From Nitrosospira lacus (GTDB lineage Bacteria; Pseudomonadota; Gammaproteobacteria; Burkholderiales; Nitrosomonadaceae): a stretch of 64,000 bases of DNA. The position numbers and the translations under genes were made by a program. Below the pieces are notes generated by a model. The model was not told the DNA's origin. It ran no database searches and saw nothing but the letters and a program-made list of their open reading frames with translations. Location of the stretch: assembly GCF_000355765.4 (NCBI RefSeq), contig NZ_CP021106.3:1583137-1647136 (forward strand), read 5' to 3'. Positions 1 to 64,000 of the stretch are shown here, piece by piece. Within the stretch, counting starts at the first letter, position 1. Each line of letters begins with the position of its first letter.

Positions 1-113
1 TAACAAAAAGAAGCCATAAAGCAAATCGACCGTTGCGCCAGGAGGGAAAGTGCTTGCAGAGTATCAATAAGGCTGTAGACGATTTTGTGCCGGGAAGGTC
101 GATTGGGAGTAGA

Positions 114-578
114 CTATCCCGCAGGGCCAAATACTTGACCTCGCGTCGCATCGGCCCAGCAATTGGGGGTTTCAAACAAGCGCACTTGCTCCAGTCTGAG
201 ATGATTGCCGTAGCTATCCCGGTAGGCCGTGTCAAGTATACGGAACGCGGTGAGCGCGAGATTTTCCGCTGTGGGTGGTACATCCAGCACAACTGTCTTG
301 TGTCCATCAAGAGATTGAAGAAATTCCATTACTGGCACGTCGTCCGAATAGGCCAGGAATGCGTGATCCCATTTATCTACCAAAACAGCGCTGGCGATAC
401 GTTTTACTTCCGAATAATCCATCACCATGCCTTGCTCGGCGGCGCCTGCCTCAGTGATAATGTCACCTGACAAGGTAATTTCAATAGCGTAACGATGGCC
501 GTGCAAGTGGCGGCATTTGCTATTATGGGAAGGTATGCGGTGGCCGGCGTCGAATTCCAGCCTGCGTGTGATTAACAT
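114..578 (-). CDS. queD: 6-carboxytetrahydropterin synthase (QueD)
   Basis: Converts dihydroneopterin triphosphate to 6-carboxy-tetrahydropterin, the second step of queuosine/7-deazaguanine synthesis; cytosolic. The 154-residue product has the family pattern: FDAGHRI near the N-terminus, a Cys followed by the zinc motif HLHGH, GMVMDYSEVK, a DHAFL segment, PTAENLA, and a C-terminal ETPNCWADA with the conserved Glu. I start at the ATG giving MLITRRLEF because the motif block begins right there; an in-frame ATG 11 codons upstream would run into the divergent neighbour. The neighbour is a radical SAM gene, but it is not an obvious QueE, so a shared pathway is only possible. Family assignment is firm. 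Confidence 0.93.
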   Translation of the reverse strand: MLITRRLEFDAGHRIPSHNSKCRHLHGHRYAIEITLSGDIITEAGAAEQGMVMDYSEVKRIASAVLVDKWDHAFLAYSDDVPVMEFLQSLDGHKTVVLDVPPTAENLALTAFRILDTAYRDSYGNHLRLEQVRLFETPNCWADATRGQVFGPAG

Positions 579-594
579 TACGGAGATTGTAGCA

Positions 595-1455
595 TTGGAG
601 AGCACCTCCAAACTATTGAATATTGCGGATCATAGCCGCGATAGCGCAGGGTTGACCTATATCTATCCGGTTGTATCGCGCCGCGCCGGAGGGGTGTCGG
701 TGGGTGTCAATCTGAATCCCAACAATGCTTGCAACTGGCGTTGCATTTACTGCCAGGTTCCTGAACTCAAACGCGGGACGGCGCCGGTGATTGACCTGGC
801 CCGGCTCGAAAATGAGTTACGCGCGTTTCTGCATGAAATTCAATATGGCAATTTCATGCGGGCACAGGTGCCTTTGGGCGCAAGGCGCATCAACGACATT
901 GCTTTGTCTGGCAACGGCGAACCCACCAGCGCCGAAGAATTTGAGCAGGTGATCGAGTTGATTGGAAGAGTGAAGTGTGACCATGATTTGCCCAGGGATC
1001 TTAAATTGGTGCTGATTACCAATGGCAGCCTGATTGACCGGCCGGGCGTACAGGCGGGCTTGCGCCGGATGGCGGAGCTTAATGGCGAAGTCTGGTTCAA
1101 GCTGGATAGCGTCACGCGCGAAGGAAGGCAGCGCATCAACAATACACGAATGAGCTTGAAGCGGATGCGCGAGAATCTGCAACTGGCCGCATCCCTTTGT
1201 CCTACCTGGCTGCAAACCTGTATATTTCAAATCGATGGCAGGCCACCTTCCAGTGCGGAATCCGACGCCTATCTTGAATTTATAGAGGAACTATTAAGGG
1301 AAGACGTGCCGCTCAAAGGAACCTTGTTATATGGCCTCGCGCGTCCATCCATGCAGCCGGAAGCTCCGCGGCTTACAAGAGTCGATCAGATATGGATGGA
1401 TGCATTTTATACGAAAATTCAGTCGCTCGGCCTCGCCGTTAAGCTCAACCCGTAG
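595..1455 (+). CDS. Radical SAM protein of unknown substrate
   Basis: The protein has the radical SAM cluster motif CNWRCIYC (CX3CX2C) about 50 residues in, followed by SGNGEPT, the glycine-rich SAM-binding motif, and LITNGS. It therefore reduces SAM to a 5'-deoxyadenosyl radical through a 4Fe-4S cluster; the substrate cannot be told from the sequence. I choose the TTG at 595 because GGAG lies 9 nt upstream and it avoids overlap with the divergent queD. An ATG at 517 in the same frame would add 26 residues and overlap queD. The product is about 286 residues with no signal peptide or SPASM-like C-terminal cysteines. Divergent pairing with queD hints at tRNA or cofactor modification, but this is inference. 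Confidence 0.8.
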   Translation: MESTSKLLNIADHSRDSAGLTYIYPVVSRRAGGVSVGVNLNPNNACNWRCIYCQVPELKRGTAPVIDLARLENELRAFLHEIQYGNFMRAQVPLGARRINDIALSGNGEPTSAEEFEQVIELIGRVKCDHDLPRDLKLVLITNGSLIDRPGVQAGLRRMAELNGEVWFKLDSVTREGRQRINNTRMSLKRMRENLQLAASLCPTWLQTCIFQIDGRPPSSAESDAYLEFIEELLREDVPLKGTLLYGLARPSMQPEAPRLTRVDQIWMDAFYTKIQSLGLAVKLNP

Positions 1456-1533
1456 CGGTCACACGCTGTCCCGCCAAATGATTCAATCGGACAGGATCAT
1501 GGCCGTCTGGCCGCGACGACCGTTTTACCAGGG

Positions 1534-1818
1534 TTATTTTGATCTGGCGGTTTTTTTCAGGCTCTTGTATAAATCGGGATCCTGGCTTTTCAACAAGGCG
1601 GCCACAATGAGATCATCTTTTCTGATCTTGGCCAGATCGATATGCTCGATATGCACAAGTCGTACGAGTTCTCTCACCGGCCTTGGCATATTTCGCCCGC
1701 TTTCATAACGGGAACCACCACTTTGAGTGACACCTACCTTGCTCCAGAAATCATGCTGATTCAGGCCAAGCTTACGCCGGATATCGCGAGGGTTGGATAT
1801 TTCTTCAAAGAGTTTCAT
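1534..1818 (-). CDS. XRE/Cro-type helix-turn-helix regulator
   Basis: A 94-residue protein with a helix-turn-helix at about residues 10-47: RRKLGLNQHDFWSKVGVT is the scaffold and recognition helix start, and SRYESGRNMPRPV is the typical end of the motif. The remaining 45 residues are charged and helical and probably mediate dimerisation. No ligand domain is visible. It lies alone, convergent with the radical SAM gene upstream and divergent from lysC. Its targets are unknown; autoregulation is common for such proteins. Confidence 0.8.
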   Translation of the reverse strand: MKLFEEISNPRDIRRKLGLNQHDFWSKVGVTQSGGSRYESGRNMPRPVRELVRLVHIEHIDLAKIRKDDLIVAALLKSQDPDLYKSLKKTARSK

Positions 1819-2111
1819 AAGGGCAGCTCTCCATAGGTTATGGTATGGGTTATGTTATAGGATTATTGCACATTCATAAATTTAATTTGTTTTCCTGCTC
1901 AATGCAAGTCATAAGTGCATGCTGCTTGACATTGTTCATGGTTGCCTGGTTATCATTATTGCATATGTTTAGTTTTATTTCCGGTAATCGGGTAAAATTC
2001 CCCTTTTTACGGAATCAATTTTTTCACCGCTCGATGCGTAATTGATTCAACATATACGACCCCTTTGTTTGCGGCAGAGTTCCCTATTATTAATATAGAA
2101 AATCCGGTAAC

Positions 2112-3341
2112 GTGACACTGATTATTCAAAAATATGGCGGCACCTCGGTTGGCAGTACTGAGCGCATCAAAAATGTTGCCCGCCGGATAGCAAAATTTCA
2201 ATCCCGGGGCCATCAGGTAGTGGTGGTGGTGTCTGCCATGAGTGGAGAGACCAATCGCCTCATTGCCATGGCGAAGGAATTTCAGGCCAAACCCGACCCG
2301 CGCGAACTGGATGTCATGGTGTCGACCGGGGAGCAGGTTTCAGTTGCCCTGTTGTCTATGGCGCTGATGGATCTGGGCGTCAAAGCAAAGAGTTATACTG
2401 GCGCACAAGTGCGAATACTTACCGATAGTGCCTATACCAAAGCGCGCATACTGAAAATTGATGAGGAGAGGATCCGCGCTGATCTCGATGCCGGATATGT
2501 TGTAGCGGTAGCCGGATTTCAGGGGGTCGATGATACCGGCAACATCACCACGCTGGGCCGCGGCGGGTCTGATACCACCGGTGTGGCATTGGCGGTGGCG
2601 CTCAAAGCCGAAGAATGCCAGATCTATACCGACGTGGATGGCATTTACACGACCGACCCGCGCATCGTCCCCGAAGCCAGGAAACTCAAGACCATCACCT
2701 TTGAGGAAATGCTCGAGTTGGCGAGCCTTGGTTCCAAGGTGTTGCAAATTCGTTCGGTGGAATTTGCCGGTAAATACAAGGTCAGGTTGCGGGTGCTGTC
2801 CAGTTTCGATGAAGAAGGCGAGGGCACCCTGATTACTTTCGAGGAAGGCGAGAACATGGAACGCGCAATTATTTCAGGTATTGCATTCAACCGCGATGAG
2901 GCGAAAATTACCGTGCTGGGTGTGCCGGATCGTCCGGGCATTGCTTATCAAATCCTTGGTCCGGTTGCCGATGCCAATATCGATGTGGATATGATTATCC
3001 AGAATGTCGGTCACGATGGCATGACGGATTTCTCATTTACCATAAATCGGAACGAGTTCGCGAGAACCATGGATATTCTTGAGAATCAGGTGCAGCCCCA
3101 TATCGGTGCACGCGGTGTAATCGGCGGCGACAGGATAGCCAAGGTATCGGTGGTAGGCGTGGGAATGCGTTCGCACGTCGGCATCGCCAGCAGAATGTTC
3201 CGAGCCCTGGCGGAGGAAGGTATCAACATCCAGATGATTTCCACTTCCGAAATAAAAATTTCCGTGGTGGTGGACGAGAAATATATGGAACTTGCGGTGC
3301 GGGTGCTGCATAAGATTTTTGAACTGGATCAGGTAGCCTGA
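2112..3341 (+). CDS. lysC: Aspartate kinase
   Basis: Phosphorylates aspartate to aspartyl phosphate, the entry to lysine, threonine, methionine and diaminopimelate synthesis. The 409-residue product starts with the kinase signature KYGGTSVGS, has the catalytic FQGVD and GRGGSDTT loops, and carries two C-terminal ACT domains (from about residue 265) that normally bind lysine and/or threonine for feedback inhibition. The start is a GTG at 2112, which places MTLIIQKYGG at the N-terminus as in relatives. It stands alone just before a tRNA-Ser gene; the next enzyme of the pathway, asd, lies at 21.5 kb. Confidence 0.96.
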   Translation: MTLIIQKYGGTSVGSTERIKNVARRIAKFQSRGHQVVVVVSAMSGETNRLIAMAKEFQAKPDPRELDVMVSTGEQVSVALLSMALMDLGVKAKSYTGAQVRILTDSAYTKARILKIDEERIRADLDAGYVVAVAGFQGVDDTGNITTLGRGGSDTTGVALAVALKAEECQIYTDVDGIYTTDPRIVPEARKLKTITFEEMLELASLGSKVLQIRSVEFAGKYKVRLRVLSSFDEEGEGTLITFEEGENMERAIISGIAFNRDEAKITVLGVPDRPGIAYQILGPVADANIDVDMIIQNVGHDGMTDFSFTINRNEFARTMDILENQVQPHIGARGVIGGDRIAKVSVVGVGMRSHVGIASRMFRALAEEGINIQMISTSEIKISVVVDEKYMELAVRVLHKIFELDQVA

Positions 3342-3424
3342 AATGCTGCGGAAACACGCCGTTGTACTACGATCCATTTGTTTGACCGGAGAGTGGTAAA
3401 ACGCTATCCTAATGCCTCTTTTAT

Positions 3425-3517
3425 GGAGAGATGGCCGAGTGGTCGAAGGCGCTCCCCTGCTAAGGGAGTATAGGCTCAAAAAGCTTATCGAGGGTTCGAA
3501 TCCCTCTCTCTCCGCCA
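3425..3517 (+). tRNA. tRNA-Ser (anticodon GCU)
   Basis: A complete class II tRNA of 93 nt with encoded CCA. The acceptor arms GGAGAGA (3425-3431) and TCTCTCC (3507-3513) pair fully, the anticodon loop CTGCTAA sits on the CTCCC/GGGAG stem, a long variable arm follows, and the T-arm GAGGG/CCCTC encloses TTCGAAT. It reads AGC/AGU serine codons. Confidence 0.97.
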
Positions 3518-3628
3518 AATAGTTTTGCCAAATCGGGTTATGGCATTCTTCCTCTGGCGAGTCCCCCAATTTCGATTGTTATCGCCATTGTTATACTTGG
3601 GCTCAACAATTGAGCTTTGCGGGGCGAT

Positions 3629-4639
3629 ATGTCCGAGCTGAATTATTCCATGCAAGCGATGGTGCTGGATGAGCCGGGACAAACGGTGCATATGCGCTGC
3701 CTGCCCCGTCCCCTGCCAAATCCGGATCAATTGCTGGTCAGGGTAGCGGCCTGTGCCGTTTGCCGCACGGATTTGCATATCGTTGACGGCGAGTTGCCCA
3801 ACCCAAAATTACCCATTATTCCCGGACACGAAATCGTGGGCCGGGTGGTATCCTGCGGAACAAATGTTCCCAATTTTTCAATTGGGGAGCGGGTTGGCAT
3901 TCCCTGGCTGGGCTGGACCTGCGGTCACTGCCGGTATTGCCGCAATGGCCATGAAAATTTATGTGAGGACGCAAAATTTACCGGCTATCAAATCGATGGC
4001 GGCTATGCGGAATATGCCGTGGCGGATGCGCGGTATTGTTTTCGCATACCTGAAATTTATAGCGATGTCGAAGCTGCACCCTTGTTATGTGCCGGCCTGA
4101 TTGGTTATCGTGCGCTCAAAATGGCGGGGAGCGCCGATCGGGTCGGGATTTACGGCTTCGGCGCCGCGGCTCATATCGTGGCGCAGATTCTGCGCTATCA
4201 AGGACGGAAATTATTCGCGTTTACACGCCCCGGTGATGTGACAGCACAGGACTTTGCCGATAAGATGGGTGCGGCGTGGGTAGGCGGCTCGGATAGGATG
4301 CCGCCCGAAGAGCTTGATGCCGCCATTATATTTGCACCCGACGGTACCCTGGTGCCTGCCGCGCTACGCGCCATTCGCCCCGGTGGGATCGTGATTTGCG
4401 GCGGTATTCACATGAGCGACATTCCCGCTTTCCCTTACAGTATTCTATGGCGCGAAAAACAGCTGGTCTCCGTTGCCAACCTGACCCGCCAGGATGCCGA
4501 AGAATTCCTGGCATTGGCACCGAAAGTGCCTGTGCGAGTGACGACCGAATCACTGCCGCTCAGCCAGGCTGGCACCGCGCTGATGAGACTACGAGAAGGA
4601 AAACTGACGGGTGCGGCGGTACTGGTGCCAGATTTGTGA
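3629..4639 (+). CDS. Zinc-dependent alcohol dehydrogenase (medium-chain)
   Basis: A 336-residue MDR-superfamily dehydrogenase. Visible features are the catalytic-zinc region CAVCRTDLHI and PGHEIVG, the structural-zinc cysteines in TCGHCRYCRNGHENLC, and a Rossmann segment YGFGAAAHI, which departs from the usual GxGxxG. This matches the AdhA/propanol-preferring group using NAD(P)H and small alcohols or aldehydes. I start at the ATG at 3629 rather than the TTG four codons earlier. It is a single gene between tRNA-Ser and the convergent DsrE gene, so its physiological substrate cannot be inferred from context. Confidence 0.88.
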   Translation: MSELNYSMQAMVLDEPGQTVHMRCLPRPLPNPDQLLVRVAACAVCRTDLHIVDGELPNPKLPIIPGHEIVGRVVSCGTNVPNFSIGERVGIPWLGWTCGHCRYCRNGHENLCEDAKFTGYQIDGGYAEYAVADARYCFRIPEIYSDVEAAPLLCAGLIGYRALKMAGSADRVGIYGFGAAAHIVAQILRYQGRKLFAFTRPGDVTAQDFADKMGAAWVGGSDRMPPEELDAAIIFAPDGTLVPAALRAIRPGGIVICGGIHMSDIPAFPYSILWREKQLVSVANLTRQDAEEFLALAPKVPVRVTTESLPLSQAGTALMRLREGKLTGAAVLVPDL

Positions 4640-4697
4640 GCTTCGGAACGGTGAATTCAGCCCATAACAAGTTTCTGCCTGATTACCCGCGCATAGA

Positions 4698-5054
4698 TCA
4701 GAAAGCGACGCACTTCTCGCGTTCGGCCACCGCTTTGATATAGTCGCCCATGGCCTTGATTGCCGCGCTGGGTACGAGATCGGGTTCACCAATCTTTCTT
4801 GCCGTGGCGCAAGCCCCGCAAACCCATATGGGGATTCCCGCAGCCTGAACAGCCGCTAGAACTTCTTTTAATGGTGGCAGGTTGACACCCGTTACATGAT
4901 CGGCAATTCCAGACCGGGCAAGCGTTACAGCCTCGTTCCAAAGAAAAAGAATTACATCATGGCCTTGTTCCCGTGCGACTTTCGCAGCCATGAAAGGCAG
5001 CGTAGCCATTGTGGGATCATCGGTTCCATGGCTTCCAGAGATGATGAATTGCAT
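4698..5054 (-). CDS. DsrE-family sulfur-relay-like protein
   Basis: A 118-residue DsrE/DsrF-fold protein. It shows the family start (FIISGSHGTDDPTMATLPF), a central strand VILFLWNEAV, and WVCGACATAR near residue 77, where the conserved cysteine of sulfur-transfer members sits; two further cysteines follow. Family members carry persulfide in sulfur trafficking or act as peroxiredoxin-like proteins, but none of the dsr or tus partners is nearby, so the role is open. The gene is convergent with the alcohol dehydrogenase. Confidence 0.82.
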   Translation of the reverse strand: MQFIISGSHGTDDPTMATLPFMAAKVAREQGHDVILFLWNEAVTLARSGIADHVTGVNLPPLKEVLAAVQAAGIPIWVCGACATARKIGEPDLVPSAAIKAMGDYIKAVAEREKCVAF

Positions 5055-5430
5055 AGTGGTGTCCTTTCATGTGGCAGGCGGTTGGTCAAGTTATGCTCCT
5101 TCGGTGCCTGATTATAGAATGTGTCGCCGAGGTAAAGAAGTAATGGAAATTAGCGATTTCCGAAAAATTTTAATTGAGTGGAGCTCACTTTGACTTGATG
5201 AGCCCCCAATCTGGTATAATTATGCTTGGCAGCCTGTTGGACTTAAAGGAAATCGGCTGCAAAAGCGTCTGGCCGGTTCATATTTTGCCACTTTTTCGGT
5301 CAATAGAACATTTATTGGCTTTCAGAATGGGCAAAATCTGCCCTCGTCCAGCTACTTTTTCACTTCGATTCTTCAAGTCCGACAGGCTGCTGGCAATTTT
5401 GAATGACGCGAGTAAAATTGACCAGCTTTA
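5055..5430. other. Gene-free stretch before tRNA-Arg
   Basis: I see no supported gene, terminator or repeat in these 376 bases between the DsrE gene and tRNA-Arg. It must hold the promoters of both. Confidence 0.5.
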
Positions 5431-5507
5431 GCGCCCGTAGCTCAGTTGGATAGAGTACTTGGCTACGAACCAAGGGGTCGTGGGTTCGAATCCTGCCGGG
5501 CGCGCCA
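5431..5507 (+). tRNA. tRNA-Arg (anticodon ACG)
   Basis: A complete 77-nt tRNA with encoded CCA: acceptor GCGCCCG/CGGGCGC, anticodon arm CTTGG-CTACGAA-CCAAG with anticodon ACG (read as ICG), and T-arm GTGGG-TTCGAAT-CCTGC. Its last 38 bases are repeated exactly at 8827-8864, which marks this gene as an integration site. Confidence 0.97.
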
Positions 5508-5511
5508 GATG

Positions 5512-5540
5512 ATGCGGTTCTTCACGGAACCGCATTTTCT
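5512..5540 (+). terminator. Rho-independent terminator after tRNA-Arg
   Basis: A 9-bp perfect stem ATGCGGTTC/GAACCGCAT with a 6-nt loop, followed by TTTCTTTTTG. It ends tRNA-Arg transcription and lies just inside the integrated element. Confidence 0.85.
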
Positions 5541-5581
5541 TTTTGTACTATAGAATCACGAGTGCGCTATAGAATTTCACT

Positions 5582-5845
5582 TTAATGGCTTAACACGCTC
5601 TGGTTTGCGTCTGTAAATAGCCTCAGTAGTGCGTGCATCGGCATGCAATCGTGGATGATCGTGGGGCGCAGTACCCAGTTCGTTGCTCCGTCCGCTTTGT
5701 AGGGAAACCCGTATCGAACTTCCCCGTAACCATTTTTCACTTCACCGCTGGCTATATTCTTGAACGCTTCTTTCACCCATAGCCTGTCACCGGGCGGGCG
5801 GTAGGGGCAATCGATCATATCCGGCGCATGTCCTTTTCCGTCCAA
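5582..5845 (-). pseudogene. Phage-type protein remnant (CPYxPGDRLWV family)
   Basis: The 87-residue frame contains CPYRPPGDRLWVKEAF followed by YKADG and NWVLRPTI. This matches, from memory, a widespread family of small prophage proteins of unknown function whose hallmark is a CPYGxPGDRLWVRE block and a later W-RPSI segment. Family members are usually roughly 200 residues and continue after the RPSI block with a conserved MPRWASRI motif; here that block is lost after RPTI and the remainder does not match, so I treat it as truncated. No good ribosome site was found. Confidence 0.5.
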
Positions 5846-5891
5846 CCGTTCCCTTTGCCGCCCTAACCAGAGACGGACCCCAAGAACACTC

Positions 5892-6056
5892 GAGGAATTC
5901 TTGCCATACCAGATCCACCTGGATGCCGAAAGGTTCAGCGTTTATACCGGCGAAAGCCAGAAATATGCATATCAACAAACAAGAGTGGAACCCAAGGGCG
6001 TGGCGTGGCTGGCGGAAATATATGCCGTTAAGTCGAGAGAGAAGATGGTGGTGTGA
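5892..6056 (+). pseudogene. Fragment like the C-terminus of a phage KilAC antirepressor
   Basis: This open frame has no start codon of its own in context. It encodes LPYQIHLDAERFSVYTGE and later QQTRVEPKGVAWLAEIYA before a TGA. That arrangement, PYQ-x-HxDAxRF-x-V and TRVxxKGxxWL, resembles the winged-helix C-terminal end of phage antirepressors with a KilAC domain. The N-terminal part is missing, consistent with decay next to the other phage remnant. Assignment is from memory of the family pattern. Confidence 0.4.
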
Positions 6057-6315
6057 TCGACCGAAAATCGGGTGAGCTGGAGGGGCATGGGTTGGTTAAT
6101 AGGTAGTGTTCGAGATTTTAGCTGACAGACATGTCGGATTCAGGTTCAGGTTAATTAACGGTTACCGCTATGTACGCGATATAGATATTTCGGTACTATT
6201 ATAGATAAGTAAGCTCAGGAGCACGTATTGTCCCTTGATAGTCTGTTCTGACGATTGGCGCCTGTCGCTCATCAGACTTACAAACAATAACCAATATGAC
6301 GCAGGGAGAAGAGAG

Positions 6316-6966
6316 ATGTATTGTAGATTTCTAGTGCTTGCTAAGATAACGGTACTTGCTTTTTCGGTAATTTGGCCGAGTCTAACCGTTGCGGCTACGT
6401 TCAATTACTCATTTACGGACAGAATTACGTCTGACGGAATGGAACCACTTCCAGGCTCACTTTCTTATCTTACGATAAGCGACGGGGACTATGGTGTAGA
6501 GTTACGTCTAACGACGGTTCCGACTTCTCTTAATGGTTGGATCAGTGAACTGAGCTTTGATCCGAGTACGCCGTTGCCAATACAGATGAGTAAAGATACT
6601 CCCACCACACCGGGAGAGCCATTTTTTGAGGCACCGTCAGGTATTGGTAGTGGGAGTGCATTTAACATCAACCCTTGGAGTCTTGCCTATCATTTTTTTT
6701 CATTTGAGCGCCAAATATACGATTTGGAAACATCCCATATAGCAGTAATCAAGATCAAAGGATTGGATTCGAGCGCTCGTGCTCAGGATTTTCATCCCCT
6801 CGGTATCCTTGCAGTTGGCAGCCCAGGTGCAAAAAGTTTATATGGTGCTGACTCAATGCAGATTCAAGCTGTATTAGCGCCAGTTCCCGAACCCGAAACA
6901 TATGCTATGTTCCTGGCTGGCCTCTGCCTACTGGGCTTCATGGCACGTCGTTGCAAGACTGCTTAA
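6316..6966 (+). CDS. PEP-CTERM sorting domain protein
   Basis: A 216-residue exported protein. The start at 6316 follows GGGAGAAGAGAG and gives MYCRFLVLAKITVLAF, a signal peptide ending near VAA. The C-terminus is a PEP-CTERM tripartite signal: VPEPETYAMFL, a hydrophobic stretch LAGLCLLGF, and the basic end MARRCKTA. Such proteins are processed by an exosortase (EpsH/XrtA), usually in bacteria with exopolysaccharide loci; none is in this window. The body is a beta-rich sequence I cannot assign. It is cargo of the tRNA-Arg element and has a strong terminator at 7024. Confidence 0.85.
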   Translation: MYCRFLVLAKITVLAFSVIWPSLTVAATFNYSFTDRITSDGMEPLPGSLSYLTISDGDYGVELRLTTVPTSLNGWISELSFDPSTPLPIQMSKDTPTTPGEPFFEAPSGIGSGSAFNINPWSLAYHFFSFERQIYDLETSHIAVIKIKGLDSSARAQDFHPLGILAVGSPGAKSLYGADSMQIQAVLAPVPEPETYAMFLAGLCLLGFMARRCKTA

Positions 6967-7023
6967 GAAAAGATCCTAATCATGAGTCACAGAGCGCAAA
7001 TGTCCCTTGTGGCTTTTGCTTGC

Positions 7024-7049
7024 AACCTGCTAACTGTGCGGGTTTTTAT
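7024..7049 (+). terminator. Terminator after the PEP-CTERM gene
   Basis: Stem AACCTGC/GCGGGTT with one G-T pair and a 7-nt loop, followed by TTTATTT, 58 bases after the stop codon. Confidence 0.7.
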
Positions 7050-7181
7050 TTCTGACTTAACCTGAAATGCCAAAACCCATTAGGCGAAGTTTGACACGCT
7101 GGATGTGATCGGGGAGAGGGTGATGGCGGAGATGGCTGATAGCTTGGAGGAATATGGGTTAATTGCGCGAAAGTGTGTTAC

Positions 7182-7370
7182 TCAGTTGATGTTTCCTCCA
7201 TCATGAAGCTCCTTGATCGTTTTTCCCGGCGTATCCTTCCTTGAACTTCCCATTCCGCTGGCGTTTTCCCTCGTTTCTTTCCCCAAAAGGTAGCCAACAA
7301 TAGTACCCAGTAATCCCATTACCGGGGCGATCTGTGTCTTGTCGGTTTGATCCAACTGTTGGTGTGTCAC
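7182..7370 (-). CDS. Small membrane protein, unknown function
   Basis: A 62-residue protein with one short hydrophobic segment, APVMGLLGTIVGYLLG, at about residues 15-30, then a polar, basic C-terminus. Its ATG overlaps the stop of the upstream gene by 4 bp (ATGA on the minus strand), so the two are translationally coupled. I do not recognise the family; the glycine pattern suits a helix that packs in a membrane. Confidence 0.55.
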   Translation of the reverse strand: MTHQQLDQTDKTQIAPVMGLLGTIVGYLLGKETRENASGMGSSRKDTPGKTIKELHDGGNIN

Positions 7371-7639
7371 TGGTTTGCTCCTTTTTGCTTTTGCAGCTCT
7401 GCCTCTAAGAGCTTAATTTTTGCTTCCAGTAGGGAGATTTTCTTCTTCTGGGATTCGACCAAAGCTTCCAGGCGCGATGTTTCGGTTTCGCAGGTAGGAT
7501 TGCCATCCTCACGAAACCTCCCGGGTGCTTGGGCTTCCTGATAGCCTTGCCCTGTTCGAAAATTCCCAGGGGCTCGTTGCGCAAGAACTGACATAGTCAA
7601 GAACGCCAACGCTTGAGTAGAAAATGCATTCCATTTCAT
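7367..7639 (-). CDS. Secreted coiled-coil protein, unknown function
   Basis: A 90-residue protein. The start at 7639 is chosen because AGGAG lies about 8 nt upstream and the product begins MKWNAFSTQALAFLTMSVLA, a signal peptide likely cut before QRAPG. The C-terminal 40 residues (LEALVESQKKKISLLEAKI onward) form a heptad-like coiled coil. It is coupled to the small membrane protein gene downstream through an ATGA overlap, and the pair may form an envelope complex. No family recognised. Confidence 0.6.
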   Translation of the reverse strand: MKWNAFSTQALAFLTMSVLAQRAPGNFRTGQGYQEAQAPGRFREDGNPTCETETSRLEALVESQKKKISLLEAKIKLLEAELQKQKGANQ

Positions 7640-7862
7640 CGAAAATCTCCTAATGCGTAACATAATCAAGAGTCGTTTGGGCTGGACACTCTTCATATGG
7701 TGAATTAGGATTCTTGGGGTGCAACCACGATGAATGCCAGGAAGGCGATCAGAAAGATGGCGGCGAGGGTGAGGAATATTGCGCCAGTATAATCAAAGCA
7801 TTCTTAGCATCAATTTGCATTCAACCATTCTGCTATGATTGCTACCTAAAGAGAGATTCTTA

Positions 7863-8495
7863 ATGGAAAAACCAAAGCGGTTCAGGCAAACATCGCCTCA
7901 TCGGCTGGAGATCCGTGAGGATGCCGGCTATCTAGTACCGTTGCTGGTTAGTCTCCCATTGTTGGCAGCCGGGCTCGGTTTCATTGTGCCCGGGTTGAGC
8001 ATGCTACAACTCGGGAGTGCTGCTGAGACTCCGTTGGGGAGCGCGCTCATATTCTTCATTATCGGGCTATTTCTTTCCGCCGGGGGGTTGTTTCTTCTTG
8101 TGGTAGTTGTCAAGATTTTCTCCCGATATGAGATATTTATTGACGTCAGTCAGGGGATAGTGCAGCAAACATGGGGGCTGCAGCTATTCGCTCCTATACG
8201 GCGCAAAGACTTTGGCCTAGGCGATTATCGCGCGATAGCCCTGCGCTACTGGAGCGGAACAACTGAGAACGGGGAACCAACGCTGGGAGTTCTGTTGCTC
8301 GGAAATACGGGTGGCGATATTTTCTTGTACGATTTACCAGATTATAGCCAAGCACGCGATGAAGCCATGTTCCTGACATGGTTCCTAAGCTTGCCTCTGG
8401 AGGATCTTACCAAAGACCACAAAACAAACGCAGAGAGCCCGTGTCCTTGGCCCGGTTATCCAATTGATTCTGATAGGAGAAATAAGCGAGGGTAG
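7863..8495 (+). CDS. Two-helix membrane protein, unknown function
   Basis: A 210-residue protein; the start at 7863 follows GAGAG. Two hydrophobic helices lie near residues 24-50 (VPLLVSLPLLAAGLGFIV) and 62-86 (ALIFFIIGLFLSAGGLFLLV), followed by a soluble beta-rich domain of roughly 110 residues and a polar tail. This resembles bacterial membrane proteins with a PH-like cytoplasmic domain, but I cannot name a family. It is the last gene of the tRNA-Arg element. Confidence 0.6.
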   Translation: MEKPKRFRQTSPHRLEIREDAGYLVPLLVSLPLLAAGLGFIVPGLSMLQLGSAAETPLGSALIFFIIGLFLSAGGLFLLVVVVKIFSRYEIFIDVSQGIVQQTWGLQLFAPIRRKDFGLGDYRAIALRYWSGTTENGEPTLGVLLLGNTGGDIFLYDLPDYSQARDEAMFLTWFLSLPLEDLTKDHKTNAESPCPWPGYPIDSDRRNKRG

Positions 8496-8810
8496 TTTGT
8501 TATCCCCACCCCAGTTTATGATAGAAAGATATAGGGGTTGTCTCAAGAAACTGGAACCCCATATCGGTTTTGCAAGAAACCTTTCAATGTCCCGCGGGCT
8601 TTGAAAGGAAAATGCGGATTACCTTAATTCCGTCGAATTCGAAGGTTTTAATCTGGTGTAATGGGGCGGTTGTCTATTCAGCGGCGGTTAATTTTCCGGT
8701 ACCATTACTCAACTCCCAATTTATATATATCAAAGCCTTATAGATGAATTCATTGAAAAGGTATTGTACATTTGGCTATAGTCAACCATTTGATATATAA
8801 TATTATTATA

Positions 8811-8864
8811 GCGCCTAGGCTATGAGCCAAGGGGTCGTGGGTTCGAATCCTGCCGGGCGCGCCA
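8811..8864 (+). repeat. tRNA-Arg 3' fragment (att site copy)
   Basis: Bases 8827-8864 are identical to the last 38 bases of tRNA-Arg(ACG), including the T-arm and CCA. Upstream similarity continues with mismatches over the anticodon region (GGCTATGAGCC against GGCTACGAACC), and GCGCC at 8811 recalls the tRNA 5' end, so a deleted whole tRNA is an alternative. There is no D-arm and it cannot be a functional tRNA. Confidence 0.9.
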
Positions 8865-8874
8865 CGTGAACAGA

Positions 8875-8902
8875 GGCCAGGCGCAAGTCTGGCCCTTGTT
8901 TT
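8875..8902 (+). terminator. Terminator beyond the att copy
   Basis: Stem GGCCAG/CTGGCC with an 8-nt loop, then CTTGTTTTCC. It sits at the same distance from the tRNA fragment as the 5512 terminator does from the intact tRNA, and is probably the pre-insertion terminator of tRNA-Arg. Confidence 0.6.
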
Positions 8903-8968
8903 CCCCCAACCAGCATCCCGGTTACTCTGGAAGAAGCTGGAGAAACGTACAACTTCTCATAATCAGCC

Positions 8969-9184
8969 ATGTCTGCCACCATTTATTGCTACCATTGCCA
9001 CGTTCAACATTCGCGCGATGAAATGCGCCTGGTCATTACAAAGACGGGCAAACGCTGGCGATGCGAGCGCAGCATCAAGAGCGCACAGGCTGATAGAAAG
9101 ACACGCGATGCATTCGGACGCCAGATCTCGGCCATCAATAAAGCAGAGGCACAGGCAAACATTCGCATGAGGTCGAAAGACTGA
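8969..9184 (+). CDS. Small Cys-His protein, conserved hypothetical
   Basis: A 71-residue basic protein beginning MSATIYCYHCHVQHSRDEMR with a later WRCERSI. The CYHCH and WRC cysteines and histidines could bind one zinc ion. Short proteins with a YCYxCxxxH...M...WRC pattern occur in many betaproteobacteria, often near phage genes; I know of no function. It lies just outside the tRNA-Arg element. Confidence 0.6.
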   Translation: MSATIYCYHCHVQHSRDEMRLVITKTGKRWRCERSIKSAQADRKTRDAFGRQISAINKAEAQANIRMRSKD

Positions 9185-9206
9185 TCAGAAACTGTTATAC
9201 ACATAA

Positions 9207-9228
9207 CCCTGTTTAGCGATAAACAGGG
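9207..9228. other. Perfect stem-loop after 8969-9184 gene
   Basis: CCCTGTTTA-GCGA-TAAACAGGG is a 9-bp perfect hairpin 22 bases after the stop codon. It lacks a T-run, so it may be an mRNA-stabilising end or a bidirectional terminator. Confidence 0.5.
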
Positions 9229-9299
9229 CGTCGCTTAAAGGCCCTCCTGCCGCCCCACGGTCTTAATCGCTTTACTCATTCCATACCGGAATTGCATAA

Positions 9300-9388
9300 T
9301 GTGAGTCTCGCCTTCCGAGTGAGTGCGTCTTGCTACCCTGCACCCCCCAGAACTGCGTACACCGCCCCGTCCAACTGCCGGATTCAGG
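9300..9388 (+). repeat. Right-end remnant of the CCGGTAGTTG element family
   Basis: The right end CCAACTGCCGGATTCAGG (9371-9388) plus the preceding CCCCGT and GTACAC blocks match the right part of the full copy at 34988-35285, and GTGAGTCTCGCCTTCCGAGTGAG (9301-9323) matches the inner hairpin of the copy at 56977-57091. No left end is visible; a possible ATTA follows the right end. Frames across it are not considered genes. Confidence 0.6.
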
Positions 9389-9535
9389 ATTATCCTTTTC
9401 AGCACATGACCGGTGCGGAATTTCCCGCTGGAACCGGTATTTGCGGGTACCGTCCCTTCCATTACCCGTCTTGGCATATCCCCGGGAAGCCTGATATCTT
9501 TCAGGGACGCGTGGATAAATTACCTGGAAAACCCC

Positions 9536-9564
9536 TTGTCACCTCCATCCGCCTTGTGTATTCT
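9536..9564 (+). promoter_or_regulatory. Candidate sigma-70 promoter of the RiPP cluster
   Basis: TTGTCA, a 17-bp spacer and TATTCT, about 86 bases upstream of the precursor start codon. It is the best -35/-10 match in the 460-base interval before the cluster. Confidence 0.45.
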
Positions 9565-9649
9565 TAACCAGTATATATTCAGATTGGGTTTTTACGGATT
9601 GGCCTCAAGGAACTGGAAGTGCTGTCGCATAATCAACTGGAGGATACAC

Positions 9650-9847
9650 ATGAAAACTCGCATCTCGGATAAATTGAATCAGTTGCATGCCGATTTCAAG
9701 GCAGATACGGCGGCTCTCGAATCGCCCCAGGAATCAGGTCGCCAGGGTTCTCCCGCGGTCGCCAGTTGGACCAATGGACCAGGGTGGGCTGATTGGACCA
9801 AGTATCTGAACCCCGGTGTGTCCACAGCGTCGCGTTCCATTGATTGA
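9650..9847 (+). CDS. RiPP precursor peptide, Trp-rich core
   Basis: A 65-residue peptide with a strong ribosome site (GGAGG, 7 nt before the ATG). The N-terminal half (MKTRISDKLNQLHADFKADT) is a charged, probably helical leader. The core holds four aromatic-X-X triads: W40-T-N42, W46-A-D48, W49-T-K51 and Y52-L-N54, with GPG between the first two, ending in a Ser/Thr-rich tail. Such aromatic-X-X units with Asn, Asp, Lys or Arg third are what cyclophane-forming radical SAM enzymes crosslink (aromatic ring carbon to the beta carbon of the third residue). The adjacent maturase, oxygenase-like and methyltransferase genes fit. There is no Gly-Gly leader-cleavage site and no exporter nearby. The product is unknown. 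Confidence 0.75.
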   Translation: MKTRISDKLNQLHADFKADTAALESPQESGRQGSPAVASWTNGPGWADWTKYLNPGVSTASRSID

Positions 9848-9876
9848 CTGATGGCGGAACGTATGCGTGGTAATAA

Positions 9877-9897
9877 GATGGGGTATCCGGCCCCATC
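9877..9897 (+). other. Intercistronic stem-loop in the RiPP operon
   Basis: GATGGGG-TATCCGG-CCCCATC forms a perfect 7-bp stem 30 bases after the precursor stop. There is no T-run, so it may be a leaky attenuator or an RNA-stabilising hairpin that keeps precursor mRNA in excess over the enzyme mRNA, a common arrangement in RiPP operons. Confidence 0.55.
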
Positions 9898-10046
9898 AGG
9901 GTGGCTGAGAGTCGCTGTCGGAAGCTCTGGTTACACTCTGATTCAAGGCACATGCCGGCTTAGCCTGTGAGGTCGAAGCAAACCGCTCCCTAGTCTCTTG
10001 AACGGCCCGGACCGACGTATCCCGGCGGCTTTCGAGGAGTTTTCTT

Positions 10047-11234
10047 GTGATCAGCGCATCCGGATCGGGCGGGCCTCAGACCAGTCTGGTCGTCATTCAG
10101 GGCACGCCTTTTTGTAATATCAATTGTTCCTATTGCTATCTGGCGCAGCGGGATGACAAATCCCGGATCACTCTGCCCATGATCGACAAGATCGTCGCCC
10201 GGCTAGCCGAATGGAACCGGTTTGCGAGCGAGGTCACCATACTGTGGCACTCGGGCGAACCGCTGGTGCTGGAGCCTGCTTTTTACGCGGCGGCCTTCGA
10301 CAAGCTTTTGACCCTGCAGGCGAACGGCATCAACATATCCCATGCCTTGCAGACCAATGCGACACTTGTCAGCGAAGGGCACTGCCGGGTCTTGAATGAA
10401 TACCAGGTCAGCGTTGGCGTCAGCCTGGATGGTCCGCAAGATATGCATGATGCACATCGCCTCACGCGGGCGGGTACCGGTACCTTTGCGCAAACTATCA
10501 AGGGTATCGAAAGGCTGCGTGCGCACGGGATTTTACCTTCTGCCATTGCGGTGCTATCGAAATACGCGATGCGCCAGCCCCTGCGGTTCTATGAAACGTT
10601 CGAGCAGCTCGGAATACCTTTCGTGGGGCTCAATACCCAGGAAAAGGAGGGTGTGAACCGGGACAGCTTCTTCGATGATCCCGAGGTATCCACGGCCCTT
10701 TACCAATCCTTCCTGCGCGAGATTTTTCGCCTGAGCTTGCGGCGCGGCACGGTTCTCTTTCGGGAACTGGTCACGTTTGCCGATCTGATCCGTTCCGGCC
10801 AATTTTCCGTGGTGAGCTCCGAAGCTACCCTGGGGACCATTCTGTCTTTCACCCACGATGGCCGGTACGGCACTTACTCGCCCGAGCTGCTGGATGTTAC
10901 CCACGCATCCTTTGGTGCTTTCGCCGTGGGGAACGTGCAGGATGATTCCGTCGAGGCGGTGCTGTCATCCCTGGATCGCGGTACGATCGGCCGGCATATC
11001 CAGGCGGGTATTATCCGCTGCCGCAGCGAATGCGACTATTTTTCCATTTGTGGCGGAGGGTCGCCTGCCAACAAGCTGGGTGAGGCGGGGCAGCTCGATA
11101 TCACTGAAACAGCCCACTGCCGGTTCTCGAAAAAACTGGTTCTCGACGTGGTCATGGAACTGCTCGAAGACGCGGCGTTGCGAAGATTGGCGCATAGGGC
11201 GATCGACACCTATACTCGCCATCGCCTCTTATAG
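10047..11234 (+). CDS. Radical SAM/SPASM RiPP maturase, probably cyclophane-forming
   Basis: The 395-residue enzyme starts at a GTG with GAGGAG upstream. C23, C27 and C30 (CNINCSYCY) bind the radical SAM cluster; WHSGEP is the SAM-binding motif. The C-terminal SPASM region has C325, C329, C335 (CRSECDYFSICGGG) and C358, which bind auxiliary 4Fe-4S clusters. The CxxxCxYCY start and CxxC...CGGGSPANK SPASM ending are those of the GrrM/XyeB/FxsB-like maturases that make three-residue cyclophanes. With the W-X-X precursor immediately upstream, crosslinking of those triads is the likely reaction (inference). It lies 17 bases before the oxygenase-like gene in the same operon. Confidence 0.85.
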   Translation: MISASGSGGPQTSLVVIQGTPFCNINCSYCYLAQRDDKSRITLPMIDKIVARLAEWNRFASEVTILWHSGEPLVLEPAFYAAAFDKLLTLQANGINISHALQTNATLVSEGHCRVLNEYQVSVGVSLDGPQDMHDAHRLTRAGTGTFAQTIKGIERLRAHGILPSAIAVLSKYAMRQPLRFYETFEQLGIPFVGLNTQEKEGVNRDSFFDDPEVSTALYQSFLREIFRLSLRRGTVLFRELVTFADLIRSGQFSVVSSEATLGTILSFTHDGRYGTYSPELLDVTHASFGAFAVGNVQDDSVEAVLSSLDRGTIGRHIQAGIIRCRSECDYFSICGGGSPANKLGEAGQLDITETAHCRFSKKLVLDVVMELLEDAALRRLAHRAIDTYTRHRLL

Positions 11235-11251
11235 CAGCCTGGCGGTTTAAA

Positions 11252-12217
11252 ATGATAACGTTGATGCCCGCTCTTCATCTCCCGGATTCCATCGATACTG
11301 GATCGGATTCGCGGCGGCTACCCGGCATTGCGCCGTTTTCCCGGTTGACGGCATTTCCCGTGTGCGCGCGCCGCTTCAGCTGCGGTGTTGTCGCGGCGGA
11401 CCGTATCCAGGTGAGCGAGGGCACGGTCCCGGCGTGGATGGGAGAAGCTGACGATGGCGCATATGCTTCCGGCGCCATCCTGCCGGCTCAGCCATGGCGC
11501 GCGCTAAGACCGGCCGAGGTGACGATGCTGACGCAAGGAGCCGGTAGCGCACGCTCAGCCGCCCTTGATGTGGTCAGGCTGCCCGAGTTCCTCAGCCGTC
11601 AGGGACGAAAGTTGTTTCGGCGGTTAAAGTTCTGCACGGATGAATCCCAATTTGCAGGCGCTTTGGATCGCGCGGACTATTCACACCTGCTAGGCGAGCT
11701 TGGTCAATTTGCCGCGGGGTGCGGCGGCGTACGAGGATCCCCGCTGGTTCGCATCAGCCGGCCCAATTCACGGGTACTGACGCAGCGGCGGGACGGGTGC
11801 CGTATCGGGCTGCATGTGGATGATTGGTTTGCTCGTGATGGGGATGATCGTGCCTCGCTGCCGGGGCGGCTTTGCATCAATCTGGGCGAAGAGGTTCGAT
11901 ATCTACTGATGCTGAACCTGCCGCTGACGGTTCTCCATTCAAACCTGCCAGCCAACCTGGCAACGGCGAATATGAATCTGAGCGGGACGCCGCTGGCGCG
12001 TTTTTTCATGACCCGCTTTCCGCGCTATCCGGTATTGAAGATTGCCATTGAACCCGGCGAAGGCTATGTGCTTGCTAGCGAGAATATAATCCATGACGGG
12101 AGTACCGAGGGCACTCAAAATTGGGATATTGCGATCCACTTTCTAGGGAACTTCGGTTTGCCGGACCGCACCGGGATACATCCAACGCGCAAAGCGGGAG
12201 GCGGCGCGCCTCGATGA
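11252..12217 (+). CDS. 2OG-Fe(II) oxygenase-like protein of the RiPP cluster
   Basis: A 321-residue soluble protein. H188-V-D190 followed by a distal H281 (NIIHDGST) gives the HxD...H iron facial triad of 2-oxoglutarate dioxygenases; around it are RLCINLGEEVRYLLMLN and GEGYVLASENIIHDG, which fit the double-stranded beta-helix layout. The first 150 residues are not recognisable and may bind the leader peptide. Likely role: hydroxylation or further oxidation of the crosslinked peptide, but the co-substrate-binding Arg cannot be located with certainty. The last 4 bp overlap the next start (ATGA), showing coupling to the methyltransferase. Confidence 0.6.
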   Translation: MITLMPALHLPDSIDTGSDSRRLPGIAPFSRLTAFPVCARRFSCGVVAADRIQVSEGTVPAWMGEADDGAYASGAILPAQPWRALRPAEVTMLTQGAGSARSAALDVVRLPEFLSRQGRKLFRRLKFCTDESQFAGALDRADYSHLLGELGQFAAGCGGVRGSPLVRISRPNSRVLTQRRDGCRIGLHVDDWFARDGDDRASLPGRLCINLGEEVRYLLMLNLPLTVLHSNLPANLATANMNLSGTPLARFFMTRFPRYPVLKIAIEPGEGYVLASENIIHDGSTEGTQNWDIAIHFLGNFGLPDRTGIHPTRKAGGGAPR

Positions 12218-13020
12218 CCAGCGATGCCGATGCGGAGTATGACCTCGTACTCATCGGGATGGGTATCCGTGGCGTGGCTCATCTGACGCTCGAGGCGATA
12301 GGGTTTCTGAACCGGTGTCGACAGGGATATGTGGTCGGGCTCAGCCAGGAGGAAGTCGACGGTTTCGTACGGATGCTTCACGAAACACTTGCCGGCGCGG
12401 CGAATATACCTCCTCTGGAGTCCCTGGGCCGTGCTTACCAGCTTGACCGGAACCGGGCGCTGAATTACCGCGATGCCGCACGCATCATCCTCGATGCGCT
12501 CGGTCGCGGGGTACCTGTTGCTTATCTCACACCTGGCAACCCGATGATTTTCGACAGCGTCAGTCAGCTTCTCCTTGAAGAGGCAAGCCTGCAGGGTTAT
12601 CGCGTGCGCATCGCATCCGGCATTTCCAGCCTGGATACCATTCTGGTTGATCTGCAGGTTGAAATGGCGCCCGGCATGCAGGTTTATGATGCGAGTTGGG
12701 CGGTTGCCGGACACGCGCGGCTCGATACCCGATTTGCATGTCTGCTCCTGCAAAGCAGTGTGCTGCTAACCCGTTGGCCAACGGTGGATAAGCCTGCGCG
12801 GCAAATGGCAATTGATACGCTGAAACACTATCTCTTGCATTTCTACCCGGGCGATCACCAGCTCGCGCTGGTTCGCTCAGGCTATCGATGGCTGGATTGC
12901 GCAACGATTCTGTGGCAGCCAATCGATGAGCTGGGAGGGGAGCTATTCGAGGATTACCTGGGTTGCTCCATCTGGCTGCCTCCCCTTCATCAAATTGAAC
13001 TGAACTCCGCGTTGCCATGA
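12214..13020 (+). CDS. Borosin-type peptide backbone N-methyltransferase (split form)
   Basis: A 268-residue member of the tetrapyrrole-methylase (PF00590) superfamily, started at the ATG of the ATGA overlap with the oxygenase-like gene. LVLIGMGIRGVAHLTLEA is the SAM-fold start. Y75, R81 and Y85 keep the +6/+10 spacing of the catalytic Tyr66/Arg72/Tyr76 of the fungal borosin enzyme OphMA as I remember it. The later segments TPGNPMIFDSVSQ, GYRVRIASGISSLD and YPGDHQLALV are collinear with OphMA. Borosin enzymes methylate backbone amides of their own C-terminus or, in split bacterial systems, of a separate peptide. No substrate is fused here, so the 9650 peptide is the candidate. A small-molecule (cobalt/porphyrin) methylase is less likely. 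Confidence 0.72.
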   Translation: MTSDADAEYDLVLIGMGIRGVAHLTLEAIGFLNRCRQGYVVGLSQEEVDGFVRMLHETLAGAANIPPLESLGRAYQLDRNRALNYRDAARIILDALGRGVPVAYLTPGNPMIFDSVSQLLLEEASLQGYRVRIASGISSLDTILVDLQVEMAPGMQVYDASWAVAGHARLDTRFACLLLQSSVLLTRWPTVDKPARQMAIDTLKHYLLHFYPGDHQLALVRSGYRWLDCATILWQPIDELGGELFEDYLGCSIWLPPLHQIELNSALP

Positions 13021-13148
13021 GCCCATTTGACCAAACTGGTATTCTCCCGGTTTTCTGGACAACTTATCGCAAAGGTAAATGAGTCGATACGCTGCTCCAG
13101 CTCATCCCGAAACACGAGCTGGTCAGTTTCCGGGTTTTTGTAATACAT
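12990..13148 (-). CDS. Small hypothetical protein downstream of mnmC
   Basis: A 52-residue frame starting MYYKNPETDQLVFRDELEQR, placed directly after the mnmC stop on the same strand and overlapping the methyltransferase 3' end antisense by 31 bases. A TTG eight codons upstream with AAGGA before it could be the real start. The composition is protein-like, with one Cys and no membrane segment. I know no family, and it could be a spurious frame. Confidence 0.3.
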   Translation of the reverse strand: MYYKNPETDQLVFRDELEQRIDSFTFAISCPENRENTSLVKWAHGNAEFSSI

Positions 13149-13176
13149 GTTGTGTGTACTCTCTTCGTTCAAATCC

Positions 13177-15024
13177 TTAAGACCTCATACGGCCGATGAG
13201 CTTTCTTGCGGGAGACAGTGCATTGACTACAGATGCCGGCAAGGGCGGCAATTGTCCGCACGCGGCCGCGGCGATCAGCTCTCCGGAGAGTCCGGCCGTG
13301 ATAAGGCCGCGGGTGCCGTGACCCAGACTGGTATATAACCCGGGCAACGATTCGCCTACCAGCGGCATGGCACCGGGGACAGAAGCTCTCACCGCCGCCC
13401 GCCCGCCCAGCCGTCCGATATCCAGCGAATCAATATTCATCGCGCTGGCGAGTGCGGGAGATATTTCCCTCAGCCTGGATAAATTCTCGACATGATCGGC
13501 CGCACGTAAATCGATCGCTTCGTCGTTAAAACCATGCGTTGCTCCTATCACATGCATCCCCGCGACCGATGGAGCGAGATAGCCGCCGGCACACACGATC
13601 GCCCGCAGATTTTCGCTATAGGGTGTAGCGGGCACTAGAGTGATCTGCCCGCGCACAGGGGTCAGCGGGAGATCTGCCAATGGCGCAAATGATTTTACCT
13701 GGTATCCGGTGCAAGCCACCACCAGCTGGGTCTCATGGGACCATGTCTGCCCGCGCTGGTCTTTCCCCTCCACGCGCCAGCCAGCGTTTGCCACCGTCAA
13801 GGATTCCACGCGATGGCCGGTGCGCTTCGTAATGGCCGGGCTCGCCGCAAGTTCCGCACAGAATCGTGCCGGAGCTACCCAGCCGCCGACGGGAAACCAC
13901 AAGCCGCCATATGCCAATTCGATACCGGCCAGGCTGGACGCTTCAGCCGCATCGACATATTGCAGTATATGCGGCGGCCAACGGAGTGCCGCCAGCTTGT
14001 CGATTCGTTTTGATTCTTCCGCGGAAAAGGCCAGTTGCAGTTCTCCGCATTCCGCCCGGACGATGCCGTCTATGGGCAGTCTCTGGTCCAGCAAGGCCAG
14101 CGCATGCCCATAGGAGGCCAGCACGAAGCGTTGCAGCAGGTTCAGGCCCGCGCTCAAGCGGGCGTGCAGTATGCCGTGTGAATTGCCCGACGCCGCTGCG
14201 GCCAACGCCGGCGCATGTTCGATGAGCGTAACGGACGTCCCGCGCAGTGCCAATGCCGATGCCACGGCACACCCGGCCACGCCCCCGCCGATCACGACCG
14301 CCGTTGCGGGACTGGAGCGCGTGGATTGCATGAGTGGTGAACCGGGAAGGCTGCCTCGCAGCATTTCGCGTTTGCGGCCGAAACCGGGCCACTTGCTTAC
14401 CTGAAACCCCGCTTGCTCCAGTCCATGCCGTACCCGGCCGGCGCAGGTATAGGTGGCGAATGTGGCACCAGGGCGGGATGCCTGTACGATATGTTCGAAT
14501 ACCGGTTGCGTCCACATTTCCGGATTGCGCGCCGGTGAAAAGCCATCAAGAAACCACGCGTCGATGCCGTTATGGATTTCAGACAGCGTCTCGGCCACGT
14601 CGCCTATCGCCAGCGTAAGGCGTACCCGGCCATGGCCGAAGCTCCATCGATTCCAGCCCGGTACGCGGCGCGGCCAGCGTGCGATGAGATCATCGGCATA
14701 TCGCCGCAACTCTGGCCACAATGCCAAGGCATCGGCCAGTTCCCGCTCGGCGAGTGGATAGTTTTCGACGCTGAAAAAATCCAGGCTGGCGCGGGATGAG
14801 GCAATTTCATCGAACAGCTGCCATGCGCACAGGAAGCTCAGCCCGGTGCCAAATCCCGTCTCGCCGATGGCAAATGCATCGCCAGTTGCCAAGGACGCAA
14901 AACGCCCGGAGAGATGATTGCCTTGCAGAAACACATGGCGTTTCTCCGCCAGTCCGGAATCCCTGGAGAAGTAGATGTCACCGAAGCGGCGCGAGAATGG
15001 TTGGCCATTCTGCCAATCAATCAT
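13177..15024 (-). CDS. mnmC: Bifunctional tRNA U34 modification enzyme MnmC
   Basis: Finishes mnm5(s2)U34 in tRNA wobble positions: the FAD domain removes the carboxymethyl group of cmnm5U, the methyltransferase domain then adds the methyl group. The 615-residue product has both: the MnmD methyltransferase at about 1-235 (GETGFGTGLSFLCAW as SAM motif, WFLDGFSPARNPEMW as its catalytic motif), then the oxidoreductase with the dinucleotide fold VIGGGVAGCAVASALA near residue 250 and a C-terminal GHGTRGL. Length agrees with the fused form known in proteobacteria. It converges on the RiPP cluster and probably has no link to it. Confidence 0.95.
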   Translation of the reverse strand: MIDWQNGQPFSRRFGDIYFSRDSGLAEKRHVFLQGNHLSGRFASLATGDAFAIGETGFGTGLSFLCAWQLFDEIASSRASLDFFSVENYPLAERELADALALWPELRRYADDLIARWPRRVPGWNRWSFGHGRVRLTLAIGDVAETLSEIHNGIDAWFLDGFSPARNPEMWTQPVFEHIVQASRPGATFATYTCAGRVRHGLEQAGFQVSKWPGFGRKREMLRGSLPGSPLMQSTRSSPATAVVIGGGVAGCAVASALALRGTSVTLIEHAPALAAAASGNSHGILHARLSAGLNLLQRFVLASYGHALALLDQRLPIDGIVRAECGELQLAFSAEESKRIDKLAALRWPPHILQYVDAAEASSLAGIELAYGGLWFPVGGWVAPARFCAELAASPAITKRTGHRVESLTVANAGWRVEGKDQRGQTWSHETQLVVACTGYQVKSFAPLADLPLTPVRGQITLVPATPYSENLRAIVCAGGYLAPSVAGMHVIGATHGFNDEAIDLRAADHVENLSRLREISPALASAMNIDSLDIGRLGGRAAVRASVPGAMPLVGESLPGLYTSLGHGTRGLITAGLSGELIAAAACGQLPPLPASVVNALSPARKLIGRMRS

Positions 15025-15056
15025 GTGCGGAAGTGTTCAGGAGGCGATTCTTGCAA

Positions 15057-15800
15057 TCAGTCAATGCCATCAATCGGCTTGCGTAATCTGATTGCCTTTT
15101 TTCGGCGCATCCGAAGGTTGAGAAACTCCACGCCGACCGAGAATGCCATCGCGAAATAGATATAACCTTTCGGAACATGCACATCGAAACCTTCCACGAT
15201 AAGTGTCACTCCGACCAGTATCAGAAACGAGAGCGCAAGAATTTTGATGGTGGGGTGGGCATCTACAAAATCTCCTATCGGTTTGGCCGCCATCAGCATA
15301 ACCAGCACCGCCAGAACGATAGCAATCGCCATCAATGAAACATGCTCGACCAGACCCACGGCCGTAATGACTGAATCCAGCGAAAAAACGATATCCAGGA
15401 TGGCAATCTGCACGAGCACCATTCCCATGCTGTTGGCGACAACCTTGTGGCCTTCATCATCCAGACCTTCGACGCTGTTGTGTATTTCATGCGTGGCTTT
15501 GGCCAGCAGAAACAGGCCTCCTCCAATCAGAACAATATCGCGCCCTGAGATCACATTGCCGAATACCTCAAACCATGGTTCAGTCAAACTCATTACCCAT
15601 GAAATGGAGAATAGCAAGCCGAGGCGGGTGATCATCGCCAGCCCCAGGCCCATTCTTCTCGCAGAGTTGCGCTGGGCTTCGGGAAGGCGGCCCACGAGGA
15701 TGGAGATGAAGATGATATTATCAATCCCCAATACGATTTCCAATGCGGTTAACGTCACCAACGCTACCCATGCTTCCGGGCTAGCCAGCCACTCGAACAT
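15057..15800 (-). CDS. TerC family integral membrane protein
   Basis: A 247-residue membrane protein with seven or more helices, started at MFEWLASPE (an ATG four codons upstream is possible). Diagnostic TerC motifs are LEIVLGIDNIIF and, in the second half, LDIVFSLDSVI, each with the conserved Asp in a helix. TerC proteins are linked to metal-ion (manganese, tellurite) handling and to metalation of exported proteins. It follows mnmC's 5' end by 32 bases, on the same strand, with a separate promoter region of about 250 bases upstream. Confidence 0.9.
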   Translation of the reverse strand: MFEWLASPEAWVALVTLTALEIVLGIDNIIFISILVGRLPEAQRNSARRMGLGLAMITRLGLLFSISWVMSLTEPWFEVFGNVISGRDIVLIGGGLFLLAKATHEIHNSVEGLDDEGHKVVANSMGMVLVQIAILDIVFSLDSVITAVGLVEHVSLMAIAIVLAVLVMLMAAKPIGDFVDAHPTIKILALSFLILVGVTLIVEGFDVHVPKGYIYFAMAFSVGVEFLNLRMRRKKAIRLRKPIDGID

Positions 15801-16052
15801 CCGCTCTCCCATTCTCAGTCTATTTTTTTGACGTTGCTATTCTCCCATTCCTGTCTGCCTTGTGCCAGATATTGTCATAAAGAGGTTTAGTGGATTGCCT
15901 TGGAAACATCTTTTTGTTAAACACCGTACTGACCGCACTTAGCCATTCGCGCATTCTGTACTCGCCTGAAACGCTTTTACCCGATCAGATTTCTTCGCCG
16001 GGCATACGGCAGTAACGAGGATTTCTCAAATATCATATTACAGGAGACAAAC

Positions 16053-16562
16053 ATGAGTTACGAAGATCGCGATACCTACGGCATGTACAAAAACCAGGAC
16101 GAGAAGGGACCAGGGCCTCGATTGATGGGTGCTGATACACTCATTGGAGACGATGTATACAATCATAAGGATGAGGATCTGGGCGATATCAAGGAAATCA
16201 TGCTGGATGTGAACAATGGCAGGATCGCTTATGCGGTGCTGTCTTTCGGAGGATTTCTCGGCATCGCCAACAAGCTTTTCGCGGTGCCGTGGAGTGCCCT
16301 GCAACTGGATACCGTGAACAAGCGTTTCCTGCTCAAGGTGGACAAGGAACGTCTTGAATCCGCGCCGGGCTTCGATAAGGATGATTGGCCGGATATGGCG
16401 GACCCGACCTGGCAAAATACAATCCATTCCTACTATGGAACAAAATCATACACGGATACCAGGTCTTCCACCGACTATGTGGCACCCGCTCGCGGAAAGG
16501 ACGAGAGGATTATTCCGGTTGCGCCAATTGGAACGGACAATGCCAAAGACAAGAGGTATTGA
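16053..16562 (+). CDS. PRC-barrel domain protein
   Basis: A 169-residue soluble protein with a PRC-barrel at about residues 25-100: LIGDDVYNHKDEDLGDIKEIM, the VNNGRIAYAVLSFGGFLG strands and LFAVPWSAL. The C-terminal third is polar and disordered. Similar proteins are induced by osmotic or general stress in many proteobacteria; the molecular function is not known. Good ribosome site (AGGAG) and a perfect terminator at 16628 show it is a single-gene unit. Confidence 0.85.
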   Translation: MSYEDRDTYGMYKNQDEKGPGPRLMGADTLIGDDVYNHKDEDLGDIKEIMLDVNNGRIAYAVLSFGGFLGIANKLFAVPWSALQLDTVNKRFLLKVDKERLESAPGFDKDDWPDMADPTWQNTIHSYYGTKSYTDTRSSTDYVAPARGKDERIIPVAPIGTDNAKDKRY

Positions 16563-16627
16563 CAGCGCCAAAGACAAGATCCGAAGAAGCCACTGCACTT
16601 GAGATTTAGATTGCAGGGTGCGCGAAC

Positions 16628-16660
16628 AAAGGAGGCAAGTCATCTTGCCTCCTTTGTTTT
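16628..16660 (+). terminator. Rho-independent terminator after PRC-barrel gene
   Basis: A 12-bp perfect stem AAAGGAGGCAAG/CTTGCCTCCTTT with a TCAT loop, followed by GTTTTAT. Confidence 0.9.
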
Positions 16661-16767
16661 ATCGGTACCGGATGCAGGGCGATCGTTCAATCTTGATGAA
16701 TGTCGACTTTGCGGTTGGACATTGAGCGTTCATCTGCTGGCTCCTTCGGCCTGTTAGAATCGGCCGG

Positions 16768-17910
16768 ATGCGCCCCATTCCCTATTGGTCCCTTTCCGGT
16801 TTTTATTTCTTTCATTTCGCTTTTATCGGCGCATTTGCTCCCTACTGGAGCCTGTATCTCAAGTCCCTTTCCTTCAATGCCTTTCAGATTGGCATATTGA
16901 TGTCATTGTTGCATGTAACGCGTGTTTTTGCGCCCGCGGCCTGGGGCTGGCTTGCCGATCACACCGGTAAACGGTTGCTGATCGTGCAATTGGCCGCAAT
17001 GATGGGGTCGATAAGTTATTGTGGTGTTTTTTTTGGCGAATCATTTGCCTGGATGGCGGCAACGATGGCGCTGATGAGCTTCTTCTGGAGCGCATCGCTG
17101 CCGCTGATCGAGGCAACCACGCTTTCTTACCTGGGCGAAAGCACGGCAAAATATGGACGTATTCGCGCCTGGGGTTCGCTGGGGTTTATTTTCGCCGTGA
17201 TAAGCGTCGGCTATCTGCTGGATGCCATGGATATAGGCTCGTTATTATGGGCGGTGCTGGGCTTCAAGCTGGGTATCATAATTTTTTCCCGGCAAATTCC
17301 CGATGCCGAAATAGCGCTTCAGCCCGCGGACAATCTTTCCGTGCGGCAGATATTCATCCGCCCTGAAGTACTGGCATTTTTTGCGGCGTGCTTGCTGATG
17401 GCGCTTGCTCATGGACCTTATTACACTTTTTATTCGATTTATCTGGTGGAGCACGGTTATAGCAAGGGCATAGTCGGCTGGTTATGGGCAACAGGCGTGA
17501 TATGCGAAATCGGCGTGTTCTTTCTGATGCCGCAACTCATGCGCCGGTTCGGCCTGAAACAAATTATGATTTTCAGTTTCAGTTGCGCGATAGCACGTTT
17601 TTTGATGATAGGCTGGGGAGTGGAGTGGCTGGCCGTGGTGCTGCTGGCGCAAATCCTGCACGCCGCGACATACGGCGCCCATCATGCCACCGCGATGATG
17701 CTGGTGCATCATTTCTTTCGTGGACGCCATCAGGCCAAGGGACAAGCCCTTTATACCAGTCTTACATTCGGTCTCGGTGGTGCATTCGGAGGGGTATTCA
17801 GCGGCTATGTCTGGGAGTTGCTGGGAGCGGGTCTTACATTTACCCTGAGTGCCGCTGCCGTTTTGCTCGGATTGGGACTGGTGGTCTGGAAGATGAACAT
17901 TAGCCGATAA
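16768..17910 (+). CDS. MFS transporter, LacY/HcaT-like group
   Basis: A 380-residue inner-membrane transporter with about 12 helices. The first loop has the MFS signature WGWLADHTGKR between helices 2 and 3, and TTLSYLGESTAKYGRIRAWGS resembles the acidic/RIRxWGS motif of the MFS_1-like (3-phenylpropionate permease) group. The substrate is unknown; no catabolic genes are nearby. It precedes leuC by 72 bases but probably is not functionally tied to leucine synthesis. Confidence 0.85.
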   Translation: MRPIPYWSLSGFYFFHFAFIGAFAPYWSLYLKSLSFNAFQIGILMSLLHVTRVFAPAAWGWLADHTGKRLLIVQLAAMMGSISYCGVFFGESFAWMAATMALMSFFWSASLPLIEATTLSYLGESTAKYGRIRAWGSLGFIFAVISVGYLLDAMDIGSLLWAVLGFKLGIIIFSRQIPDAEIALQPADNLSVRQIFIRPEVLAFFAACLLMALAHGPYYTFYSIYLVEHGYSKGIVGWLWATGVICEIGVFFLMPQLMRRFGLKQIMIFSFSCAIARFLMIGWGVEWLAVVLLAQILHAATYGAHHATAMMLVHHFFRGRHQAKGQALYTSLTFGLGGAFGGVFSGYVWELLGAGLTFTLSAAAVLLGLGLVVWKMNISR

Positions 17911-17981
17911 TGTAAAAAAAGGCTGAAGTTAAAAGCCTGGTCTTATGGGATAATTACGAATTACCTTGGGATTTCCGCAAG

Positions 17982-19391
17982 ATGCAAACCTTATACGATA
18001 AACTCTGGCAAAGCCATGTGGTGCACCAGGAGTCCAATAAACCGGACGGGATGGCGCTGATCTACATCGATCGCCACCTGGTGCATGAAGTCACCAGTCC
18101 GCAGGCGTTTGAAGGGCTGAAACTGGCCGGCCGCAAGCCTTGGCGGCGGGATTCGATTCTTGCCGTGGCGGATCACAATGTTCCCACCACCGGCCGCAGC
18201 CACGGTATCAGCGACCCGGTATCGCGTCTGCAGGTGGAAACACTCGACCAGAATTGTGAGGAACTGGATATCACCGAATTCAAAATGAACGACCTGCGCC
18301 AGGGAATTGTTCACGTGATCGGCCCGGAGCAGGGCGCCACGCTGCCCGGCATGACGGTGGTTTGCGGCGATTCCCATACCAGCACGCATGGCGCATTCGC
18401 GTGCCTTGCGTTCGGTATCGGCACCTCGGAGGTGGAGCACGTGCTCGCAACGCAATGCCTCCTGATGAAAAAAGCAAAATCCATGCAGGTCGTGGTCGAA
18501 GGCGAACTTGGCCACGGCATCACTGCCAAAGACGTCGCGCTCGCCATTATCGGTAAAATCGGTACGGCGGGCGGTACCGGCTATGCCATCGAATTCACCG
18601 GCAGCGCCATACGCGCGCTTTCCATGGAAGGGCGCATGACGCTCTGCAATATGGCTATCGAGGCAGGCGCGCGTGCGGGCATGATCGCGGTGGACAATAC
18701 CACCATCGAGTACATCAAGGGACGTCCTTTTGCGCCTCGAGGCGATTTATGGGAAAAAGCGGCTGCTTACTGGCGCACGCTGAAAAGCGATCCCGATGCG
18801 GCCTTCGATCGCGTGGTGACGCTGGATGCGGCCCGGATCAAGCCGCAGGTGACCTGGGGCACCTCGCCTGAAATGGTCACAACGGTCGATGGCAAGGTAC
18901 CCGATCCGTCAGAGCTTGCCGATGTTGTGAAGCGTCATGACATGGAGCATGCCCTGAAGTACATGGGCCTTGCTCCCAACACGCCGATCACCGACATCCG
19001 CCCGGACAAGATATTCATTGGCTCCTGCACCAACTCTCGCATCGAGGATTTGCGTGCGGCGGCGGACGTGGTAAAAGGCAAGCATATTGCCGCGAATATC
19101 AAGCTTGCCCTGGTCGTGCCGGGTTCCGGCCTGGTCAAGCATCAGGCGGAACAGGAAGGACTGGACAAGGTATTTCGTGAAGCGGGATTCGAATGGCGTG
19201 AACCGGGGTGTTCCATGTGCCTTGCGATGAATGACGACCGGCTCTTGCCGGGGGAGCGTTGCGCTTCCACATCCAATCGCAATTTTGAAGGGAGGCAGGG
19301 GCCCGGTGGACGCACACATCTGGTGAGTCCGGCGATGGCCGCGGCGGCGGCGGTGGCGGGGCACTTTGTGGATGTGCGGGAAATATATTAA
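17982..19391 (+). CDS. leuC: 3-isopropylmalate dehydratase large subunit
   Basis: With LeuD isomerises 2- to 3-isopropylmalate in leucine synthesis. The 469-residue product has [14 protein letters not shown] and the 4Fe-4S ligands: one Cys in [14 protein letters not shown] and two in [13 protein letters not shown], as in the aconitase superfamily, and the C-terminal [16 protein letters not shown]. Length is standard. It leads a leucine group in which a small entericidin gene sits between leuC and leuD. Confidence 0.97.
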
Positions 19392-19454
19392 TATTGAATA
19401 TTATTCATTGGAAAATGGATTTTCCATTTTTTTATTAAAAGAGAGGGGGTTGTG

Positions 19455-19580
19455 ATGAAAATGTTATCTGTAATGGTTGCGTTGATCGCTGTTTTCCAGT
19501 TGTCCGCATGCAATACCTTGAGCGGGATGGGGAAGGATATTCAGAAAGGTGGCGAAGCGATCGAGAAATCGGCAAAGTAG
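19455..19580 (+). CDS. Entericidin-like small lipoprotein
   Basis: A 41-residue lipoprotein, MKMLSVMVALIAVFQLSACN followed by TLSGMGKDIQKGGEAIEKS. The lipobox LSAC is cut before Cys19, and the mature part has the entericidin EcnA/EcnB pattern (NTxxGxGKDIQxGGExIExxA). These are small envelope lipoproteins, in enterobacteria tied to a toxin/antidote pair and stress; the role here is unknown. AGAGAGGGGG lies upstream of the ATG. It stops 3 bases before the leuD start, so it appears to be an insertion into the leuCD operon that keeps co-transcription. Confidence 0.85.
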   Translation: MKMLSVMVALIAVFQLSACNTLSGMGKDIQKGGEAIEKSAK

Positions 19581-19583
19581 CCA

Positions 19584-20222
19584 GTGGAAAAATTTCATTC
19601 CTGTGAGGGGGTGGTGGCGCCGCTGGACCGTGCCAATGTCGATACCGACGCTATCATTCCCAAGCAGTTTCTGAAGTCCATCAAGCGTTCCGGTTTCGGG
19701 CCGAACCTGTTCGACGAGTGGCGTTACCTGGATCACGGCGAGCCGGGGATGGATGCCATGCAGCGTAAGCTCAACCCGGAATTCATACTTAACCTGCCGC
19801 GTTACCGGGGTGCGCAAATATTGCTTGCGCGCGCAAATTTCGGCTGTGGTTCGAGCCGGGAGCATGCACCGTGGGCGCTGCAGGATTATGGATTTCGGGT
19901 AATCATTGCGCCCAGTTTTGCCGATATCTTTTTCAACAATTGCTTCAAGATTGGTCTGCTGCCCATTGTGCTCGATGTGGACAAGGTGGATCAGTTATTC
20001 CGCGAAGTACTGGTGACCGAGGGTTATCATCTGGTCATCAACCTGGAAAATCAATCGGTGACGACGCCCGGCGGCGAATCCTTCTTTTTCGATATCGATC
20101 CTTTCCGTAAACATAGTCTGCTGAATGGCCTGGATGAAATTGGCCTGACATTGCAACACGCTGACAAGATCAAGGCATTCGAGGCGAAACACCGGGCGGC
20201 GCAGCCATGGCTGTTTGCATAA
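19584..20222 (+). CDS. leuD: 3-isopropylmalate dehydratase small subunit
   Basis: Swivel-domain partner of LeuC. The 212-residue product starts at a GTG and contains [36 protein letters not shown] and the [18 protein letters not shown] segment typical of LeuD. Length is standard. It follows the entericidin gene with 3 bases between. Confidence 0.96.
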
Positions 20223-20427
20223 AAGGTTTGTTTGGAAAAGGATGTTAGGGTGTCGGAGCATCAGCAAGCGCTTTGCCGGCCGAGAGTGAGAGGCAAGATA
20301 AACGGATAATCCGCGCAACACTCGCAAAGAAATTTTAGTGCGCCACATATATTCAACATGCAAGCGGTAGTATTTTCTCGAATAATGTCGTATCAGGACG
20401 AGATCAGGATTTATTGAGGTATTTTTT

Positions 20428-21489
20428 ATGAAAATTGCAGTCCTGGCCGGTGACGGTATCGGTCCGGAAATTGTCGCTCAAGCGGTTCGAGTACTGGAGG
20501 CACTGAGGAGTGACGGATTAAGGTTTGAACTGGAGCCGGGTTTACTGGGGGGGTGCGCTGTTGATGCGGCCGGGGAGCCATTTCCAGAGGCGACACGCAG
20601 GCTCGTGACCGATGCCGACGCCGCGCTCCTGGGCGCGGTGGGGGGGCCGCGGTATGACATGCTGCCGCGTCAGCTAAGACCGGAACAGGGTTTGCTGGGT
20701 ATACGCAAGATGCTGGGTTTATTCGCCAATCTGCGGCCGGCGGTGCTCTATCCCGAGCTTGCCAACGCTTCAACGCTGAAATCCGAAGTCGTGGCGGGCC
20801 TGGATATTCTCATCGTACGGGAATTGACGGGGGACATTTATTTCGGTGAGCCACGGGGTATTGAACAACGCAACGGTCAGCGTATTGGTTTCAATACCAT
20901 GATTTATAGCGAAGCGGAGATACGCAGAATTGCCCGGGTGGCATTCCAGGCAGCGCGTAAACGCAATCACCGGCTGTGTTCGGTGGACAAAATGAACGTG
21001 CTGGAGTGTACCCAATTATGGCGCGATGTGGTAACGGAGACAAACCAGGAATATCCGGACGTGGAACTTTCACACATGCTGGTGGATAATGCCGCGATGC
21101 AGTTGGTGCGCAATCCCAGGCAGTTCGACGTGATGGTGACGGGTAACATGTTTGGCGATATCCTGTCGGATGAGGCTTCCATGCTGACGGGCTCCATCGG
21201 CATGTTGCCATCGGCGTCGCTGGACGACAGGAATAAGGGGCTATATGAGCCGATTCACGGCTCGGCTCCGGATATCGCCGGTAAAGATCTGGCAAACCCC
21301 CTGGCAACCATATTGTCGGTGGCGATGATGTTGCGCTACACATTTGACCAGGAGGCAGCGGCGGCGCGCATTGAAGGCGCGGTGAAGAAAGTTCTTGCGC
21401 AGGGTTATCGTACCGGGGACATTTACGAACCGGGGATGAAAAAGATTGGCACCACAGGAATGGGCGACGCCGTTCTGGCAAACATATAG
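20428..21489 (+). CDS. leuB: 3-isopropylmalate dehydrogenase
   Basis: Oxidatively decarboxylates 3-isopropylmalate with NAD+, the third leucine-specific step. The 353-residue product has [30 protein letters not shown], the catalytic [12 protein letters not shown], and the metal/NAD region [18 protein letters not shown] and [13 protein letters not shown]. The Glu in [10 protein letters not shown] and the DxxG arrangement fit NAD-dependent LeuB rather than isocitrate dehydrogenase. A 205-base gap separates it from leuD, leaving room for its own promoter; asd follows after 18 bases. Confidence 0.96.
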
Positions 21490-21507
21490 ACAGATAGAGA
21501 GCGATCA

Positions 21508-22620
21508 ATGAAACGAGTGGGATTTATTGGCTGGCGCGGTATGGTGGGCTCGGTACTGATGCAGCGAATGCGGGAAGAAAATGATTTTGCACTGGTTGAG
21601 CCGGTATTTTTCACTACTTCGCAGCACGGAGGGAAGAGTCCGGATATCGGCCGGGAAACATTGCCGCTTAAAGATGCCTACAATATAGATGAGCTGAAGG
21701 CAATGGATATCCTTATTTCCTGCCAGGGAGGGGATTATACCAGTGCCATTTTCCCCCGGTTGCGGCAGGCTGGCTGGCAGGGTTACTGGGTCGATGCGGC
21801 TTCGACGCTGCGCATGGGGGGGGACGCCGTCATTATTCTTGACCCGGTCAACATGCCGGTCATCAAGCAGGCCCTGCACGATGATATAAAAAATTATATC
21901 GGTGGCAATTGCACGGTAAGTTTAATGCTGATGGCCGTGGGTGGTCTGTTCGAAGAAGATATGGTGGAATGGATGAGTGCCATGACCTATCAGGCAGCTT
22001 CCGGCGCCGGCGCGCAGAATATGCGGGAATTGCTGCTGCAAATGGGCGAAGCCCACCGGGTGGCAAAAGATTTATTGGACGATCCGGCCTCGGGGATACT
22101 GGATATTGACCGGGAAGTTGCGGGAACACTGCGCAACGGGAACTTTCCAACCCAGAATTTCGGCGTGCCGCTGGCAGGCAGTCTCATTCCGTGGATAGAC
22201 AAAGACCTGGGTAATGGCCAGACGCGGGAAGAATGGAAAGGCCAGTCCGAAACGAACAAGATCCTGGGCCGTAGCGACCACGCGGTTCCGGTTGACGGTA
22301 TCTGCGTGCGTGTTGGCGCCATGCGTTGCCATAGCCAGGCGCTGACCATAAAGTTGAAGAAGGACGTTCCTCTTGATGAGATTGAAGATATCCTTTCAGC
22401 TTCCAACAACTGGGTGCGGGTTGTTCCGAATGATCGCGAGAGCACAATGAAAGAACTGACTCCCGCCATGGTAACCGGAACGCTAACCATACCGGTAGGG
22501 CGGTTGCGCAAGCTTGCCATGGGAGGAGAGTATCTTTCGGCATTTACGGTAGGCGATCAATTGCTGTGGGGCGCAGCGGAGCCGTTGCGCAGAATGCTGA
22601 GAATTCTGGTGGAAGCCTAA
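21508..22620 (+). CDS. asd: Aspartate-semialdehyde dehydrogenase
   Basis: Reduces aspartyl phosphate to the semialdehyde with NADPH, following LysC. The 370-residue product is of the Gram-negative long type: [18 protein letters not shown] at the NADP site, SCQGGDYT, the catalytic cysteine in [10 protein letters not shown], and the substrate-binding [14 protein letters not shown]. The start follows a GAGAG site and lies 18 bases after leuB, so leuB-asd are likely one unit, a linkage common in Betaproteobacteria. Confidence 0.96.
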
Positions 22621-22651
22621 CCTTGCGGGTGTTCTTCTCAAAGAGCGTGCA

Positions 22652-23551
22652 GTGCCTAAACCTGTTTTCAAAGCTTGCCTGCTCTTAGCAGGGCTTTTGC
22701 TCCCGGCATTGGCTCATGCAACGGGCCTGGGCAGGCTGACGGTCAATTCCGCTCTGGGGCAGCCGTTCAAAGCTGAGGTCGATCTGGTTGCGGTAGAAAA
22801 AGAGGAGAAGGCTTCTTTAATAGTACGGCTCGCGCCACAGGAAATTTTTCGTCAGGTGAACGTTGATTATTTACCTCTTCTTTCCACCTTTAAAGCGAGT
22901 ATTGAAAGCCACTCCGACGGGAGTCCATACATCCGGATAATTTCTCCGCAACCTGTCTCCGAGCCGCTTCTGAACATCTTGATCCAATTAAATTGGTCAT
23001 CAGGGCGAGTGTTGCGGGAATATACCGTTGTGCTTGCGCCCCCGGAAATTGATGCGCATCCACCCATAGTTCCCGTAAATCAAACCCACCTTCCCGTTTC
23101 TGTCAAGATGGAAGCGGCTGGGGCTGAAAGATCAGGCATGCCCATCAAGAGCCCCGTCATCGTTAAAAACGTGACGGCACTGGAATCCGCTCCGGTTAGC
23201 AAGATTCATGCTGTCTATGGCCCTGTAAAGCACGGCGATACTTTAAGCGGGATAGTAAAAAATATTATTCACTCTTCCAAGGTAAGCTTTAATCAGATGC
23301 TGGTCGCTGTGCATCGTGCAAACCGGGACGCTTTCTTTGGAAATAACATGCATCAGCTTAAGGCGGGGCCAATATTGCGGCTACCCGATGAGAGTGAAAT
23401 TGGCGTAATAACCGCGGCGGAAGCGGATAAGGAAGTGGAAAGCCAGACGACGGACTGGAAACAGCGGGCCGAGGCGGCTGGGGCTTCGGGAGAACTCAAA
23501 CAAATCGATACGGGGAAGAAAGTGCCCGCAGCCCATGCGGAAACCGAATAG
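22652..23551 (+). CDS. Short FimV-like periplasmic protein
   Basis: The 299-residue product has a signal peptide (cleavage after AHAT), the FimV N-terminal beta domain (GLGRLTVNSALGQPFKAEVD at the start of the mature chain, then PYIRIISPQPVSEPLLNILI), and a LysM-like peptidoglycan-binding segment YGPVKHGDTLSGIVKN ... NNMHQLKAGPILRLPD. FimV proteins place pili and polar machinery; full members are 600-900 residues with a transmembrane segment and a cytoplasmic TPR end. Both are absent here: the chain ends in a polar tail after the LysM-like part. The start is a GTG. It lies in the usual position between asd and truA. Confidence 0.85.
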   Translation: MPKPVFKACLLLAGLLLPALAHATGLGRLTVNSALGQPFKAEVDLVAVEKEEKASLIVRLAPQEIFRQVNVDYLPLLSTFKASIESHSDGSPYIRIISPQPVSEPLLNILIQLNWSSGRVLREYTVVLAPPEIDAHPPIVPVNQTHLPVSVKMEAAGAERSGMPIKSPVIVKNVTALESAPVSKIHAVYGPVKHGDTLSGIVKNIIHSSKVSFNQMLVAVHRANRDAFFGNNMHQLKAGPILRLPDESEIGVITAAEADKEVESQTTDWKQRAEAAGASGELKQIDTGKKVPAAHAETE

Positions 23552-23694
23552 TCTGCGGAGGTGTCTTACGGGTTTCCGAAGCTTTCTCGGGGTGAAGCCA
23601 ATGAGTGTATCGCGCGCTGTCCTGTGTCCTGGAACTCGCACATTTCACCCTGTCAAACCATCGGATTCGGGATAGTCATTACGCCACCTGTTCT

Positions 23695-24510
23695 GTGAGA
23701 ATCGCGCTGATACTGGAATACGACGGCAGTGCTTACTGTGGCTGGCAAAGTCAGCCATCAGGGGGTTCCGTGCAGGACGCGCTGGAAGGCGCGTTGTCGA
23801 AGATCGCCTGTGATGACGTCCGGGTCGTTACAGCGGGGCGCACCGACTCAGGGGTTCACGCCGCATATCAGGTTCTGCATTTCGACACCGAGGCCGAGCG
23901 GCCGATGAATGCCTGGGTGCGCGGGGTCAATGCCCTGTTACCCCCCAGCATCGCGATATTGTGGGCATCGCAAATTCCTGATGATTTTCACGCCCGCTAC
24001 TGCGCCAGCGAGCGGTGCTATCTTTATCTGCTATCGAATCACCCCGTGCGTCCGGGGCTTTGTCATGGCAAGATCGGCTGGTTCCATCAGGCTCTTGATG
24101 TGGAAAAGATGCAGACAGCCTCACAAATGCTGCTGGGTGAGCATGATTTCAGCGCTTTTCGTGCCTCAGAATGCCAGGCTAAATCTCCCGTGCGTAATTT
24201 GACAAAGCTGGAAATTACACGACAGGGAGATGTTATTGTATTCGAATTGCGTGCCAACGCATTTTTGCATCACATGGTGCGCAACATCGTCGGATGCCTG
24301 ATATATGTGGGCAAGGGCAAATATCCTCCCGAATGGGTAAAGGCATTGTTGACAGGCCGTGATCGCCGCTACGCGGCGCCTACGTTTTCCGCTGCGGGGC
24401 TATATTTGGCAGGAGTCACCTACGATGCCAAATGGAAGCTTCCCGGTTTTGTCGAGCCGCCGCTTGCCCGGGTGTTGCCGAGAATAGCCAGGATAGGCAG
24501 CCTGACTTGA
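23695..24510 (+). CDS. truA: tRNA pseudouridine(38-40) synthase
   Basis: Converts U38-U40 in the tRNA anticodon arm to pseudouridine. The product (about 271 residues from the GTG at 23695) contains LEYDGSAYCGWQSQ, the catalytic Asp in TAGRTDSGVHA, RYLY-like CYLYLLSN, and the FLHHMVRNIVGCLI segment of TruA. The frame stays open 30 codons upstream to 23605, but similarity starts only at VRIALILEYDG. Adjacent to fimV and trpF in a conserved betaproteobacterial order. Confidence 0.94.
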   Translation: MRIALILEYDGSAYCGWQSQPSGGSVQDALEGALSKIACDDVRVVTAGRTDSGVHAAYQVLHFDTEAERPMNAWVRGVNALLPPSIAILWASQIPDDFHARYCASERCYLYLLSNHPVRPGLCHGKIGWFHQALDVEKMQTASQMLLGEHDFSAFRASECQAKSPVRNLTKLEITRQGDVIVFELRANAFLHHMVRNIVGCLIYVGKGKYPPEWVKALLTGRDRRYAAPTFSAAGLYLAGVTYDAKWKLPGFVEPPLARVLPRIARIGSLT

Positions 24511-24547
24511 CCTCGAGCCGGCAGTTGATCGCTCATTTTATCAGGTG
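24511..24547 (+). repeat. Left-end remnant of the CCGGTAGTTG element family
   Basis: CCTCGAGCCGGCAGTTGATC and the following GCTCATTTTATCAG match the first 35 bases of the full copy at 34988 with few changes. It begins directly after the truA stop codon. No right end was found before trpF, so this is a solo end. Confidence 0.5.
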
Positions 24548-24577
24548 AATCCAAATTCCATAAGGCGAACGGAGGGC

Positions 24578-25204
24578 ATGGTTATCCGGGTAAAAATTTG
24601 CGGTATCACGCGTGTTGAAGACGCACTGACGGCGGTGAGCCTTGGCGCGAATGCCATTGGCCTTGTGTTCTGGAGGCAGAGTGCACGTTATGTCGCGCCG
24701 GCTAAAGCCCGGGAAATTGTTGCTGCGTTGCCGCCATTCATTAGTGCGGTGGGTGTGTATGTTAATCCGGATACGGAATGGGTAAAGGAAACGTCTTCCA
24801 CCGCGAGCCTGAATTTGCTCCAGTTTCATGGAGATGAGTCTCCAGATTTTTGTCAAAAATTTTCATTGCCTTATATCAAGGCAGTGCGCGTCAGGGCCGG
24901 TGTAGATTTGCTACAATACGCAACCCGTTATGCCGGTGCCAGGGGATTGCTGCTGGATACTTATGTGAAAGGCGAGCCGGGGGGCACCGGACATGTATTC
25001 GACTGGCATCTGATCCCGCCGGACTTGCCGCTGCCATTGATACTTTCGGGCGGGCTGCACGCCGCTAATATCAGCGAGGCAATCAGGCAGGCCCGGCCTT
25101 GGGCAGTGGATGTATCGAGTGGGGTGGAAGCTGCCCAGGGCATCAAGGACGCGGAGAAAATTGCCGCTTTCATGCAAGGAGTTCGAAATAGTGAAAGTTT
25201 ATGA
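24578..25204 (+). CDS. trpF: Phosphoribosylanthranilate isomerase
   Basis: Third step of tryptophan synthesis. The 208-residue TIM-barrel product begins [17 protein letters not shown], with GGAGGG just before the ATG; the catalytic Cys is in [37 protein letters not shown] and [12 protein letters not shown] are the conserved barrel strands, and [10 protein letters not shown] binds phosphate. The last 14 bases overlap trpB. Confidence 0.95.
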
Positions 25205-26387
25205 TCTTCCTGACAGTCACGGTCACTTCGGCCCGTATGGCGGCGTGTTCGTTGCCGAGACGCTGATGGCGGCGCTGGAGGAATTGCGCGTTCAATATGA
25301 ATATTATCGCGATGATGCCGGCTTCCAGGCCGAGTTTGCTTATGAGTTGAAGCACTATGTGGGACGGCCCAGCCCCGTCTATCATGCCAAAAGATGGTCG
25401 GCGCATCTGGGGGGTGCGCAGATTCTATTGAAGCGCGAAGACCTGAATCATACCGGCGCGCACAAAATCAACAATGCCATCGGACAGGCTCTTCTTGCCC
25501 GGCGCATGGGCAAGTCACGCGTGATTGCCGAAACGGGCGCGGGTCAGCATGGCGTGGCCAGCGCCACCGTAGCCGCGCGTTATGGCATGGAATGTGTGGT
25601 ATACATGGGCTCGGTGGATGTGGAACGCCAGGCGGCCAACGTTTACCGGATGAAGCTCCTGGGTGCAACGGTGGTGCCGGTCGAATCAGGTTCCCGGACA
25701 CTGAAGGATGCGCTCAATGAAGCCATGCGCGATTGGGTGACCAACATCGAAGATACGTTCTACATCATCGGCACAGTGGCTGGACCGCATCCCTATCCGA
25801 TGATGGTGCGGGATTTTCAGACGATTATCGGACGGGAGGCGATTGTGCAGATGCAGGAAGAATACGGGCGCCAGCCGGATGCGCTGATTGCCTGCGTGGG
25901 GGGGGGGTCCAACGCAATTGGCCTGTTTTATCCCTACCTGGACAGTGATATCCGCATGATAGGAGTGGAAGCGGCGGGACTCGGCATTGAAAGCGGTCAT
26001 CATGCCGCCACCCTGACACAGGGAACACCCGGCGTGCTGCACGGTAATCGCACGTATCTGATCCAGGATGAGAACGGGCAGATCATCGAGACGCATTCCA
26101 TCTCGGCTGGCCTCGATTATCCTGGTGTCGGCCCGGAACACGCATGGCTCAAGGACAGCCATCGTGCCGAGTACGTAGGTATAACCGACGACGAGGCGCT
26201 GGCGGCCTTCCATGACCTGTGTCATTACGAAGGGATTATCCCGGCGCTGGAATCCAGCCACGCGCTGGCTTATGCCGCCCAGCTTGCCCCCACGCTCAGC
26301 CGCGACAAGCTGCTGCTGGTGAACCTCTCCGGCCGCGGGGATAAGGACATGGCTACCGTGGCGCGCGCTTCCGATATCACATTTTAA
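25191..26387 (+). CDS. trpB: Tryptophan synthase beta subunit
   Basis: PLP enzyme joining indole and serine. The start is a GTG at 25191 inside the end of trpF, with AAGGA 10 bases before it, giving a 398-residue product starting at [18 protein letters not shown]. The PLP lysine is in [13 protein letters not shown], the phosphate loop is GGGSNAIG, and [11 protein letters not shown] is the catalytic loop. Overlap with trpF implies translational coupling. Confidence 0.97.
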
Positions 26388-26403
26388 TCCGGCTTCCTAT
26401 TTC

Positions 26404-27225
26404 ATGTCACGCATTGCAATTACCTTCAACGAACTGCGCAAGCAAGGCAGAAAAGCGTTGATTCCTTTTATCACCGCCGGTGATCCCGAACCCGCGATGA
26501 TGGTGCCGTTGATGCATGAACTCGTGAAGGCGGGCGCCGATATCATTGAACTGGGCGTGCCTTTTTCCGATCCCATGGCCGATGGACCGACCATACAGCG
26601 ATCCTCCGAACGGGCATTAAAGCACCATGTCGGCTTGAACGATGTTCTGGGCATGGTCGAGAAATTCAGGGAAAACGACTCTTCCACCCCGGTCGTATTA
26701 ATGGGTTACGCTAACCCGATAGAAGCAATGGGATATGAGAAATTCACGGTAAGAGCAAAAGCTTGCGGCGTGGACGGGGTGTTGACGGTGGATTATCCAC
26801 CGGAAGAGTCCGGGGAATGGGTGCAATATCTCGAACGCCAGCAGATTGATGCAATCTTCCTGCTGTCTCCCACCACCCCGCGGGCACGCATTGAACATGT
26901 GGCGGAAATGGCGAAGGGATACGTATATTACGTTTCGCTGAAAGGAGTGACTGGTGCTTTAAACCTTGATCTGAGCGATGTGGCCAGCAAGCTGGCTCAA
27001 TTGCGCTCTCTCATTTCCATTCCCATCGGCGTTGGCTTCGGTATACGCGACAGCACCACGGCTAAGGCGGTAGCGGAGCTTGCCGACGCAGTGGTGGTGG
27101 GAAGCCGCATCATCGAGGAAATAGAAAACTCGCCCAAAGCGGAGATGCTGGCAAATGTCAGTCGTTTGGTAAGAAGTCTGCGTAGCGCAATCAACGAGGT
27201 CGCTATTGACCACACAACCCCATGA
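26404..27225 (+). CDS. trpA: Tryptophan synthase alpha subunit
   Basis: Cleaves indole-glycerol phosphate and channels indole to TrpB. The 273-residue product shows the catalytic Glu in [18 protein letters not shown], the Asp in [12 protein letters not shown], and [14 protein letters not shown] phosphate loop. It overlaps accD by 4 bp (ATGA), a linkage found widely in Proteobacteria. Confidence 0.97.
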
Positions 27226-28091
27226 GCTGGTTTCAGAAACTTCTCCCGCCAAAAATCAAGCGCAAGGAAAGCGGCGAAAAAAAAGCCGTCCCTGAAGGAC
27301 TGTGGAGCAAGTGCGCCTCCTGCGAAGCCGTGCTGTATTACTCTGATCTGGGAAATAATCTCAACGTCTGCCCCAAGTGCAACCATCACAACCGTATATC
27401 GGCCCGAGTGCGCCTCGACTTGTTACTGGATGCAGAGGGACGTTATGAGATTGGCGGGGAAGTGCTGTCGCTCGATCCGCTTAAATTCAAGGATAGCAAG
27501 CGCTATATTGACCGGCTATCGGATGCAAAAAAAGATACCGACGAAGACGACGCCCTGGTGGTGATGCAGGGAAGCGTAAAAACGATTCCCCTGGTCGTGG
27601 CGGCTTTTGAATTCGGTTTCATGGGTGGTTCGATGGGATCGGTGGTGGGTGAGCGCTTCACGCGCGGGGTGCGGGTATGCGTGGAACAGCGTCTGCCCTT
27701 TGTATGTTTCGCCGCCAGCGGCGGGGCGCGCATGCAGGAAGGGTTGCTGTCGCTCATGCAGATGGCCAAGACATCGGCGGCGCTGACTCAGTTGAGTCAG
27801 CATCAGCTTCCTTTTATCTCGGTACTGACCGATCCCACCATGGGCGGCGTGTCGGCCAGTTTTGCGTTCATAGGTGACGTGGTAATCGCCGAGCCGGGGG
27901 CGCTGATCGGTTTTGCGGGGCCGCGCGTGATCGAGCAGACGGTGCGGCAAACGCTGCCGGAAGGCTTCCAACGTGCCGAGTTCCTGTTGGAACATGGTGC
28001 GATAGACATGATCGTGGACCGCAGACGCATGCGCGACAAACTTGCCAATCTGTGCACGTTGCTGATGCATACGTCTGCTCCGGTTTCGTAA
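27222..28091 (+). CDS. accD: Acetyl-CoA carboxylase carboxyltransferase beta subunit
   Basis: With AccA moves the carboxyl group from biotin to acetyl-CoA, the first committed step of fatty acid synthesis. The 289-residue product has the N-terminal zinc ribbon ([12 protein letters not shown] ... [10 protein letters not shown], four cysteines) and the crotonase-fold core with [14 protein letters not shown] and SGGARMQEG. Start overlaps trpA. Confidence 0.97.
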
Positions 28092-28140
28092 TTGCTGGCC
28101 ACGCTTTCGTCTGATCGCATTCCGCCTGTATGCTGCATGC

Positions 28141-29481
28141 ATGGAAGGGCATGAGGCGCCGATGAGGGAAACAGATTCGGGTCCGAAATCCGGAACGCTT
28201 TCCGGCTGGTTGAGCTACCTGGAACACCTCCATCCCGCGGCGATCGAAATGGGGCTGGAACGCGTAAATCGCGTCAGGAACAAGATGGGCCTTGCATCAT
28301 CTTTTCCCGTCATCATTGTCGGCGGGACCAATGGCAAAGGGTCAACGTGTGCCATGATGGAAGCGATTCTGAGCTGTGCGGGGTACCGCGTGGGCTGTTA
28401 CACGTCGCCGCACCTCCTGCGTTATAACGAGCGGGTGCGGATAAGCCGGCAAGAGGCGAGTGACGGCGAATTGTGCAGTGCTTTTGACGTGGTGGAGTCA
28501 GCCCGCATCGGCAGCGGTGTTTCCCTGACCTATTTCGAGTTCGGCACGCTGGCGGCGATGCAGTTATTCGATCAAGCCGGCGTGGATGTCGCAATTCTGG
28601 AGGTGGGGCTGGGCGGACGGCTGGACGCGGTCAACATTTTTGATGCCGATTGCGCGGTGCTCACCAGCATCGACTTCGATCATATGGACTATCTGGGCGA
28701 TACCCGGGAAAAAATCGGGTTCGAGAAAGCAGGAATTTTCCGAAGCGGCCGGGCCGCAATCTGCGCGGAGCCGGATATCCCCGCGAGTGTCCGGCATCAT
28801 GCACATGCCATCGGCGCGGATTTGATGCACATGGGCGAACACTTCGGCTATTCAGCCAATGCTGCCGATGCGACCTTATGGGGTTATTGGGGGCCAGGCG
28901 GAAAACGTCATTCGCTTCCCCATCCCGCCCTGCGCGGGGCCTATCAGTTGCGCAACGCCAGCGCCTGCCTGGCGGCGCTCGACATCGTCCGGGACCGCCT
29001 GCCGGTTACCATGAGCGACGTACGCCAGGGTTTGCTGGACGTCACATTGACGGGGAGGTTTCAGGTATTGCCCGGGCGGCCGGCGACGGTGCTTGATGTG
29101 GCGCATAATCCCGGTGCCGCGCATGCGCTGGCCATTAATCTCGGCGCCATGGGACGCTACCGGAAAACTTATGCCGTATTCGCAATGCTCAAGGATAAGG
29201 ATATCGCCGGTGTCGCGCGGGCGCTTGCGGGAAAGGTGGATATATGGCTGACCGCGGGCATTGATGCACCACGCGGGGCTTCGGCAAATGAAGTGAAGCA
29301 GGCGCTGGAAGCGGCGGGCGTGGATGGCGGGGGGGAGGCTATTCGTGCTTTCCCTCATCCTGCCGTGGCCTACGCGTATGCCTGTGAGCAAGCGGCCGAA
29401 AATGATAGAATTTGCATATTTGGCTCGTTCCATACTGTCGCCGAAGTATTACGGTACCGGAACAAGGTTGAGCACGGATAG
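28141..29481 (+). CDS. folC: Folylpolyglutamate/dihydrofolate synthase
   Basis: Adds glutamate to dihydropteroate and to folates. The Mur-ligase-type product (446 residues, or 439 from the ATG at 28162, which has GAGG before it) has the P-loop VGGTNGKGSTCAMME, YTSPHLLRYNERVRI, LEVGLGGRLDAVN and the DHMDYLGDTREKI ATP region; VLDVAHNPGAAH begins the C-terminal domain. It lies 49 bases after accD; a SPOR gene follows. Confidence 0.94.
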   Translation: MEGHEAPMRETDSGPKSGTLSGWLSYLEHLHPAAIEMGLERVNRVRNKMGLASSFPVIIVGGTNGKGSTCAMMEAILSCAGYRVGCYTSPHLLRYNERVRISRQEASDGELCSAFDVVESARIGSGVSLTYFEFGTLAAMQLFDQAGVDVAILEVGLGGRLDAVNIFDADCAVLTSIDFDHMDYLGDTREKIGFEKAGIFRSGRAAICAEPDIPASVRHHAHAIGADLMHMGEHFGYSANAADATLWGYWGPGGKRHSLPHPALRGAYQLRNASACLAALDIVRDRLPVTMSDVRQGLLDVTLTGRFQVLPGRPATVLDVAHNPGAAHALAINLGAMGRYRKTYAVFAMLKDKDIAGVARALAGKVDIWLTAGIDAPRGASANEVKQALEAAGVDGGGEAIRAFPHPAVAYAYACEQAAENDRICIFGSFHTVAEVLRYRNKVEHG

Positions 29482-29486
29482 CGACC

Positions 29487-29503
29487 AACTACCGGATTTG
29501 GGT
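29487..29503 (+). repeat. Solo inverted-repeat end between folC and SPOR gene
   Basis: CAACTACCGGATTTGGG differs by one base from the right terminal repeat of the element family (CAACTACCGGATTTAGG type). It starts 5 bases after the folC stop. No partner end is visible, so it may be a relic or chance match. Confidence 0.4.
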
Positions 29504-29507
29504 TCAA

Positions 29508-30122
29508 ATGGCAAAAGCCGTCAGCGAAGAAGAAATCCAGCTTAGAAAGCGTGCGAGAAGGCGCCTGGTCGGTGCGATTGTGTTAGTGATCGTAGCGGTT
29601 GTGGTTTTGCCGATGGTGCTCGATAGTAAACCGCCGCAGCGGAGTCAGGAAATTGACATCCGTATTCCATCGGAAGAAGCCGCGGAGGAATTCATTCCCG
29701 GGATTGCTCCCGGTATGGAAACCCCTGCTTCCGAAAAAGCCGTAACGGGCATACATCAGGAAACGCAAAAGGAATCCGGGCCACCCGTCAAATCTGCTCG
29801 ATCCCCGGATGAGCCGGTAGAGAAGCCCGCTGTGACTGGGACAAATCCTGGTACCAAGGTCGAGCCGGGAGTTGCCAAAGCCACTGCCGCTACGGAACCA
29901 TTTGTGGTGCAACTGGGCGCATTTTCCGACCCGGTCAAGGCGCGGCAACAGCATCAGAATCTCGCATCCAAGGGCGCCAAGGTTTATACGGAGACGATCA
30001 AGACCGACAAAGGGGAAATAACCCGCGTGCGCGCCGGTCCGTTTCCCACCCGCGAGGAAGCGGAGGTTGCCCGCGAGAAATTGAAGAAGCTGGGACTGGA
30101 TGGCGTAGTGACAGATAAATAG
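29508..30122 (+). CDS. SPOR-domain membrane protein (DedD-like)
   Basis: A 204-residue bitopic protein: short basic cytoplasmic start, one transmembrane helix (LVGAIVLVIVAVVVLPMVL at about 23-41), a Pro/Glu-rich periplasmic linker, and a C-terminal SPOR domain (FVVQLGAFSDPVKARQQHQ to the end). SPOR domains bind denuded glycan at the septum, so a cell-division role like that of DedD is expected; its place between folC and cvpA is that of dedD in Proteobacteria. Confidence 0.88.
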   Translation: MAKAVSEEEIQLRKRARRRLVGAIVLVIVAVVVLPMVLDSKPPQRSQEIDIRIPSEEAAEEFIPGIAPGMETPASEKAVTGIHQETQKESGPPVKSARSPDEPVEKPAVTGTNPGTKVEPGVAKATAATEPFVVQLGAFSDPVKARQQHQNLASKGAKVYTETIKTDKGEITRVRAGPFPTREEAEVAREKLKKLGLDGVVTDK

Positions 30123-30192
30123 CGTCGATGAGTTTTTGGAACCCGCTGCAGCATAAGCAAATCGCGCTTGTGTAATTTTGCTCCCGCTACGA

Positions 30193-30702
30193 ATGACTAT
30201 TTTCGATTACGCCGTTCTTGCCATACTTGTTGTATCAATTTTGCTGAGCGTGATGCGTGGCGTAGTACGCGAACTGTTCTCGCTGGCGGGCTGGGTAGTC
30301 GCATTCATGGTGGCGAATTCGTTCGCGGCGGGATTTGCGCCCATGCTGCCGTCGAGCATCAACGGCGAATCGCTGCGCATGTTGCTGGCGTTTGGCGCGT
30401 TGTTCTTGTCGGCATTGCTGGCGATGGCGCTGATTACCATGCTGATGTCGGCTCTGATAAAGACGGTGGGACTGGGGTTCGCCGACAGGTTTTTTGGTTC
30501 GTTATTCGGGTTTATGCGCGGGTTGCTGGTCGTGCTGCTGATTATATTGGCAGCGGGCTTGACCGCGTTGCCCCAGGAGGCGTTCTGGCAGAAGGCTTTA
30601 CTGAGCAAACCATTGGAGACAGCGGCGATGATGGTCATGCCGTGGCTGCCACAGGATTTGTCCAGGCGCATCAGTTATGTGAAACTGAAGCGTGAACAAT
30701 GA
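30193..30702 (+). CDS. cvpA: CvpA family membrane protein
   Basis: A 169-residue protein with four hydrophobic helices, starting MTIFDYAVLAILVVSILLSV. The RGVVRELFSLAGWVVAF motif after helix 1 is the CvpA signature. CvpA is needed for colicin V production in E. coli and for envelope homeostasis; it is almost always upstream of purF, as here. I use the ATG at 30193; a TTG five codons earlier is possible. Confidence 0.92.
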   Translation: MTIFDYAVLAILVVSILLSVMRGVVRELFSLAGWVVAFMVANSFAAGFAPMLPSSINGESLRMLLAFGALFLSALLAMALITMLMSALIKTVGLGFADRFFGSLFGFMRGLLVVLLIILAAGLTALPQEAFWQKALLSKPLETAAMMVMPWLPQDLSRRISYVKLKREQ

Positions 30703-30808
30703 GCGGTGATTCTGCCGGCGGCGGGTGTATTTGCCGTATGATACGAGAGAGATTTCTTTGCGCTTTCTCGTACAGCGTTAATTCAAGTTACTTTTGCGGG
30801 GTGCAATG

Positions 30809-32329
30809 ATGTGTGGAATTCTCGGTCTGGTCGCACAAACTCCCGCCAACCAGTTGCTATACGATGGACTGTTGGTACTCCAGCATCGGGGGCAGGATGC
30901 GGCTGGCATTGTTACCGCCCAGGATAACACTTTCCATATGCACAAGGGCAACGGCCTGGTGCGGGATGTATTTCGCACCCGGAATATGCGTGCGCTGACG
31001 GGGAATATGGGTATCGCGCATGTGAGATATCCCACCGCGGGCTCCTCCGAATCCTCGGCCGAGGCGCAGCCATTTTATGTCAACTCGCCGTTTGGCATCG
31101 TGCTCGGGCATAACGGCAATCTCACGAACGCGGTGCAGCTCAATCGGGAATTGTTTCGCGAGGACCTGCGTCACGTCAATACGAATTCCGATTCCGAAGT
31201 GCTCCTGAATGTGCTGGCTCACGAATTGCAGCAAAGTACCCAGAACTATCACCTCGACCCTGCCGCCATTTTCGCTGCGGTGTCGGGGGTACACCGGCGT
31301 TGCCGGGGCGCTTATGCGGTCGTGGCGATGATTGCCGGTTACGGGTTGCTGGCTTTTCGCGATCCTTATGGCATACGCCCTTTGGTATTCGGCTGCATCG
31401 ATACCGGGCAAGGGATCGAATACCTGGTGGCATCCGAGAGTGTGGCGCTCGATACCCTTGGTTTCAAGCTGGTGAGGGATATCGCGCCGGGAGAGGCAAT
31501 TTTCATTGATGGTGACGGGAATTTCTACAATAAGCAATGCGCCGACAGTCCCACGCATAACCCCTGCATCTTCGAGTATGTCTATATGGCGCGCCCCGAT
31601 TCGGTGATGGACGGTATTTCGGTATATGAAACGCGGCTGAACATGGGTGAAAGCCTGGCTGACAAAATCAGTAAGACCATGCGGCACTTGGATATCGACG
31701 TGGTTATTCCAATTCCGGATTCCAGCCGCCCCAGCGCCTTGCAACTGGCAAATCGCCTGGGCGTGAGTTTCCGTGAAGGCTTCGTCAAGAATCGCTATAT
31801 TGGCCGGACCTTCATCATGCCGGGCCAGCAGCAGCGGCGTAAATCGGTGCGCCAGAAGCTCAACGCCATGCGCGTGGAGTTCAGCGGCAAGAACGTGCTG
31901 CTGGTGGACGATTCAATCGTGCGCGGGACCACCAGCCGGGAGATCGTGCAAATGGCGCAGGGGGCGGGTGCGCATAAGGTCTATTTTGCTTCGGCCGCCC
32001 CGCCGGTAAGGTTTCCCAACGTGTACGGCATTGACATGCCGACACGCCAGGAACTCATCGCCACCGGCCGGAATGATGACGAGATCTGCCGTGAAATCGG
32101 CGCCGACCACCTCGTTTACCAGGAACTCGATTCCCTCATAAAAGACGTATCCCGGGTCAATCCATCCATTACGCATTATGAGACCTCCTGTTTCGATGGC
32201 CATTACATTACTGGTGATGTCACCGAGGAGTATCTGGCTGTTCTGGAAGCGCAACGCAACGGGGGTGCCCCATTGTCGCGAACCGGATCCAGCACGCAAC
32301 TGGATCTGAATCTGGCGGCCGCGGATTAA
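30809..32329 (+). CDS. purF: Amidophosphoribosyltransferase
   Basis: First committed step of purine synthesis, transferring glutamine amide nitrogen to PRPP. Start at the second of two adjacent ATGs so that MCGILGLVA exposes the catalytic Cys after Met removal; 506 residues. The glutaminase domain has RGQDAAGI and AHVRYPTAG; the PRTase domain has the PRPP loop [14 protein letters not shown]. The cysteine-rich form with a structural Fe-S cluster is not indicated. Follows cvpA by about 100 bases. Confidence 0.96.
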
Positions 32330-32418
32330 ACCCGGATAATCCGTCCGGGCGCGAGGTGACTGCCAACACCTGGGTAGGCTCGGGGGCCGCCTGATGGATT
32401 ATCCCGGTAAAAGGGGAT

Positions 32419-32447
32419 TTGACAAAAACAGTTACCCAGCGTAGTTT
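32419..32447 (+). promoter_or_regulatory. Candidate promoter of metZ
   Basis: TTGACA with a 17-bp spacer and TAGTTT places the start of transcription just before the riboswitch at 32463. Confidence 0.5.
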
Positions 32448-32462
32448 AATAACGTAGATTGT

Positions 32463-32512
32463 GCGCCGATTTGATATTCAGCTTGCGGGCGCGTTATAAA
32501 TTCGGCTAAAGC
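32463..32512 (+). promoter_or_regulatory. SAM-II riboswitch upstream of metZ
   Basis: The sequence has the SAM-II layout: GCGCC closing strand, GATTTGA, GCTTGC, the pairing strand GGGCGC, GTTATAAA and finally GGCTAAAGC, in the order and spacing of the H-type pseudoknot. A terminator hairpin (32516-32552) and then metZ follow, so binding of S-adenosylmethionine is expected to reduce metZ expression. The pseudoknot strand GGCTAAAGC lies next to the terminator stem, which suits a transcription switch. Confidence 0.8.
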
Positions 32513-32515
32513 GGG

Positions 32516-32552
32516 AAACCCGTTTTGGCAAATGCTGAACGGGTTTTTTATT
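32516..32552 (+). terminator. Riboswitch-linked terminator in metZ leader
   Basis: Stem AAACCCGTT/AACGGGTTT with a 13-nt loop, followed by TTTATTTT, 14 bases before the metZ start. Being ahead of the gene and after the SAM-II aptamer, it acts as the expression platform. Confidence 0.8.
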
Positions 32553-32565
32553 TTGGGGGATTTGC

Positions 32566-33747
32566 ATGTCTGATGATTTTGAACTGGAAACATTGGCGCT
32601 GCATACGGGCATTCACCGCAGCCAATTCAACGAGCACTCCGAAGCTCTGTATCTGACTTCGAGTTTTGTATTTGACAGCGCTGCCCAGGCCGCGGCGCGC
32701 TTTTCCGGCGCGGAACCGGGAAATATATATTCGCGCTTTACCAATCCCACGGTTACGGCCTTCGAAGAGCGGCTTGCCGCCCTGGAAGGGGCGGAAGCGT
32801 GCGTAGCGACAGCTTCGGGCATGTCTGCGATACTTGCCTGCGTCATGGGGCTGCTTTCCGCCGGCGATCACGTCGTTGCATCGCGCAGCCTGTTCGGCGC
32901 CACGGTGAGCCTGTTCACCAATATCCTCAAGCGCTTCAATATCGAGACCACATTTGTTTCTGCCACCGATATTGCAGCCTGGGAGGCGGCGGTGAAACCT
33001 AATACAAAATTATTGTTCATAGAAACACCATCAAATCCGCTCACGGAAATTTCGGACATCGCCGCGCTTGCGGCTGTGGCAAAAAAAGCCGGTGCATGGC
33101 TTGCGGTCGACAATTGCTTTTGTTCACCGGCGCTGCAACGGCCCCTGGCTCTGGGCGCCGATCTCGTGATTCATTCCGCCACCAAGTACCTCGAGGGCCA
33201 GGGCAGGGTGCTGGGGGGGGCGGTACTGGGAAAGCGGGATCTGGTGATGGAACAAGGAGTGTTCGGTTTCCTGCGCACAGCCGGACCCAGCCTGAGCCCA
33301 TTCAATGCCTGGGTAATTCTGAAGGGAATGGAAACCCTGAAGGTTCGCATGGAGATGCATTGTGCAAATGCCCTGCAAATTGCCCGCTGGCTGGAAGCGC
33401 AGCCTGGCGTGGCGAGAGTCCATTATCCCGGCCTGCCGTCGCATCCGCAGCATGCGCTGGCCCAACGTCAGCAGAAAGCGGGTGGCGGCATTGTTTCATT
33501 CGAGCTCAAGAACGGTAAAGAGGCGGCATGGCGCGTGGTGGATTCTGTGCGGCTGATCTCGATCACCGCCAATCTGGGGGACACCAAGAGCACGCTTACC
33601 CACCCCGCCACGACCACCCACGCGCGCATCAGTCAGGAAAGCCGGGATGCGGCGGGCATCACCGACGGTCTTCTGCGCATCGCAGTGGGGCTCGAGGCGA
33701 TCAAGGACATCAAGGCCGATCTGGCGAGGGGGTTAAACGCGTCATAG
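32566..33747 (+). CDS. metZ: O-succinylhomoserine sulfhydrylase
   Basis: Cys/Met-metabolism PLP enzyme making homocysteine directly from O-succinylhomoserine and sulfide. The 393-residue product has YSRFTNPTVTAFEERLAALE, the PLP lysine in VIHSATKYLEGQG, and SITANLGDTKSTLTHPATTTHA. Sequence fits MetZ better than MetB or MetC because of the LHTGIHRSQFNEHSEALYLTSSF start, though isozyme assignment is by pattern. The SAM-II riboswitch agrees with a methionine role. Confidence 0.9.
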   Translation: MSDDFELETLALHTGIHRSQFNEHSEALYLTSSFVFDSAAQAAARFSGAEPGNIYSRFTNPTVTAFEERLAALEGAEACVATASGMSAILACVMGLLSAGDHVVASRSLFGATVSLFTNILKRFNIETTFVSATDIAAWEAAVKPNTKLLFIETPSNPLTEISDIAALAAVAKKAGAWLAVDNCFCSPALQRPLALGADLVIHSATKYLEGQGRVLGGAVLGKRDLVMEQGVFGFLRTAGPSLSPFNAWVILKGMETLKVRMEMHCANALQIARWLEAQPGVARVHYPGLPSHPQHALAQRQQKAGGGIVSFELKNGKEAAWRVVDSVRLISITANLGDTKSTLTHPATTTHARISQESRDAAGITDGLLRIAVGLEAIKDIKADLARGLNAS

Positions 33748-33779
33748 CGTGCTCTCCGGGAAACCCTTCCAGGGACTGC

Positions 33780-34985
33780 TTAATGCACCAGCTGGTTAAT
33801 CTCGATAATGGGGAGCAGTATGGCGAGAACGATGAGCAGCACAATGCCGCCCATCACCAGGATCATCACCGGCTCCAGCAGCGTCAGAAATACCGCTAGG
33901 CGCCGTTCGAGCGCCCGGGTCTCGAGCTGTGCGGCACGTTCGAGCATCTGCTCCAGCTTGCCGCTCATTTCCCCGCTTGCCACCAGATGGACAAGCAGGG
34001 GGGGAAATACGCGCGTTTCACGCAGCGCCCGGGCGAGGCCCGTCCCTTCGCGTACCCGCGCGATGGTGTCTTCGATGGCCTTGCGCATTACCACGTTACT
34101 CATTACGCGCGCACCGGAGTTGAGTGCGGTAAGAAGCGGCACGCCTCCCCCGACCAGAATCGAGAGAGTGCTGGCGAAACGGGAGGTATTTTCACCGCGA
34201 ATGAGCGATCCCAGCCAGGGCATTCGCAGCAGCAGGGCGTGCCACCGGTACTTTGCCCTGTCGTGGCGCAGCATCATGCGGGCGGCGATCAGGCCGCCAG
34301 TGATAGCCGTGAGAAGATAGGGCCAGGCCATGCCGAGAAAATCGCTCAATCCGATCAGCGCACGTGTCAGTAAAGGCAGGTTCTGGCGTGAATGCTGAAA
34401 TACCTGCACTACCTGCGGCACCACGTAGACCAGCAGTCCGGTAACGATCAGAATGGCTACCACCGTCACCAGGATCGGATAAAGAAGAGCCAGGCTGGTT
34501 TTTTGCTTCAAAGCCTGGCGTGCGTCGAGATAGTCTGCCAGATGTTGCAATATTACCGGTAATGCACCGGATTCTTCTCCTCCATGCACCAGTGCGCGGT
34601 AAAAATCGGGAAAGCTCTTGCTGTAGCTGCCCAGGGCACCCGCGAGGGAGAGGCCCCCCATCACTTCGGTTCTAATGCCACCCAGCAATTCTCTTGTCGC
34701 GGATTCGGCGGCTTCCTCGATCAGCGCCGTAAGCGACTGTTCCACTGTCAACCCGGCTGACAGCAACGTCGCCAATTGTCTTGTCAGCAGGCTCAGTTCA
34801 GCCGATGAAATCCCCCGCGTCCAGGGCAGTTGCGCATGCTCCCGGGGCCTTACCTGGTCGACCACCGAAGGCAACAAGCCTTGGGCACGCAATTGCGCGC
34901 GCGCCTGGCGCGGCGTATCGGCCTGCACCACGCCGGATACCGTGCGGCCCGCGGCATCCAGCGCTTCATAGCGGTAGGCTTCCAT
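33780..34985 (-). CDS. gspF: Type II secretion inner-membrane protein GspF
   Basis: Platform protein of the type II secretion system, contacting the GspE ATPase. The 401-residue product starts MEAYRYEALDAAGRTVSG, has the two T2SSF domains with three transmembrane helices (LALLYPILVTVVAILIV near the middle, and the C-terminal helix VMILVMGGIVLLIVLAIL), and the LSLLTRQLATLLSAGLTVEQSL motif. The frame continues upstream only into the 297-bp inverted-repeat element between gspE and gspF. The start codon is built on the duplicated target site of that element. Confidence 0.94.
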   Translation of the reverse strand: MEAYRYEALDAAGRTVSGVVQADTPRQARAQLRAQGLLPSVVDQVRPREHAQLPWTRGISSAELSLLTRQLATLLSAGLTVEQSLTALIEEAAESATRELLGGIRTEVMGGLSLAGALGSYSKSFPDFYRALVHGGEESGALPVILQHLADYLDARQALKQKTSLALLYPILVTVVAILIVTGLLVYVVPQVVQVFQHSRQNLPLLTRALIGLSDFLGMAWPYLLTAITGGLIAARMMLRHDRAKYRWHALLLRMPWLGSLIRGENTSRFASTLSILVGGGVPLLTALNSGARVMSNVVMRKAIEDTIARVREGTGLARALRETRVFPPLLVHLVASGEMSGKLEQMLERAAQLETRALERRLAVFLTLLEPVMILVMGGIVLLIVLAILLPIIEINQLVH

Positions 34986-34987
34986 TA

Positions 34988-35285
34988 GCCTGAATCCGGT
35001 AGTTGACCGCTCATTTAATAGCTCGGTGTTATGATAAATAACAATATTTCGTATTGTTCGACGCTCGTCTTCCGGGTAAGGCCGGTACAGGGTGAATGCA
35101 CAGCTTGGGCGGCACATGACCGCGTTGTTCGCAACGCCTTGAAATGGGGCGTCCCGGCGTGGCACGAGGGACTTCGCGAAGCGGGCATCGGGCAGCGCAG
35201 GGATGCGGCGACCGCGTTTCCCGTGCATGGCCGCCCCGCACCCCAAAAACCGTACACTTCACGCCGTCCAACTACCGGATTCAGG
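34988..35285. mobile_element. MITE-like element, copy 1 (298 bp, between gspE and gspF)
   Basis: Perfect 17-bp terminal inverted repeats: CCTGAATCCGGTAGTTG at 34989-35005 and CAACTACCGGATTCAGG at 35269-35285. Direct repeats ATTA flank it at 34984-34987 and 35286-35289. Inside, frames are short and I consider none real. The left 100 bases match the copy at 56977-57091; about 180 bases toward the right end are extra. It sits on the plus-strand coordinates between the gspF start codon and the gspE stop codon. Confidence 0.85.
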
Positions 35286-35297
35286 ATTAAGGAGACC

Positions 35298-36770
35298 CTA
35301 TTCGCGCGTTACGCGCACGACCTCTTCCAGGCTGGTCACGCCTTGTGCAACCAGGCGCATGCCGTCATCCCGCAATGACCGCATGCCCCGGGAAATCACG
35401 TACTGGCGCAGGTCTTGCTCGGGCGCGCGATCATGGATGCGTCGGCGCAGGTCGTTGTCAACCGTCAGCAATTCGTAAATGCCCGTGCGTCCCCGATACC
35501 CGGAGTGATTGCAGGCGGCGCACCCGTGCGCCTTATAAGAAACGTGGGTTGCCGAATCGAATCCGAGGGATCGCAGCTGTGCCGCATCGCCGGCAAAGGG
35601 TTCGCGGCACTCCAGGCAAATCCGTCTCACCAGGCGCTGGGCGCCCACCCCGATCAGGCTTGATGCCAGCAAGAATGGTTCAACCCCCATATCCACGAGC
35701 CGGGTGACCGCGCTCACCGCATCGTTGGTGTGCAGGGTAGCGAATACCAGATGACCGGTAAGGCTGGCCTGCACGGCGATCTGCGCGGTTTCGAGATCCC
35801 GGATTTCCCCGATCATGATGACGTCGGGGTCCTGGCGCAAAATGGTGCGTAAAGCCCGCGCAAAACTCATTTCGATGCGGGTATTGATCTGCGTCTGGCT
35901 GATGCCGTCAAGATCGTACTCGATGGGATCTTCAACCGTCATGATGTTGAGTGCGGTCGAGTCAAGCCGCGAGAGCGCGGCATAAAGCGTGGTCGTCTTG
36001 CCTGAGCCGGTGGGGCCGGTCACCAGGATAATGCCGTGGGGCTCCCGGATAAGCCTGTCCATATGCGCCAGTGTGGCATCATCCATGCCGAGCCGCGGCA
36101 GGTCGAGCCGTCCGGCCTGCTTATCGAGCAATCGCAGCACCACCCGTTCGCCGTGGACGGTGGGAATCGTGGATACGCGTACGTCAACCGGTCTGCCCGC
36201 CATCCGTAATGTGATCCGTCCGTCTTGCGGCAGGCGCTTCTCCGCTATGTCAAGGTGCGCCATGATCTTGATGCGCGAGACAAGGGCAGCATGCAGCGCG
36301 CGCGCCGGTTCGATCAGGTCACGCAGCGTGCCGTCGATGCGCAGCCGCACCACCGAGCGGGTTTCATAGGGTTCAATGTGAATATCCGAGGCGGTTTGGC
36401 GTAGCGCCTGCGTAAACAGCGCATTAATGAGACGGATAACCGGCGCATCATCCTGGCTTTCGAGCAGGTCTTCGACTTTTGGCAATTCTTGAAGCAATCT
36501 GGAGAGGTCTATGTCCTGGGCGAGATCACCGGTAAGCGCGGCGGTACCAGCGGCCGTACCATTATAAAGTGTGGAGACAAGCTCATCAAACTCGACGGTG
36601 GCGATACGGCGCGCATGCAGGGGTACGCCAAGCACACGGCGCAATTCCGCCAATGCGCTGATTTTTGCGCCGCTACGGACGGCGACCTCTGCCAGACCAT
36701 TGTCGATGGAGGTCACGACGACGCCGCTGGTCTTGACAAACGCATAGGGGACCCTGTCTGAGAAAGTCAT
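35298..36770 (-). CDS. gspE: Type II secretion ATPase GspE
   Basis: Cytoplasmic hexameric ATPase that drives pseudopilus assembly. The 490-residue product carries the Walker A GPTGSGKTTTLYAAL, Asp box TVEDPIEYDLDGISQTQ, Walker B DPDVIMIGEIRDLETA, His box ATLHTNDA, and the four-cysteine zinc element CLECREPF ... GCAACNHSGYRG. N-terminal domain is short (about 100 residues) but complete for this group. It follows gspD by 14 bases. Confidence 0.96.
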   Translation of the reverse strand: MTFSDRVPYAFVKTSGVVVTSIDNGLAEVAVRSGAKISALAELRRVLGVPLHARRIATVEFDELVSTLYNGTAAGTAALTGDLAQDIDLSRLLQELPKVEDLLESQDDAPVIRLINALFTQALRQTASDIHIEPYETRSVVRLRIDGTLRDLIEPARALHAALVSRIKIMAHLDIAEKRLPQDGRITLRMAGRPVDVRVSTIPTVHGERVVLRLLDKQAGRLDLPRLGMDDATLAHMDRLIREPHGIILVTGPTGSGKTTTLYAALSRLDSTALNIMTVEDPIEYDLDGISQTQINTRIEMSFARALRTILRQDPDVIMIGEIRDLETAQIAVQASLTGHLVFATLHTNDAVSAVTRLVDMGVEPFLLASSLIGVGAQRLVRRICLECREPFAGDAAQLRSLGFDSATHVSYKAHGCAACNHSGYRGRTGIYELLTVDNDLRRRIHDRAPEQDLRQYVISRGMRSLRDDGMRLVAQGVTSLEEVVRVTRE

Positions 36771-36784
36771 GGGGAGCGAGGTAT

Positions 36785-39145
36785 TTATCGTTTGGGTCCT
36801 GTTCCATCGGGGATATCAACCTGACCAGGTATCGCAGGGACCTGCGGTTCACGCGGCGACAGACTAGGAGATTCCACTATCACCGGAACCTGCGGTTCAC
36901 GCGACGACAGACTGGGCGATTCCACTATCACCGGAACCCGCGGTTCACGCGGCGGCAGACTGGGCGATTCCATGTCAGGCAGCACGAGATTATATCGAGG
37001 TTTTGCTTTTCTCTGCTCCCCCAGGATTCGATCATATTGCGCGCCGGAAAGTGGATCGGCAGCCTCACCATCGCGTATCAGCGTTGGCCGCAGGAACACC
37101 ATCAGATTTGTTTTGTTGCGTGATCGCTTGTTGTAGCTGAATAGTTGGCCAACCCACGGAATCTGTCCCACCAGCGGAATTCTTTCGACCCCGTCGGTGA
37201 CCGTATCTTGCATCAAGCCCCCAAGCACAATGATCTGCCCGTCGTCCACTAGCACTGTTGATTCGATTGAGCGCTTGTTGGTGATCAAACCATTGGTTGA
37301 ATTGATGGTACCCGGAACCACACTGGATACTTCCTGAAAAATCTGCACACGGATGGTATTACCTTCGGAGATCAGTGGTTTGATCTTTAACGATAATCCA
37401 ACATCCTGTCGTGTAACGGTCTGAAACGGTGATGATACGGCGCCACCCACCGGCGGAATGAATTGACCGGTGGGAATCGGAACATTCTGGCCAATGACGA
37501 TTCGGGCTTCTTCGTTATTCAGGGTCAGCAGCGTCGGGGTGGATAAGATGTTGGCATTGACATCTGTTTCCAGGGCGCGGATGAGGGTATGAAGATTGAT
37601 AAGGGGTCCGACCCCGGGAATGGCGGTGACAAGACCTTTCATAATACCGATACTCAAACCGGCTCCAGCATTTGTAACAGGATTCTGTGCAATGGAGAGA
37701 ATACTGCCGCCGCTACCTGTATTGAAACTGGTGCCGCCAAAGACCTGAGTGCCACCCAAGGCAGCATTGCTCAAATTCTGCCATTGAATTCCGAATTCAG
37801 CGGCTCTGTCGGCGGTAATCTCTGCAATCAGCGCCTCAAAATATACTTGCACACGGCGCACGTCGAGCTTCTCCAGCACCGCGCGCAAATTGTTATAGAT
37901 CGCATCAGGTGCGGTGATAATGATCGAATTGGTGGCTGCATCCGCTTGGATAATACCCGCTATGGTGGAAGAGCCAACAGATTGCGTCTGCATCGGGGCC
38001 GGTGTGAGCGCGGACGCTGCGGTAGAGCCACCCGCAGCAAGACCGGAAGCAGGCATAGGGGCCGTACCAAGGGACGAGGTTCCAAAAGCCCCGCCGGTTG
38101 TTTGGGCCATCCCCGATGATGAAGTCGGCGGAATGATGTTGTGATAAATCGCCCGCAGGGTTTCGGCAAGTTTCACCGCATCGGCATTTTTCAGAAAAAC
38201 CACATGCATATTGCCCCCGGCGCTGGTGGGGAGATCAAGAACTGTCACCAATTGACGCAGGCGGTGAAGTGCCGCCGGATCTCCCGAGCGAGCCAGCAGA
38301 CTATTCGACCGGGCGTCCGCGACCACCATAAAGCGTTGGATTGTACTGCCTCCGGACTCTGGTGAAACCTGAGTTGGCACTGCTTCCGCAAACAGACGAT
38401 TGACTGTTTGCGCGACATCAATCGCCGAAGCATACTGAAGTGGTATGGAAATCGGATCGGTTCCGCTGGGTTGATCGATGGCTTGAATGATTTTTTCCAG
38501 GCGCTGAAGGTTGCCTGCGTAATCGGTAATAATCAGCGTATTACCATTCTGGTTGGCGGTAATACTGTTGTTGGGGGCAATGAGTGGACGCAATATCGGA
38601 ACGAGTTGCAGCGCCGATTCGTATTCCAGCGTGAATACTTGCGTCTGGATCCGGTCGCCGGCGGCGGGGCGCTTGTCGTTCGGACCAATGGTAGGGCTCT
38701 GATAAAGTTTGGCATCGCTCTCAGGAACAATTTTGATGACGCCATAATCCTCGACTGCCGCATAACCATGCAGCCGCAATGCCGACAGAAACACATCATA
38801 TACCAGCGATCTGGGCATTGGCTTCGCCGAAACGATATTGATCGTGCCCTTGACGCGCGGATCAAGCATGAAGTTCTTCCGGGTTATCTCGCTCACTGCT
38901 TTCACCACGCCCTCAATCTCTGCGTTGACGAAGTTGAGGGTGACAACATCCGGCTCGCCGGAAGCCGCAAACTTGTTAGTGCGCAAGGCATTTGTTTCCG
39001 GAATGGCAGCCCCCGGGTTCGCGGCTCGATCGGATCCTGTTCGCGGTGGCGACCCGTTGATTGCTGTGTCGGCAGACCAGGCCTGACCGATTGAAATCAC
39101 TATGACTATCCATAAAACCCCCGCGCGTAACCCGCGATACTTCAT
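36785..39145 (-). CDS. gspD: Type II secretion secretin GspD
   Basis: Outer-membrane multimeric channel. From MKYRGLRAGVLWIVIVISIG (signal peptide; GAGGG upstream), the product has 786 residues: N0-N3 domains (residue 50-400; VTLNFVNAEIEGVVKAVSEI is N0), a Gly/Ser/Ala-rich linker in N3 near residue 350-390, and the secretin core with ANILSTPTLLTLNNEEARI and VPLVGQIPWVGQLFSY. An ATG at 39187 overlapping the gspC stop (ATGA) is an alternative start that would add 14 residues before the signal peptide. The C-terminus has a Pro-rich repeat (see 36837). Minus-strand order C-D-E-F. Confidence 0.95.
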   Translation of the reverse strand: MKYRGLRAGVLWIVIVISIGQAWSADTAINGSPPRTGSDRAANPGAAIPETNALRTNKFAASGEPDVVTLNFVNAEIEGVVKAVSEITRKNFMLDPRVKGTINIVSAKPMPRSLVYDVFLSALRLHGYAAVEDYGVIKIVPESDAKLYQSPTIGPNDKRPAAGDRIQTQVFTLEYESALQLVPILRPLIAPNNSITANQNGNTLIITDYAGNLQRLEKIIQAIDQPSGTDPISIPLQYASAIDVAQTVNRLFAEAVPTQVSPESGGSTIQRFMVVADARSNSLLARSGDPAALHRLRQLVTVLDLPTSAGGNMHVVFLKNADAVKLAETLRAIYHNIIPPTSSSGMAQTTGGAFGTSSLGTAPMPASGLAAGGSTAASALTPAPMQTQSVGSSTIAGIIQADAATNSIIITAPDAIYNNLRAVLEKLDVRRVQVYFEALIAEITADRAAEFGIQWQNLSNAALGGTQVFGGTSFNTGSGGSILSIAQNPVTNAGAGLSIGIMKGLVTAIPGVGPLINLHTLIRALETDVNANILSTPTLLTLNNEEARIVIGQNVPIPTGQFIPPVGGAVSSPFQTVTRQDVGLSLKIKPLISEGNTIRVQIFQEVSSVVPGTINSTNGLITNKRSIESTVLVDDGQIIVLGGLMQDTVTDGVERIPLVGQIPWVGQLFSYNKRSRNKTNLMVFLRPTLIRDGEAADPLSGAQYDRILGEQRKAKPRYNLVLPDMESPSLPPREPRVPVIVESPSLSSREPQVPVIVESPSLSPREPQVPAIPGQVDIPDGTGPKR
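36837..36980 (-). repeat. Three 48-bp tandem repeats at the gspD 3' end
   Basis: Three copies encode the 16-residue unit VESPSLSPREPQVPVI with few changes. The repeat lies behind the secretin core, on the periplasmic/C-terminal S-domain side, where a pilotin may bind in other GspD proteins. Copy number may vary between strains. Confidence 0.8.
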
Positions 39146-39183
39146 GTTTTTACCCTCTGCGGTCGCGTCGATCGTGCCGTGTA

Positions 39184-39699
39184 TCATTCGTTAATTTGTG
39201 GAGTGAAGGATTCCGCAGGGGAACGGGTTTCCGACGACATGGGGGAATCCGTGGATGAATTTTTCCCCGGCCACACAAGTGTTTCGCGCAATCCATTGCG
39301 TTCCAAAATAATATGATTTGGATGCACCTCCGCGAGCCGCACACCGGGAGCGATGTCCTCCCCTTCGAGCACCGCGAGCATCTCCTTTGAATCGAGCTGC
39401 ATGATCGCATACCCTTGCCTGCCGGGAGAGGCAGCTACAACACCGAGAAGTTTTATCGCAATCCCGGCCGGAGCGGCAATATGATGTTCACGTTGCGCGA
39501 TACCGAACAAATCGCTGGCAGCCGCCACGTTGCCTCCCGCTTCGACAGGTTCCCGAGTAATCAAGACAGGGGGGGCGGCGAACCATGCCCCGATCCAGTA
39601 TGCGAGCACCCAGCCAAGCATTGCCAATGCGGCAAGCATTGCCGAAGAGACAATGGCTGTCTGCGTGAAGCTTAAGCGATCAATGGGAAGTCCCCGCAT
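39184..39699 (-). CDS. gspC: Type II secretion protein GspC
   Basis: Inner-membrane clamp between GspD and the platform. The 171-residue product has one N-terminal transmembrane helix (SAMLAALAMLGWVLAYWIG) followed by the HR domain (FGIAQREHHIAAPAGIAIKLLGVVAASPGRQGYAIMQ in outline) that binds GspD N0. The C-terminal PDZ or coiled-coil domain found in enterobacterial GspC is missing; the chain ends in a Ser/Thr-rich tail. Its TGA overlaps a possible gspD ATG. Confidence 0.85.
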   Translation of the reverse strand: MRGLPIDRLSFTQTAIVSSAMLAALAMLGWVLAYWIGAWFAAPPVLITREPVEAGGNVAAASDLFGIAQREHHIAAPAGIAIKLLGVVAASPGRQGYAIMQLDSKEMLAVLEGEDIAPGVRLAEVHPNHIILERNGLRETLVWPGKNSSTDSPMSSETRSPAESFTPQINE

Positions 39700-39719
39700 C
39701 CTAATATTTATTCGGGATT

Positions 39720-40249
39720 ATTATTGGACACCGACAGCGTTTGTATTCGGTTAATTACCCAATTTTCCAACAGATAGTCTGGATTGATGACTTATGACAC
39801 TTGGTACCGTAAAACCGAAGGGCTTTGGCTGGGAGTCAGGTTGGGAAATGACTTTCATATCTCCGTAACAAGAATCATAAGCTATTGCGGAGATTGCAAA
39901 ACGTTAAACAAGGCACTTTTAAGAGGCTAATTCCCGGCGTTTGATCGGTGGAAGCGTAATTGTACCCTGTTCACGCTTTTCCGGTTTGACGAGTTGAGCC
40001 CGCCCGGATATTTCACCAGGCAGGTATCAAAACTATCGCTCGTGGGATGGATGATGGCATTTGGCCCATGATGAAGCAATCCAATTGTGCTGCCAGCTTC
40101 GCGTGTGCTGGCGGGCGTTTTGCGGCATCTTTGCACCCCATTTCGCGTCAATACGCCCGGCTATTGGCGCGGCGACAGTTCATCCCGCAAACCACCTCCC
40201 ATCATCCCAACATCCGGCAAAATATCGGGGCCAAATCCGGCGGCTAAGA
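39720..40249. other. Gene-free stretch upstream of gspC
   Basis: No supported gene in about 530 bases. Some frames near 39930-40150 on the minus strand resemble degraded coding sequence (a run GLLHHGPNAIIHPTSDSFD) but I cannot place them. The promoter of the gspCDEF arm must lie at 39700-39900. Confidence 0.4.
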
Positions 40250-40335
40250 CATCATACCGGCGAAAGCCGGGATCCATGTCATTCTGCGGGCCAAGTTTCG
40301 CCTGGACTGGATTCCGGATAAGCCCGGAATGACGA
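40250..40335. repeat. Dispersed palindromic repeat (CCGGCGAAAGCCGG type)
   Basis: ATACCGGCGAAAGCCGGGAT, then TGTCATTCTGCGG and GGATTCCGG with CCCGGAATGACG at the end, is the widespread intergenic repeat type of proteobacteria in which CCGG-rich hairpins end in GGAATGACG. A small fragment of a similar kind (ATACCGGCGAAAGCC) is at 5945. Confidence 0.6.
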
Positions 40336-40401
40336 AATTAATAGTATTTTCTGGCCGGACCAACAGACGGGAAGAATGAGGTCTTGCACAGGTAGCGACC
40401 G

Positions 40402-42240
40402 CTACTGAGCCGGGTTTTGCTGAGCCGCCGTCAATTGACTTTTCCAGGAGGCGGGCAAGTTCTGAACCCAGCCGTTATAGACGACCGGAATGGGCAGAAT
40501 GCCCTGGCCCCCCATCCCGCGATTACCACTGATGGTGGCGTCACTTTGGGTACCGCCAGAAGCAAAGAGCCCCACTTTTCCTACGATCGAAGCATCTGAC
40601 GGATTACCATCTCCATTTGGATCGGGATCAACCACAAGCATCCTGTTGGAGAATTTGCTCGAAACATAAGCGTAATACCCACCTCCTTGCTTGGCGCCAT
40701 ATTGCACACCGTGGCAACCTGGGTCACACGCCAGCATTGCAACCACTGTATCCGTCGTTGTCAAACCGGGTCGTGTATCCACGACAGTAATGGTTCCGGT
40801 GAGGGTGTTGGCGGTAACCATGCTTTTTCCATTCGGAGAGACCGGCGTTTGAATCGGGAGTGCCCCCACCGGACCAGAAATTGCACCCGTCACGGGATTA
40901 TAGTTGGCAATCAAATTGATACTTTTGATCACGGTATGCGTATTCATGTTGATTACTGTCATGGTGCTGTCAAGCAAATTGGCCACATAGTATTTGCTGG
41001 CATCCGGCATCATGCCCGTGGCCAAGGGGTGTCCAAAGGGGCTGCTTGCCGGCAGAATGGACTCAATCGAGTTGGAGCTGAAGTTATACTGGGTCGTATC
41101 CCCTGTGAACACATTCGGGGTAACCATCTTTTTCCCATCATGGCTCATCCAGTGCGCATGAGCATTCCCCCGTCCGATATCGATACGCCGCTCCACGCCG
41201 GTCGCAAGCGGTGCAAGCTCCATGACCGAATCCGTCCGGGTATCGCCGTTGTTGGTGACATGGAGTTGATCGGTATCCGTGCGGGTCATAACATGCGCGG
41301 GTGCTTCACCCACTGATACATTGCGGATAAACATCCCCGTCTGACGATCGAATACAGCCAGCTTGCTGTCAAACCATTGGGTTGCGTAAATGATATTCTG
41401 GTTCCGGTCAGTCCACATGTTATGCGGATTATTCATATTGATGGAAGGCAATGCCACTTTCCGTGTGACTTGCCAGTTGGCACCGCTCACTGCGGTAATA
41501 GTCCCCGGTTTTGATTTACCGGAAGTCGTTTCAAACTGCGTTGCCACCCATATCTCGCCGACCGCCGGTACTATTGGATTTCTAAGGAGTTCCAGCGTAA
41601 CATCGTTCCCGTAACGGGCATCGAGCACCGCCGGGAGATTGACTACACCGATGTCCACACGCACATCGACATTAGGATAGGTTACATGCCAGGGAACGCT
41701 GGACGCGTAGTTCTGCCAGTTTCCTGGATTGGTCGCAATAAAGAATGTCCGCAGAAGACGCGTGGCCAGGTCACTGCTGCTGGGAACGGTAATGCCATTG
41801 ATCAAGCTGATGGAATTCCCCAGATCCAGCCCCGTTGTTTTTGGATCATCAACAATGACGGCACCAAACATGTAGGGATGGATGCTGCATGTAAAAACGT
41901 ATAACCCGGGGGTCGTCAGCGTAATAGTATCTCCACCTTTTTTCGGTGAGGTATTAAATGGCATACCGGCGGCTCCAGTGGGATAAATCAAACTGGTTCT
42001 CGTATGCACCGTATTTGAATTCCCCGAAAAATTAACTCGCACGCCCGGCGCTGTCACCGCAAGCGAGCGCGTGCCGGCAATCGTCGCACCGGTATCAAAC
42101 CAGCGCCCAGGAGTGTCCGTAAGAGAAAAATTCACCTCGTTTCCACTGGCCTGGCTGAGCCCCGGTGCGGCGAGAGTTGCTACGGCTGCGATAGACAAGC
42201 ATGTGACGAAGCGCCCGCCTTTCAATAAGGTTGTGAACAT
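40402..42240 (-). CDS. Secreted cupredoxin/beta-propeller protein
   Basis: A 612-residue exported protein with a signal peptide cut near residue 31 (LSQASG). Residues 35-135 are a cupredoxin: H79, C118, H121 and M124 (FTCSIHPYM) are the ligands of a type 1 copper site. Residues 200-590 form repeated NPHNMWTDRNQNIIYATQ-like blades, a beta-propeller of the YVTN/nitrous-oxide-reductase type. Such chains occur in ammonia oxidisers as copper proteins of uncertain electron-transfer role. No propeller copper ligands (CuA or CuZ type) stand out, so enzymatic activity is uncertain. It lies between the two type II secretion arms, which may export it. Confidence 0.75.
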   Translation of the reverse strand: MFTTLLKGGRFVTCLSIAAVATLAAPGLSQASGNEVNFSLTDTPGRWFDTGATIAGTRSLAVTAPGVRVNFSGNSNTVHTRTSLIYPTGAAGMPFNTSPKKGGDTITLTTPGLYVFTCSIHPYMFGAVIVDDPKTTGLDLGNSISLINGITVPSSSDLATRLLRTFFIATNPGNWQNYASSVPWHVTYPNVDVRVDIGVVNLPAVLDARYGNDVTLELLRNPIVPAVGEIWVATQFETTSGKSKPGTITAVSGANWQVTRKVALPSINMNNPHNMWTDRNQNIIYATQWFDSKLAVFDRQTGMFIRNVSVGEAPAHVMTRTDTDQLHVTNNGDTRTDSVMELAPLATGVERRIDIGRGNAHAHWMSHDGKKMVTPNVFTGDTTQYNFSSNSIESILPASSPFGHPLATGMMPDASKYYVANLLDSTMTVINMNTHTVIKSINLIANYNPVTGAISGPVGALPIQTPVSPNGKSMVTANTLTGTITVVDTRPGLTTTDTVVAMLACDPGCHGVQYGAKQGGGYYAYVSSKFSNRMLVVDPDPNGDGNPSDASIVGKVGLFASGGTQSDATISGNRGMGGQGILPIPVVYNGWVQNLPASWKSQLTAAQQNPAQ

Positions 42241-42796
42241 GATGTATTTATTTCCTCAAAAATTAAAAAAAAGTCGCCATACAAGGGGATTTCAACCTAA
42301 ACCAGGAAGTTGTAGTGACCTCGGTTGAAGGTCATGGTGCCAAAAGTCGTTGTGGATGATGGTGTCAAACTGAAAAATGAGGACTCAACTGTCGGATTCG
42401 AGTTCAAATAACATGGAAACAGCTCGCTTTCCTGGGCTAATGAATTGTTCCTGTTTTGCGGATGTATAAAAATCAGGCTATTTTTGCATTATTTCATGGA
42501 TTTTTTGTGAATTGACAAACTGGCCTGATTGAATTGAAGGTGCAATCCTCGGAAATTCCGCCCGGGGAGTTTCGCGCCGGTTTCGGATAGGCGTATTTTA
42601 GACCAAACTTGATTTTCTTTATTGATGGATATCAAAAAACTGCAAAACGGTTGCCATGCGGCGGAGCAAAATCGACAACAGGCAAATTCTTAGGTAATCT
42701 TGTCTTGATTCATCTTATCGCTTGTATTCCAATGATGCTTAAAAAATAATGGGAAATGCTGTTTCCAGTCCAATTGACAAAAACCATGCGCCAATT
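42241..42796. other. Divergent intergenic region before gspG
   Basis: A 556-base region between the divergent propeller gene and gspG. A weak match to the element end (CAACTGTCGGATTC at 42379) is present. I see no gene. Confidence 0.4.
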
Positions 42797-43228
42797 ATGA
42801 CAGATAGGCGTAAGCAGCTGGGTTTCACCTTGCTTGAGGTGATGGTGGTGGTTGTCATCCTGGGAATTCTCGCCGTGATGGTGGTGCCAAAAATCATCAG
42901 CCGGCCGGATGAAGCGCGGATAATCGCCGCGAAGCAGGATGTTGCCAGCCTGATGCAGATGCTCAAGCTTTACCGTCTCGACAATCAGCGCTATCCAAAA
43001 ACAGAGCAGGGATTGCAGGCACTGGTGACAAAGCCGGCGGTTCCGCCGATTCCACCCAACTGGAAGACGGGAGGTTATGTGGAGCGCCTCCCCAAGGATC
43101 CGTGGGGTAATCCCTACCAGTACCTGAACCCCGGCGTACACGGAGAAATTGATGTTTTCAGTTTTGGCGCGGATGGCGTCTCGGGCGGCGAAGGCAACGA
43201 CGCCGATATCGGCTCCTGGAATCTCTAA
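42797..43228 (+). CDS. gspG: Type II secretion major pseudopilin GspG
   Basis: Main subunit of the pseudopilus. The 143-residue product begins MTDRRKQLGFTLLEVMVVVV: prepilin site G-F with Glu at +5, then a hydrophobic helix. KDPWGNPYQYLNPG and SFGADGVSGGEGNDADIGSW carry the calcium-binding loop of GspG. The frame extends 16 codons upstream but only this ATG gives a usual 9-residue leader. It opens the plus-strand arm; its prepilin peptidase GspO is not in this window. Confidence 0.95.
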   Translation: MTDRRKQLGFTLLEVMVVVVILGILAVMVVPKIISRPDEARIIAAKQDVASLMQMLKLYRLDNQRYPKTEQGLQALVTKPAVPPIPPNWKTGGYVERLPKDPWGNPYQYLNPGVHGEIDVFSFGADGVSGGEGNDADIGSWNL

Positions 43229-43359
43229 GGAATCACGGAATAGACCAGGAATTTGTCCTTAATGGAGACCGTGGTTTTACGCGACAGGATTCCCTGGCGG
43301 CGCGGAAGCCAGGAGAGGGTTATTCAAAGACCCCCTGGTTTCCAGGGTGGGCGAAAATC

Positions 43360-43881
43360 GTGATCACCGCGATCACAGGGAAGAGAAACCGGGGCTTCAC
43401 ACTTATCGAGGTACTGGTCACGCTGGTGATCATGGGTCTTTTTGTCGGACTGGTCACCGTCATCATACGGCCGGATGAGCGCGCGCTGCTTCGCGTCGAG
43501 GCGGAGCGGCTGGCACAGCTTCTCGATCTTGCCGGCGTCGAAGCGCGCATCTCGGGCAGGCCCATCGCATGGACTGGTGACGGCCCGGGCTATCGGTTCT
43601 GGCGGTATCGCGAGAATACCGGATGGCTGGAAATTCGCGGTGATGAGTTGTTGCGTGCGCGAACACTGCCGCAAGGAATGACGATTGCCGGTCTGCTGAT
43701 TGAAACCATGCGCGCCCGGGATGCCATGCGGCTGGAATTCAGTCCTCAGGGTTCAACGATGGCTTATGCCATAAAGCTGGCGTTTGGCGCGGAGTATTAC
43801 ACCGTGGCCGGCTCCCCGGTCGGGGATGTGCATGTGTTGCCGGGACAAGACATGGCAAATGGCAAGAATGCGCCGCAATAG
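43360..43881 (+). CDS. gspH: Type II secretion minor pseudopilin GspH
   Basis: A 173-residue minor pseudopilin starting at GTG with NRGFTLIEVLVTLVIMGLFVG; prepilin cleavage before F13. The globular domain, with ELLRARTLPQGMTIAG, is of the FimT/GspH type. It overlaps gspI by 23 bases. Confidence 0.88.
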   Translation: MITAITGKRNRGFTLIEVLVTLVIMGLFVGLVTVIIRPDERALLRVEAERLAQLLDLAGVEARISGRPIAWTGDGPGYRFWRYRENTGWLEIRGDELLRARTLPQGMTIAGLLIETMRARDAMRLEFSPQGSTMAYAIKLAFGAEYYTVAGSPVGDVHVLPGQDMANGKNAPQ

Positions 43882-44251
43882 CGCCGGATTCACATTGATC
43901 GAAGTGCTGGCCGCGCTGGCGATTATCGCGGTTGCGCTCATGGCGGCCCTGCGCGCTACGGGACAGGGTACGAGCAATGTCGGCGAATTGCGTTCCCGCC
44001 TGTTCGCCAGTTGGGTCGCGGAAAATCTGCTGGCTGAGCAACGTGCGCGGGGCGAATGGCTGCCATCGGGGACCTATCAGGGTACGGCCCGTCAGGGAAA
44101 TACCCATTTCATCTGGCGTGAGGAGATCAGTGAGACGTCCAACCCCGCCTTTCGCCGGGTCAATATCCTCGTATTCGCGGTTCCCCAGGAATCCTACGTG
44201 CTTGCACAGCTTAGGGGGTTTCTGGTGCAGCCGCCGGCAACCGTTCAATGA
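43859..44251 (+). CDS. gspI: Type II secretion minor pseudopilin GspI
   Basis: A 130-residue minor pseudopilin. MARMRRNSAGFTLIEVLAAL carries the prepilin site; VAENLLAEQRARGEW is the GspI-specific block. The start inside gspH (ATG at 43859, alternative 43868) implies coupling. Its TGA stop is contained in the ATGA that was duplicated by the element at 44252. Confidence 0.9.
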   Translation: MARMRRNSAGFTLIEVLAALAIIAVALMAALRATGQGTSNVGELRSRLFASWVAENLLAEQRARGEWLPSGTYQGTARQGNTHFIWREEISETSNPAFRRVNILVFAVPQESYVLAQLRGFLVQPPATVQ

Positions 44252-44368
44252 ACCTCAATCTAGCTGTTGACGGCTTATTCGTTAATCCGGCGCCATGGTC
44301 CACAAAAACCGCTTCCAGAACCTGGTCTTAACGTTTCCTGGTGAATTCATCTTCCTGCCGGATTTAGG
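44252..44368. mobile_element. MITE-like element, copy 2 (117 bp, gspI/gspJ junction)
   Basis: The left end CCTCAATCTAGCTGTTGACG and right end CCTGCCGGATTTAGG are diverged copies of the family ends. ATGA flanks it on both sides (44248-44251 and 44369-44372). These four bases are the stop of gspI plus its preceding A on the left, and the start codon plus A of gspJ on the right, so the element filled an ATGA overlap. Size is like the copy at 56977. Confidence 0.75.
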
Positions 44369-44989
44369 ATGAAATCCATTTCCGGCGCGATGTCCCATGG
44401 GTTTACATTGATCGAACTGCTGACCGCATTGATTATCCTCTCCCTGCTGGCGCTGATGTCGTATCGCGGACTGGGTGCGGTGCTCGATGCGCGGGAATAT
44501 GTCCGGCACGAGACCGAAAAATGGCGGCGTGTAACATCTTTCTTCACGCGCTTTGAGCGTGACATGCAACTTGCGGCACCACGCCCGGTAAGGGTTGCGT
44601 CCGGTACCGTGCCGGCGTGGAATGGGAAGCTTCAGGCAACACCTGAAGGCGGATCATCGCCACATCTGGAGTTCAGCCGTTTTGCCTCGGCTGATGGCAT
44701 GGATACCGCGCGGCGGATTGGCTACGTGCTTAACGAAAAACAGGAAATCGAGCTTTGGCTGTGGCCCGGTCTCGATGTCGCACCCGGCGTGCAACCGGAG
44801 CGGTATCCCGTATTGACGGGAGTTACCACACTCGAATTACAATATCTTAATGCTGATCGACTATGGATGAGTATCTGGCCGGATATGTTGGCGGGTTCGC
44901 CGATTGCCGCGATTTCTTCGATTCCCGAGGCAGTGCGCGTGCGTATCATGCTGGCCTCGGGCGAGAAAATCGAGCGCATTTTCCGCTGA
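44369..44989 (+). CDS. gspJ: Type II secretion minor pseudopilin GspJ
   Basis: A 206-residue minor pseudopilin starting MKSISGAMSHGFTLIELLTA with the prepilin G-F site and Glu at +5. TRFERDMQLAAPRPVR is the GspJ block. The ATG is the duplicated target site of the upstream element, and no normal ribosome site precedes it (TTTAGG directly abuts the ATG). Translation may have dropped since the insertion; an internal ATG at residue 8 is a possible alternative start. Confidence 0.9.
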   Translation: MKSISGAMSHGFTLIELLTALIILSLLALMSYRGLGAVLDAREYVRHETEKWRRVTSFFTRFERDMQLAAPRPVRVASGTVPAWNGKLQATPEGGSSPHLEFSRFASADGMDTARRIGYVLNEKQEIELWLWPGLDVAPGVQPERYPVLTGVTTLELQYLNADRLWMSIWPDMLAGSPIAAISSIPEAVRVRIMLASGEKIERIFR

Positions 44990-44993
44990 CGTC

Positions 44994-45908
44994 ATGAGAG
45001 CGGCGCAACGCGGTGTGGCCGTTGTACTTGCCATGGGGGTCGTTGCGCTTGCCGCGATAGCGGCGACCGCGATTATCGTCCCGCAGAGTATCTGGGTGCG
45101 GCAGAATCAACTCACGAACGAACATGTCCAGGCACAAGTCATGGTGCAAGCCGGGGTGGACTGGATTCGCGCCGTATTGAGCGATGACCGCCGCGTGAGC
45201 AATGTTGACCATCTGGGGGAGGCATGGGCCTTGCGAATGCCTGTGATGCCCATCGAGAAAGGCGAGCTTGCCGGCCATATTGATGACCAGCAGGGCATGT
45301 TCAATCTCAATAATCTGGTACAGGAGGGAAAAGTCAGCGCCACGCACCTCCCCCGCTTCAAACGCCTGCTGGCGCTTTTGAATTTGCCAGGCACGCTCGC
45401 CGATGCGCTTGTCGACTGGATGGACGCGGACAGCGCGCCACAGCTGCAAGGGGGCGCGGAAGATGAATACTACCTTGGGCTGAATCCACCTTACCTTGCT
45501 TCCAACCGGCCGCTGACCGATGTGGCTGAACTTGCGCTGGTCCGTGGTTTTGACAGCCCGACACGCGCACGTCTGCGCCCGTTTGTAACGGCACTGCCGC
45601 GCTTTACCAGCATCAATGTGAATACCGCACCGCCGGAGGTTCTGGCCGCCACGATAGAAGGCCTGGGGATCAACGGTGCGCGCATGCTGGTCGAGCAGCG
45701 CCAGCGCGCCTATTTTCGCGATAATGCCGATTTTCTTAACCGGCTTCCCCAGGGTGCGGTGGCGGAGGATAGCGATGTCAGCATAAGCAGCGATTATTTC
45801 ATGGCGACGCTGCGCGTAACGATAGGCGAGGCGCAGGCCCGAGCCATGGTATTGCTTGCCCGTGTGGATGCCGGATGGCCCATCATCATCTGGCGCAAAT
45901 ACTTATGA
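44994..45908 (+). CDS. gspK: Type II secretion minor pseudopilin GspK
   Basis: A 304-residue pseudopilin capping the pseudopilus with GspI/J. It starts MRAAQRGVAVVLAMGVVALA (prepilin helix lacking the usual Glu+5, as is typical of GspK), then DDQQGMFNLNNLVQEG and INVNTAPPEVLAATI, the helix-hairpin-helix-like SAM domain of GspK. Four bases after gspJ; overlaps gspL by 4 bp. Confidence 0.93.
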   Translation: MRAAQRGVAVVLAMGVVALAAIAATAIIVPQSIWVRQNQLTNEHVQAQVMVQAGVDWIRAVLSDDRRVSNVDHLGEAWALRMPVMPIEKGELAGHIDDQQGMFNLNNLVQEGKVSATHLPRFKRLLALLNLPGTLADALVDWMDADSAPQLQGGAEDEYYLGLNPPYLASNRPLTDVAELALVRGFDSPTRARLRPFVTALPRFTSINVNTAPPEVLAATIEGLGINGARMLVEQRQRAYFRDNADFLNRLPQGAVAEDSDVSISSDYFMATLRVTIGEAQARAMVLLARVDAGWPIIIWRKYL

Positions 45909-47167
45909 GTCTGCTTAAAATTCATTGCCGGCTACCGGATGAATCGCTCCAATGTGATTGGGTCTGCATTGACGAGGATCGCGGGCCCATCACCGGTGCG
46001 GGTCCGCTCGAGGGACAGCTTGCCGATCTGCTGCAATGCGCCAGCCATGGGCGCGTCAGGCGCGTGCAGTTGATCATACCCGCCGCCCAGGTCTTGCTTA
46101 CGCGTGTCCGTTTACCCCCCGCGGCCAAGCGTCGTGCAAATGCCATACTTGCCTTTGCGATTGAAGAGGAAATGTTGCGCGAGCCGGACGCCAGCCAGGT
46201 AAGCTGGGTCGGTTCCACCGGAGATGACGACGTACTTGCGGTTGTCGACAGGAAACAGCTGCAATACTGGCTCGATGCGCTTGGGGCGGCGGGTATGCGG
46301 GTTGATGAGATGCACTGTGAAACACTGTTGTTGCCGTGGATAGCGGGTGAATGGAGTCTCGCCTGGGATGGCCGCGAAGGATTTGTGCGCACCAGCGAGT
46401 TCGAAGGTGCGGCGACCGATTGCGGTAACCGGGCGTCGCCCCCGCTGTCCCTGCAGCTCATGCTGGAAGAAGCGGAAGCGCGTGGAGCCAAGCCCATATC
46501 CATCGCCCTCTATACGGTGGCGCCAGCGGGCGAATCGGCTGGAGAGCCGATGCTGACGCCTGATACCGCTGCCTGGCAGAAAGAACTTGGCGTCTCCATC
46601 CGCTTCGGGGGAGGGTGGGACTGGCGGAAGGGACTCACAGATGCCAGCGTCAACCTGTTGAGGGAGCACAAGCGCGGGCGCGTTTTTTCCGGATTGATGT
46701 CGCGTCTGCGGCCGGCGGCCTGGATAGCAGGGGGTGCGCTGGCACTTCATGCCATTGCGCTTGCCGCCGACTGGACATTGCTTGCCAGCGAACAGCGGGT
46801 ATTGCGTCAGCAAATGGAGTCGCGGTTTCGTGCCATCTTTCCCGACGCGGTCGCCGTGGTGGACCCGGCTCTGCAAATGCGCCGTAAACTCGCCGAGACC
46901 CGTCATGCCGCCGGCGTACCCGATAGCGGCGATTTCCTGCCGATGATCGAAATGGTGGCGATGGGGCTGAAGGAATCGGCTCCGGGCAGCCTGCGCACCG
47001 TCACCTACGAGAATGAGCGGATGACGCTGGAGCTTGCTGCCATGGACGAAGCGGCGGTGCGCCGGATTGCCGCACGCTTGCGGGAAACCGGCTTGAGCGT
47101 GGATGTTTCCCCCGCTCCCGCCGAAGCAGGGACCGGCGTCGTTGTCATCCACCTGAGGGCATCATGA
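45905..47167 (+). CDS. gspL: Type II secretion protein GspL
   Basis: Inner-membrane recruitment factor for GspE. The 420-residue product starts MSLLKIHCRLPDESLQCDWV at an ATGA overlap with gspK. The N-terminal actin-like cytoplasmic domain (IPAAQVLLTRVRLPPAAKRR ... AFAIEEEM) is followed by one transmembrane helix at about residue 270 (AAWIAGGALALHAIALAADW) and a ferredoxin-like periplasmic domain. Confidence 0.9.
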   Translation: MSLLKIHCRLPDESLQCDWVCIDEDRGPITGAGPLEGQLADLLQCASHGRVRRVQLIIPAAQVLLTRVRLPPAAKRRANAILAFAIEEEMLREPDASQVSWVGSTGDDDVLAVVDRKQLQYWLDALGAAGMRVDEMHCETLLLPWIAGEWSLAWDGREGFVRTSEFEGAATDCGNRASPPLSLQLMLEEAEARGAKPISIALYTVAPAGESAGEPMLTPDTAAWQKELGVSIRFGGGWDWRKGLTDASVNLLREHKRGRVFSGLMSRLRPAAWIAGGALALHAIALAADWTLLASEQRVLRQQMESRFRAIFPDAVAVVDPALQMRRKLAETRHAAGVPDSGDFLPMIEMVAMGLKESAPGSLRTVTYENERMTLELAAMDEAAVRRIAARLRETGLSVDVSPAPAEAGTGVVVIHLRAS

Positions 47168-47655
47168 GAGCACGAGTTCTTGGGCTCTGGGAATCGCGGG
47201 CACCGCGTGAGCGCGTATTCATCGCAGTTCTGGTCGTTTTTTTGGGTATAACCCTGTATCTATGGCTGATAATGGAAGCAGACCGGGCACGTACCCAGTT
47301 GCGTGCAAGCGTTCCGCTGCTTCGGGCACAGTCGGTTCGCCTCCAACAACAGGCATCCGAACATGAGAGCCTGCGGGCCGCGCCACCTCTGGCAGCATCA
47401 ACCGATGACCTGCGCACGCTGATGCAAACCGAGATTAATACTGCGGGGTTATCCCATGCACTGGTCAGCATTGACGCGGCGGACACCAATCAGGTTCAGG
47501 TAGTGTTCAGCGCGGTGCCATTCGCAGACTGGCTTAACTGGGTTGCGGCAATGCAATCCCGGCAAATACGCTTCGATGGCGGACGGATCGAGGCCCTGCC
47601 GGAACCAGGCAGGGTGAATGCGACAGGAACATTCATGCGCATCACCGTGCATTAG
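47164..47655 (+). CDS. gspM: Type II secretion protein GspM
   Basis: A 163-residue bitopic protein starting at an ATGA overlap with gspL. Helix VFIAVLVVFLGITLYLWLI at about 18-36, a short coiled coil, then a ferredoxin-like domain ending ATGTFMRITVH. It partners with GspL. There is no gspN after it; the arm ends here. Confidence 0.88.
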   Translation: MRARVLGLWESRAPRERVFIAVLVVFLGITLYLWLIMEADRARTQLRASVPLLRAQSVRLQQQASEHESLRAAPPLAASTDDLRTLMQTEINTAGLSHALVSIDAADTNQVQVVFSAVPFADWLNWVAAMQSRQIRFDGGRIEALPEPGRVNATGTFMRITVH

Positions 47656-48381
47656 GTTTTTTATCCAGTACACAATATAGCGTTATACCAGCGGCATCGG
47701 TGCATAGTAGTCTTTCATGCATTATTTGTTTGTCGCTCTCTGGCGACATGCAAAATTCATTGTTCTCAACCAGTTATGTCAACTCATCAATAGGGTGTTG
47801 CTGAAAGGCTACAATTTTCCCCTCGCATTCGTAGTAACTTATTATTCTATATGGTTAATATGTTCTGGCATGAAAAATGCTTATATTGCATGGCCGGACC
47901 ATTCGATAAAACTCAAGGAGCTATCACAGATAAAACGTACAGAAACCACATAACAAAAATCAAAGTAAAAAAGAGGGATTCAAAAGGATGACAATGCAAG
48001 GTAATACCCTGGAGTACACGACATTCAAGCTGCTCCTGGAGTAATCCGGATTTTATAATCGGATTGGTATCAAGACATCATAAGAGTCCATCCAGGGCCA
48101 TTCTGTCCAGTTTCTTCCCTTCTTTGACCCGTTGTACAGGGTGTGTGCAGGCTGTGGCTGACCGGGGCGGAAATCTCCCGGATAGCTTTCCAATTTATCG
48201 ATCTTCGAGCAAGGCCCATGTTATCCATCAGCTTATGGATCAGCGGGTGTCGGGCAGGAGTTCTCCTCCTTGCGAATGACTATGGGGATGAGGAGATTCC
48301 CATGGCGCTTTCTGCTTTCATGGCGCTCTTAAATGTGGGATTTTTCAAAACCGGAATAAATTACAAAGAGGGAATCGAAGC
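47656..48381. other. Leader region upstream of the first protease
   Basis: A 726-base stretch without a convincing gene. A sigma-54-like site TGGCAT-N5-ATGCT is at 47866-47881 (two mismatches to the consensus). A tiny frame at 47988 with AAAAGG before it would give an 18-residue peptide; I do not call it. No c-di-GMP riboswitch is visible, in contrast to the second protease. Confidence 0.4.
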
Positions 48382-50265
48382 ATGAATATCATTAAATACG
48401 CACCCGCTGCCGCCGGCATAGAAGGCCGGATTTCAGGGGACGCACCATCAAATTTTTCTGAGTTCTCTGGCTCATCGCGCTTCAGTTTCCCGCGCCACAG
48501 TGTCGCAGTGCTGTTGCTGACGGGTTGCATGGCGGTCTCGGCGGTTTCCAGCGCCGCGCCCCCGGAAGGCAAGGGGCCGCGCCCCGAGACATGGGCAAAA
48601 GGACGGATCCTAGTGATGCCGCGTGCCGGGCTGCCGGAAACGGAGTTGGCAAAGATACTCGGCGCCCATGGCGGCAAGGGCCGGAAGATCGGCCAGAGCG
48701 ACCTGTACATCGTGGATTTGCCGGGCAACGCCTCGGAAAAAGCCATTGCCGCGCGGCTCGCTCACCACCCGCACCTCAAGTTCGCGGAACCCGATTATCT
48801 GGTGACACCCGATTTCGTGCCGAATGATCCCTATTATGGCAGCGCATGGCACTTGCCTAAAATCGGCGCATCGTCCGCCTGGGATAAATCCCAAGGCACC
48901 GGAGTGACCGTTGCCATCCTGGATTCAGGGGTCGATGGCACCCATTCCGATCTTTCCGCACGCATGGTGCCGGGATGGAATTTCTATGACAACAACTCCA
49001 ATACGTCGGACGTATACGGCCATGGCACCAAGGTCGCCGGCGCAGCGGCGGCCGCCGCCAATAATGCCATCGGCGTCGCCTCTGTCGCAGGCCAGTCGAG
49101 AATCATGCCGTTACGTGTTACCGATACCAGTGGTGCGGGCTATATAAGCATGATTGCGCATGGGGTGACGTGGGCAGCTGATCGTGGCGCGCGGGTTGCG
49201 AATATCAGTTTTGCAGGGGTCGCGGGCAGCTCGACGATCCAGAACGCGGCGCAATACATGAAGAACAAGGGCGGGCTGGTGGTGGTGGGGGCTGGTAACA
49301 GCGGCATCAATGAAGGCTATGCGCCTACCACGACGCTGATCGCGGTTTCCGCCACCGATAGCAATGATGTTAAAACGAGTTGGTCGAGCTATGGCAATTT
49401 TGTTGCCGTGGCAGCGCCTGGCGCCGGGATCTGGACCACAACCCGTGGCGGGGGCTATGGAGCTGTTTCCGGTACCTCGTTTTCCAGCCCGGTAACCGCT
49501 GGTGTCGTAGCGCTCATGATGGCGGCAAAGTCAACGTTGTCCAATACCCAGGTTGAAAGTCTGCTGTATTCCACCGCTGTCGACCTGGGTACCGCTGGAC
49601 GCGACTCCTACTATGGCTATGGGCGAGTGAATGCCGCACGCGCCGTGCAGGCTGCCGCAGGCACCACCACCATTGCGGACACCCAGGCTCCGGCGGTTTC
49701 GATCTCAGCCCCCCTCGGGGGCGCAACGGTGACGGGACTGGTTCCCGTGAATGTGACAGCAACCGATAATGTCGGCGTGGCCCGCGTGGAGCTGCGGGTC
49801 AACAGCACCACGGTGGCGATTGACACGGCGGCCCCGTTTGGATTCACCTGGAATTCGGCCGGCACACCCAACGGCATGGCCAGCCTGGTGGCTTATGCCT
49901 TCGATGCGGTCGGCAACTCCAAGGCTTCGACCTCTGTGGCGGTGAATGTGGCGAATGGCACCGTAACAGTTGTCAAAGATATCACTCCACCGGTGGTAAA
50001 AATCATCAATCCGGTCGCGGGTAGTGTTAGCGGTAATGTAGCGATCAGCGTGAATGCAACTGACAATGGTGGCGCTGCAGGCATTACGCAGACGATTTAT
50101 ATCGACGGCGTGGCGAAGGCAACCGGAATCGGCGGCGCACTGAGTTACAACTGGAGTACCCGTTCCACGAATATTGCAGCCGGAATCCACACGATCCGTG
50201 CACTAGCGAAGGACAAGGCGGGTAATGCTTCCTCCGCTTCCGTGAATGTAACCGTTATCAAGTAA
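48382..50265 (+). CDS. Subtilisin-like serine protease with two Ig-like domains (copy 1)
   Basis: A 627-residue secreted S8 peptidase. An unusually long polar start precedes the hydrophobic signal (HSVAVLLLTGCMAVSAVSSAA; LTGC could be a lipobox). Residues 70-140 form an I9/fervidolysin-like propeptide. Catalytic residues are D181 (AILDSGVDG), H214 (YGHGTKVAG) and S366 (GTSFSSPV), with oxyanion N306. Two Big_7-type Ig domains follow (from about 440 and 535), each with TDNxGV and FDAxGN-like motifs. It is probably a type II secretion substrate, since gspM is the preceding gene. It shares most of its sequence with 52238-54109. Confidence 0.9.
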   Translation: MNIIKYAPAAAGIEGRISGDAPSNFSEFSGSSRFSFPRHSVAVLLLTGCMAVSAVSSAAPPEGKGPRPETWAKGRILVMPRAGLPETELAKILGAHGGKGRKIGQSDLYIVDLPGNASEKAIAARLAHHPHLKFAEPDYLVTPDFVPNDPYYGSAWHLPKIGASSAWDKSQGTGVTVAILDSGVDGTHSDLSARMVPGWNFYDNNSNTSDVYGHGTKVAGAAAAAANNAIGVASVAGQSRIMPLRVTDTSGAGYISMIAHGVTWAADRGARVANISFAGVAGSSTIQNAAQYMKNKGGLVVVGAGNSGINEGYAPTTTLIAVSATDSNDVKTSWSSYGNFVAVAAPGAGIWTTTRGGGYGAVSGTSFSSPVTAGVVALMMAAKSTLSNTQVESLLYSTAVDLGTAGRDSYYGYGRVNAARAVQAAAGTTTIADTQAPAVSISAPLGGATVTGLVPVNVTATDNVGVARVELRVNSTTVAIDTAAPFGFTWNSAGTPNGMASLVAYAFDAVGNSKASTSVAVNVANGTVTVVKDITPPVVKIINPVAGSVSGNVAISVNATDNGGAAGITQTIYIDGVAKATGIGGALSYNWSTRSTNIAAGIHTIRALAKDKAGNASSASVNVTVIK

Positions 50266-50292
50266 AACCCGAACCTATTGATACGTCTGTGC

Positions 50293-50330
50293 ACTGGGCC
50301 AGGCATCCACACCGGCCCAGTCCTTTTTTG
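50293..50330 (+). terminator. Terminator after protease copy 1
   Basis: Stem ACTGGGCC/GGCCCAGT with a 13-nt loop, followed by CCTTTTTTGG, 28 bases after the stop. Confidence 0.85.
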
Positions 50331-50588
50331 GATCTGGCAACAGCGATTTTGAGAGTTTGGTTGAGTAATGCTGCCCTCTCGATTGCTCCGTGTTTAATAG
50401 GATCTCTATTAATAGGTTCTCCATTTAAATGAATCGAGCTCCCGGTGAATGCGCCGAGTTGTATCAATATCCGGAGCCGGCTGATTTTGTCGGAATTTCT
50501 TACATTGCCTTATTGAGGCCTCCTTCCTCCGGATGTCACCGATTCTTGAATTTAAATGCATGTTGGCGACGCATAAGGCATCTTATTA

Positions 50589-50774
50589 TTAGGGCCTGTT
50601 AACACTTATTTCGCACCCGCGTTTTTTGTGCGCACCCCGAAGGGACGGGACGGATTTCATCCAGCCCTTCGTTACTCGCCGCTTACGGAGGTCTCCTCCG
50701 CCGCGCGGCTCATGCCTCGTGCTGGAGAAATCCGTCGCCGTCGCGGGTGCGAAATAAGTGTTAACAGGCCCTAA
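50589..50774. mobile_element. TA-flanked inverted-repeat element (MITE), 31-bp perfect ends
   Basis: Left end AGGGCCTGTTAACACTTATT and on to position 50621 is the exact reverse complement of 50742-50772. The ends are preceded and followed by TTA/TAA so that a TA duplication, as used by IS630/Tc1-mariner and some IS5-group transposases, is likely. Inner arms GACGGATTTC/GAAATCCGTC add more pairing. No transposase frame exists, so it would need a helper. Confidence 0.85.
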
Positions 50775-50952
50775 ATAGCCGACAGCCGCCTTGGAGGCGG
50801 CTCCCACCGATATCCATAGAAGATTAACTTTTTCGTCGTTCAGAGCGAGTGATTCCTGGCCCTTGAGCAAATAACTGACGGAAAAATTTACATATTTTTA
50901 ATAAGGTTATATATTAACTATAATAATCAATATATTATAATCATTCTCTATC

Positions 50953-50968
50953 TGGCACGACATTTGCT
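50953..50968 (+). promoter_or_regulatory. Sigma-54 promoter of the PEP-CTERM gene
   Basis: TGGCAC-GACAT-TTGCT matches the -24/-12 consensus at every conserved position and lies 41 bases upstream of the start codon, after an AT-rich region suitable for an activator and DNA bending. PEP-CTERM genes are often controlled by the sigma-54 system PrsK/PrsR (established for exosortase bacteria). Confidence 0.88.
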
Positions 50969-51008
50969 TTGTTATTAATCGGGTCACTTAATACTTGGAG
51001 AATGAATC

Positions 51009-51668
51009 ATGAACATAAAAAAAGTTTTTAAAGCGAGTGCCACAATTGCTTTGCTGGGTGCATTTTACTCAGGTAGCGCATCCGCAACGCTTCAGCTAGG
51101 CACAGGATTGATCGGGGGTTCAGGAGATGTCCAGAATGTGCTGCTTACGCAACCCGGGGTTCTCGATACTCTCGTAGTCGGCGAGCTTAATCAGACCCAT
51201 CAACTCGTCAACTTTACCAGTAACGAAAATATTATAGTTCCTGGAGGCGGGCAGGCGCGTATTGAGGCCGCCGATGGTTCCTTTAATCATATCGAGTGGG
51301 GGCTGGACGATCCGCTTCTCGGCTTTGCGAAAGTGCAGTTCAATATCGATGCCGGAGCGAATGGATCTGCGAATATTTTCCTGATCGATCAGTTCGGTGC
51401 GACTTTCAGCTTCCTGAACCAAGCCTTGGATGGGTCGGGACAGAACTTCTTCACCGGCTTTTCCCTGGATAATCAGGTGATCGTAAGAGTAATCATCGAC
51501 AGTGCCTCCGGAATGACGGGTATCAGCGACTTGGAGCAAGTCCGCCTTGGTCCTACCGATCGTACAGTACCCCCTATTGAAATACCGGAACCCGCAACAC
51601 TGGCGCTTCTTGGCCTGGGTCTATTGGGTATCGGCATATCACGCAGACACAAAAAGCAACTAGCCTGA
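51009..51668 (+). CDS. PEP-CTERM protein under a sigma-54 promoter
   Basis: A 219-residue exported protein. Signal peptide MNIKKVFKASATIALLGAFY ending near ASA; a beta-rich body with FNIDAGANGSANIFLIDQFG; C-terminal IPEPATLALLGLGLLGIGIS and the basic end RRHKKQLA, the exosortase signal. The TTGGAG site precedes the ATG. It forms its own transcription unit with a sigma-54 promoter and a terminator at 51690, inserted between the two protease paralogs. Function of the body is unknown. Confidence 0.9.
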   Translation: MNIKKVFKASATIALLGAFYSGSASATLQLGTGLIGGSGDVQNVLLTQPGVLDTLVVGELNQTHQLVNFTSNENIIVPGGGQARIEAADGSFNHIEWGLDDPLLGFAKVQFNIDAGANGSANIFLIDQFGATFSFLNQALDGSGQNFFTGFSLDNQVIVRVIIDSASGMTGISDLEQVRLGPTDRTVPPIEIPEPATLALLGLGLLGIGISRRHKKQLA

Positions 51669-51689
51669 TCTGCTTAATACAGGCCTGAC

Positions 51690-51720
51690 AACAGACCCGC
51701 TTCGGCGGGTTTGTTATTTG
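51690..51720 (+). terminator. Terminator after the PEP-CTERM gene
   Basis: Stem AACAGACCCGC/GCGGGTTTGTT (one G-T pair) with a TTCG tetraloop, then ATTTG. Confidence 0.85.
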
Positions 51721-52008
51721 GTACGACCATGGAAGTGCATTAAATAGGCGCCTATGCGCGTCGTTCCCAAGCATGCAAGCAATCATCATGGTTGTGTTTG
51801 CATTTTTCTGCATGGAATGGCGGATGTCCCGGAATGTACGTACGGAAATGTAAATCCACGCAGGATTTTGTACAGGTTTAAGGCGTATTCATCAGCAAGG
51901 GATTGCCGGTCCGGTTTTTCCTATCCATTTTCACTCTTCGGCGAGTTGTACTTCAGTCCAATAGGCGGCGCGCGTCATCCATGCAATGATGACGCAACAT
52001 TTTTAGAT

Positions 52009-52091
52009 CTGCAAAGGGCAAACCCCGTGAAAACGGGGGACGCAAAGTCATCGGTCTACCGGGCAAAGGCCCCAGGACGGCAGGACTGCCA
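52009..52091 (+). promoter_or_regulatory. Cyclic di-GMP-I (GEMM-I) riboswitch upstream of protease copy 2
   Basis: GCAAAGGGCAAACC, a CCCCGTGAAAACGGGG helix with GAAA-type loop, GACGCAAAGTCA, a CGGTCTACCGG arm and GGACGGCAGGACTGCC reproduce the GEMM-I layout in order, including the AAACC/GACGCAAAG core that binds c-di-GMP. It is 147 bases upstream of the start. A second hairpin (TTCCC...GGGAA, 52105-52133) follows and may be the expression platform. Confidence 0.85.
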
Positions 52092-52237
52092 GATAACGCC
52101 GCTTCCCTGATCAATGTCATAGATTGACGGGAATCAAGCAAGATGCTCGGATGGACTTTATTGTCCGGCGCTAGAGCATTTTTCAATCCAGGCCTATTCC
52201 GGTAGTTCCGCCTCCACACCACGAGGAGGAACTTCAA

Positions 52238-54109
52238 ATGAGCATCAGCAATCAGGCATCACCTTCCGGCATTTCAGGGCTGGCTACCTGTGTATTTCCA
52301 TCAAGTGGCTTGAAACCTGTTACACGCGCCCGGTTCGGTTTGGTCGCGGTTATATTGGCGGCCTGCATGGGATTCCATCCAACCATTTCCGACGCCGCAC
52401 CCCCGGAAGTCAAGGGACCGGGCGCTGGTTCCGAGACATGGGCAAAAGGACGGATCCTGGTGGTGCCCCGTGCCGGGCTGCCCGAAAAGGAGCTGGCAAA
52501 GATACTTGGTGCCCATGGCGGCAAGGGCAGGAAGATCGGGCAGAGCGACTTGTACATCGTGGATTTGCCGGGTAATGCCTCGGAAAAAGCCATTGCCGCG
52601 CGGCTCGCCCATCACCCGCACCTCAAGTTTGCGGAGCCCGACTACCTTGTAACCCCCGATTTCGTGCCGAATGATCCCTATTATGGCAGTGCGTGGCACT
52701 TACCTAAAATTGGCGCAGCATCCGCGTGGGATGGTGCCCAGGGCGCCGGAGTAACCATTGCTATCCTGGACTCGGGGGTCGACAGCGCGCATCCCGATCT
52801 CGCCGCGCGCATGGTGCCGGGATGGAATTTTTATGACAATAACTCCAATACATCGGACGTATATGGCCACGGCACCAAGGTAGCCGGCGCGGCGGCAGCG
52901 GCAGGCAATAACGGGGTGGGTGTCGCATCCGTTTCCGGTCAATCGAAAATCATGCCCATCCGCGTCACCAATACCAGCGGTGCTGGATATGTAAGCATGC
53001 TGGCGCAGGGGACGACATGGGCGGCCGACCGTGGGGCGCGTGTTGTCAATATGAGCTTCGCCCTGATAGCGGGCAGCTCGACGATCCAGAATGCGGCGCA
53101 ATACATGAAGAACAAGGGCGGGCTGGTGGTAGTGGGTGCGGGTAACAGCGGTATCAATGAAACTTATGCGCCCACCACCACACTGATCGCGGTATCTGCC
53201 ACCGACAGCAATGACGCCAAGGCCAGCTGGTCGAGCTATGGCAATTTTGTTGCTGTGTCCGCACCAGGAGCCGGTATCTGGACTACAACCCGGGGTGGGG
53301 GCTATGGGGCGGTATCCGGTACCTCGTTTTCCAGCCCGGTTACCGCCGGTGTCGTGGCGCTCATGATGTCTGCCGCCCCTACGTTGCAGAACACCAAGAT
53401 CGAAAGTCTGTTGTTCTCAACCGCCGTTGATTTGGGTGCTGCCGGACGTGACCCCTATTATGGCTATGGGAGGGTTAATGCGGGAGCAGCGGTAAAGGCT
53501 GCCGTTGCCGCTGTTCCTGTAGCGGACACTCAGCCTCCGGTGGTTTCCATCTCCGCGCCTCTGGGCGGCGCAACGGTGACGGGGCTGGTTCCCGTGAATG
53601 TGACCGCGACCGATAATACCGGCGTCACCCATGTAGAACTGCGGGTGAACAGCACCACGGTGGCCATCGACACTTCTGCGCCATTCGGATTCACCTGGGA
53701 TTCGACCGGTACACCCAACGGTATGTCCAACCTGGTTGCCTATGCGTTCGACGCGGCCGGCAACTCCAAGGCTTCAACCGCCGTGGCGGTGAATGTGGCC
53801 AACGGAACCGTAACGGTTGCCCAGGACACCACAGCGCCGGCCGTACAAATCATCAATCCGGTGGCAGGGAGTGTCTCGGGTAGCAATGTGGCTATCAGTG
53901 TGAATGCAACCGACGATAGCGGCGCCGCAGGCATTACACAAACGGTTTATATCGACGGCGTGCTGAAGGCAACCGGAAGCGGGAGCACGCTAGGGTACAA
54001 CTGGAATATCCGTAAAGTCGCGGCCGGAACGCATACCGTTGAAGTCGTGACGAAGGATTTGGCAGGCAACGCTGCGTCCGCTTCCGTAAATGTAACGGTA
54101 ATCAAGTAG
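52238..54109 (+). CDS. Subtilisin-like serine protease with two Ig-like domains (copy 2)
   Basis: A 623-residue paralog of 48382-50265 with the same architecture: signal region (RARFGLVAVILAACMGFHP; LAAC may be a lipobox), propeptide, catalytic D178, H211, S363, and two Ig-like domains. Nearly all differences lie in the signal region and in single codons, while the 5' flank is quite different: here a c-di-GMP riboswitch is present. Good AGGAGG site before the ATG. It is likely exported through type II secretion and is followed by a Kazal-type inhibitor gene. Confidence 0.9.
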   Translation: MSISNQASPSGISGLATCVFPSSGLKPVTRARFGLVAVILAACMGFHPTISDAAPPEVKGPGAGSETWAKGRILVVPRAGLPEKELAKILGAHGGKGRKIGQSDLYIVDLPGNASEKAIAARLAHHPHLKFAEPDYLVTPDFVPNDPYYGSAWHLPKIGAASAWDGAQGAGVTIAILDSGVDSAHPDLAARMVPGWNFYDNNSNTSDVYGHGTKVAGAAAAAGNNGVGVASVSGQSKIMPIRVTNTSGAGYVSMLAQGTTWAADRGARVVNMSFALIAGSSTIQNAAQYMKNKGGLVVVGAGNSGINETYAPTTTLIAVSATDSNDAKASWSSYGNFVAVSAPGAGIWTTTRGGGYGAVSGTSFSSPVTAGVVALMMSAAPTLQNTKIESLLFSTAVDLGAAGRDPYYGYGRVNAGAAVKAAVAAVPVADTQPPVVSISAPLGGATVTGLVPVNVTATDNTGVTHVELRVNSTTVAIDTSAPFGFTWDSTGTPNGMSNLVAYAFDAAGNSKASTAVAVNVANGTVTVAQDTTAPAVQIINPVAGSVSGSNVAISVNATDDSGAAGITQTVYIDGVLKATGSGSTLGYNWNIRKVAAGTHTVEVVTKDLAGNAASASVNVTVIK

Positions 54110-54143
54110 TCAAATAGCATCGCGGGCAGATGCTCGCGCGATG

Positions 54144-54178
54144 AAACCCGGGCCAGGTATCGTACATGGCCCGGTTTT
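54144..54178 (+). terminator. Terminator after protease copy 2
   Basis: Stem CCGGGCCA/TGGCCCGG with an 11-nt loop, followed by TTTTC. It separates protease copy 2 from the inhibitor gene. Confidence 0.7.
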
Positions 54179-54390
54179 CGACGACGGCCCGTCATTCCGT
54201 TTTTTCTGCCTGGATGATGCAACCCGCCAGTGGATTTTTCTCATGGAAACCATAAGTCCGTCTTTACTTTTGCATTTTCTCTGCTACAAAAAGAAGTGTC
54301 ATGGATGTTACCTGCGTGCACACCGGCATTTCATCAAGGTGTGCCACTTGCCTGTGAGGTTTGCCCACGATTTACAGACAGGAGGAGAGA

Positions 54391-55167
54391 ATGAAAAGGT
54401 TAATTCATGTTTGCCTGATGGGAGCAACCCTCCTCGGTATCGCGCCTGTCACTGCCCAGACCCCTGCGGATCCTGCGGAACGTGCCGTCAATATTACTTT
54501 AACCAATGACGGGCGAGGTCTTGATAGGGCCGCCTTGAGGTCGGTGCGCAAGTTTGTAGGACAGGCAATTGCCGCGAATATCGTCGATACATTTGCTGTT
54601 TATAGCCCCAGAGCGGGCGGACCTATTCCGATTGAAGGCGGTTTATCCGCCTGCGCGGAGGCAGGTTTCAGCACAACGCCAAAAAAGTTTAACGCTTTTG
54701 TCAGGCAGTTGCGTTCTGTGCATCCCAAGGCGGGTACCTTCCTTAATGTGGAGCTCACCTCGCAATGCAAGGCCATCGGTTCAGGCGATTCCGGTGGGCC
54801 GCTGACTTGTGGCGGAATAGCTGGAAAAACCTGCCCCGACGCACAGCAGTACTGTGATTTCGGCGCCGGCCAATGCAAGATGCCGGATGCGCAAGGCACA
54901 TGCAAGACCAAGCCCACGATTTGTACCCGGGAATTCAGACCGGTGTGCGGTTGCGACGGCAAGACGTACGGGAACGCATGCACTGCGGCAGCTGCAGGCG
55001 TATCCATTGAGCACGAGGGCGAGTGCAAGAAGACCGAACCGCGGGCATGCGGTGGAATTGCGGGAATTCAATGCGCCGATGGCGGGATTTGCGTGGATGA
55101 CCCCACCGACGATTGCGATCCCAAACAGGGAGGGGCGGATTGTCCAGGAATCTGCAAGGGCAAGTAA
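54391..55167 (+). CDS. Secreted Kazal-type protease inhibitor protein
   Basis: A 258-residue cysteine-rich exported protein started at MKRLIHVCLMGATLLGIAPV (AGGAGAGA upstream). After a 110-residue domain with two cysteines come a CGGIAGKTCPDAQQYC block, a Kazal-like domain (CTREFRPVCGCDGKTYGNAC ... GEC), and a second CGGIAGIQC block. Kazal domains inhibit serine proteases of the subtilisin and trypsin types. Position 280 bases behind a subtilisin-like gene suggests that it restrains or protects against those enzymes, which is inference. Confidence 0.8.
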   Translation: MKRLIHVCLMGATLLGIAPVTAQTPADPAERAVNITLTNDGRGLDRAALRSVRKFVGQAIAANIVDTFAVYSPRAGGPIPIEGGLSACAEAGFSTTPKKFNAFVRQLRSVHPKAGTFLNVELTSQCKAIGSGDSGGPLTCGGIAGKTCPDAQQYCDFGAGQCKMPDAQGTCKTKPTICTREFRPVCGCDGKTYGNACTAAAAGVSIEHEGECKKTEPRACGGIAGIQCADGGICVDDPTDDCDPKQGGADCPGICKGK

Positions 55168-55349
55168 ATCGCACCTAGTATATGCATGCCCGTTCCAAAC
55201 GATATGTCGCCTAATGTTCGAAAGCGTACAGAGATTGTCACAAGGAACTGTTAATAATTGCGAGCCCCACCGTTGGAGCAGGCTGCGCGGTTAATAAATG
55301 GTGACACATTCTCCACATAATTCTTCAACTCATTTTTAGAGGTCATATT

Positions 55350-55655
55350 TTGTCAAGCAAACCATTGAGTAAACCCGATGTGGGAAGTAGGAAGAAAAAG
55401 AGAAATGAAGGCGAATTTGCTGAACTCTCAAAAAAATCTATGCCAGTCGAGTCAATGGCGGCGAAAACTCATCGATCAGGCGAACCCAATGTAAGGGAAC
55501 GAAGAAATGGCTATCAGATGATTTCGACTGCTTCTTATTATCGAACTGAACGCCGCGGCGTCCATGCGCAAGACTGGCTGGCGGTCAAGACGGAGGGGGA
55601 CGGCGCGCCAGGGATGGATGGCGCACCCTATAACGTGGGTGACTCTGACCGCTAG
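55350..55655 (+). CDS. DUF2934-like small protein
   Basis: A 101-residue basic protein, start TTG with AGAGG upstream. The C-terminal part ISTASYYRTERRGVHAQDWL resembles the DUF2934 core (IxxxAYYxAExRG...DWLxAE). Function unknown; such proteins often lie near stress genes, as here next to Hsp20. Confidence 0.55.
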   Translation: MSSKPLSKPDVGSRKKKRNEGEFAELSKKSMPVESMAAKTHRSGEPNVRERRNGYQMISTASYYRTERRGVHAQDWLAVKTEGDGAPGMDGAPYNVGDSDR

Positions 55656-55728
55656 CCGTCGCGTGATCGGGTCAGAAAACGGCGGTTGAGCAAACTTTAC
55701 TATCTACTATCTATAAAGGAGAAATATC

Positions 55729-56178
55729 ATGGCAAATATCATGCGGCGTTCCCCTCTTTTCGGCGATATCACTCGCTCCGACCCATTTTACAATATTGAG
55801 GACTGGTTCAAGAATTTTGGAATGCGCCCATTTTCCATGGAAATGGAAAACGCTCCCACCATCAAGATGGATTTGACTGAAAACGATACGGCTTATACCG
55901 TCCGCGCGGAAATACCAGGGGTAAAAAAAGAGGATGTGAAAGTGCAAATCGACGGCAATATGGTTTCCATCAGCGCGGAGACCAAGGGGGAAAAAGAGGA
56001 AAAGGAAGGAGAAAGGGTTATTTGCCGCGAATGCCATCAGGGATCGGCTTACCGGAGTTTTAGTCTGAACAGCGAAGTGGATGAAACCAAAGCCGACGCC
56101 AAATATGAGAACGGCACGCTGGTACTGACGCTCCCCAAGAAAAGTGGGAAAACGGCCAAGCGGATCGAGGTTAAATAG
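55729..56178 (+). CDS. Hsp20/alpha-crystallin small heat-shock protein
   Basis: A 149-residue ATP-independent holdase. The alpha-crystallin domain runs from about residue 45 (TIKMDLTENDTAYTVRAEIP) to 140, with VSISAETKGEKEEKEGE and the conserved YENGTLVLTLPKK. RBS AAGGAG is 8 nt upstream. The N-terminal MRRSPLFGD.. region mediates oligomerisation. A second Hsp20 gene lies 1.6 kb downstream. Confidence 0.93.
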   Translation: MANIMRRSPLFGDITRSDPFYNIEDWFKNFGMRPFSMEMENAPTIKMDLTENDTAYTVRAEIPGVKKEDVKVQIDGNMVSISAETKGEKEEKEGERVICRECHQGSAYRSFSLNSEVDETKADAKYENGTLVLTLPKKSGKTAKRIEVK

Positions 56179-56392
56179 CGGATTTAATGGCGGTATGACA
56201 TGCGGCCGCCATGCATTGGCCATTCTCGAAAGAATGGTCAGTGACACAGCCTCGCAGGGCTCGTGAGTTTAAGTTCGGGTGCTCGCTTTCTTGTCCCGGG
56301 AAAGGAGCCGTGCTTCCCGGTGGTTTTGGACATGCTGCGGGTAATTAATCTGTCGCGTGTGGGTCATATTTTTTCACCATAGGAATCTCGCC

Positions 56393-56896
56393 ATGGGCAC
56401 AGATGTCAAGTATCCCGGCTTTCACCCGGTTTCCCGTGATGACGGCCTCTTTCAGGAGCGCGTGCACGATACCTATAAGGCGAGACGCAAGTTGCCAGAG
56501 CCCGCCGTCTGCCCGCAGTGCGGGGCGGTATTTCACGAAGGACGCTGGCAATGGGGCAAAGCCGGCGCTGATGCACACCGTGAAACCTGTCCCGCCTGCC
56601 ATCGCATGCACGATCATTTTCCCGCCGGGTTTCTGACCTTGCAGGGGACATTCTTCCTCGCTCATCGCGAGGAAATCATGCATCTTGTGCATAATGTGGA
56701 AAACCGCGAGCGGACCGGCCATCCGCTTAAGCGGATCATGGCGATTGAAGAAAAAGAGGGTGCGACGCTGGTAACGACGACCGACATCCATCTTGCACGC
56801 GGCATTGGTGAAGCGTTGCATCACGCTTACCAGGGTGATCTGGAGTTTCACTATAACCCGCAGGAGTATCTGTTACGCGTAAGCTGGGCGCGTTAA
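56393..56896 (+). CDS. BCAM0308-family zinc protein
   Basis: A 167-residue protein from MGTDVKYPGFHPVSRDDGLF. Four cysteines in CPQCGAVFHEGRW and CPACHRMHDHFPAGF suggest a zinc ribbon, followed by a domain with EEKEGATLVTTTDIHLARGI. This matches proteins annotated BCAM0308 in Burkholderia and relatives, linked to stress and low oxygen, without a defined function. The ATG at 56393 is preferred over one 12 codons upstream. Confidence 0.75.
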   Translation: MGTDVKYPGFHPVSRDDGLFQERVHDTYKARRKLPEPAVCPQCGAVFHEGRWQWGKAGADAHRETCPACHRMHDHFPAGFLTLQGTFFLAHREEIMHLVHNVENRERTGHPLKRIMAIEEKEGATLVTTTDIHLARGIGEALHHAYQGDLEFHYNPQEYLLRVSWAR

Positions 56897-56976
56897 ACCT
56901 GGCAACAGGCTGGTCATGCTGAATCGATCTGCCCTCATAGTGCCGGCTGGCTTATCGGAACAGGCATCATGCATAA

Positions 56977-57091
56977 ACCTAAATCCGGTAGTTGAGCGCT
57001 CCTTTAATAGGACCAGTATTTTGATTAATAACAATATTTTTTATTATGTGACTCTCACCTTCCGGGTGAGTCCGCTACTACCGGATTTAGG
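56977..57091. mobile_element. MITE-like element, copy 3 (115 bp)
   Basis: Ends CCTAAATCCGGTAGTTG (56978-56994) and CTACTACCGGATTTAGG (57075-57091) are inverted repeats with one mismatch, flanked by ATAA at 56973-56976 and 57092-57095. An inner hairpin CTCACC-TTCC-GGGTGAG lies at 57052-57070. It sits 50 bases upstream of the CBS-domain gene and could affect its expression. Confidence 0.85.
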
Positions 57092-57140
57092 ATAATGCCA
57101 TCTGGCATGAAATATTTAACCATACTGGAGGGTATCCATC

Positions 57141-57590
57141 ATGCCTGTCGGTGAAATCTGTAACCGCGACGTTGTTATCCTGAAACATAACGATACCATT
57201 CTGGAAGCGGCCAAGCTCATGCGGCAGCATCATATCGGCGATGTCCTGGTTGTCGAAGAGCGTGGTGATCTCCGGATTCCGGTCGGGATTGTCACCGACC
57301 GCGATCTCGTGGTGGAAATCATGGCGCCGGATCTCGACCAGAAAGTTATTACCGTAGGCGATATCATGGTACGGGAACTGGTGACGGTGAAAGAAAGCAT
57401 CGGAGTATTCGAGGCGATTCAATATATGCGCAGCAAGACGGTAAGGCGACTGCCGATCGTGGATGAAAACGGTGGACTGGTAGGTATCCTCGCTCTCGAT
57501 GACTTGCTGGAACTGCTGTCGGAAGAGCTGCTCGCCATTGCCAAGCTGGTCAGATATCAGCGGCAAAAGGAAACCCGGCGTCGTCAATAG
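57141..57590 (+). CDS. CBS-domain pair protein
   Basis: A 149-residue cytosolic protein made of two CBS motifs (VGEICNRDVVILKHNDTILE and VGDIMVRELVTVKESIGVF), forming one Bateman module that binds adenine nucleotides. No enzyme domain is attached, so it likely senses energy status. The GGAGG site precedes the ATG. It lies in the stress group between the two Hsp20 genes. Confidence 0.88.
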   Translation: MPVGEICNRDVVILKHNDTILEAAKLMRQHHIGDVLVVEERGDLRIPVGIVTDRDLVVEIMAPDLDQKVITVGDIMVRELVTVKESIGVFEAIQYMRSKTVRRLPIVDENGGLVGILALDDLLELLSEELLAIAKLVRYQRQKETRRRQ

Positions 57591-57646
57591 CCGATCCGAC
57601 GTACGAAACCGGAAATGTTTTTCTTCCATGGACTATTGCCACTTAA

Positions 57647-57742
57647 CCCAAATCCGGCCCGTAGCGGACTCACCCAAGAGGCGAGAATCAGGGGGCACAA
57701 TTATTCTTTACCCATTGTAGCGCTCGACTGGCAAATAAGCGG
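57647..57742. repeat. Degenerate inverted copy of the MITE-like element
   Basis: CCCAAATCCGGCCCGTAGCGGACTCACCC (shown here as two 57647-57660 and 57661-57675 blocks) corresponds to the reverse complement of the right part of copy 3, and AGCGCTCGACTGG near the other end to its left part. A TTAA occurs at both edges (57643, 57743), possibly the duplicated target. Confidence 0.5.
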
Positions 57743-57784
57743 TTAACCACCGGGTCGAGATTCGATAACGAAAAAGGAGTAGCC

Positions 57785-58297
57785 ATGCTGGATTCCTTGA
57801 AACAGGCAGGAAAAAATATCGGCCGCGACCTGAGCCGCACCTGGGAAAATATTTCGGAAGGTTGGCGCGAACTGCTCAACCATAGCAGTGAAGCGCTGAC
57901 TCAATTTACCCGGTATAAGAATGACGAACCCGGCGAGCACGGCTCCAGCGGCATGCGTCCCGCTTTTCCACGCTGGAGTTTGCTGGCCGGTGAAATGGAG
58001 GAAACGGACAAAGAAATTGTGGTACGGGTGGAGCTGCCAGGCATGGAGAAAGAAGACTGCCATATCACCATTGACGGCGGCATACTCTATTTGCGCGGCG
58101 AGAAGCGCCTCGAGCGCACTACCCAGGACAGTACCTACCACGTCATGGAGCGTGCCTACGGGGCATTCCAGCGTACTATTCCGTTACCGCGCAATGTGGA
58201 TACGGACAACGCGCAAGCGAGCTACAAGAACGGCGTCCTGACGGTCAGGCTGCCGAAACTGGGTGGCGCGAAGGGAAGAACCATTCCCATCGCGTAG
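57785..58297 (+). CDS. Hsp20/alpha-crystallin small heat-shock protein (second)
   Basis: A 170-residue holdase with an N-terminal helix-rich part (MLDSLKQAGKNIGRDLSRTW) and the alpha-crystallin domain from about residue 72 (EETDKEIVVRVELPGM), with YKNGVLTVRLPKL near the end. AAAGGAG precedes the ATG. It is divergent from the first Hsp20 in its N-terminal region, so the two probably co-assemble or specialise. PEBP follows after 3 bases. Confidence 0.93.
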   Translation: MLDSLKQAGKNIGRDLSRTWENISEGWRELLNHSSEALTQFTRYKNDEPGEHGSSGMRPAFPRWSLLAGEMEETDKEIVVRVELPGMEKEDCHITIDGGILYLRGEKRLERTTQDSTYHVMERAYGAFQRTIPLPRNVDTDNAQASYKNGVLTVRLPKLGGAKGRTIPIA

Positions 58298-58300
58298 CAA

Positions 58301-58909
58301 ATGGAAGCGGGGTCTTATTTCATCCGATGGACGCGCATTGGCGTTGTTGCCGCCTCGCTGGGGATCGCCTCCGTCTGTATAGCGGCGGGAGCGGCTGAAA
58401 CAAGGCCGTCCATAAGCAAGAAGGAGAAAGCTATCATGTCCATGACCATTACGTCCTCATCTTTTCCTCACCAGGGGGTTATTCCCGCTCGCCATACTTG
58501 TGAGGGCCATGATACTTCTCCCGAACTTTTCTGGACCGAAATACCCGAGGGCACGAAGAGTCTGGTCTTAATCGTGTATGATCCGGACGCGCCTGATCCC
58601 GCTGCGCCTAAAAGAACCTGGGTGCATTGGGTGCTATACAACATCCCGGCCCATACCAGCGGCTTACCCGAGGCCATTGCGTCAAGGGATCTTCCATCAG
58701 GTACCCTGGAGGGTCTTAATGACTGGCAGCGCACCGGCTATGGGGGACCGTGCCCTCCGATAGGCAATCATCGCTATTTTCATAAGCTCTACGCCTTGGA
58801 TACGGTATTGCCGGATTTGAAGCAGCCCACCAAGGCAAAGCTGGAGCAGGCGATGCAAGGGCATGTCATCGCCTCTTCTGAATTGATCGGGCGATATCAG
58901 AAACATTAA
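58301..58909 (+). CDS. YbhB/YbcL-type PEBP (Raf kinase inhibitor-like) protein
   Basis: A 202-residue product with an N-terminal hydrophobic helix (IGVVAASLGIASVCIAAGA), then the PEBP domain: DPDAPDPAAPKRTWVHWVLY, SGTLEGLNDWQRTGYGGPCP and HRYFHKLYALD, which contain the anion-binding His and Asp residues. The internal ATGs at 58436/58442 (AGGAGAAAG before them) would make a cytosolic form without the helix; which is used is unclear. The function of bacterial PEBPs is poorly known. Confidence 0.85.
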   Translation: MEAGSYFIRWTRIGVVAASLGIASVCIAAGAAETRPSISKKEKAIMSMTITSSSFPHQGVIPARHTCEGHDTSPELFWTEIPEGTKSLVLIVYDPDAPDPAAPKRTWVHWVLYNIPAHTSGLPEAIASRDLPSGTLEGLNDWQRTGYGGPCPPIGNHRYFHKLYALDTVLPDLKQPTKAKLEQAMQGHVIASSELIGRYQKH

Positions 58910-59262
58910 CCGTTCATTCGGTTCCTCAAGGCAAGTCCTGGAAGTGGCGGCAAGGGACTCCGAGACTCCCGGACGTCATGCATGCCAATTCCTTCCTTTC
59001 ACATTCCCGGTCCGGCAAAACACTCAAGTAGTTTGCCTGCCCCGGCGGTCCTGGGACATCCATGCTCCTGCTCCGCGTCATCCGTATTTTGCTTTTTGTA
59101 GTGTGTCCCGATTGGAACGATTTCTGCTTTTACCACTCTGAATCTTAGATTTAATTCCATATAAGAAACAGGGGCATTGATTCTCAAGGGAGCGTGAAAT
59201 GTTTAAGTGTCCGTCTCCCACAACGTAACCGGTAATATCACAAACCCGAGGAAGCAGAATTC
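58910..59262. other. Gene-free stretch before the phospholipase gene
   Basis: 353 bases in which I see no gene or clear regulatory site. Confidence 0.4.
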
Positions 59263-60627
59263 ATGAGGATCCAGAAATGTGCGGTGGTATTTTGCCTGGT
59301 GCTGTTGGCGGGCTGTGGTTCGCTACCGTTGCCGGATAGAATGGCGCATACCAACCATGACGTACGTGTGGACGGCGCGGATGGTCCGCTTTCTGCCCAG
59401 AAAAGCGAAGCAGTCTTGGCAAAGCTGAAGAAGCGTAGCTCGGAAACGAACATCTTTGACAGGCACCTTGCACAAGTCGAGGAGCTCATGGGAAGCCCGT
59501 TGGTAACGGGCAATAAGATAACGCTGCTGCTTGATGGCCCTGCTACCTACAAATCAATGTTTTCCGCGATACAGGGTGCGAAGAATCATATCAACATGGA
59601 AACCTATAGTATCGAGGATGATGAGATTGGCCGCCGCTTCGCGGCGGCATTGATTGAAAGGCAAAAGAATGGCGTACAGGTGAATTTTATATACGACAGC
59701 GTCGGATCGGGCGATACACCCAAAGAATTCTTCAAGTCGTTAACGGACAGTGGCATCAACGTGCTGGAATTCAATCCCCTCAATCCATTGATGCTTCGCA
59801 AGAAATGGGAAGTGGGCCGCGATCATCGCAAACTGCTCGTGGTTGACGGCCAGATTGCCTTTGTGGGTGGCGTCAATATTAGCAGCGTGTATTCCAGCGG
59901 GTCATTCACCCGGTCAAAACCGCGCACAAAGGATACCCCGCCGTGGCGCGATACCCATCTACGTATTGAAGGGCCCGTAGTCAGCGATTTCCAGAAATTG
60001 TTTCTCGCGACATGGGAAAAACAGCGGGGTGAGCCGCTGGTGTCGAAATCCTTTTTCCCGCAGATGGGCAGTAGAGGGAATGAGGTGGTGCGTGCCATCG
60101 GCAGTTCTCCGGATGGGCCTTACAGCCCTATCTATGCCACGCTCCTGTCAGCGATCAACAGCGCCGAAACCTATGCCTATATTACAACAGCATATTTTGT
60201 ACCGGACCCGCAATTACTTGCTGCATTGAAGGCCGCTGCCCGGCGCAATGTCGACGTGCGGCTGCTGCTACCCGGCAAAACCGATTCCAATCTGGTTTTT
60301 CACGCCTCGCATTCCTACTATGACGAGCTGCTGAGTGCTGGCGTGAAGATCTACGAACGCAAGGATGCGATACTGCACGCCAAGACGGCACTCATAGATG
60401 GTGTCTGGTCCACTATAGGCTCAACCAATCTTGACTGGCTCAGTTTTCAGTATAACCAGGAAATCAACGCGGTGGTTCTCGGGCAGGATTTTGGTGAGCA
60501 AATGAAAACAATGTTCGAGAAAGATATCGAATCTTCCAGATTCATCACGCTTGAAAAGTGGCGACAACGTTCGATCGGCATGCGCCTCAAAGAGCTTGGT
60601 GCGCGCCTATGCGTCCGATGGATCTGA
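59263..60627 (+). CDS. Phospholipase D-family lipoprotein (cardiolipin synthase-like)
   Basis: A 454-residue exported protein with a lipoprotein signal (VLLAGCGS, Cys18). Two HKD motifs, H188/K190/D195 (DHRKLLVVDG) and a second near residue 370 (HAKTALIDGVWSTIGSTNLD), form the PLD active site. The arrangement follows ClsC/ClsB-type cardiolipin synthases. A lipid-anchored, probably periplasmic position is unusual for cardiolipin synthase proper, which sits in the inner membrane, so a phospholipase role is equally possible. Convergent with the aldolase gene. Confidence 0.85.
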   Translation: MRIQKCAVVFCLVLLAGCGSLPLPDRMAHTNHDVRVDGADGPLSAQKSEAVLAKLKKRSSETNIFDRHLAQVEELMGSPLVTGNKITLLLDGPATYKSMFSAIQGAKNHINMETYSIEDDEIGRRFAAALIERQKNGVQVNFIYDSVGSGDTPKEFFKSLTDSGINVLEFNPLNPLMLRKKWEVGRDHRKLLVVDGQIAFVGGVNISSVYSSGSFTRSKPRTKDTPPWRDTHLRIEGPVVSDFQKLFLATWEKQRGEPLVSKSFFPQMGSRGNEVVRAIGSSPDGPYSPIYATLLSAINSAETYAYITTAYFVPDPQLLAALKAAARRNVDVRLLLPGKTDSNLVFHASHSYYDELLSAGVKIYERKDAILHAKTALIDGVWSTIGSTNLDWLSFQYNQEINAVVLGQDFGEQMKTMFEKDIESSRFITLEKWRQRSIGMRLKELGARLCVRWI

Positions 60628-60640
60628 TATCGTGCAGTGG

Positions 60641-61663
60641 TCAGCTATTTGTCGCCGTTTCCATTGCCCGGTTATATTTTCCTTCCCGGGCCAAACCGTT
60701 TAATTGGCAACGCTTGAAAAATATTTTTTGTGCCGTTGCCACATTGTTTTCCTTCCCGCCCCAGGCGGCCAGAACCGGTGCCTGCAGCGCGCGCCCATAG
60801 GAGAAACTGAGCTGCCAGGGATACGATCCCATGGCATTCATGGCATTCAGGTGATCGGTGGCATCCTCCGCGCTTTGGCCGCCGGACAGGAATACGATCC
60901 CGGGAACCGCCGATGGGACATAGCGTCGTAGACAACGAGCCGTGGCTTCGGCAACCTGTTGCACGCTGGACTCATGCGTACACTTCATACCCGCGATCAC
61001 CATATTCGGCTTCAGCAGAATACCTTCGAATATGACGCGGTGAGCATCAAGTTCAGCAAACAGAATCTCAAGCATTTTCGATGTAACCACTTCGCAGCGA
61101 TCCATATCATTGGGGCCGTCCATGAGTACTTCCGGCTCCACGATGGGTAAAATGTCCGCTTCCTGGCAGAGAGCGGCATAGCGCGCCAGGGCGTGGGCAT
61201 TTGCATGCATGCCGTATGTCGAAGGAATATCATGTCCGTCAATTTGAATCACGCCCCTCCATTTCGCGAATTTCGCACCCAGTTGCTTATATTCAGCCAG
61301 CCGTTCACGCAATCCGTCCAGGCCCTCGGTAATTTTTTCACCGGGATGCAGGGCCAGCGCTTTTGCGCCTTTGTCCACCTTGATGCCGGGAATAATCCCC
61401 CGGCTTGACAGCAGCTCGGCGAAAGGCGTGCCGTCGCGGGAATTCTGGCGCAGTGTTTCATCAAAGAGGATAACGCCACTGATATAACGCTCGATACCTT
61501 CGGTGGTAAAAAGCAGTTCACGGTATCGCCGACGGTTTTCTTCGGTCGATTCGAGCTTGATCGAGTCGAAGCGTTTCTTGATCGTGGGGTTGCTTTCATC
61601 CGCCGCAAGAATGCCTTTTTGGTGCGCGACGATGGCATCGGCTACTGACTTGAGTTCATCCAT
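60641..61663 (-). CDS. Fructose-bisphosphate aldolase, class I
   Basis: A 340-residue class I aldolase of the eukaryote-like type. The start at MDELKSVADAIVAHQKGILA follows the usual alignment; a further ATG nine codons upstream is possible. KWRGVIQI and the Schiff-base lysine in GILLKPNMVIAG, EPEVLMDGPND and FLSGGQSAEDAT are family motifs. Cytosolic; in ammonia oxidisers it serves the Calvin cycle and gluconeogenesis. Confidence 0.93.
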   Translation of the reverse strand: MDELKSVADAIVAHQKGILAADESNPTIKKRFDSIKLESTEENRRRYRELLFTTEGIERYISGVILFDETLRQNSRDGTPFAELLSSRGIIPGIKVDKGAKALALHPGEKITEGLDGLRERLAEYKQLGAKFAKWRGVIQIDGHDIPSTYGMHANAHALARYAALCQEADILPIVEPEVLMDGPNDMDRCEVVTSKMLEILFAELDAHRVIFEGILLKPNMVIAGMKCTHESSVQQVAEATARCLRRYVPSAVPGIVFLSGGQSAEDATDHLNAMNAMGSYPWQLSFSYGRALQAPVLAAWGGKENNVATAQKIFFKRCQLNGLAREGKYNRAMETATNS

Positions 61664-61767
61664 TAAGCAATTCTCCGAAAAAGGTGACATTCAAGATGAC
61701 ATTCAAGGTGACATTCATTTTGGCGATAACAAGACGCGTGTACTGCGGGTGCATGCCGTCTATCCTT

Positions 61768-63915
61768 TTACTTGGTGGGGGCAGTCTCGAAAATGCCCAT
61801 ATACCACAAGCCGATCAAGGCACCCATGATACCTGCAATCACCACGTAATAAGGCCATACCGGTTTTTTATCCGCAAATGGGTCGGTCATCGAGCGGCGT
61901 GCGCCTTGCGGCAAGTAAGCAAGCTTGGTCAACGATGTGCCAAATGGGATATTGATGCGCGCGCGTGCGTTGATCGCCCAGCCGTTTGCATCCAGTACCG
62001 GGCCGAGGTTGCGTTTTTTCAGCTTGAACCAGGCCATAATCATGGCCGGACCCGAAATCAGCAACATCAGACCGAATATGGCCAAGGGTATCTGCCAGAA
62101 TTTCAATCCCAGTATCCCGCTGACCAGCGAGGCGAGAATCCCGCCGATAGCGCCGAGCGCGAGGCCTATCGCGGCAAAGATCCCGGCGAATTTGCCTACA
62201 TCGAAGGGGGGCTTGGGCGGCGGAGGGGGGGTGCCCGCCGCTATGGGTGTGCCGGTTTCCACCGCCGCCTTGATCAGTTTCTCATCCGCCGCCGCGGCCT
62301 TCGATGAAGCCAGTTTTTGCAGTTGCTCGCTGATAAATTTGCTCAGTTTTTTATAAGGCGACCAGAATGCCTGCCGAATGCTGATCGGATGATCAAGGAT
62401 ACGCACTATCGTGGCATCCCAGTCCTGGCCTTTCCGGTCATAGAAAATGCCGTTCCGGCCAACCATGAGAAAATCGGAATCACCGGCCGTGAAGGCGGCG
62501 GCGATACTCATTTTCTCCGCGCCGCCGTTGCGCACACAATCGCAATACGCCAAGTACAAGCCGCTCATGTTGGCGAATTCCGCATGCTTGCCGATATCCT
62601 CGACCCTGACACAAAGATCGCAGCTGCGTCCATCCAGATACAATGTGCCCAGCTGGAATATTGCCTTGTCTCTCCCGGTATAGAAGCTGCGGAACGATGC
62701 GAAATTATTTACCAGATTGAATAAATCGCGGTTATAGCGCAACAATTTTTCCACCGAGCGGATAGCCTTGACCTCGGTTTCCACCGCTTTGTCCCGGCCG
62801 ATTAAATTATCGATTGCCTGCTTGTGTCCGCCGCCGGAAATCTCGCGCAAGCGCTTCCCGCCAAGCGCCTCCGCGGAACAGACCGGTTTCGTACTTTGCC
62901 ATGCATCGAAAGCCTCAAACTTGAGGCAAAGCGCAGCCCACTCAGCAGCGAAAAGGCTGTCCTTTCTGCCGAATAACGGAACGATGGCTTGCTCATACAA
63001 GGCATCCACCTGTTTCTGCCAGGCGGGATTGACCCCGGAGATTAATGGCAAGGGCTTGTCAGGTTCCACCGTCGCCAGCGGGAAATTCGCTATATCTGTG
63101 TTTTGCGCCGATAACGTTTGCGCGGCGATATTCTGATAATCCTCTGCCGAACGGCTTAACGGCTCCGCCGCGCGTGCATCATAAGCAGCCAGCTGGCAGC
63201 GCGTGAAGTAGTCGCTGACCTTGTCTCGGATGGCATGAAAAGCGTCGGCGGCCGCTTGCGTCTTCTCGCCGAGAAACCGGATATCGGTATTACCATTCGC
63301 GCTGGCTTGCCAGTCCGAATAGGCGGCAACTTCGGCAAAGAAGGCATCACTGATTTCCTGGTCAAGGCCCGCGTTCCCGCTCAAGTCGGCGACGGAGCCG
63401 CGGCACTTGACAATGTCTTCGACGGTCTCACGCAATCCCGCATCCGAGATCTGGCCGGCATGAATCACGCCGTCGCCGTTGAATTCCAGGCCCGCGACAA
63501 ATTTCTCGACGTCGGCCATGTCCGCAAGGGAAATCTCTGCCGCATCGGCTTTACCCAGACATTTAAGAATGTACTGTGCTGAAACAAGTATCTGTTGTCC
63601 TTCTTCACTGCTATCGTCTATATCGGTTAAAGCCAGAGAATCAGAACCCTTGACCAACAGATCGGCATTTTTCAGCAAACCGCCTGCCCAGGCGATGGCT
63701 GAGAGGACCTCGTTTGCATGTACATGTGCATCCCCATCATGGTCGATCAAGTCGAGGGTTCTATTGTCGAATTCTATCCCGCGTGTCGGACAACTCAGCG
63801 CCACCCATAACTTCTGATCCAGTTCCTTTAAAGCCAGCAGATCCGCGCCACTATCGATTTGCACCTGATCGAAGCCACCTGCCCGGAAAAAATGCCATGC
63901 ATGTGAGGAAGTCAT
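61768..63915 (-). CDS. Large membrane protein with EF-hand-like motifs, unknown function
   Basis: A 715-residue protein. The long N-terminal part (1-540) is soluble and contains calcium-loop-like sequences DHDGDAHVHANEV near residue 60 and FNGDGVIHAGQI near 150, plus LSGNAGLDQEISD. The C-terminal part has hydrophobic helices (AGIFAAIGLALGAIGGILAS, IPLAIFGLMLLISGPAMIMA, YYVVIAGIMGALIGLWYMGI). Proteins of this kind are found in beta- and gammaproteobacteria without a described role. A poly-Pro stretch PPPPPKPPFD separates both parts. Confidence 0.65.
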   Translation of the reverse strand: MTSSHAWHFFRAGGFDQVQIDSGADLLALKELDQKLWVALSCPTRGIEFDNRTLDLIDHDGDAHVHANEVLSAIAWAGGLLKNADLLVKGSDSLALTDIDDSSEEGQQILVSAQYILKCLGKADAAEISLADMADVEKFVAGLEFNGDGVIHAGQISDAGLRETVEDIVKCRGSVADLSGNAGLDQEISDAFFAEVAAYSDWQASANGNTDIRFLGEKTQAAADAFHAIRDKVSDYFTRCQLAAYDARAAEPLSRSAEDYQNIAAQTLSAQNTDIANFPLATVEPDKPLPLISGVNPAWQKQVDALYEQAIVPLFGRKDSLFAAEWAALCLKFEAFDAWQSTKPVCSAEALGGKRLREISGGGHKQAIDNLIGRDKAVETEVKAIRSVEKLLRYNRDLFNLVNNFASFRSFYTGRDKAIFQLGTLYLDGRSCDLCVRVEDIGKHAEFANMSGLYLAYCDCVRNGGAEKMSIAAAFTAGDSDFLMVGRNGIFYDRKGQDWDATIVRILDHPISIRQAFWSPYKKLSKFISEQLQKLASSKAAAADEKLIKAAVETGTPIAAGTPPPPPKPPFDVGKFAGIFAAIGLALGAIGGILASLVSGILGLKFWQIPLAIFGLMLLISGPAMIMAWFKLKKRNLGPVLDANGWAINARARINIPFGTSLTKLAYLPQGARRSMTDPFADKKPVWPYYVVIAGIMGALIGLWYMGIFETAPTK

Positions 63916-64000
63916 GATCTATCCTTTTGATAGGCGGGGTATAAAACTGTAGAGTATGGGAAAGTTATAGATAGAATATTCCAATATGTCAAGGTATGGT

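Follow-up and report, generated by a model that had tools for sequence, protein, structure and literature searches.

Can a single short gene-encoded peptide carry side-chain rings, a methylated backbone and an oxidation together? Backbone N-methylation and side-chain rings are much-used routes to stable, cell-permeable peptides, and the cyclophane and borosin chemistries are usually treated as separate RiPP classes. The question is raised by a locus in the window (the whole 64,000-nucleotide stretch of Nitrosospira lacus DNA analysed here). A sequence-only reading had placed four genes there, in the order precursor, radical SAM, oxygenase and TP-methylase, on the + strand between 9650 and 13020. 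These coordinates were confirmed, as was the claimed gene overlap, an ATGA at 12214-12217 that holds both the stop codon of the oxygenase gene (P0003) and the start codon of the methylase gene (P0004).

9287..13186, no strand: whole cassette block, missing from the same site in the same-genus genome G012 (blastn)
9639..9643, + strand: GGAGG, likely ribosome-binding site of the precursor gene, 6 bases before the ATG, read from the sequence
9650..9847, + strand: precursor gene P0001, 65 aa by ORF translation
9650..9763, + strand: predicted leader, residues 1-38, delimited by what is conserved in P0027 and by where the first W-x-N falls
9764..9802, + strand: predicted core SWTNGPGWADWTK, with motifs W40-T-N42, W46-A-D48 and W49-T-K51, identical in P0027
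9803..9844, + strand: C-terminal tail, likely not product; the P0027 tail looks like a translation of this DNA in a different frame
10047..11234, + strand: radical SAM/SPASM maturase P0002 of the GrrM/OscB family, GTG start, TIGR04261 match
10113..10136, + strand: CNINCSYC, [4Fe-4S] cysteine motif, CxxxCxxC conserved in 3/3 loci
11252..12217, + strand: predicted 2OG-Fe(II)-type oxygenase P0003, from a fold search, without Pfam/NCBIfam family
11813..11821, + strand: HVD, predicted iron ligands H188 and D190, 47/47 covering alignment rows
12092..12094, + strand: H281, predicted third iron ligand, 47/47 covering rows
12214..13020, + strand: borosin-like alpha-N-methyltransferase P0004, from sequence, fold and active-site residues
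12436..12468, + strand: Y75, R81 and Y85, aligned with OphMA Y66/R72/Y76; R81 and Y85 aligned with SonM R67/Y71

The four genes form one cassette, beyond chance co-location, since a cyanobacterium and an actinobacterium each carry the same three enzyme families with a candidate precursor, and the protein database contains a precursor 82% identical to this one. We think it probable that the cassette makes a hybrid ribosomal peptide bearing Trp rings, backbone N-methyls and hydroxylation. Three-residue Trp rings in the precursor core would be the work of the radical SAM enzyme, the borosin-like methyltransferase would place one or more alpha-N-methyls on backbone amides of that core, and the oxygenase would add one or more hydroxyls to the peptide. 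If this is true, two peptide chemistries usually kept apart are joined in one cassette, and 3.4 kb of natural DNA, predicted to direct rings, N-methyls and oxidation onto one short gene-encoded peptide, would offer a test bed for enzyme combination.

The maturase and the predicted core

P0002, previously read as a cyclophane-type maturase, scores 337 bits against the curated NCBIfam GrrM/OscB model TIGR04261 (cut-off 310), in keeping with that reading. C23, C27 and C30 of the CxxxCxxC motif and the SPASM cysteines C325, C329, C335 and C358 are invariant across 3/3 loci. According to the accessible part of PMC11002830, OscB joins Trp C7 to the C-beta of an Asn or Asp at i+2. Because the window core contains W-T-N and W-A-D, the same reaction would give Trp-to-C-beta links W40-N42 and W46-D48; a W49-K51 link is less sure. 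The cassette resembles the triceptide OscB/GrrM systems in that its maturase belongs, above cut-off, to their NCBIfam subfamily and a precursor just upstream carries W-x-N/W-x-D near its C-terminus. The borosin-like methyltransferase and the unclassified oxygenase are extra, and the precursor matches no NCBIfam model.

The aromatic-X-X motifs near the precursor C-terminus are WTN, WAD and WTK in the window, FGD, FDN, WGN and FSS in the Nodularia candidate, and WGQ, WAN, WAS and WTK in Streptomyces. P0027, a precursor relative from the protein database that is 82% identical to P0001, is frame-shifted with respect to it directly after WADWTK; both retain an intact leader and intact motifs. Given this shift, the core likely comprises the 13 residues SWTNGPGWADWTK, ending at K51. 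The Streptomyces precursor stops two residues past WTK, so the tail is probably dispensable. The proposed 65-residue precursor thus holds as a gene, but the last 14 residues probably do not belong to the product.

An oxygenase family beside radical SAM maturases

The description of P0003 as an HxD...H oxygenase-like protein was borne out. H188, D190 and H281 are invariant in 25/25 sequences of alignment A2 and in a larger alignment of 56 rows, 47 of which cover the ligand sites, the other 9 being N-terminal fragments. Of the candidates for a basic 2-oxoglutarate-binding residue, judged by alignment column, R216 is invariant (47/47) and R206 occurs in 44/47 covering rows. The predicted fold is 2OG-Fe(II) dioxygenase-like, of the double-stranded beta-helix type (fold search). 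No Pfam or NCBIfam oxygenase model matched any of 25 family members at E 0.01, and we therefore say that the protein folds like a 2OG-Fe(II) dioxygenase and do not name a family. Ligands and predicted fold are shared with FIH, KdoO and OkaE; unlike these, the P0003 family matches no model in either collection and often lies beside radical SAM maturases.

Oxygenase relatives were read at 43 other loci: 20 cyanobacterial (20 of 21 oxygenase places, the 21st being L004's own), 19 from Streptomycetaceae (the best 19 of 56 places other than L005's own), the one other locus in the same genus (L143) and three from plasmids. For plasmids, 4 of 5 records were used, the remaining one, H15, nearly duplicating L008; L007 and L036, which agree in length and scores, are one plasmid and contribute a single locus. 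At 32 of the 43, the same-genus genome G003 (L143) among them, the oxygenase has a related radical SAM gene nearby. The GrrM-based profile A4 matched no radical SAM in the fetched flanks of 8/20 cyanobacterial loci, 1/19 Streptomycetaceae loci and plasmid loci L006 and L008. What emerges is an unclassified oxygenase family found near radical SAM maturases in three groups: cyanobacteria, Streptomycetaceae and the genus of the window. The family accompanies several kinds of maturase. When eight of the radical SAMs (Streptomycetaceae ones not among them) were typed with NCBIfam, three passed GrrM/OscB, three had YhhB as best model without reaching its cut-off and narrowly missed that of FxsB, and two were nearest to DynA, far under cut-off.

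This range of partners lends some weight to a role other than simple hydroxylation, be it desaturation, epimerisation, a further crosslink or a partnership with the radical SAM in which it binds the substrate. P0037 and P0040 each combine, within one ORF, the oxygenase domain with what by eye is a SPASM-like segment, which suggests tight coupling, and the structural neighbours of P0003 include OkaE, AsqJ, WelO5 and KanJ, which we take to be enzymes of varied reaction outcome. The top Foldseek rows, however, are FIH, an asparaginyl hydroxylase, and the invariant iron ligands argue for catalysis. We regard a role other than simple hydroxylation as a possibility to be kept in view, if a rather doubtful one, and hydroxylation remains our preferred reading of this step.

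A borosin-like methyltransferase

P0004, read earlier as a borosin-type TP-methylase, resembles borosin methyltransferases in sequence, predicted fold and active-site residues. It exceeds the Pfam TP_methylase cut-off (56.5 bits versus 27.8). In a profile search of the PDB, OphMA came first (7e-31) and SonM scored 7e-26, with corrin-type enzymes at 5e-7 or weaker; all 50 among the Foldseek matches listed are borosin methyltransferases, with TM scores by query of 0.73-0.79. A small-molecule identity, such as corrin methylase or YabN, was rejected: of the NCBIfam models for such enzymes none did better than YabN, at 40.1 bits (cut-off 525), and corrin-type structures fell at least 16 orders of magnitude behind every borosin structure in the profile search.

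The OphMA positions that we take as reference (Y66, R72, Y76 and Y98) agree with PDB mutant names and with the alignment, and Y66/R72/Y76 and their SonM counterparts orient the amide. In the window's family, R81 and Y85 are kept throughout (19/19) and Y75 in at least 90%. Column 75 is variable among canonical-type methylase rows, and the complete trio is found in 0/2 corrin-type controls (L014 lacks Y85; L013 lacks Y75 and R81). The cofactor-side tyrosine (OphMA Y98/SonM Y93) is missing from P0004, which has P107 at that position; this tyrosine is common in borosin methyltransferases and not defining. In the available portion of PMC8429565, mutating Y58, R67 or Y71 reduced SonM activity and Y93F had a mild effect only. 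The window's branch also carries PVAYLTPGNP (LTPGNP) where canonical rows carry FYGHPG. In a midpoint-rooted tree, the canonical-type rows fall into one group of 11 with full support, and the window's family forms a grade around the long corrin branch, and we therefore claim no clade apart from the borosins.

These departures are what one might expect if the ringed peptide were methylated off its backbone amides, at the indole nitrogen, a side chain or a terminus, with a borosin scaffold serving another acceptor. The core, rich in Trp, Asp, Asn and Lys, points the same way, as tested borosins have primarily hydrophobic cores (PMC11285071, seen in part). Retention of the amide-orienting trio and the mild phenotype of SonM Y93F count against this alternative, which we consider unlikely; methylation of backbone amides is the reading we retain.

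Given a precursor that lacks the five-helix borosin-binding domain and, with a predicted leader of ~38 residues, is too small for one, the methyltransferase may recognise the short leader or the ringed core. How a borosin-type enzyme finds its substrate without a binding domain is a question that the cassette raises. Split borosins (SonM/SonA of type IV and class 4 of PMC11395268, as far as that text was available) likewise have a homologous methyltransferase separate from the precursor and the Tyr/Arg/Tyr positions, and no borosin-binding domain was found in class 4. They differ in carrying FYGHPG instead of PVAYLTPGNP, and the window has a Trp/Asn/Asp-rich core and a cyclophane-family radical SAM in its cassette. 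Pythonamide EreM/EreI also combines backbone N-methylation and an oxygenase within one RiPP pathway, but with an unrelated FkbM-like methyltransferase and a proteusin precursor, and the accessible part of PMC11285071 mentions no cyclophane.

Recurrence of the gene set

Genome context in the close methylase clade is readable in three genomes only: the window, the cyanobacterium Nodularia and the actinobacterium Streptomyces. Precursor, radical SAM, methylase and oxygenase stand together in the latter two. A neighbourhood check proposed by the sequence-only reading thus came out in its favour, in that both other close-clade methylases have a candidate precursor nearby, along with the oxygenase and a GrrM-type radical SAM. 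The same reading held that methylase relatives consistently occurring without the precursor would tell against it. In the close clade, 2/2 other genome loci have a candidate precursor, but the association does not extend to distant relatives, as 0/10 other borosin-type loci with flanks of 2.7-7.5 kb have GrrM-type radical SAM or oxygenase neighbours (a set of 23 loci that contains these 10, the window, L078, being excluded, was read with ~1.5 kb or less). The 22 methylase relatives from the protein database are sequences alone, without readable context. A 364-genome survey of the class yielded no new clade members, plasmid searches with two methylases returned 11 and 14 records, all at <32% identity, and the annotation of Bradyrhizobium plasmid L010 contains no radical SAM.

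The literature searched, seen in part and without the borosin surveys Imani 2022 and Lee 2024 or Cho 2022, describes no system with this set. A broader proposal, on which we are evenly divided, is that N-methylated hydroxylated triceptides constitute a hybrid RiPP class. Deep-branching borosin-type methyltransferases, without binding domain or cofactor-side tyrosine, would methylate amides within strained Trp-Asn/Asp cyclophanes or beside them, and the unnamed 2OG-type oxygenase family would be a general tailoring partner of cyclophane radical SAMs.

It is very improbable that the methylase is a chance neighbour, a small-molecule TP-methylase unconnected to the peptide: it is rare and absent from the fetched flanks of 43/43 other oxygenase loci, yet Nodularia and Streptomyces have the set too, its gene overlaps that of the oxygenase, the entire block is jointly absent from G012 and its nearest PDB relatives are peptide methyltransferases. 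We give just as little credence to a decaying cassette, in which the frame difference past WADWTK between the P0001 and P0027 tails marks a broken precursor with no product here, given the intact leader and motifs of both, the early end of the Streptomyces precursor and three open enzyme ORFs with their motifs kept.

A conserved genus trait was rejected, as the close methylase clade occurs in 0/22 other same-genus genomes (one 80% complete), and so was a viral origin, with no relative in the viral contigs scanned. In G012 (L145), the closest of 15 same-genus genomes, 41 bases stand where the window has 3.9 kb (blastn); homology breaks at window position 9286 and resumes at 13187. The host bacterium also has ammonia-monooxygenase genes.

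The cassette, its precursor and its site

The sequence-only reading had placed four genes on one strand, with an ATGA overlap, and this arrangement is present at 9650–13020 on the + strand:

9650–9847, + strand: precursor gene, 65 residues
10047–11234, + strand: radical SAM/SPASM gene
11252–12217, + strand: oxygenase-like gene
12214–13020, + strand: TP-methylase gene

In the window sequence, the ATGA is common to the end of the oxygenase-like gene and the start of the TP-methylase gene. The cassette is real and well delimited, and the gene-level claims are well supported. Its predicted product is a backbone-methylated cyclophane peptide that also bears an oxidation. The genome is a single contig of 3.26 Mb with three PF02461 (ammonia monooxygenase family) matches of identical score (G000:C1, starts 575155, 1402677 and 3259106), from which we infer that the host is an ammonia oxidiser.

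The radical SAM enzyme scores 337 bits against the NCBIfam GrrM/OscB cyclophane subfamily (curated cut-off 310), and of the two matches in the genome it alone passes. Its CxxxCxxC motif and SPASM cysteines are shared with two related loci. OscB is reported to join Trp C7 to the C-beta of the residue at i+2 when this is Asn or Asp, and also Phe C4 to Asn (PMC11002830). The motifs W-T-N, W-A-D and W-T-K lie close to the C-terminal end of the window precursor. A relative, P0027 (82% identity across 85% of the query), matches it through WADWTK and diverges after, with a tail (LAEPRRVRSVASH) resembling the translation of this window DNA in another frame. The simplest reading would be that the tail is free of selection and the core ends at WTK; leader and core limits are putative. 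The Streptomyces precursor ends two residues past WTK (...QWGQWANWASWTKIA), the C-terminal end of the Nodularia precursor is FGDFDNWGNFSSWR, and a Nostoc plasmid precursor adjoining GrrM and oxygenase genes has WDN, WND and WGN. Since the longest contig is 48,678 for both, P0027 probably lies together with the methylase relative P0005 (93% identical).

The closest of 15 same-genus genomes compared (G012, MnmC identity 84%) has just 41 bases between its matches to window positions 9286 and 13187, and this is the site lacking the cassette. Both flanks are also present, 0.1–0.9 kb apart, at a further five of the 15 same-genus loci (L146, L149, L150, L151 and L156), with ∼0.9 kb of other sequence between them in three. 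That the 3.9 kb was gained or lost in one piece supports a shared function of the cassette genes.

The methylase as a borosin-like enzyme

Searching the PDB with the window methylase alone placed borosin enzymes on top (OphMA, 2e-7; SonM, 3.5e-6), and the family profile gave 7e-31 and 7e-26 for these enzymes, with corrin-type enzymes at 5e-7 or weaker. In a Foldseek search with the predicted structure (mean pLDDT 80.6, pTM 0.65), borosin methyltransferases accounted for 50/50 among the matches listed. Residues Y75, R81 and Y85 align with OphMA Y66, R72 and Y76, the Tyr/Arg/Tyr positions, a numbering that agrees with PDB mutant names. Across the 19 sequences of the family alignment, R81 and Y85 are invariant and Y75 occurs in at least 90%. 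SonM R67 and Y71 line up with R81 and Y85 via a closer homologue (L087). PMC8429565 reports that SonM Y58, R67 or Y71 mutants have strongly reduced activity, and that the effect of Y93F is mild; the window methylase has proline at the SonM Y93/OphMA Y98 position. Counting against the Tyr/Arg/Tyr match, many canonical-type rows have Asn, Thr or Lys at column 75, the relative P0020 has Phe there, and the weakest relative, P0026, has neither Y75 nor R81. Where canonical borosins have an FYGHPG stretch, the window methylase has PVAYLTPGNP. On sequence and model, then, it likely works like a borosin methyltransferase, yet forms an outlying branch. With midpoint rooting, this branch was a grade rather than a supported clade.

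A cyanobacterial methylase (L064 1480–2253, L084 6816–7589) with the mixed motif IAYLTYGDP is intermediate between this branch and canonical borosins; radical SAM and oxygenase genes are absent from its fetched flanks. Two other same-genus genomes carry canonical-type methylases with FYGHPG (L002 1342–2682, L003 1210–2040), one of them within an open frame of 446 aa, possibly a fused borosin.

Neighbourhoods, rarity and known systems

A profile search of genome contigs confirmed two further methylase loci. The Nodularia locus runs from precursor through radical SAM, a small unassigned gene and methylase to the oxygenase and then another oxygenase of 2OG type. In Streptomyces cahuitamycinicus, one strand has the precursor, radical SAM and methylase genes and after them a QueC-like gene, with oxygenase, GNAT and FGE-type genes on the opposite strand. 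The additional genes are:

L004 (Nodularia) 7566–7937: small gene between radical SAM and methylase, 123 aa, no Pfam match, ParB-like by eye
L005 (Streptomyces) 2345–3778 and 6163–6822: GNAT, FGE-sulfatase-type and QueC-like genes, possible further tailoring steps

The set is common to all three close-group loci with context, window counted, and the expectation that precursor and maturase would accompany the methylase's relatives is borne out at the two outside the window. Neither radical SAM nor oxygenase was found at 10 other borosin-type methylase loci with flanks of 2.7–7.5 kb, nor within ∼1.5 kb or less at 23 such loci that include these 10. Close-group members (over 300 bits) occurred in the seed genomes only, across surveys of the window's order (300 genomes), Streptomycetaceae (297), the Nodularia order (291) and the Streptomyces class (364). 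For the 22 protein-database relatives, no gene context was readable. This rarity is the main weakness of the neighbourhood argument. Two different window-type methylases, P0008 and P0013, share a longest-contig value of 9247, and a two-methylase cluster may exist.

Borosin types 0–X, with XI added, fall into four classes in PMC11395268; class 4, in which methyltransferase and core are separate and a binding domain is lacking, is the arrangement nearest to that in the window. The words 'radical' and 'cyclophane' are absent from the main text of that paper. PMC11285071 covers borosins and another backbone methyltransferase, EreM, paired with an oxygenase; 'cyclophane' is absent from it. PMC10885120 has 'borosin' and 'cyclophane' in its reference list only, and PMC8429565 has 'radical SAM' in references only. 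Within this partial borosin and radical SAM literature, two key surveys aside, no description of the cyclophane/borosin-like combination was found. Its small size and testability make the cassette of high interest, as does the prospect that it joins two modifications relevant to drugs.

The oxygenase and its partners

The oxygenase is more common than the close-group methylase, occurring (seeds included) in 20 of 291 Nodularia-order genomes, 50 of 297 Streptomycetaceae and 2 of 61 relatives of the window's genome. Among 43 distinct oxygenase loci, the three methylase loci apart, fetched flanks held a radical SAM matching the GrrM-based profile A4 in 32 (12/20 cyanobacterial, 18/19 Streptomycetaceae, 1/3 further plasmid loci and the same-genus L143) and the methylase in none. 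Family typing of eight of these radical SAMs gave the following: three are GrrM/OscB, and three nearest YhhB/FxsB and two nearest DynA fall below cut-offs. Given this co-occurrence without the methylase, the oxygenase is best taken for a general partner of maturases of the cyclophane type, with the borosin-like methylase a special addition.

In a cyanobacterial subgroup (L037, L038, L041–L045, oxygenase at ∼6.0–6.8 kb; L050, oxygenase at 3.6–4.5 kb) the fetched flanks lack a matching radical SAM. At five of six such loci inspected (L050 being the exception), the oxygenase has a conserved 220-aa gene on one side and, on the other, a gene of ∼390–420 aa that looks TPR-like by eye; a role of the family beyond RiPPs may therefore also exist. 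Two metagenome ORFs, P0037 and P0040, show a SPASM-like segment (by eye) and then an oxygenase domain in one frame, and are either a radical SAM–oxygenase fusion or fragments of one. On a Streptomyces plasmid (L009 3292–10687), GrrM and oxygenase genes lie beside lanthionine synthetase C, lantibiotic dehydratase and thiopeptide-type annotations, possibly another hybrid RiPP cluster. In the same-genus genome G003 (L143 5848–7886), the oxygenase adjoins a GrrM-like radical SAM (361 bits to A4) with no methylase, close to one glycosyltransferase-like and one ABC transporter-like gene (by eye).
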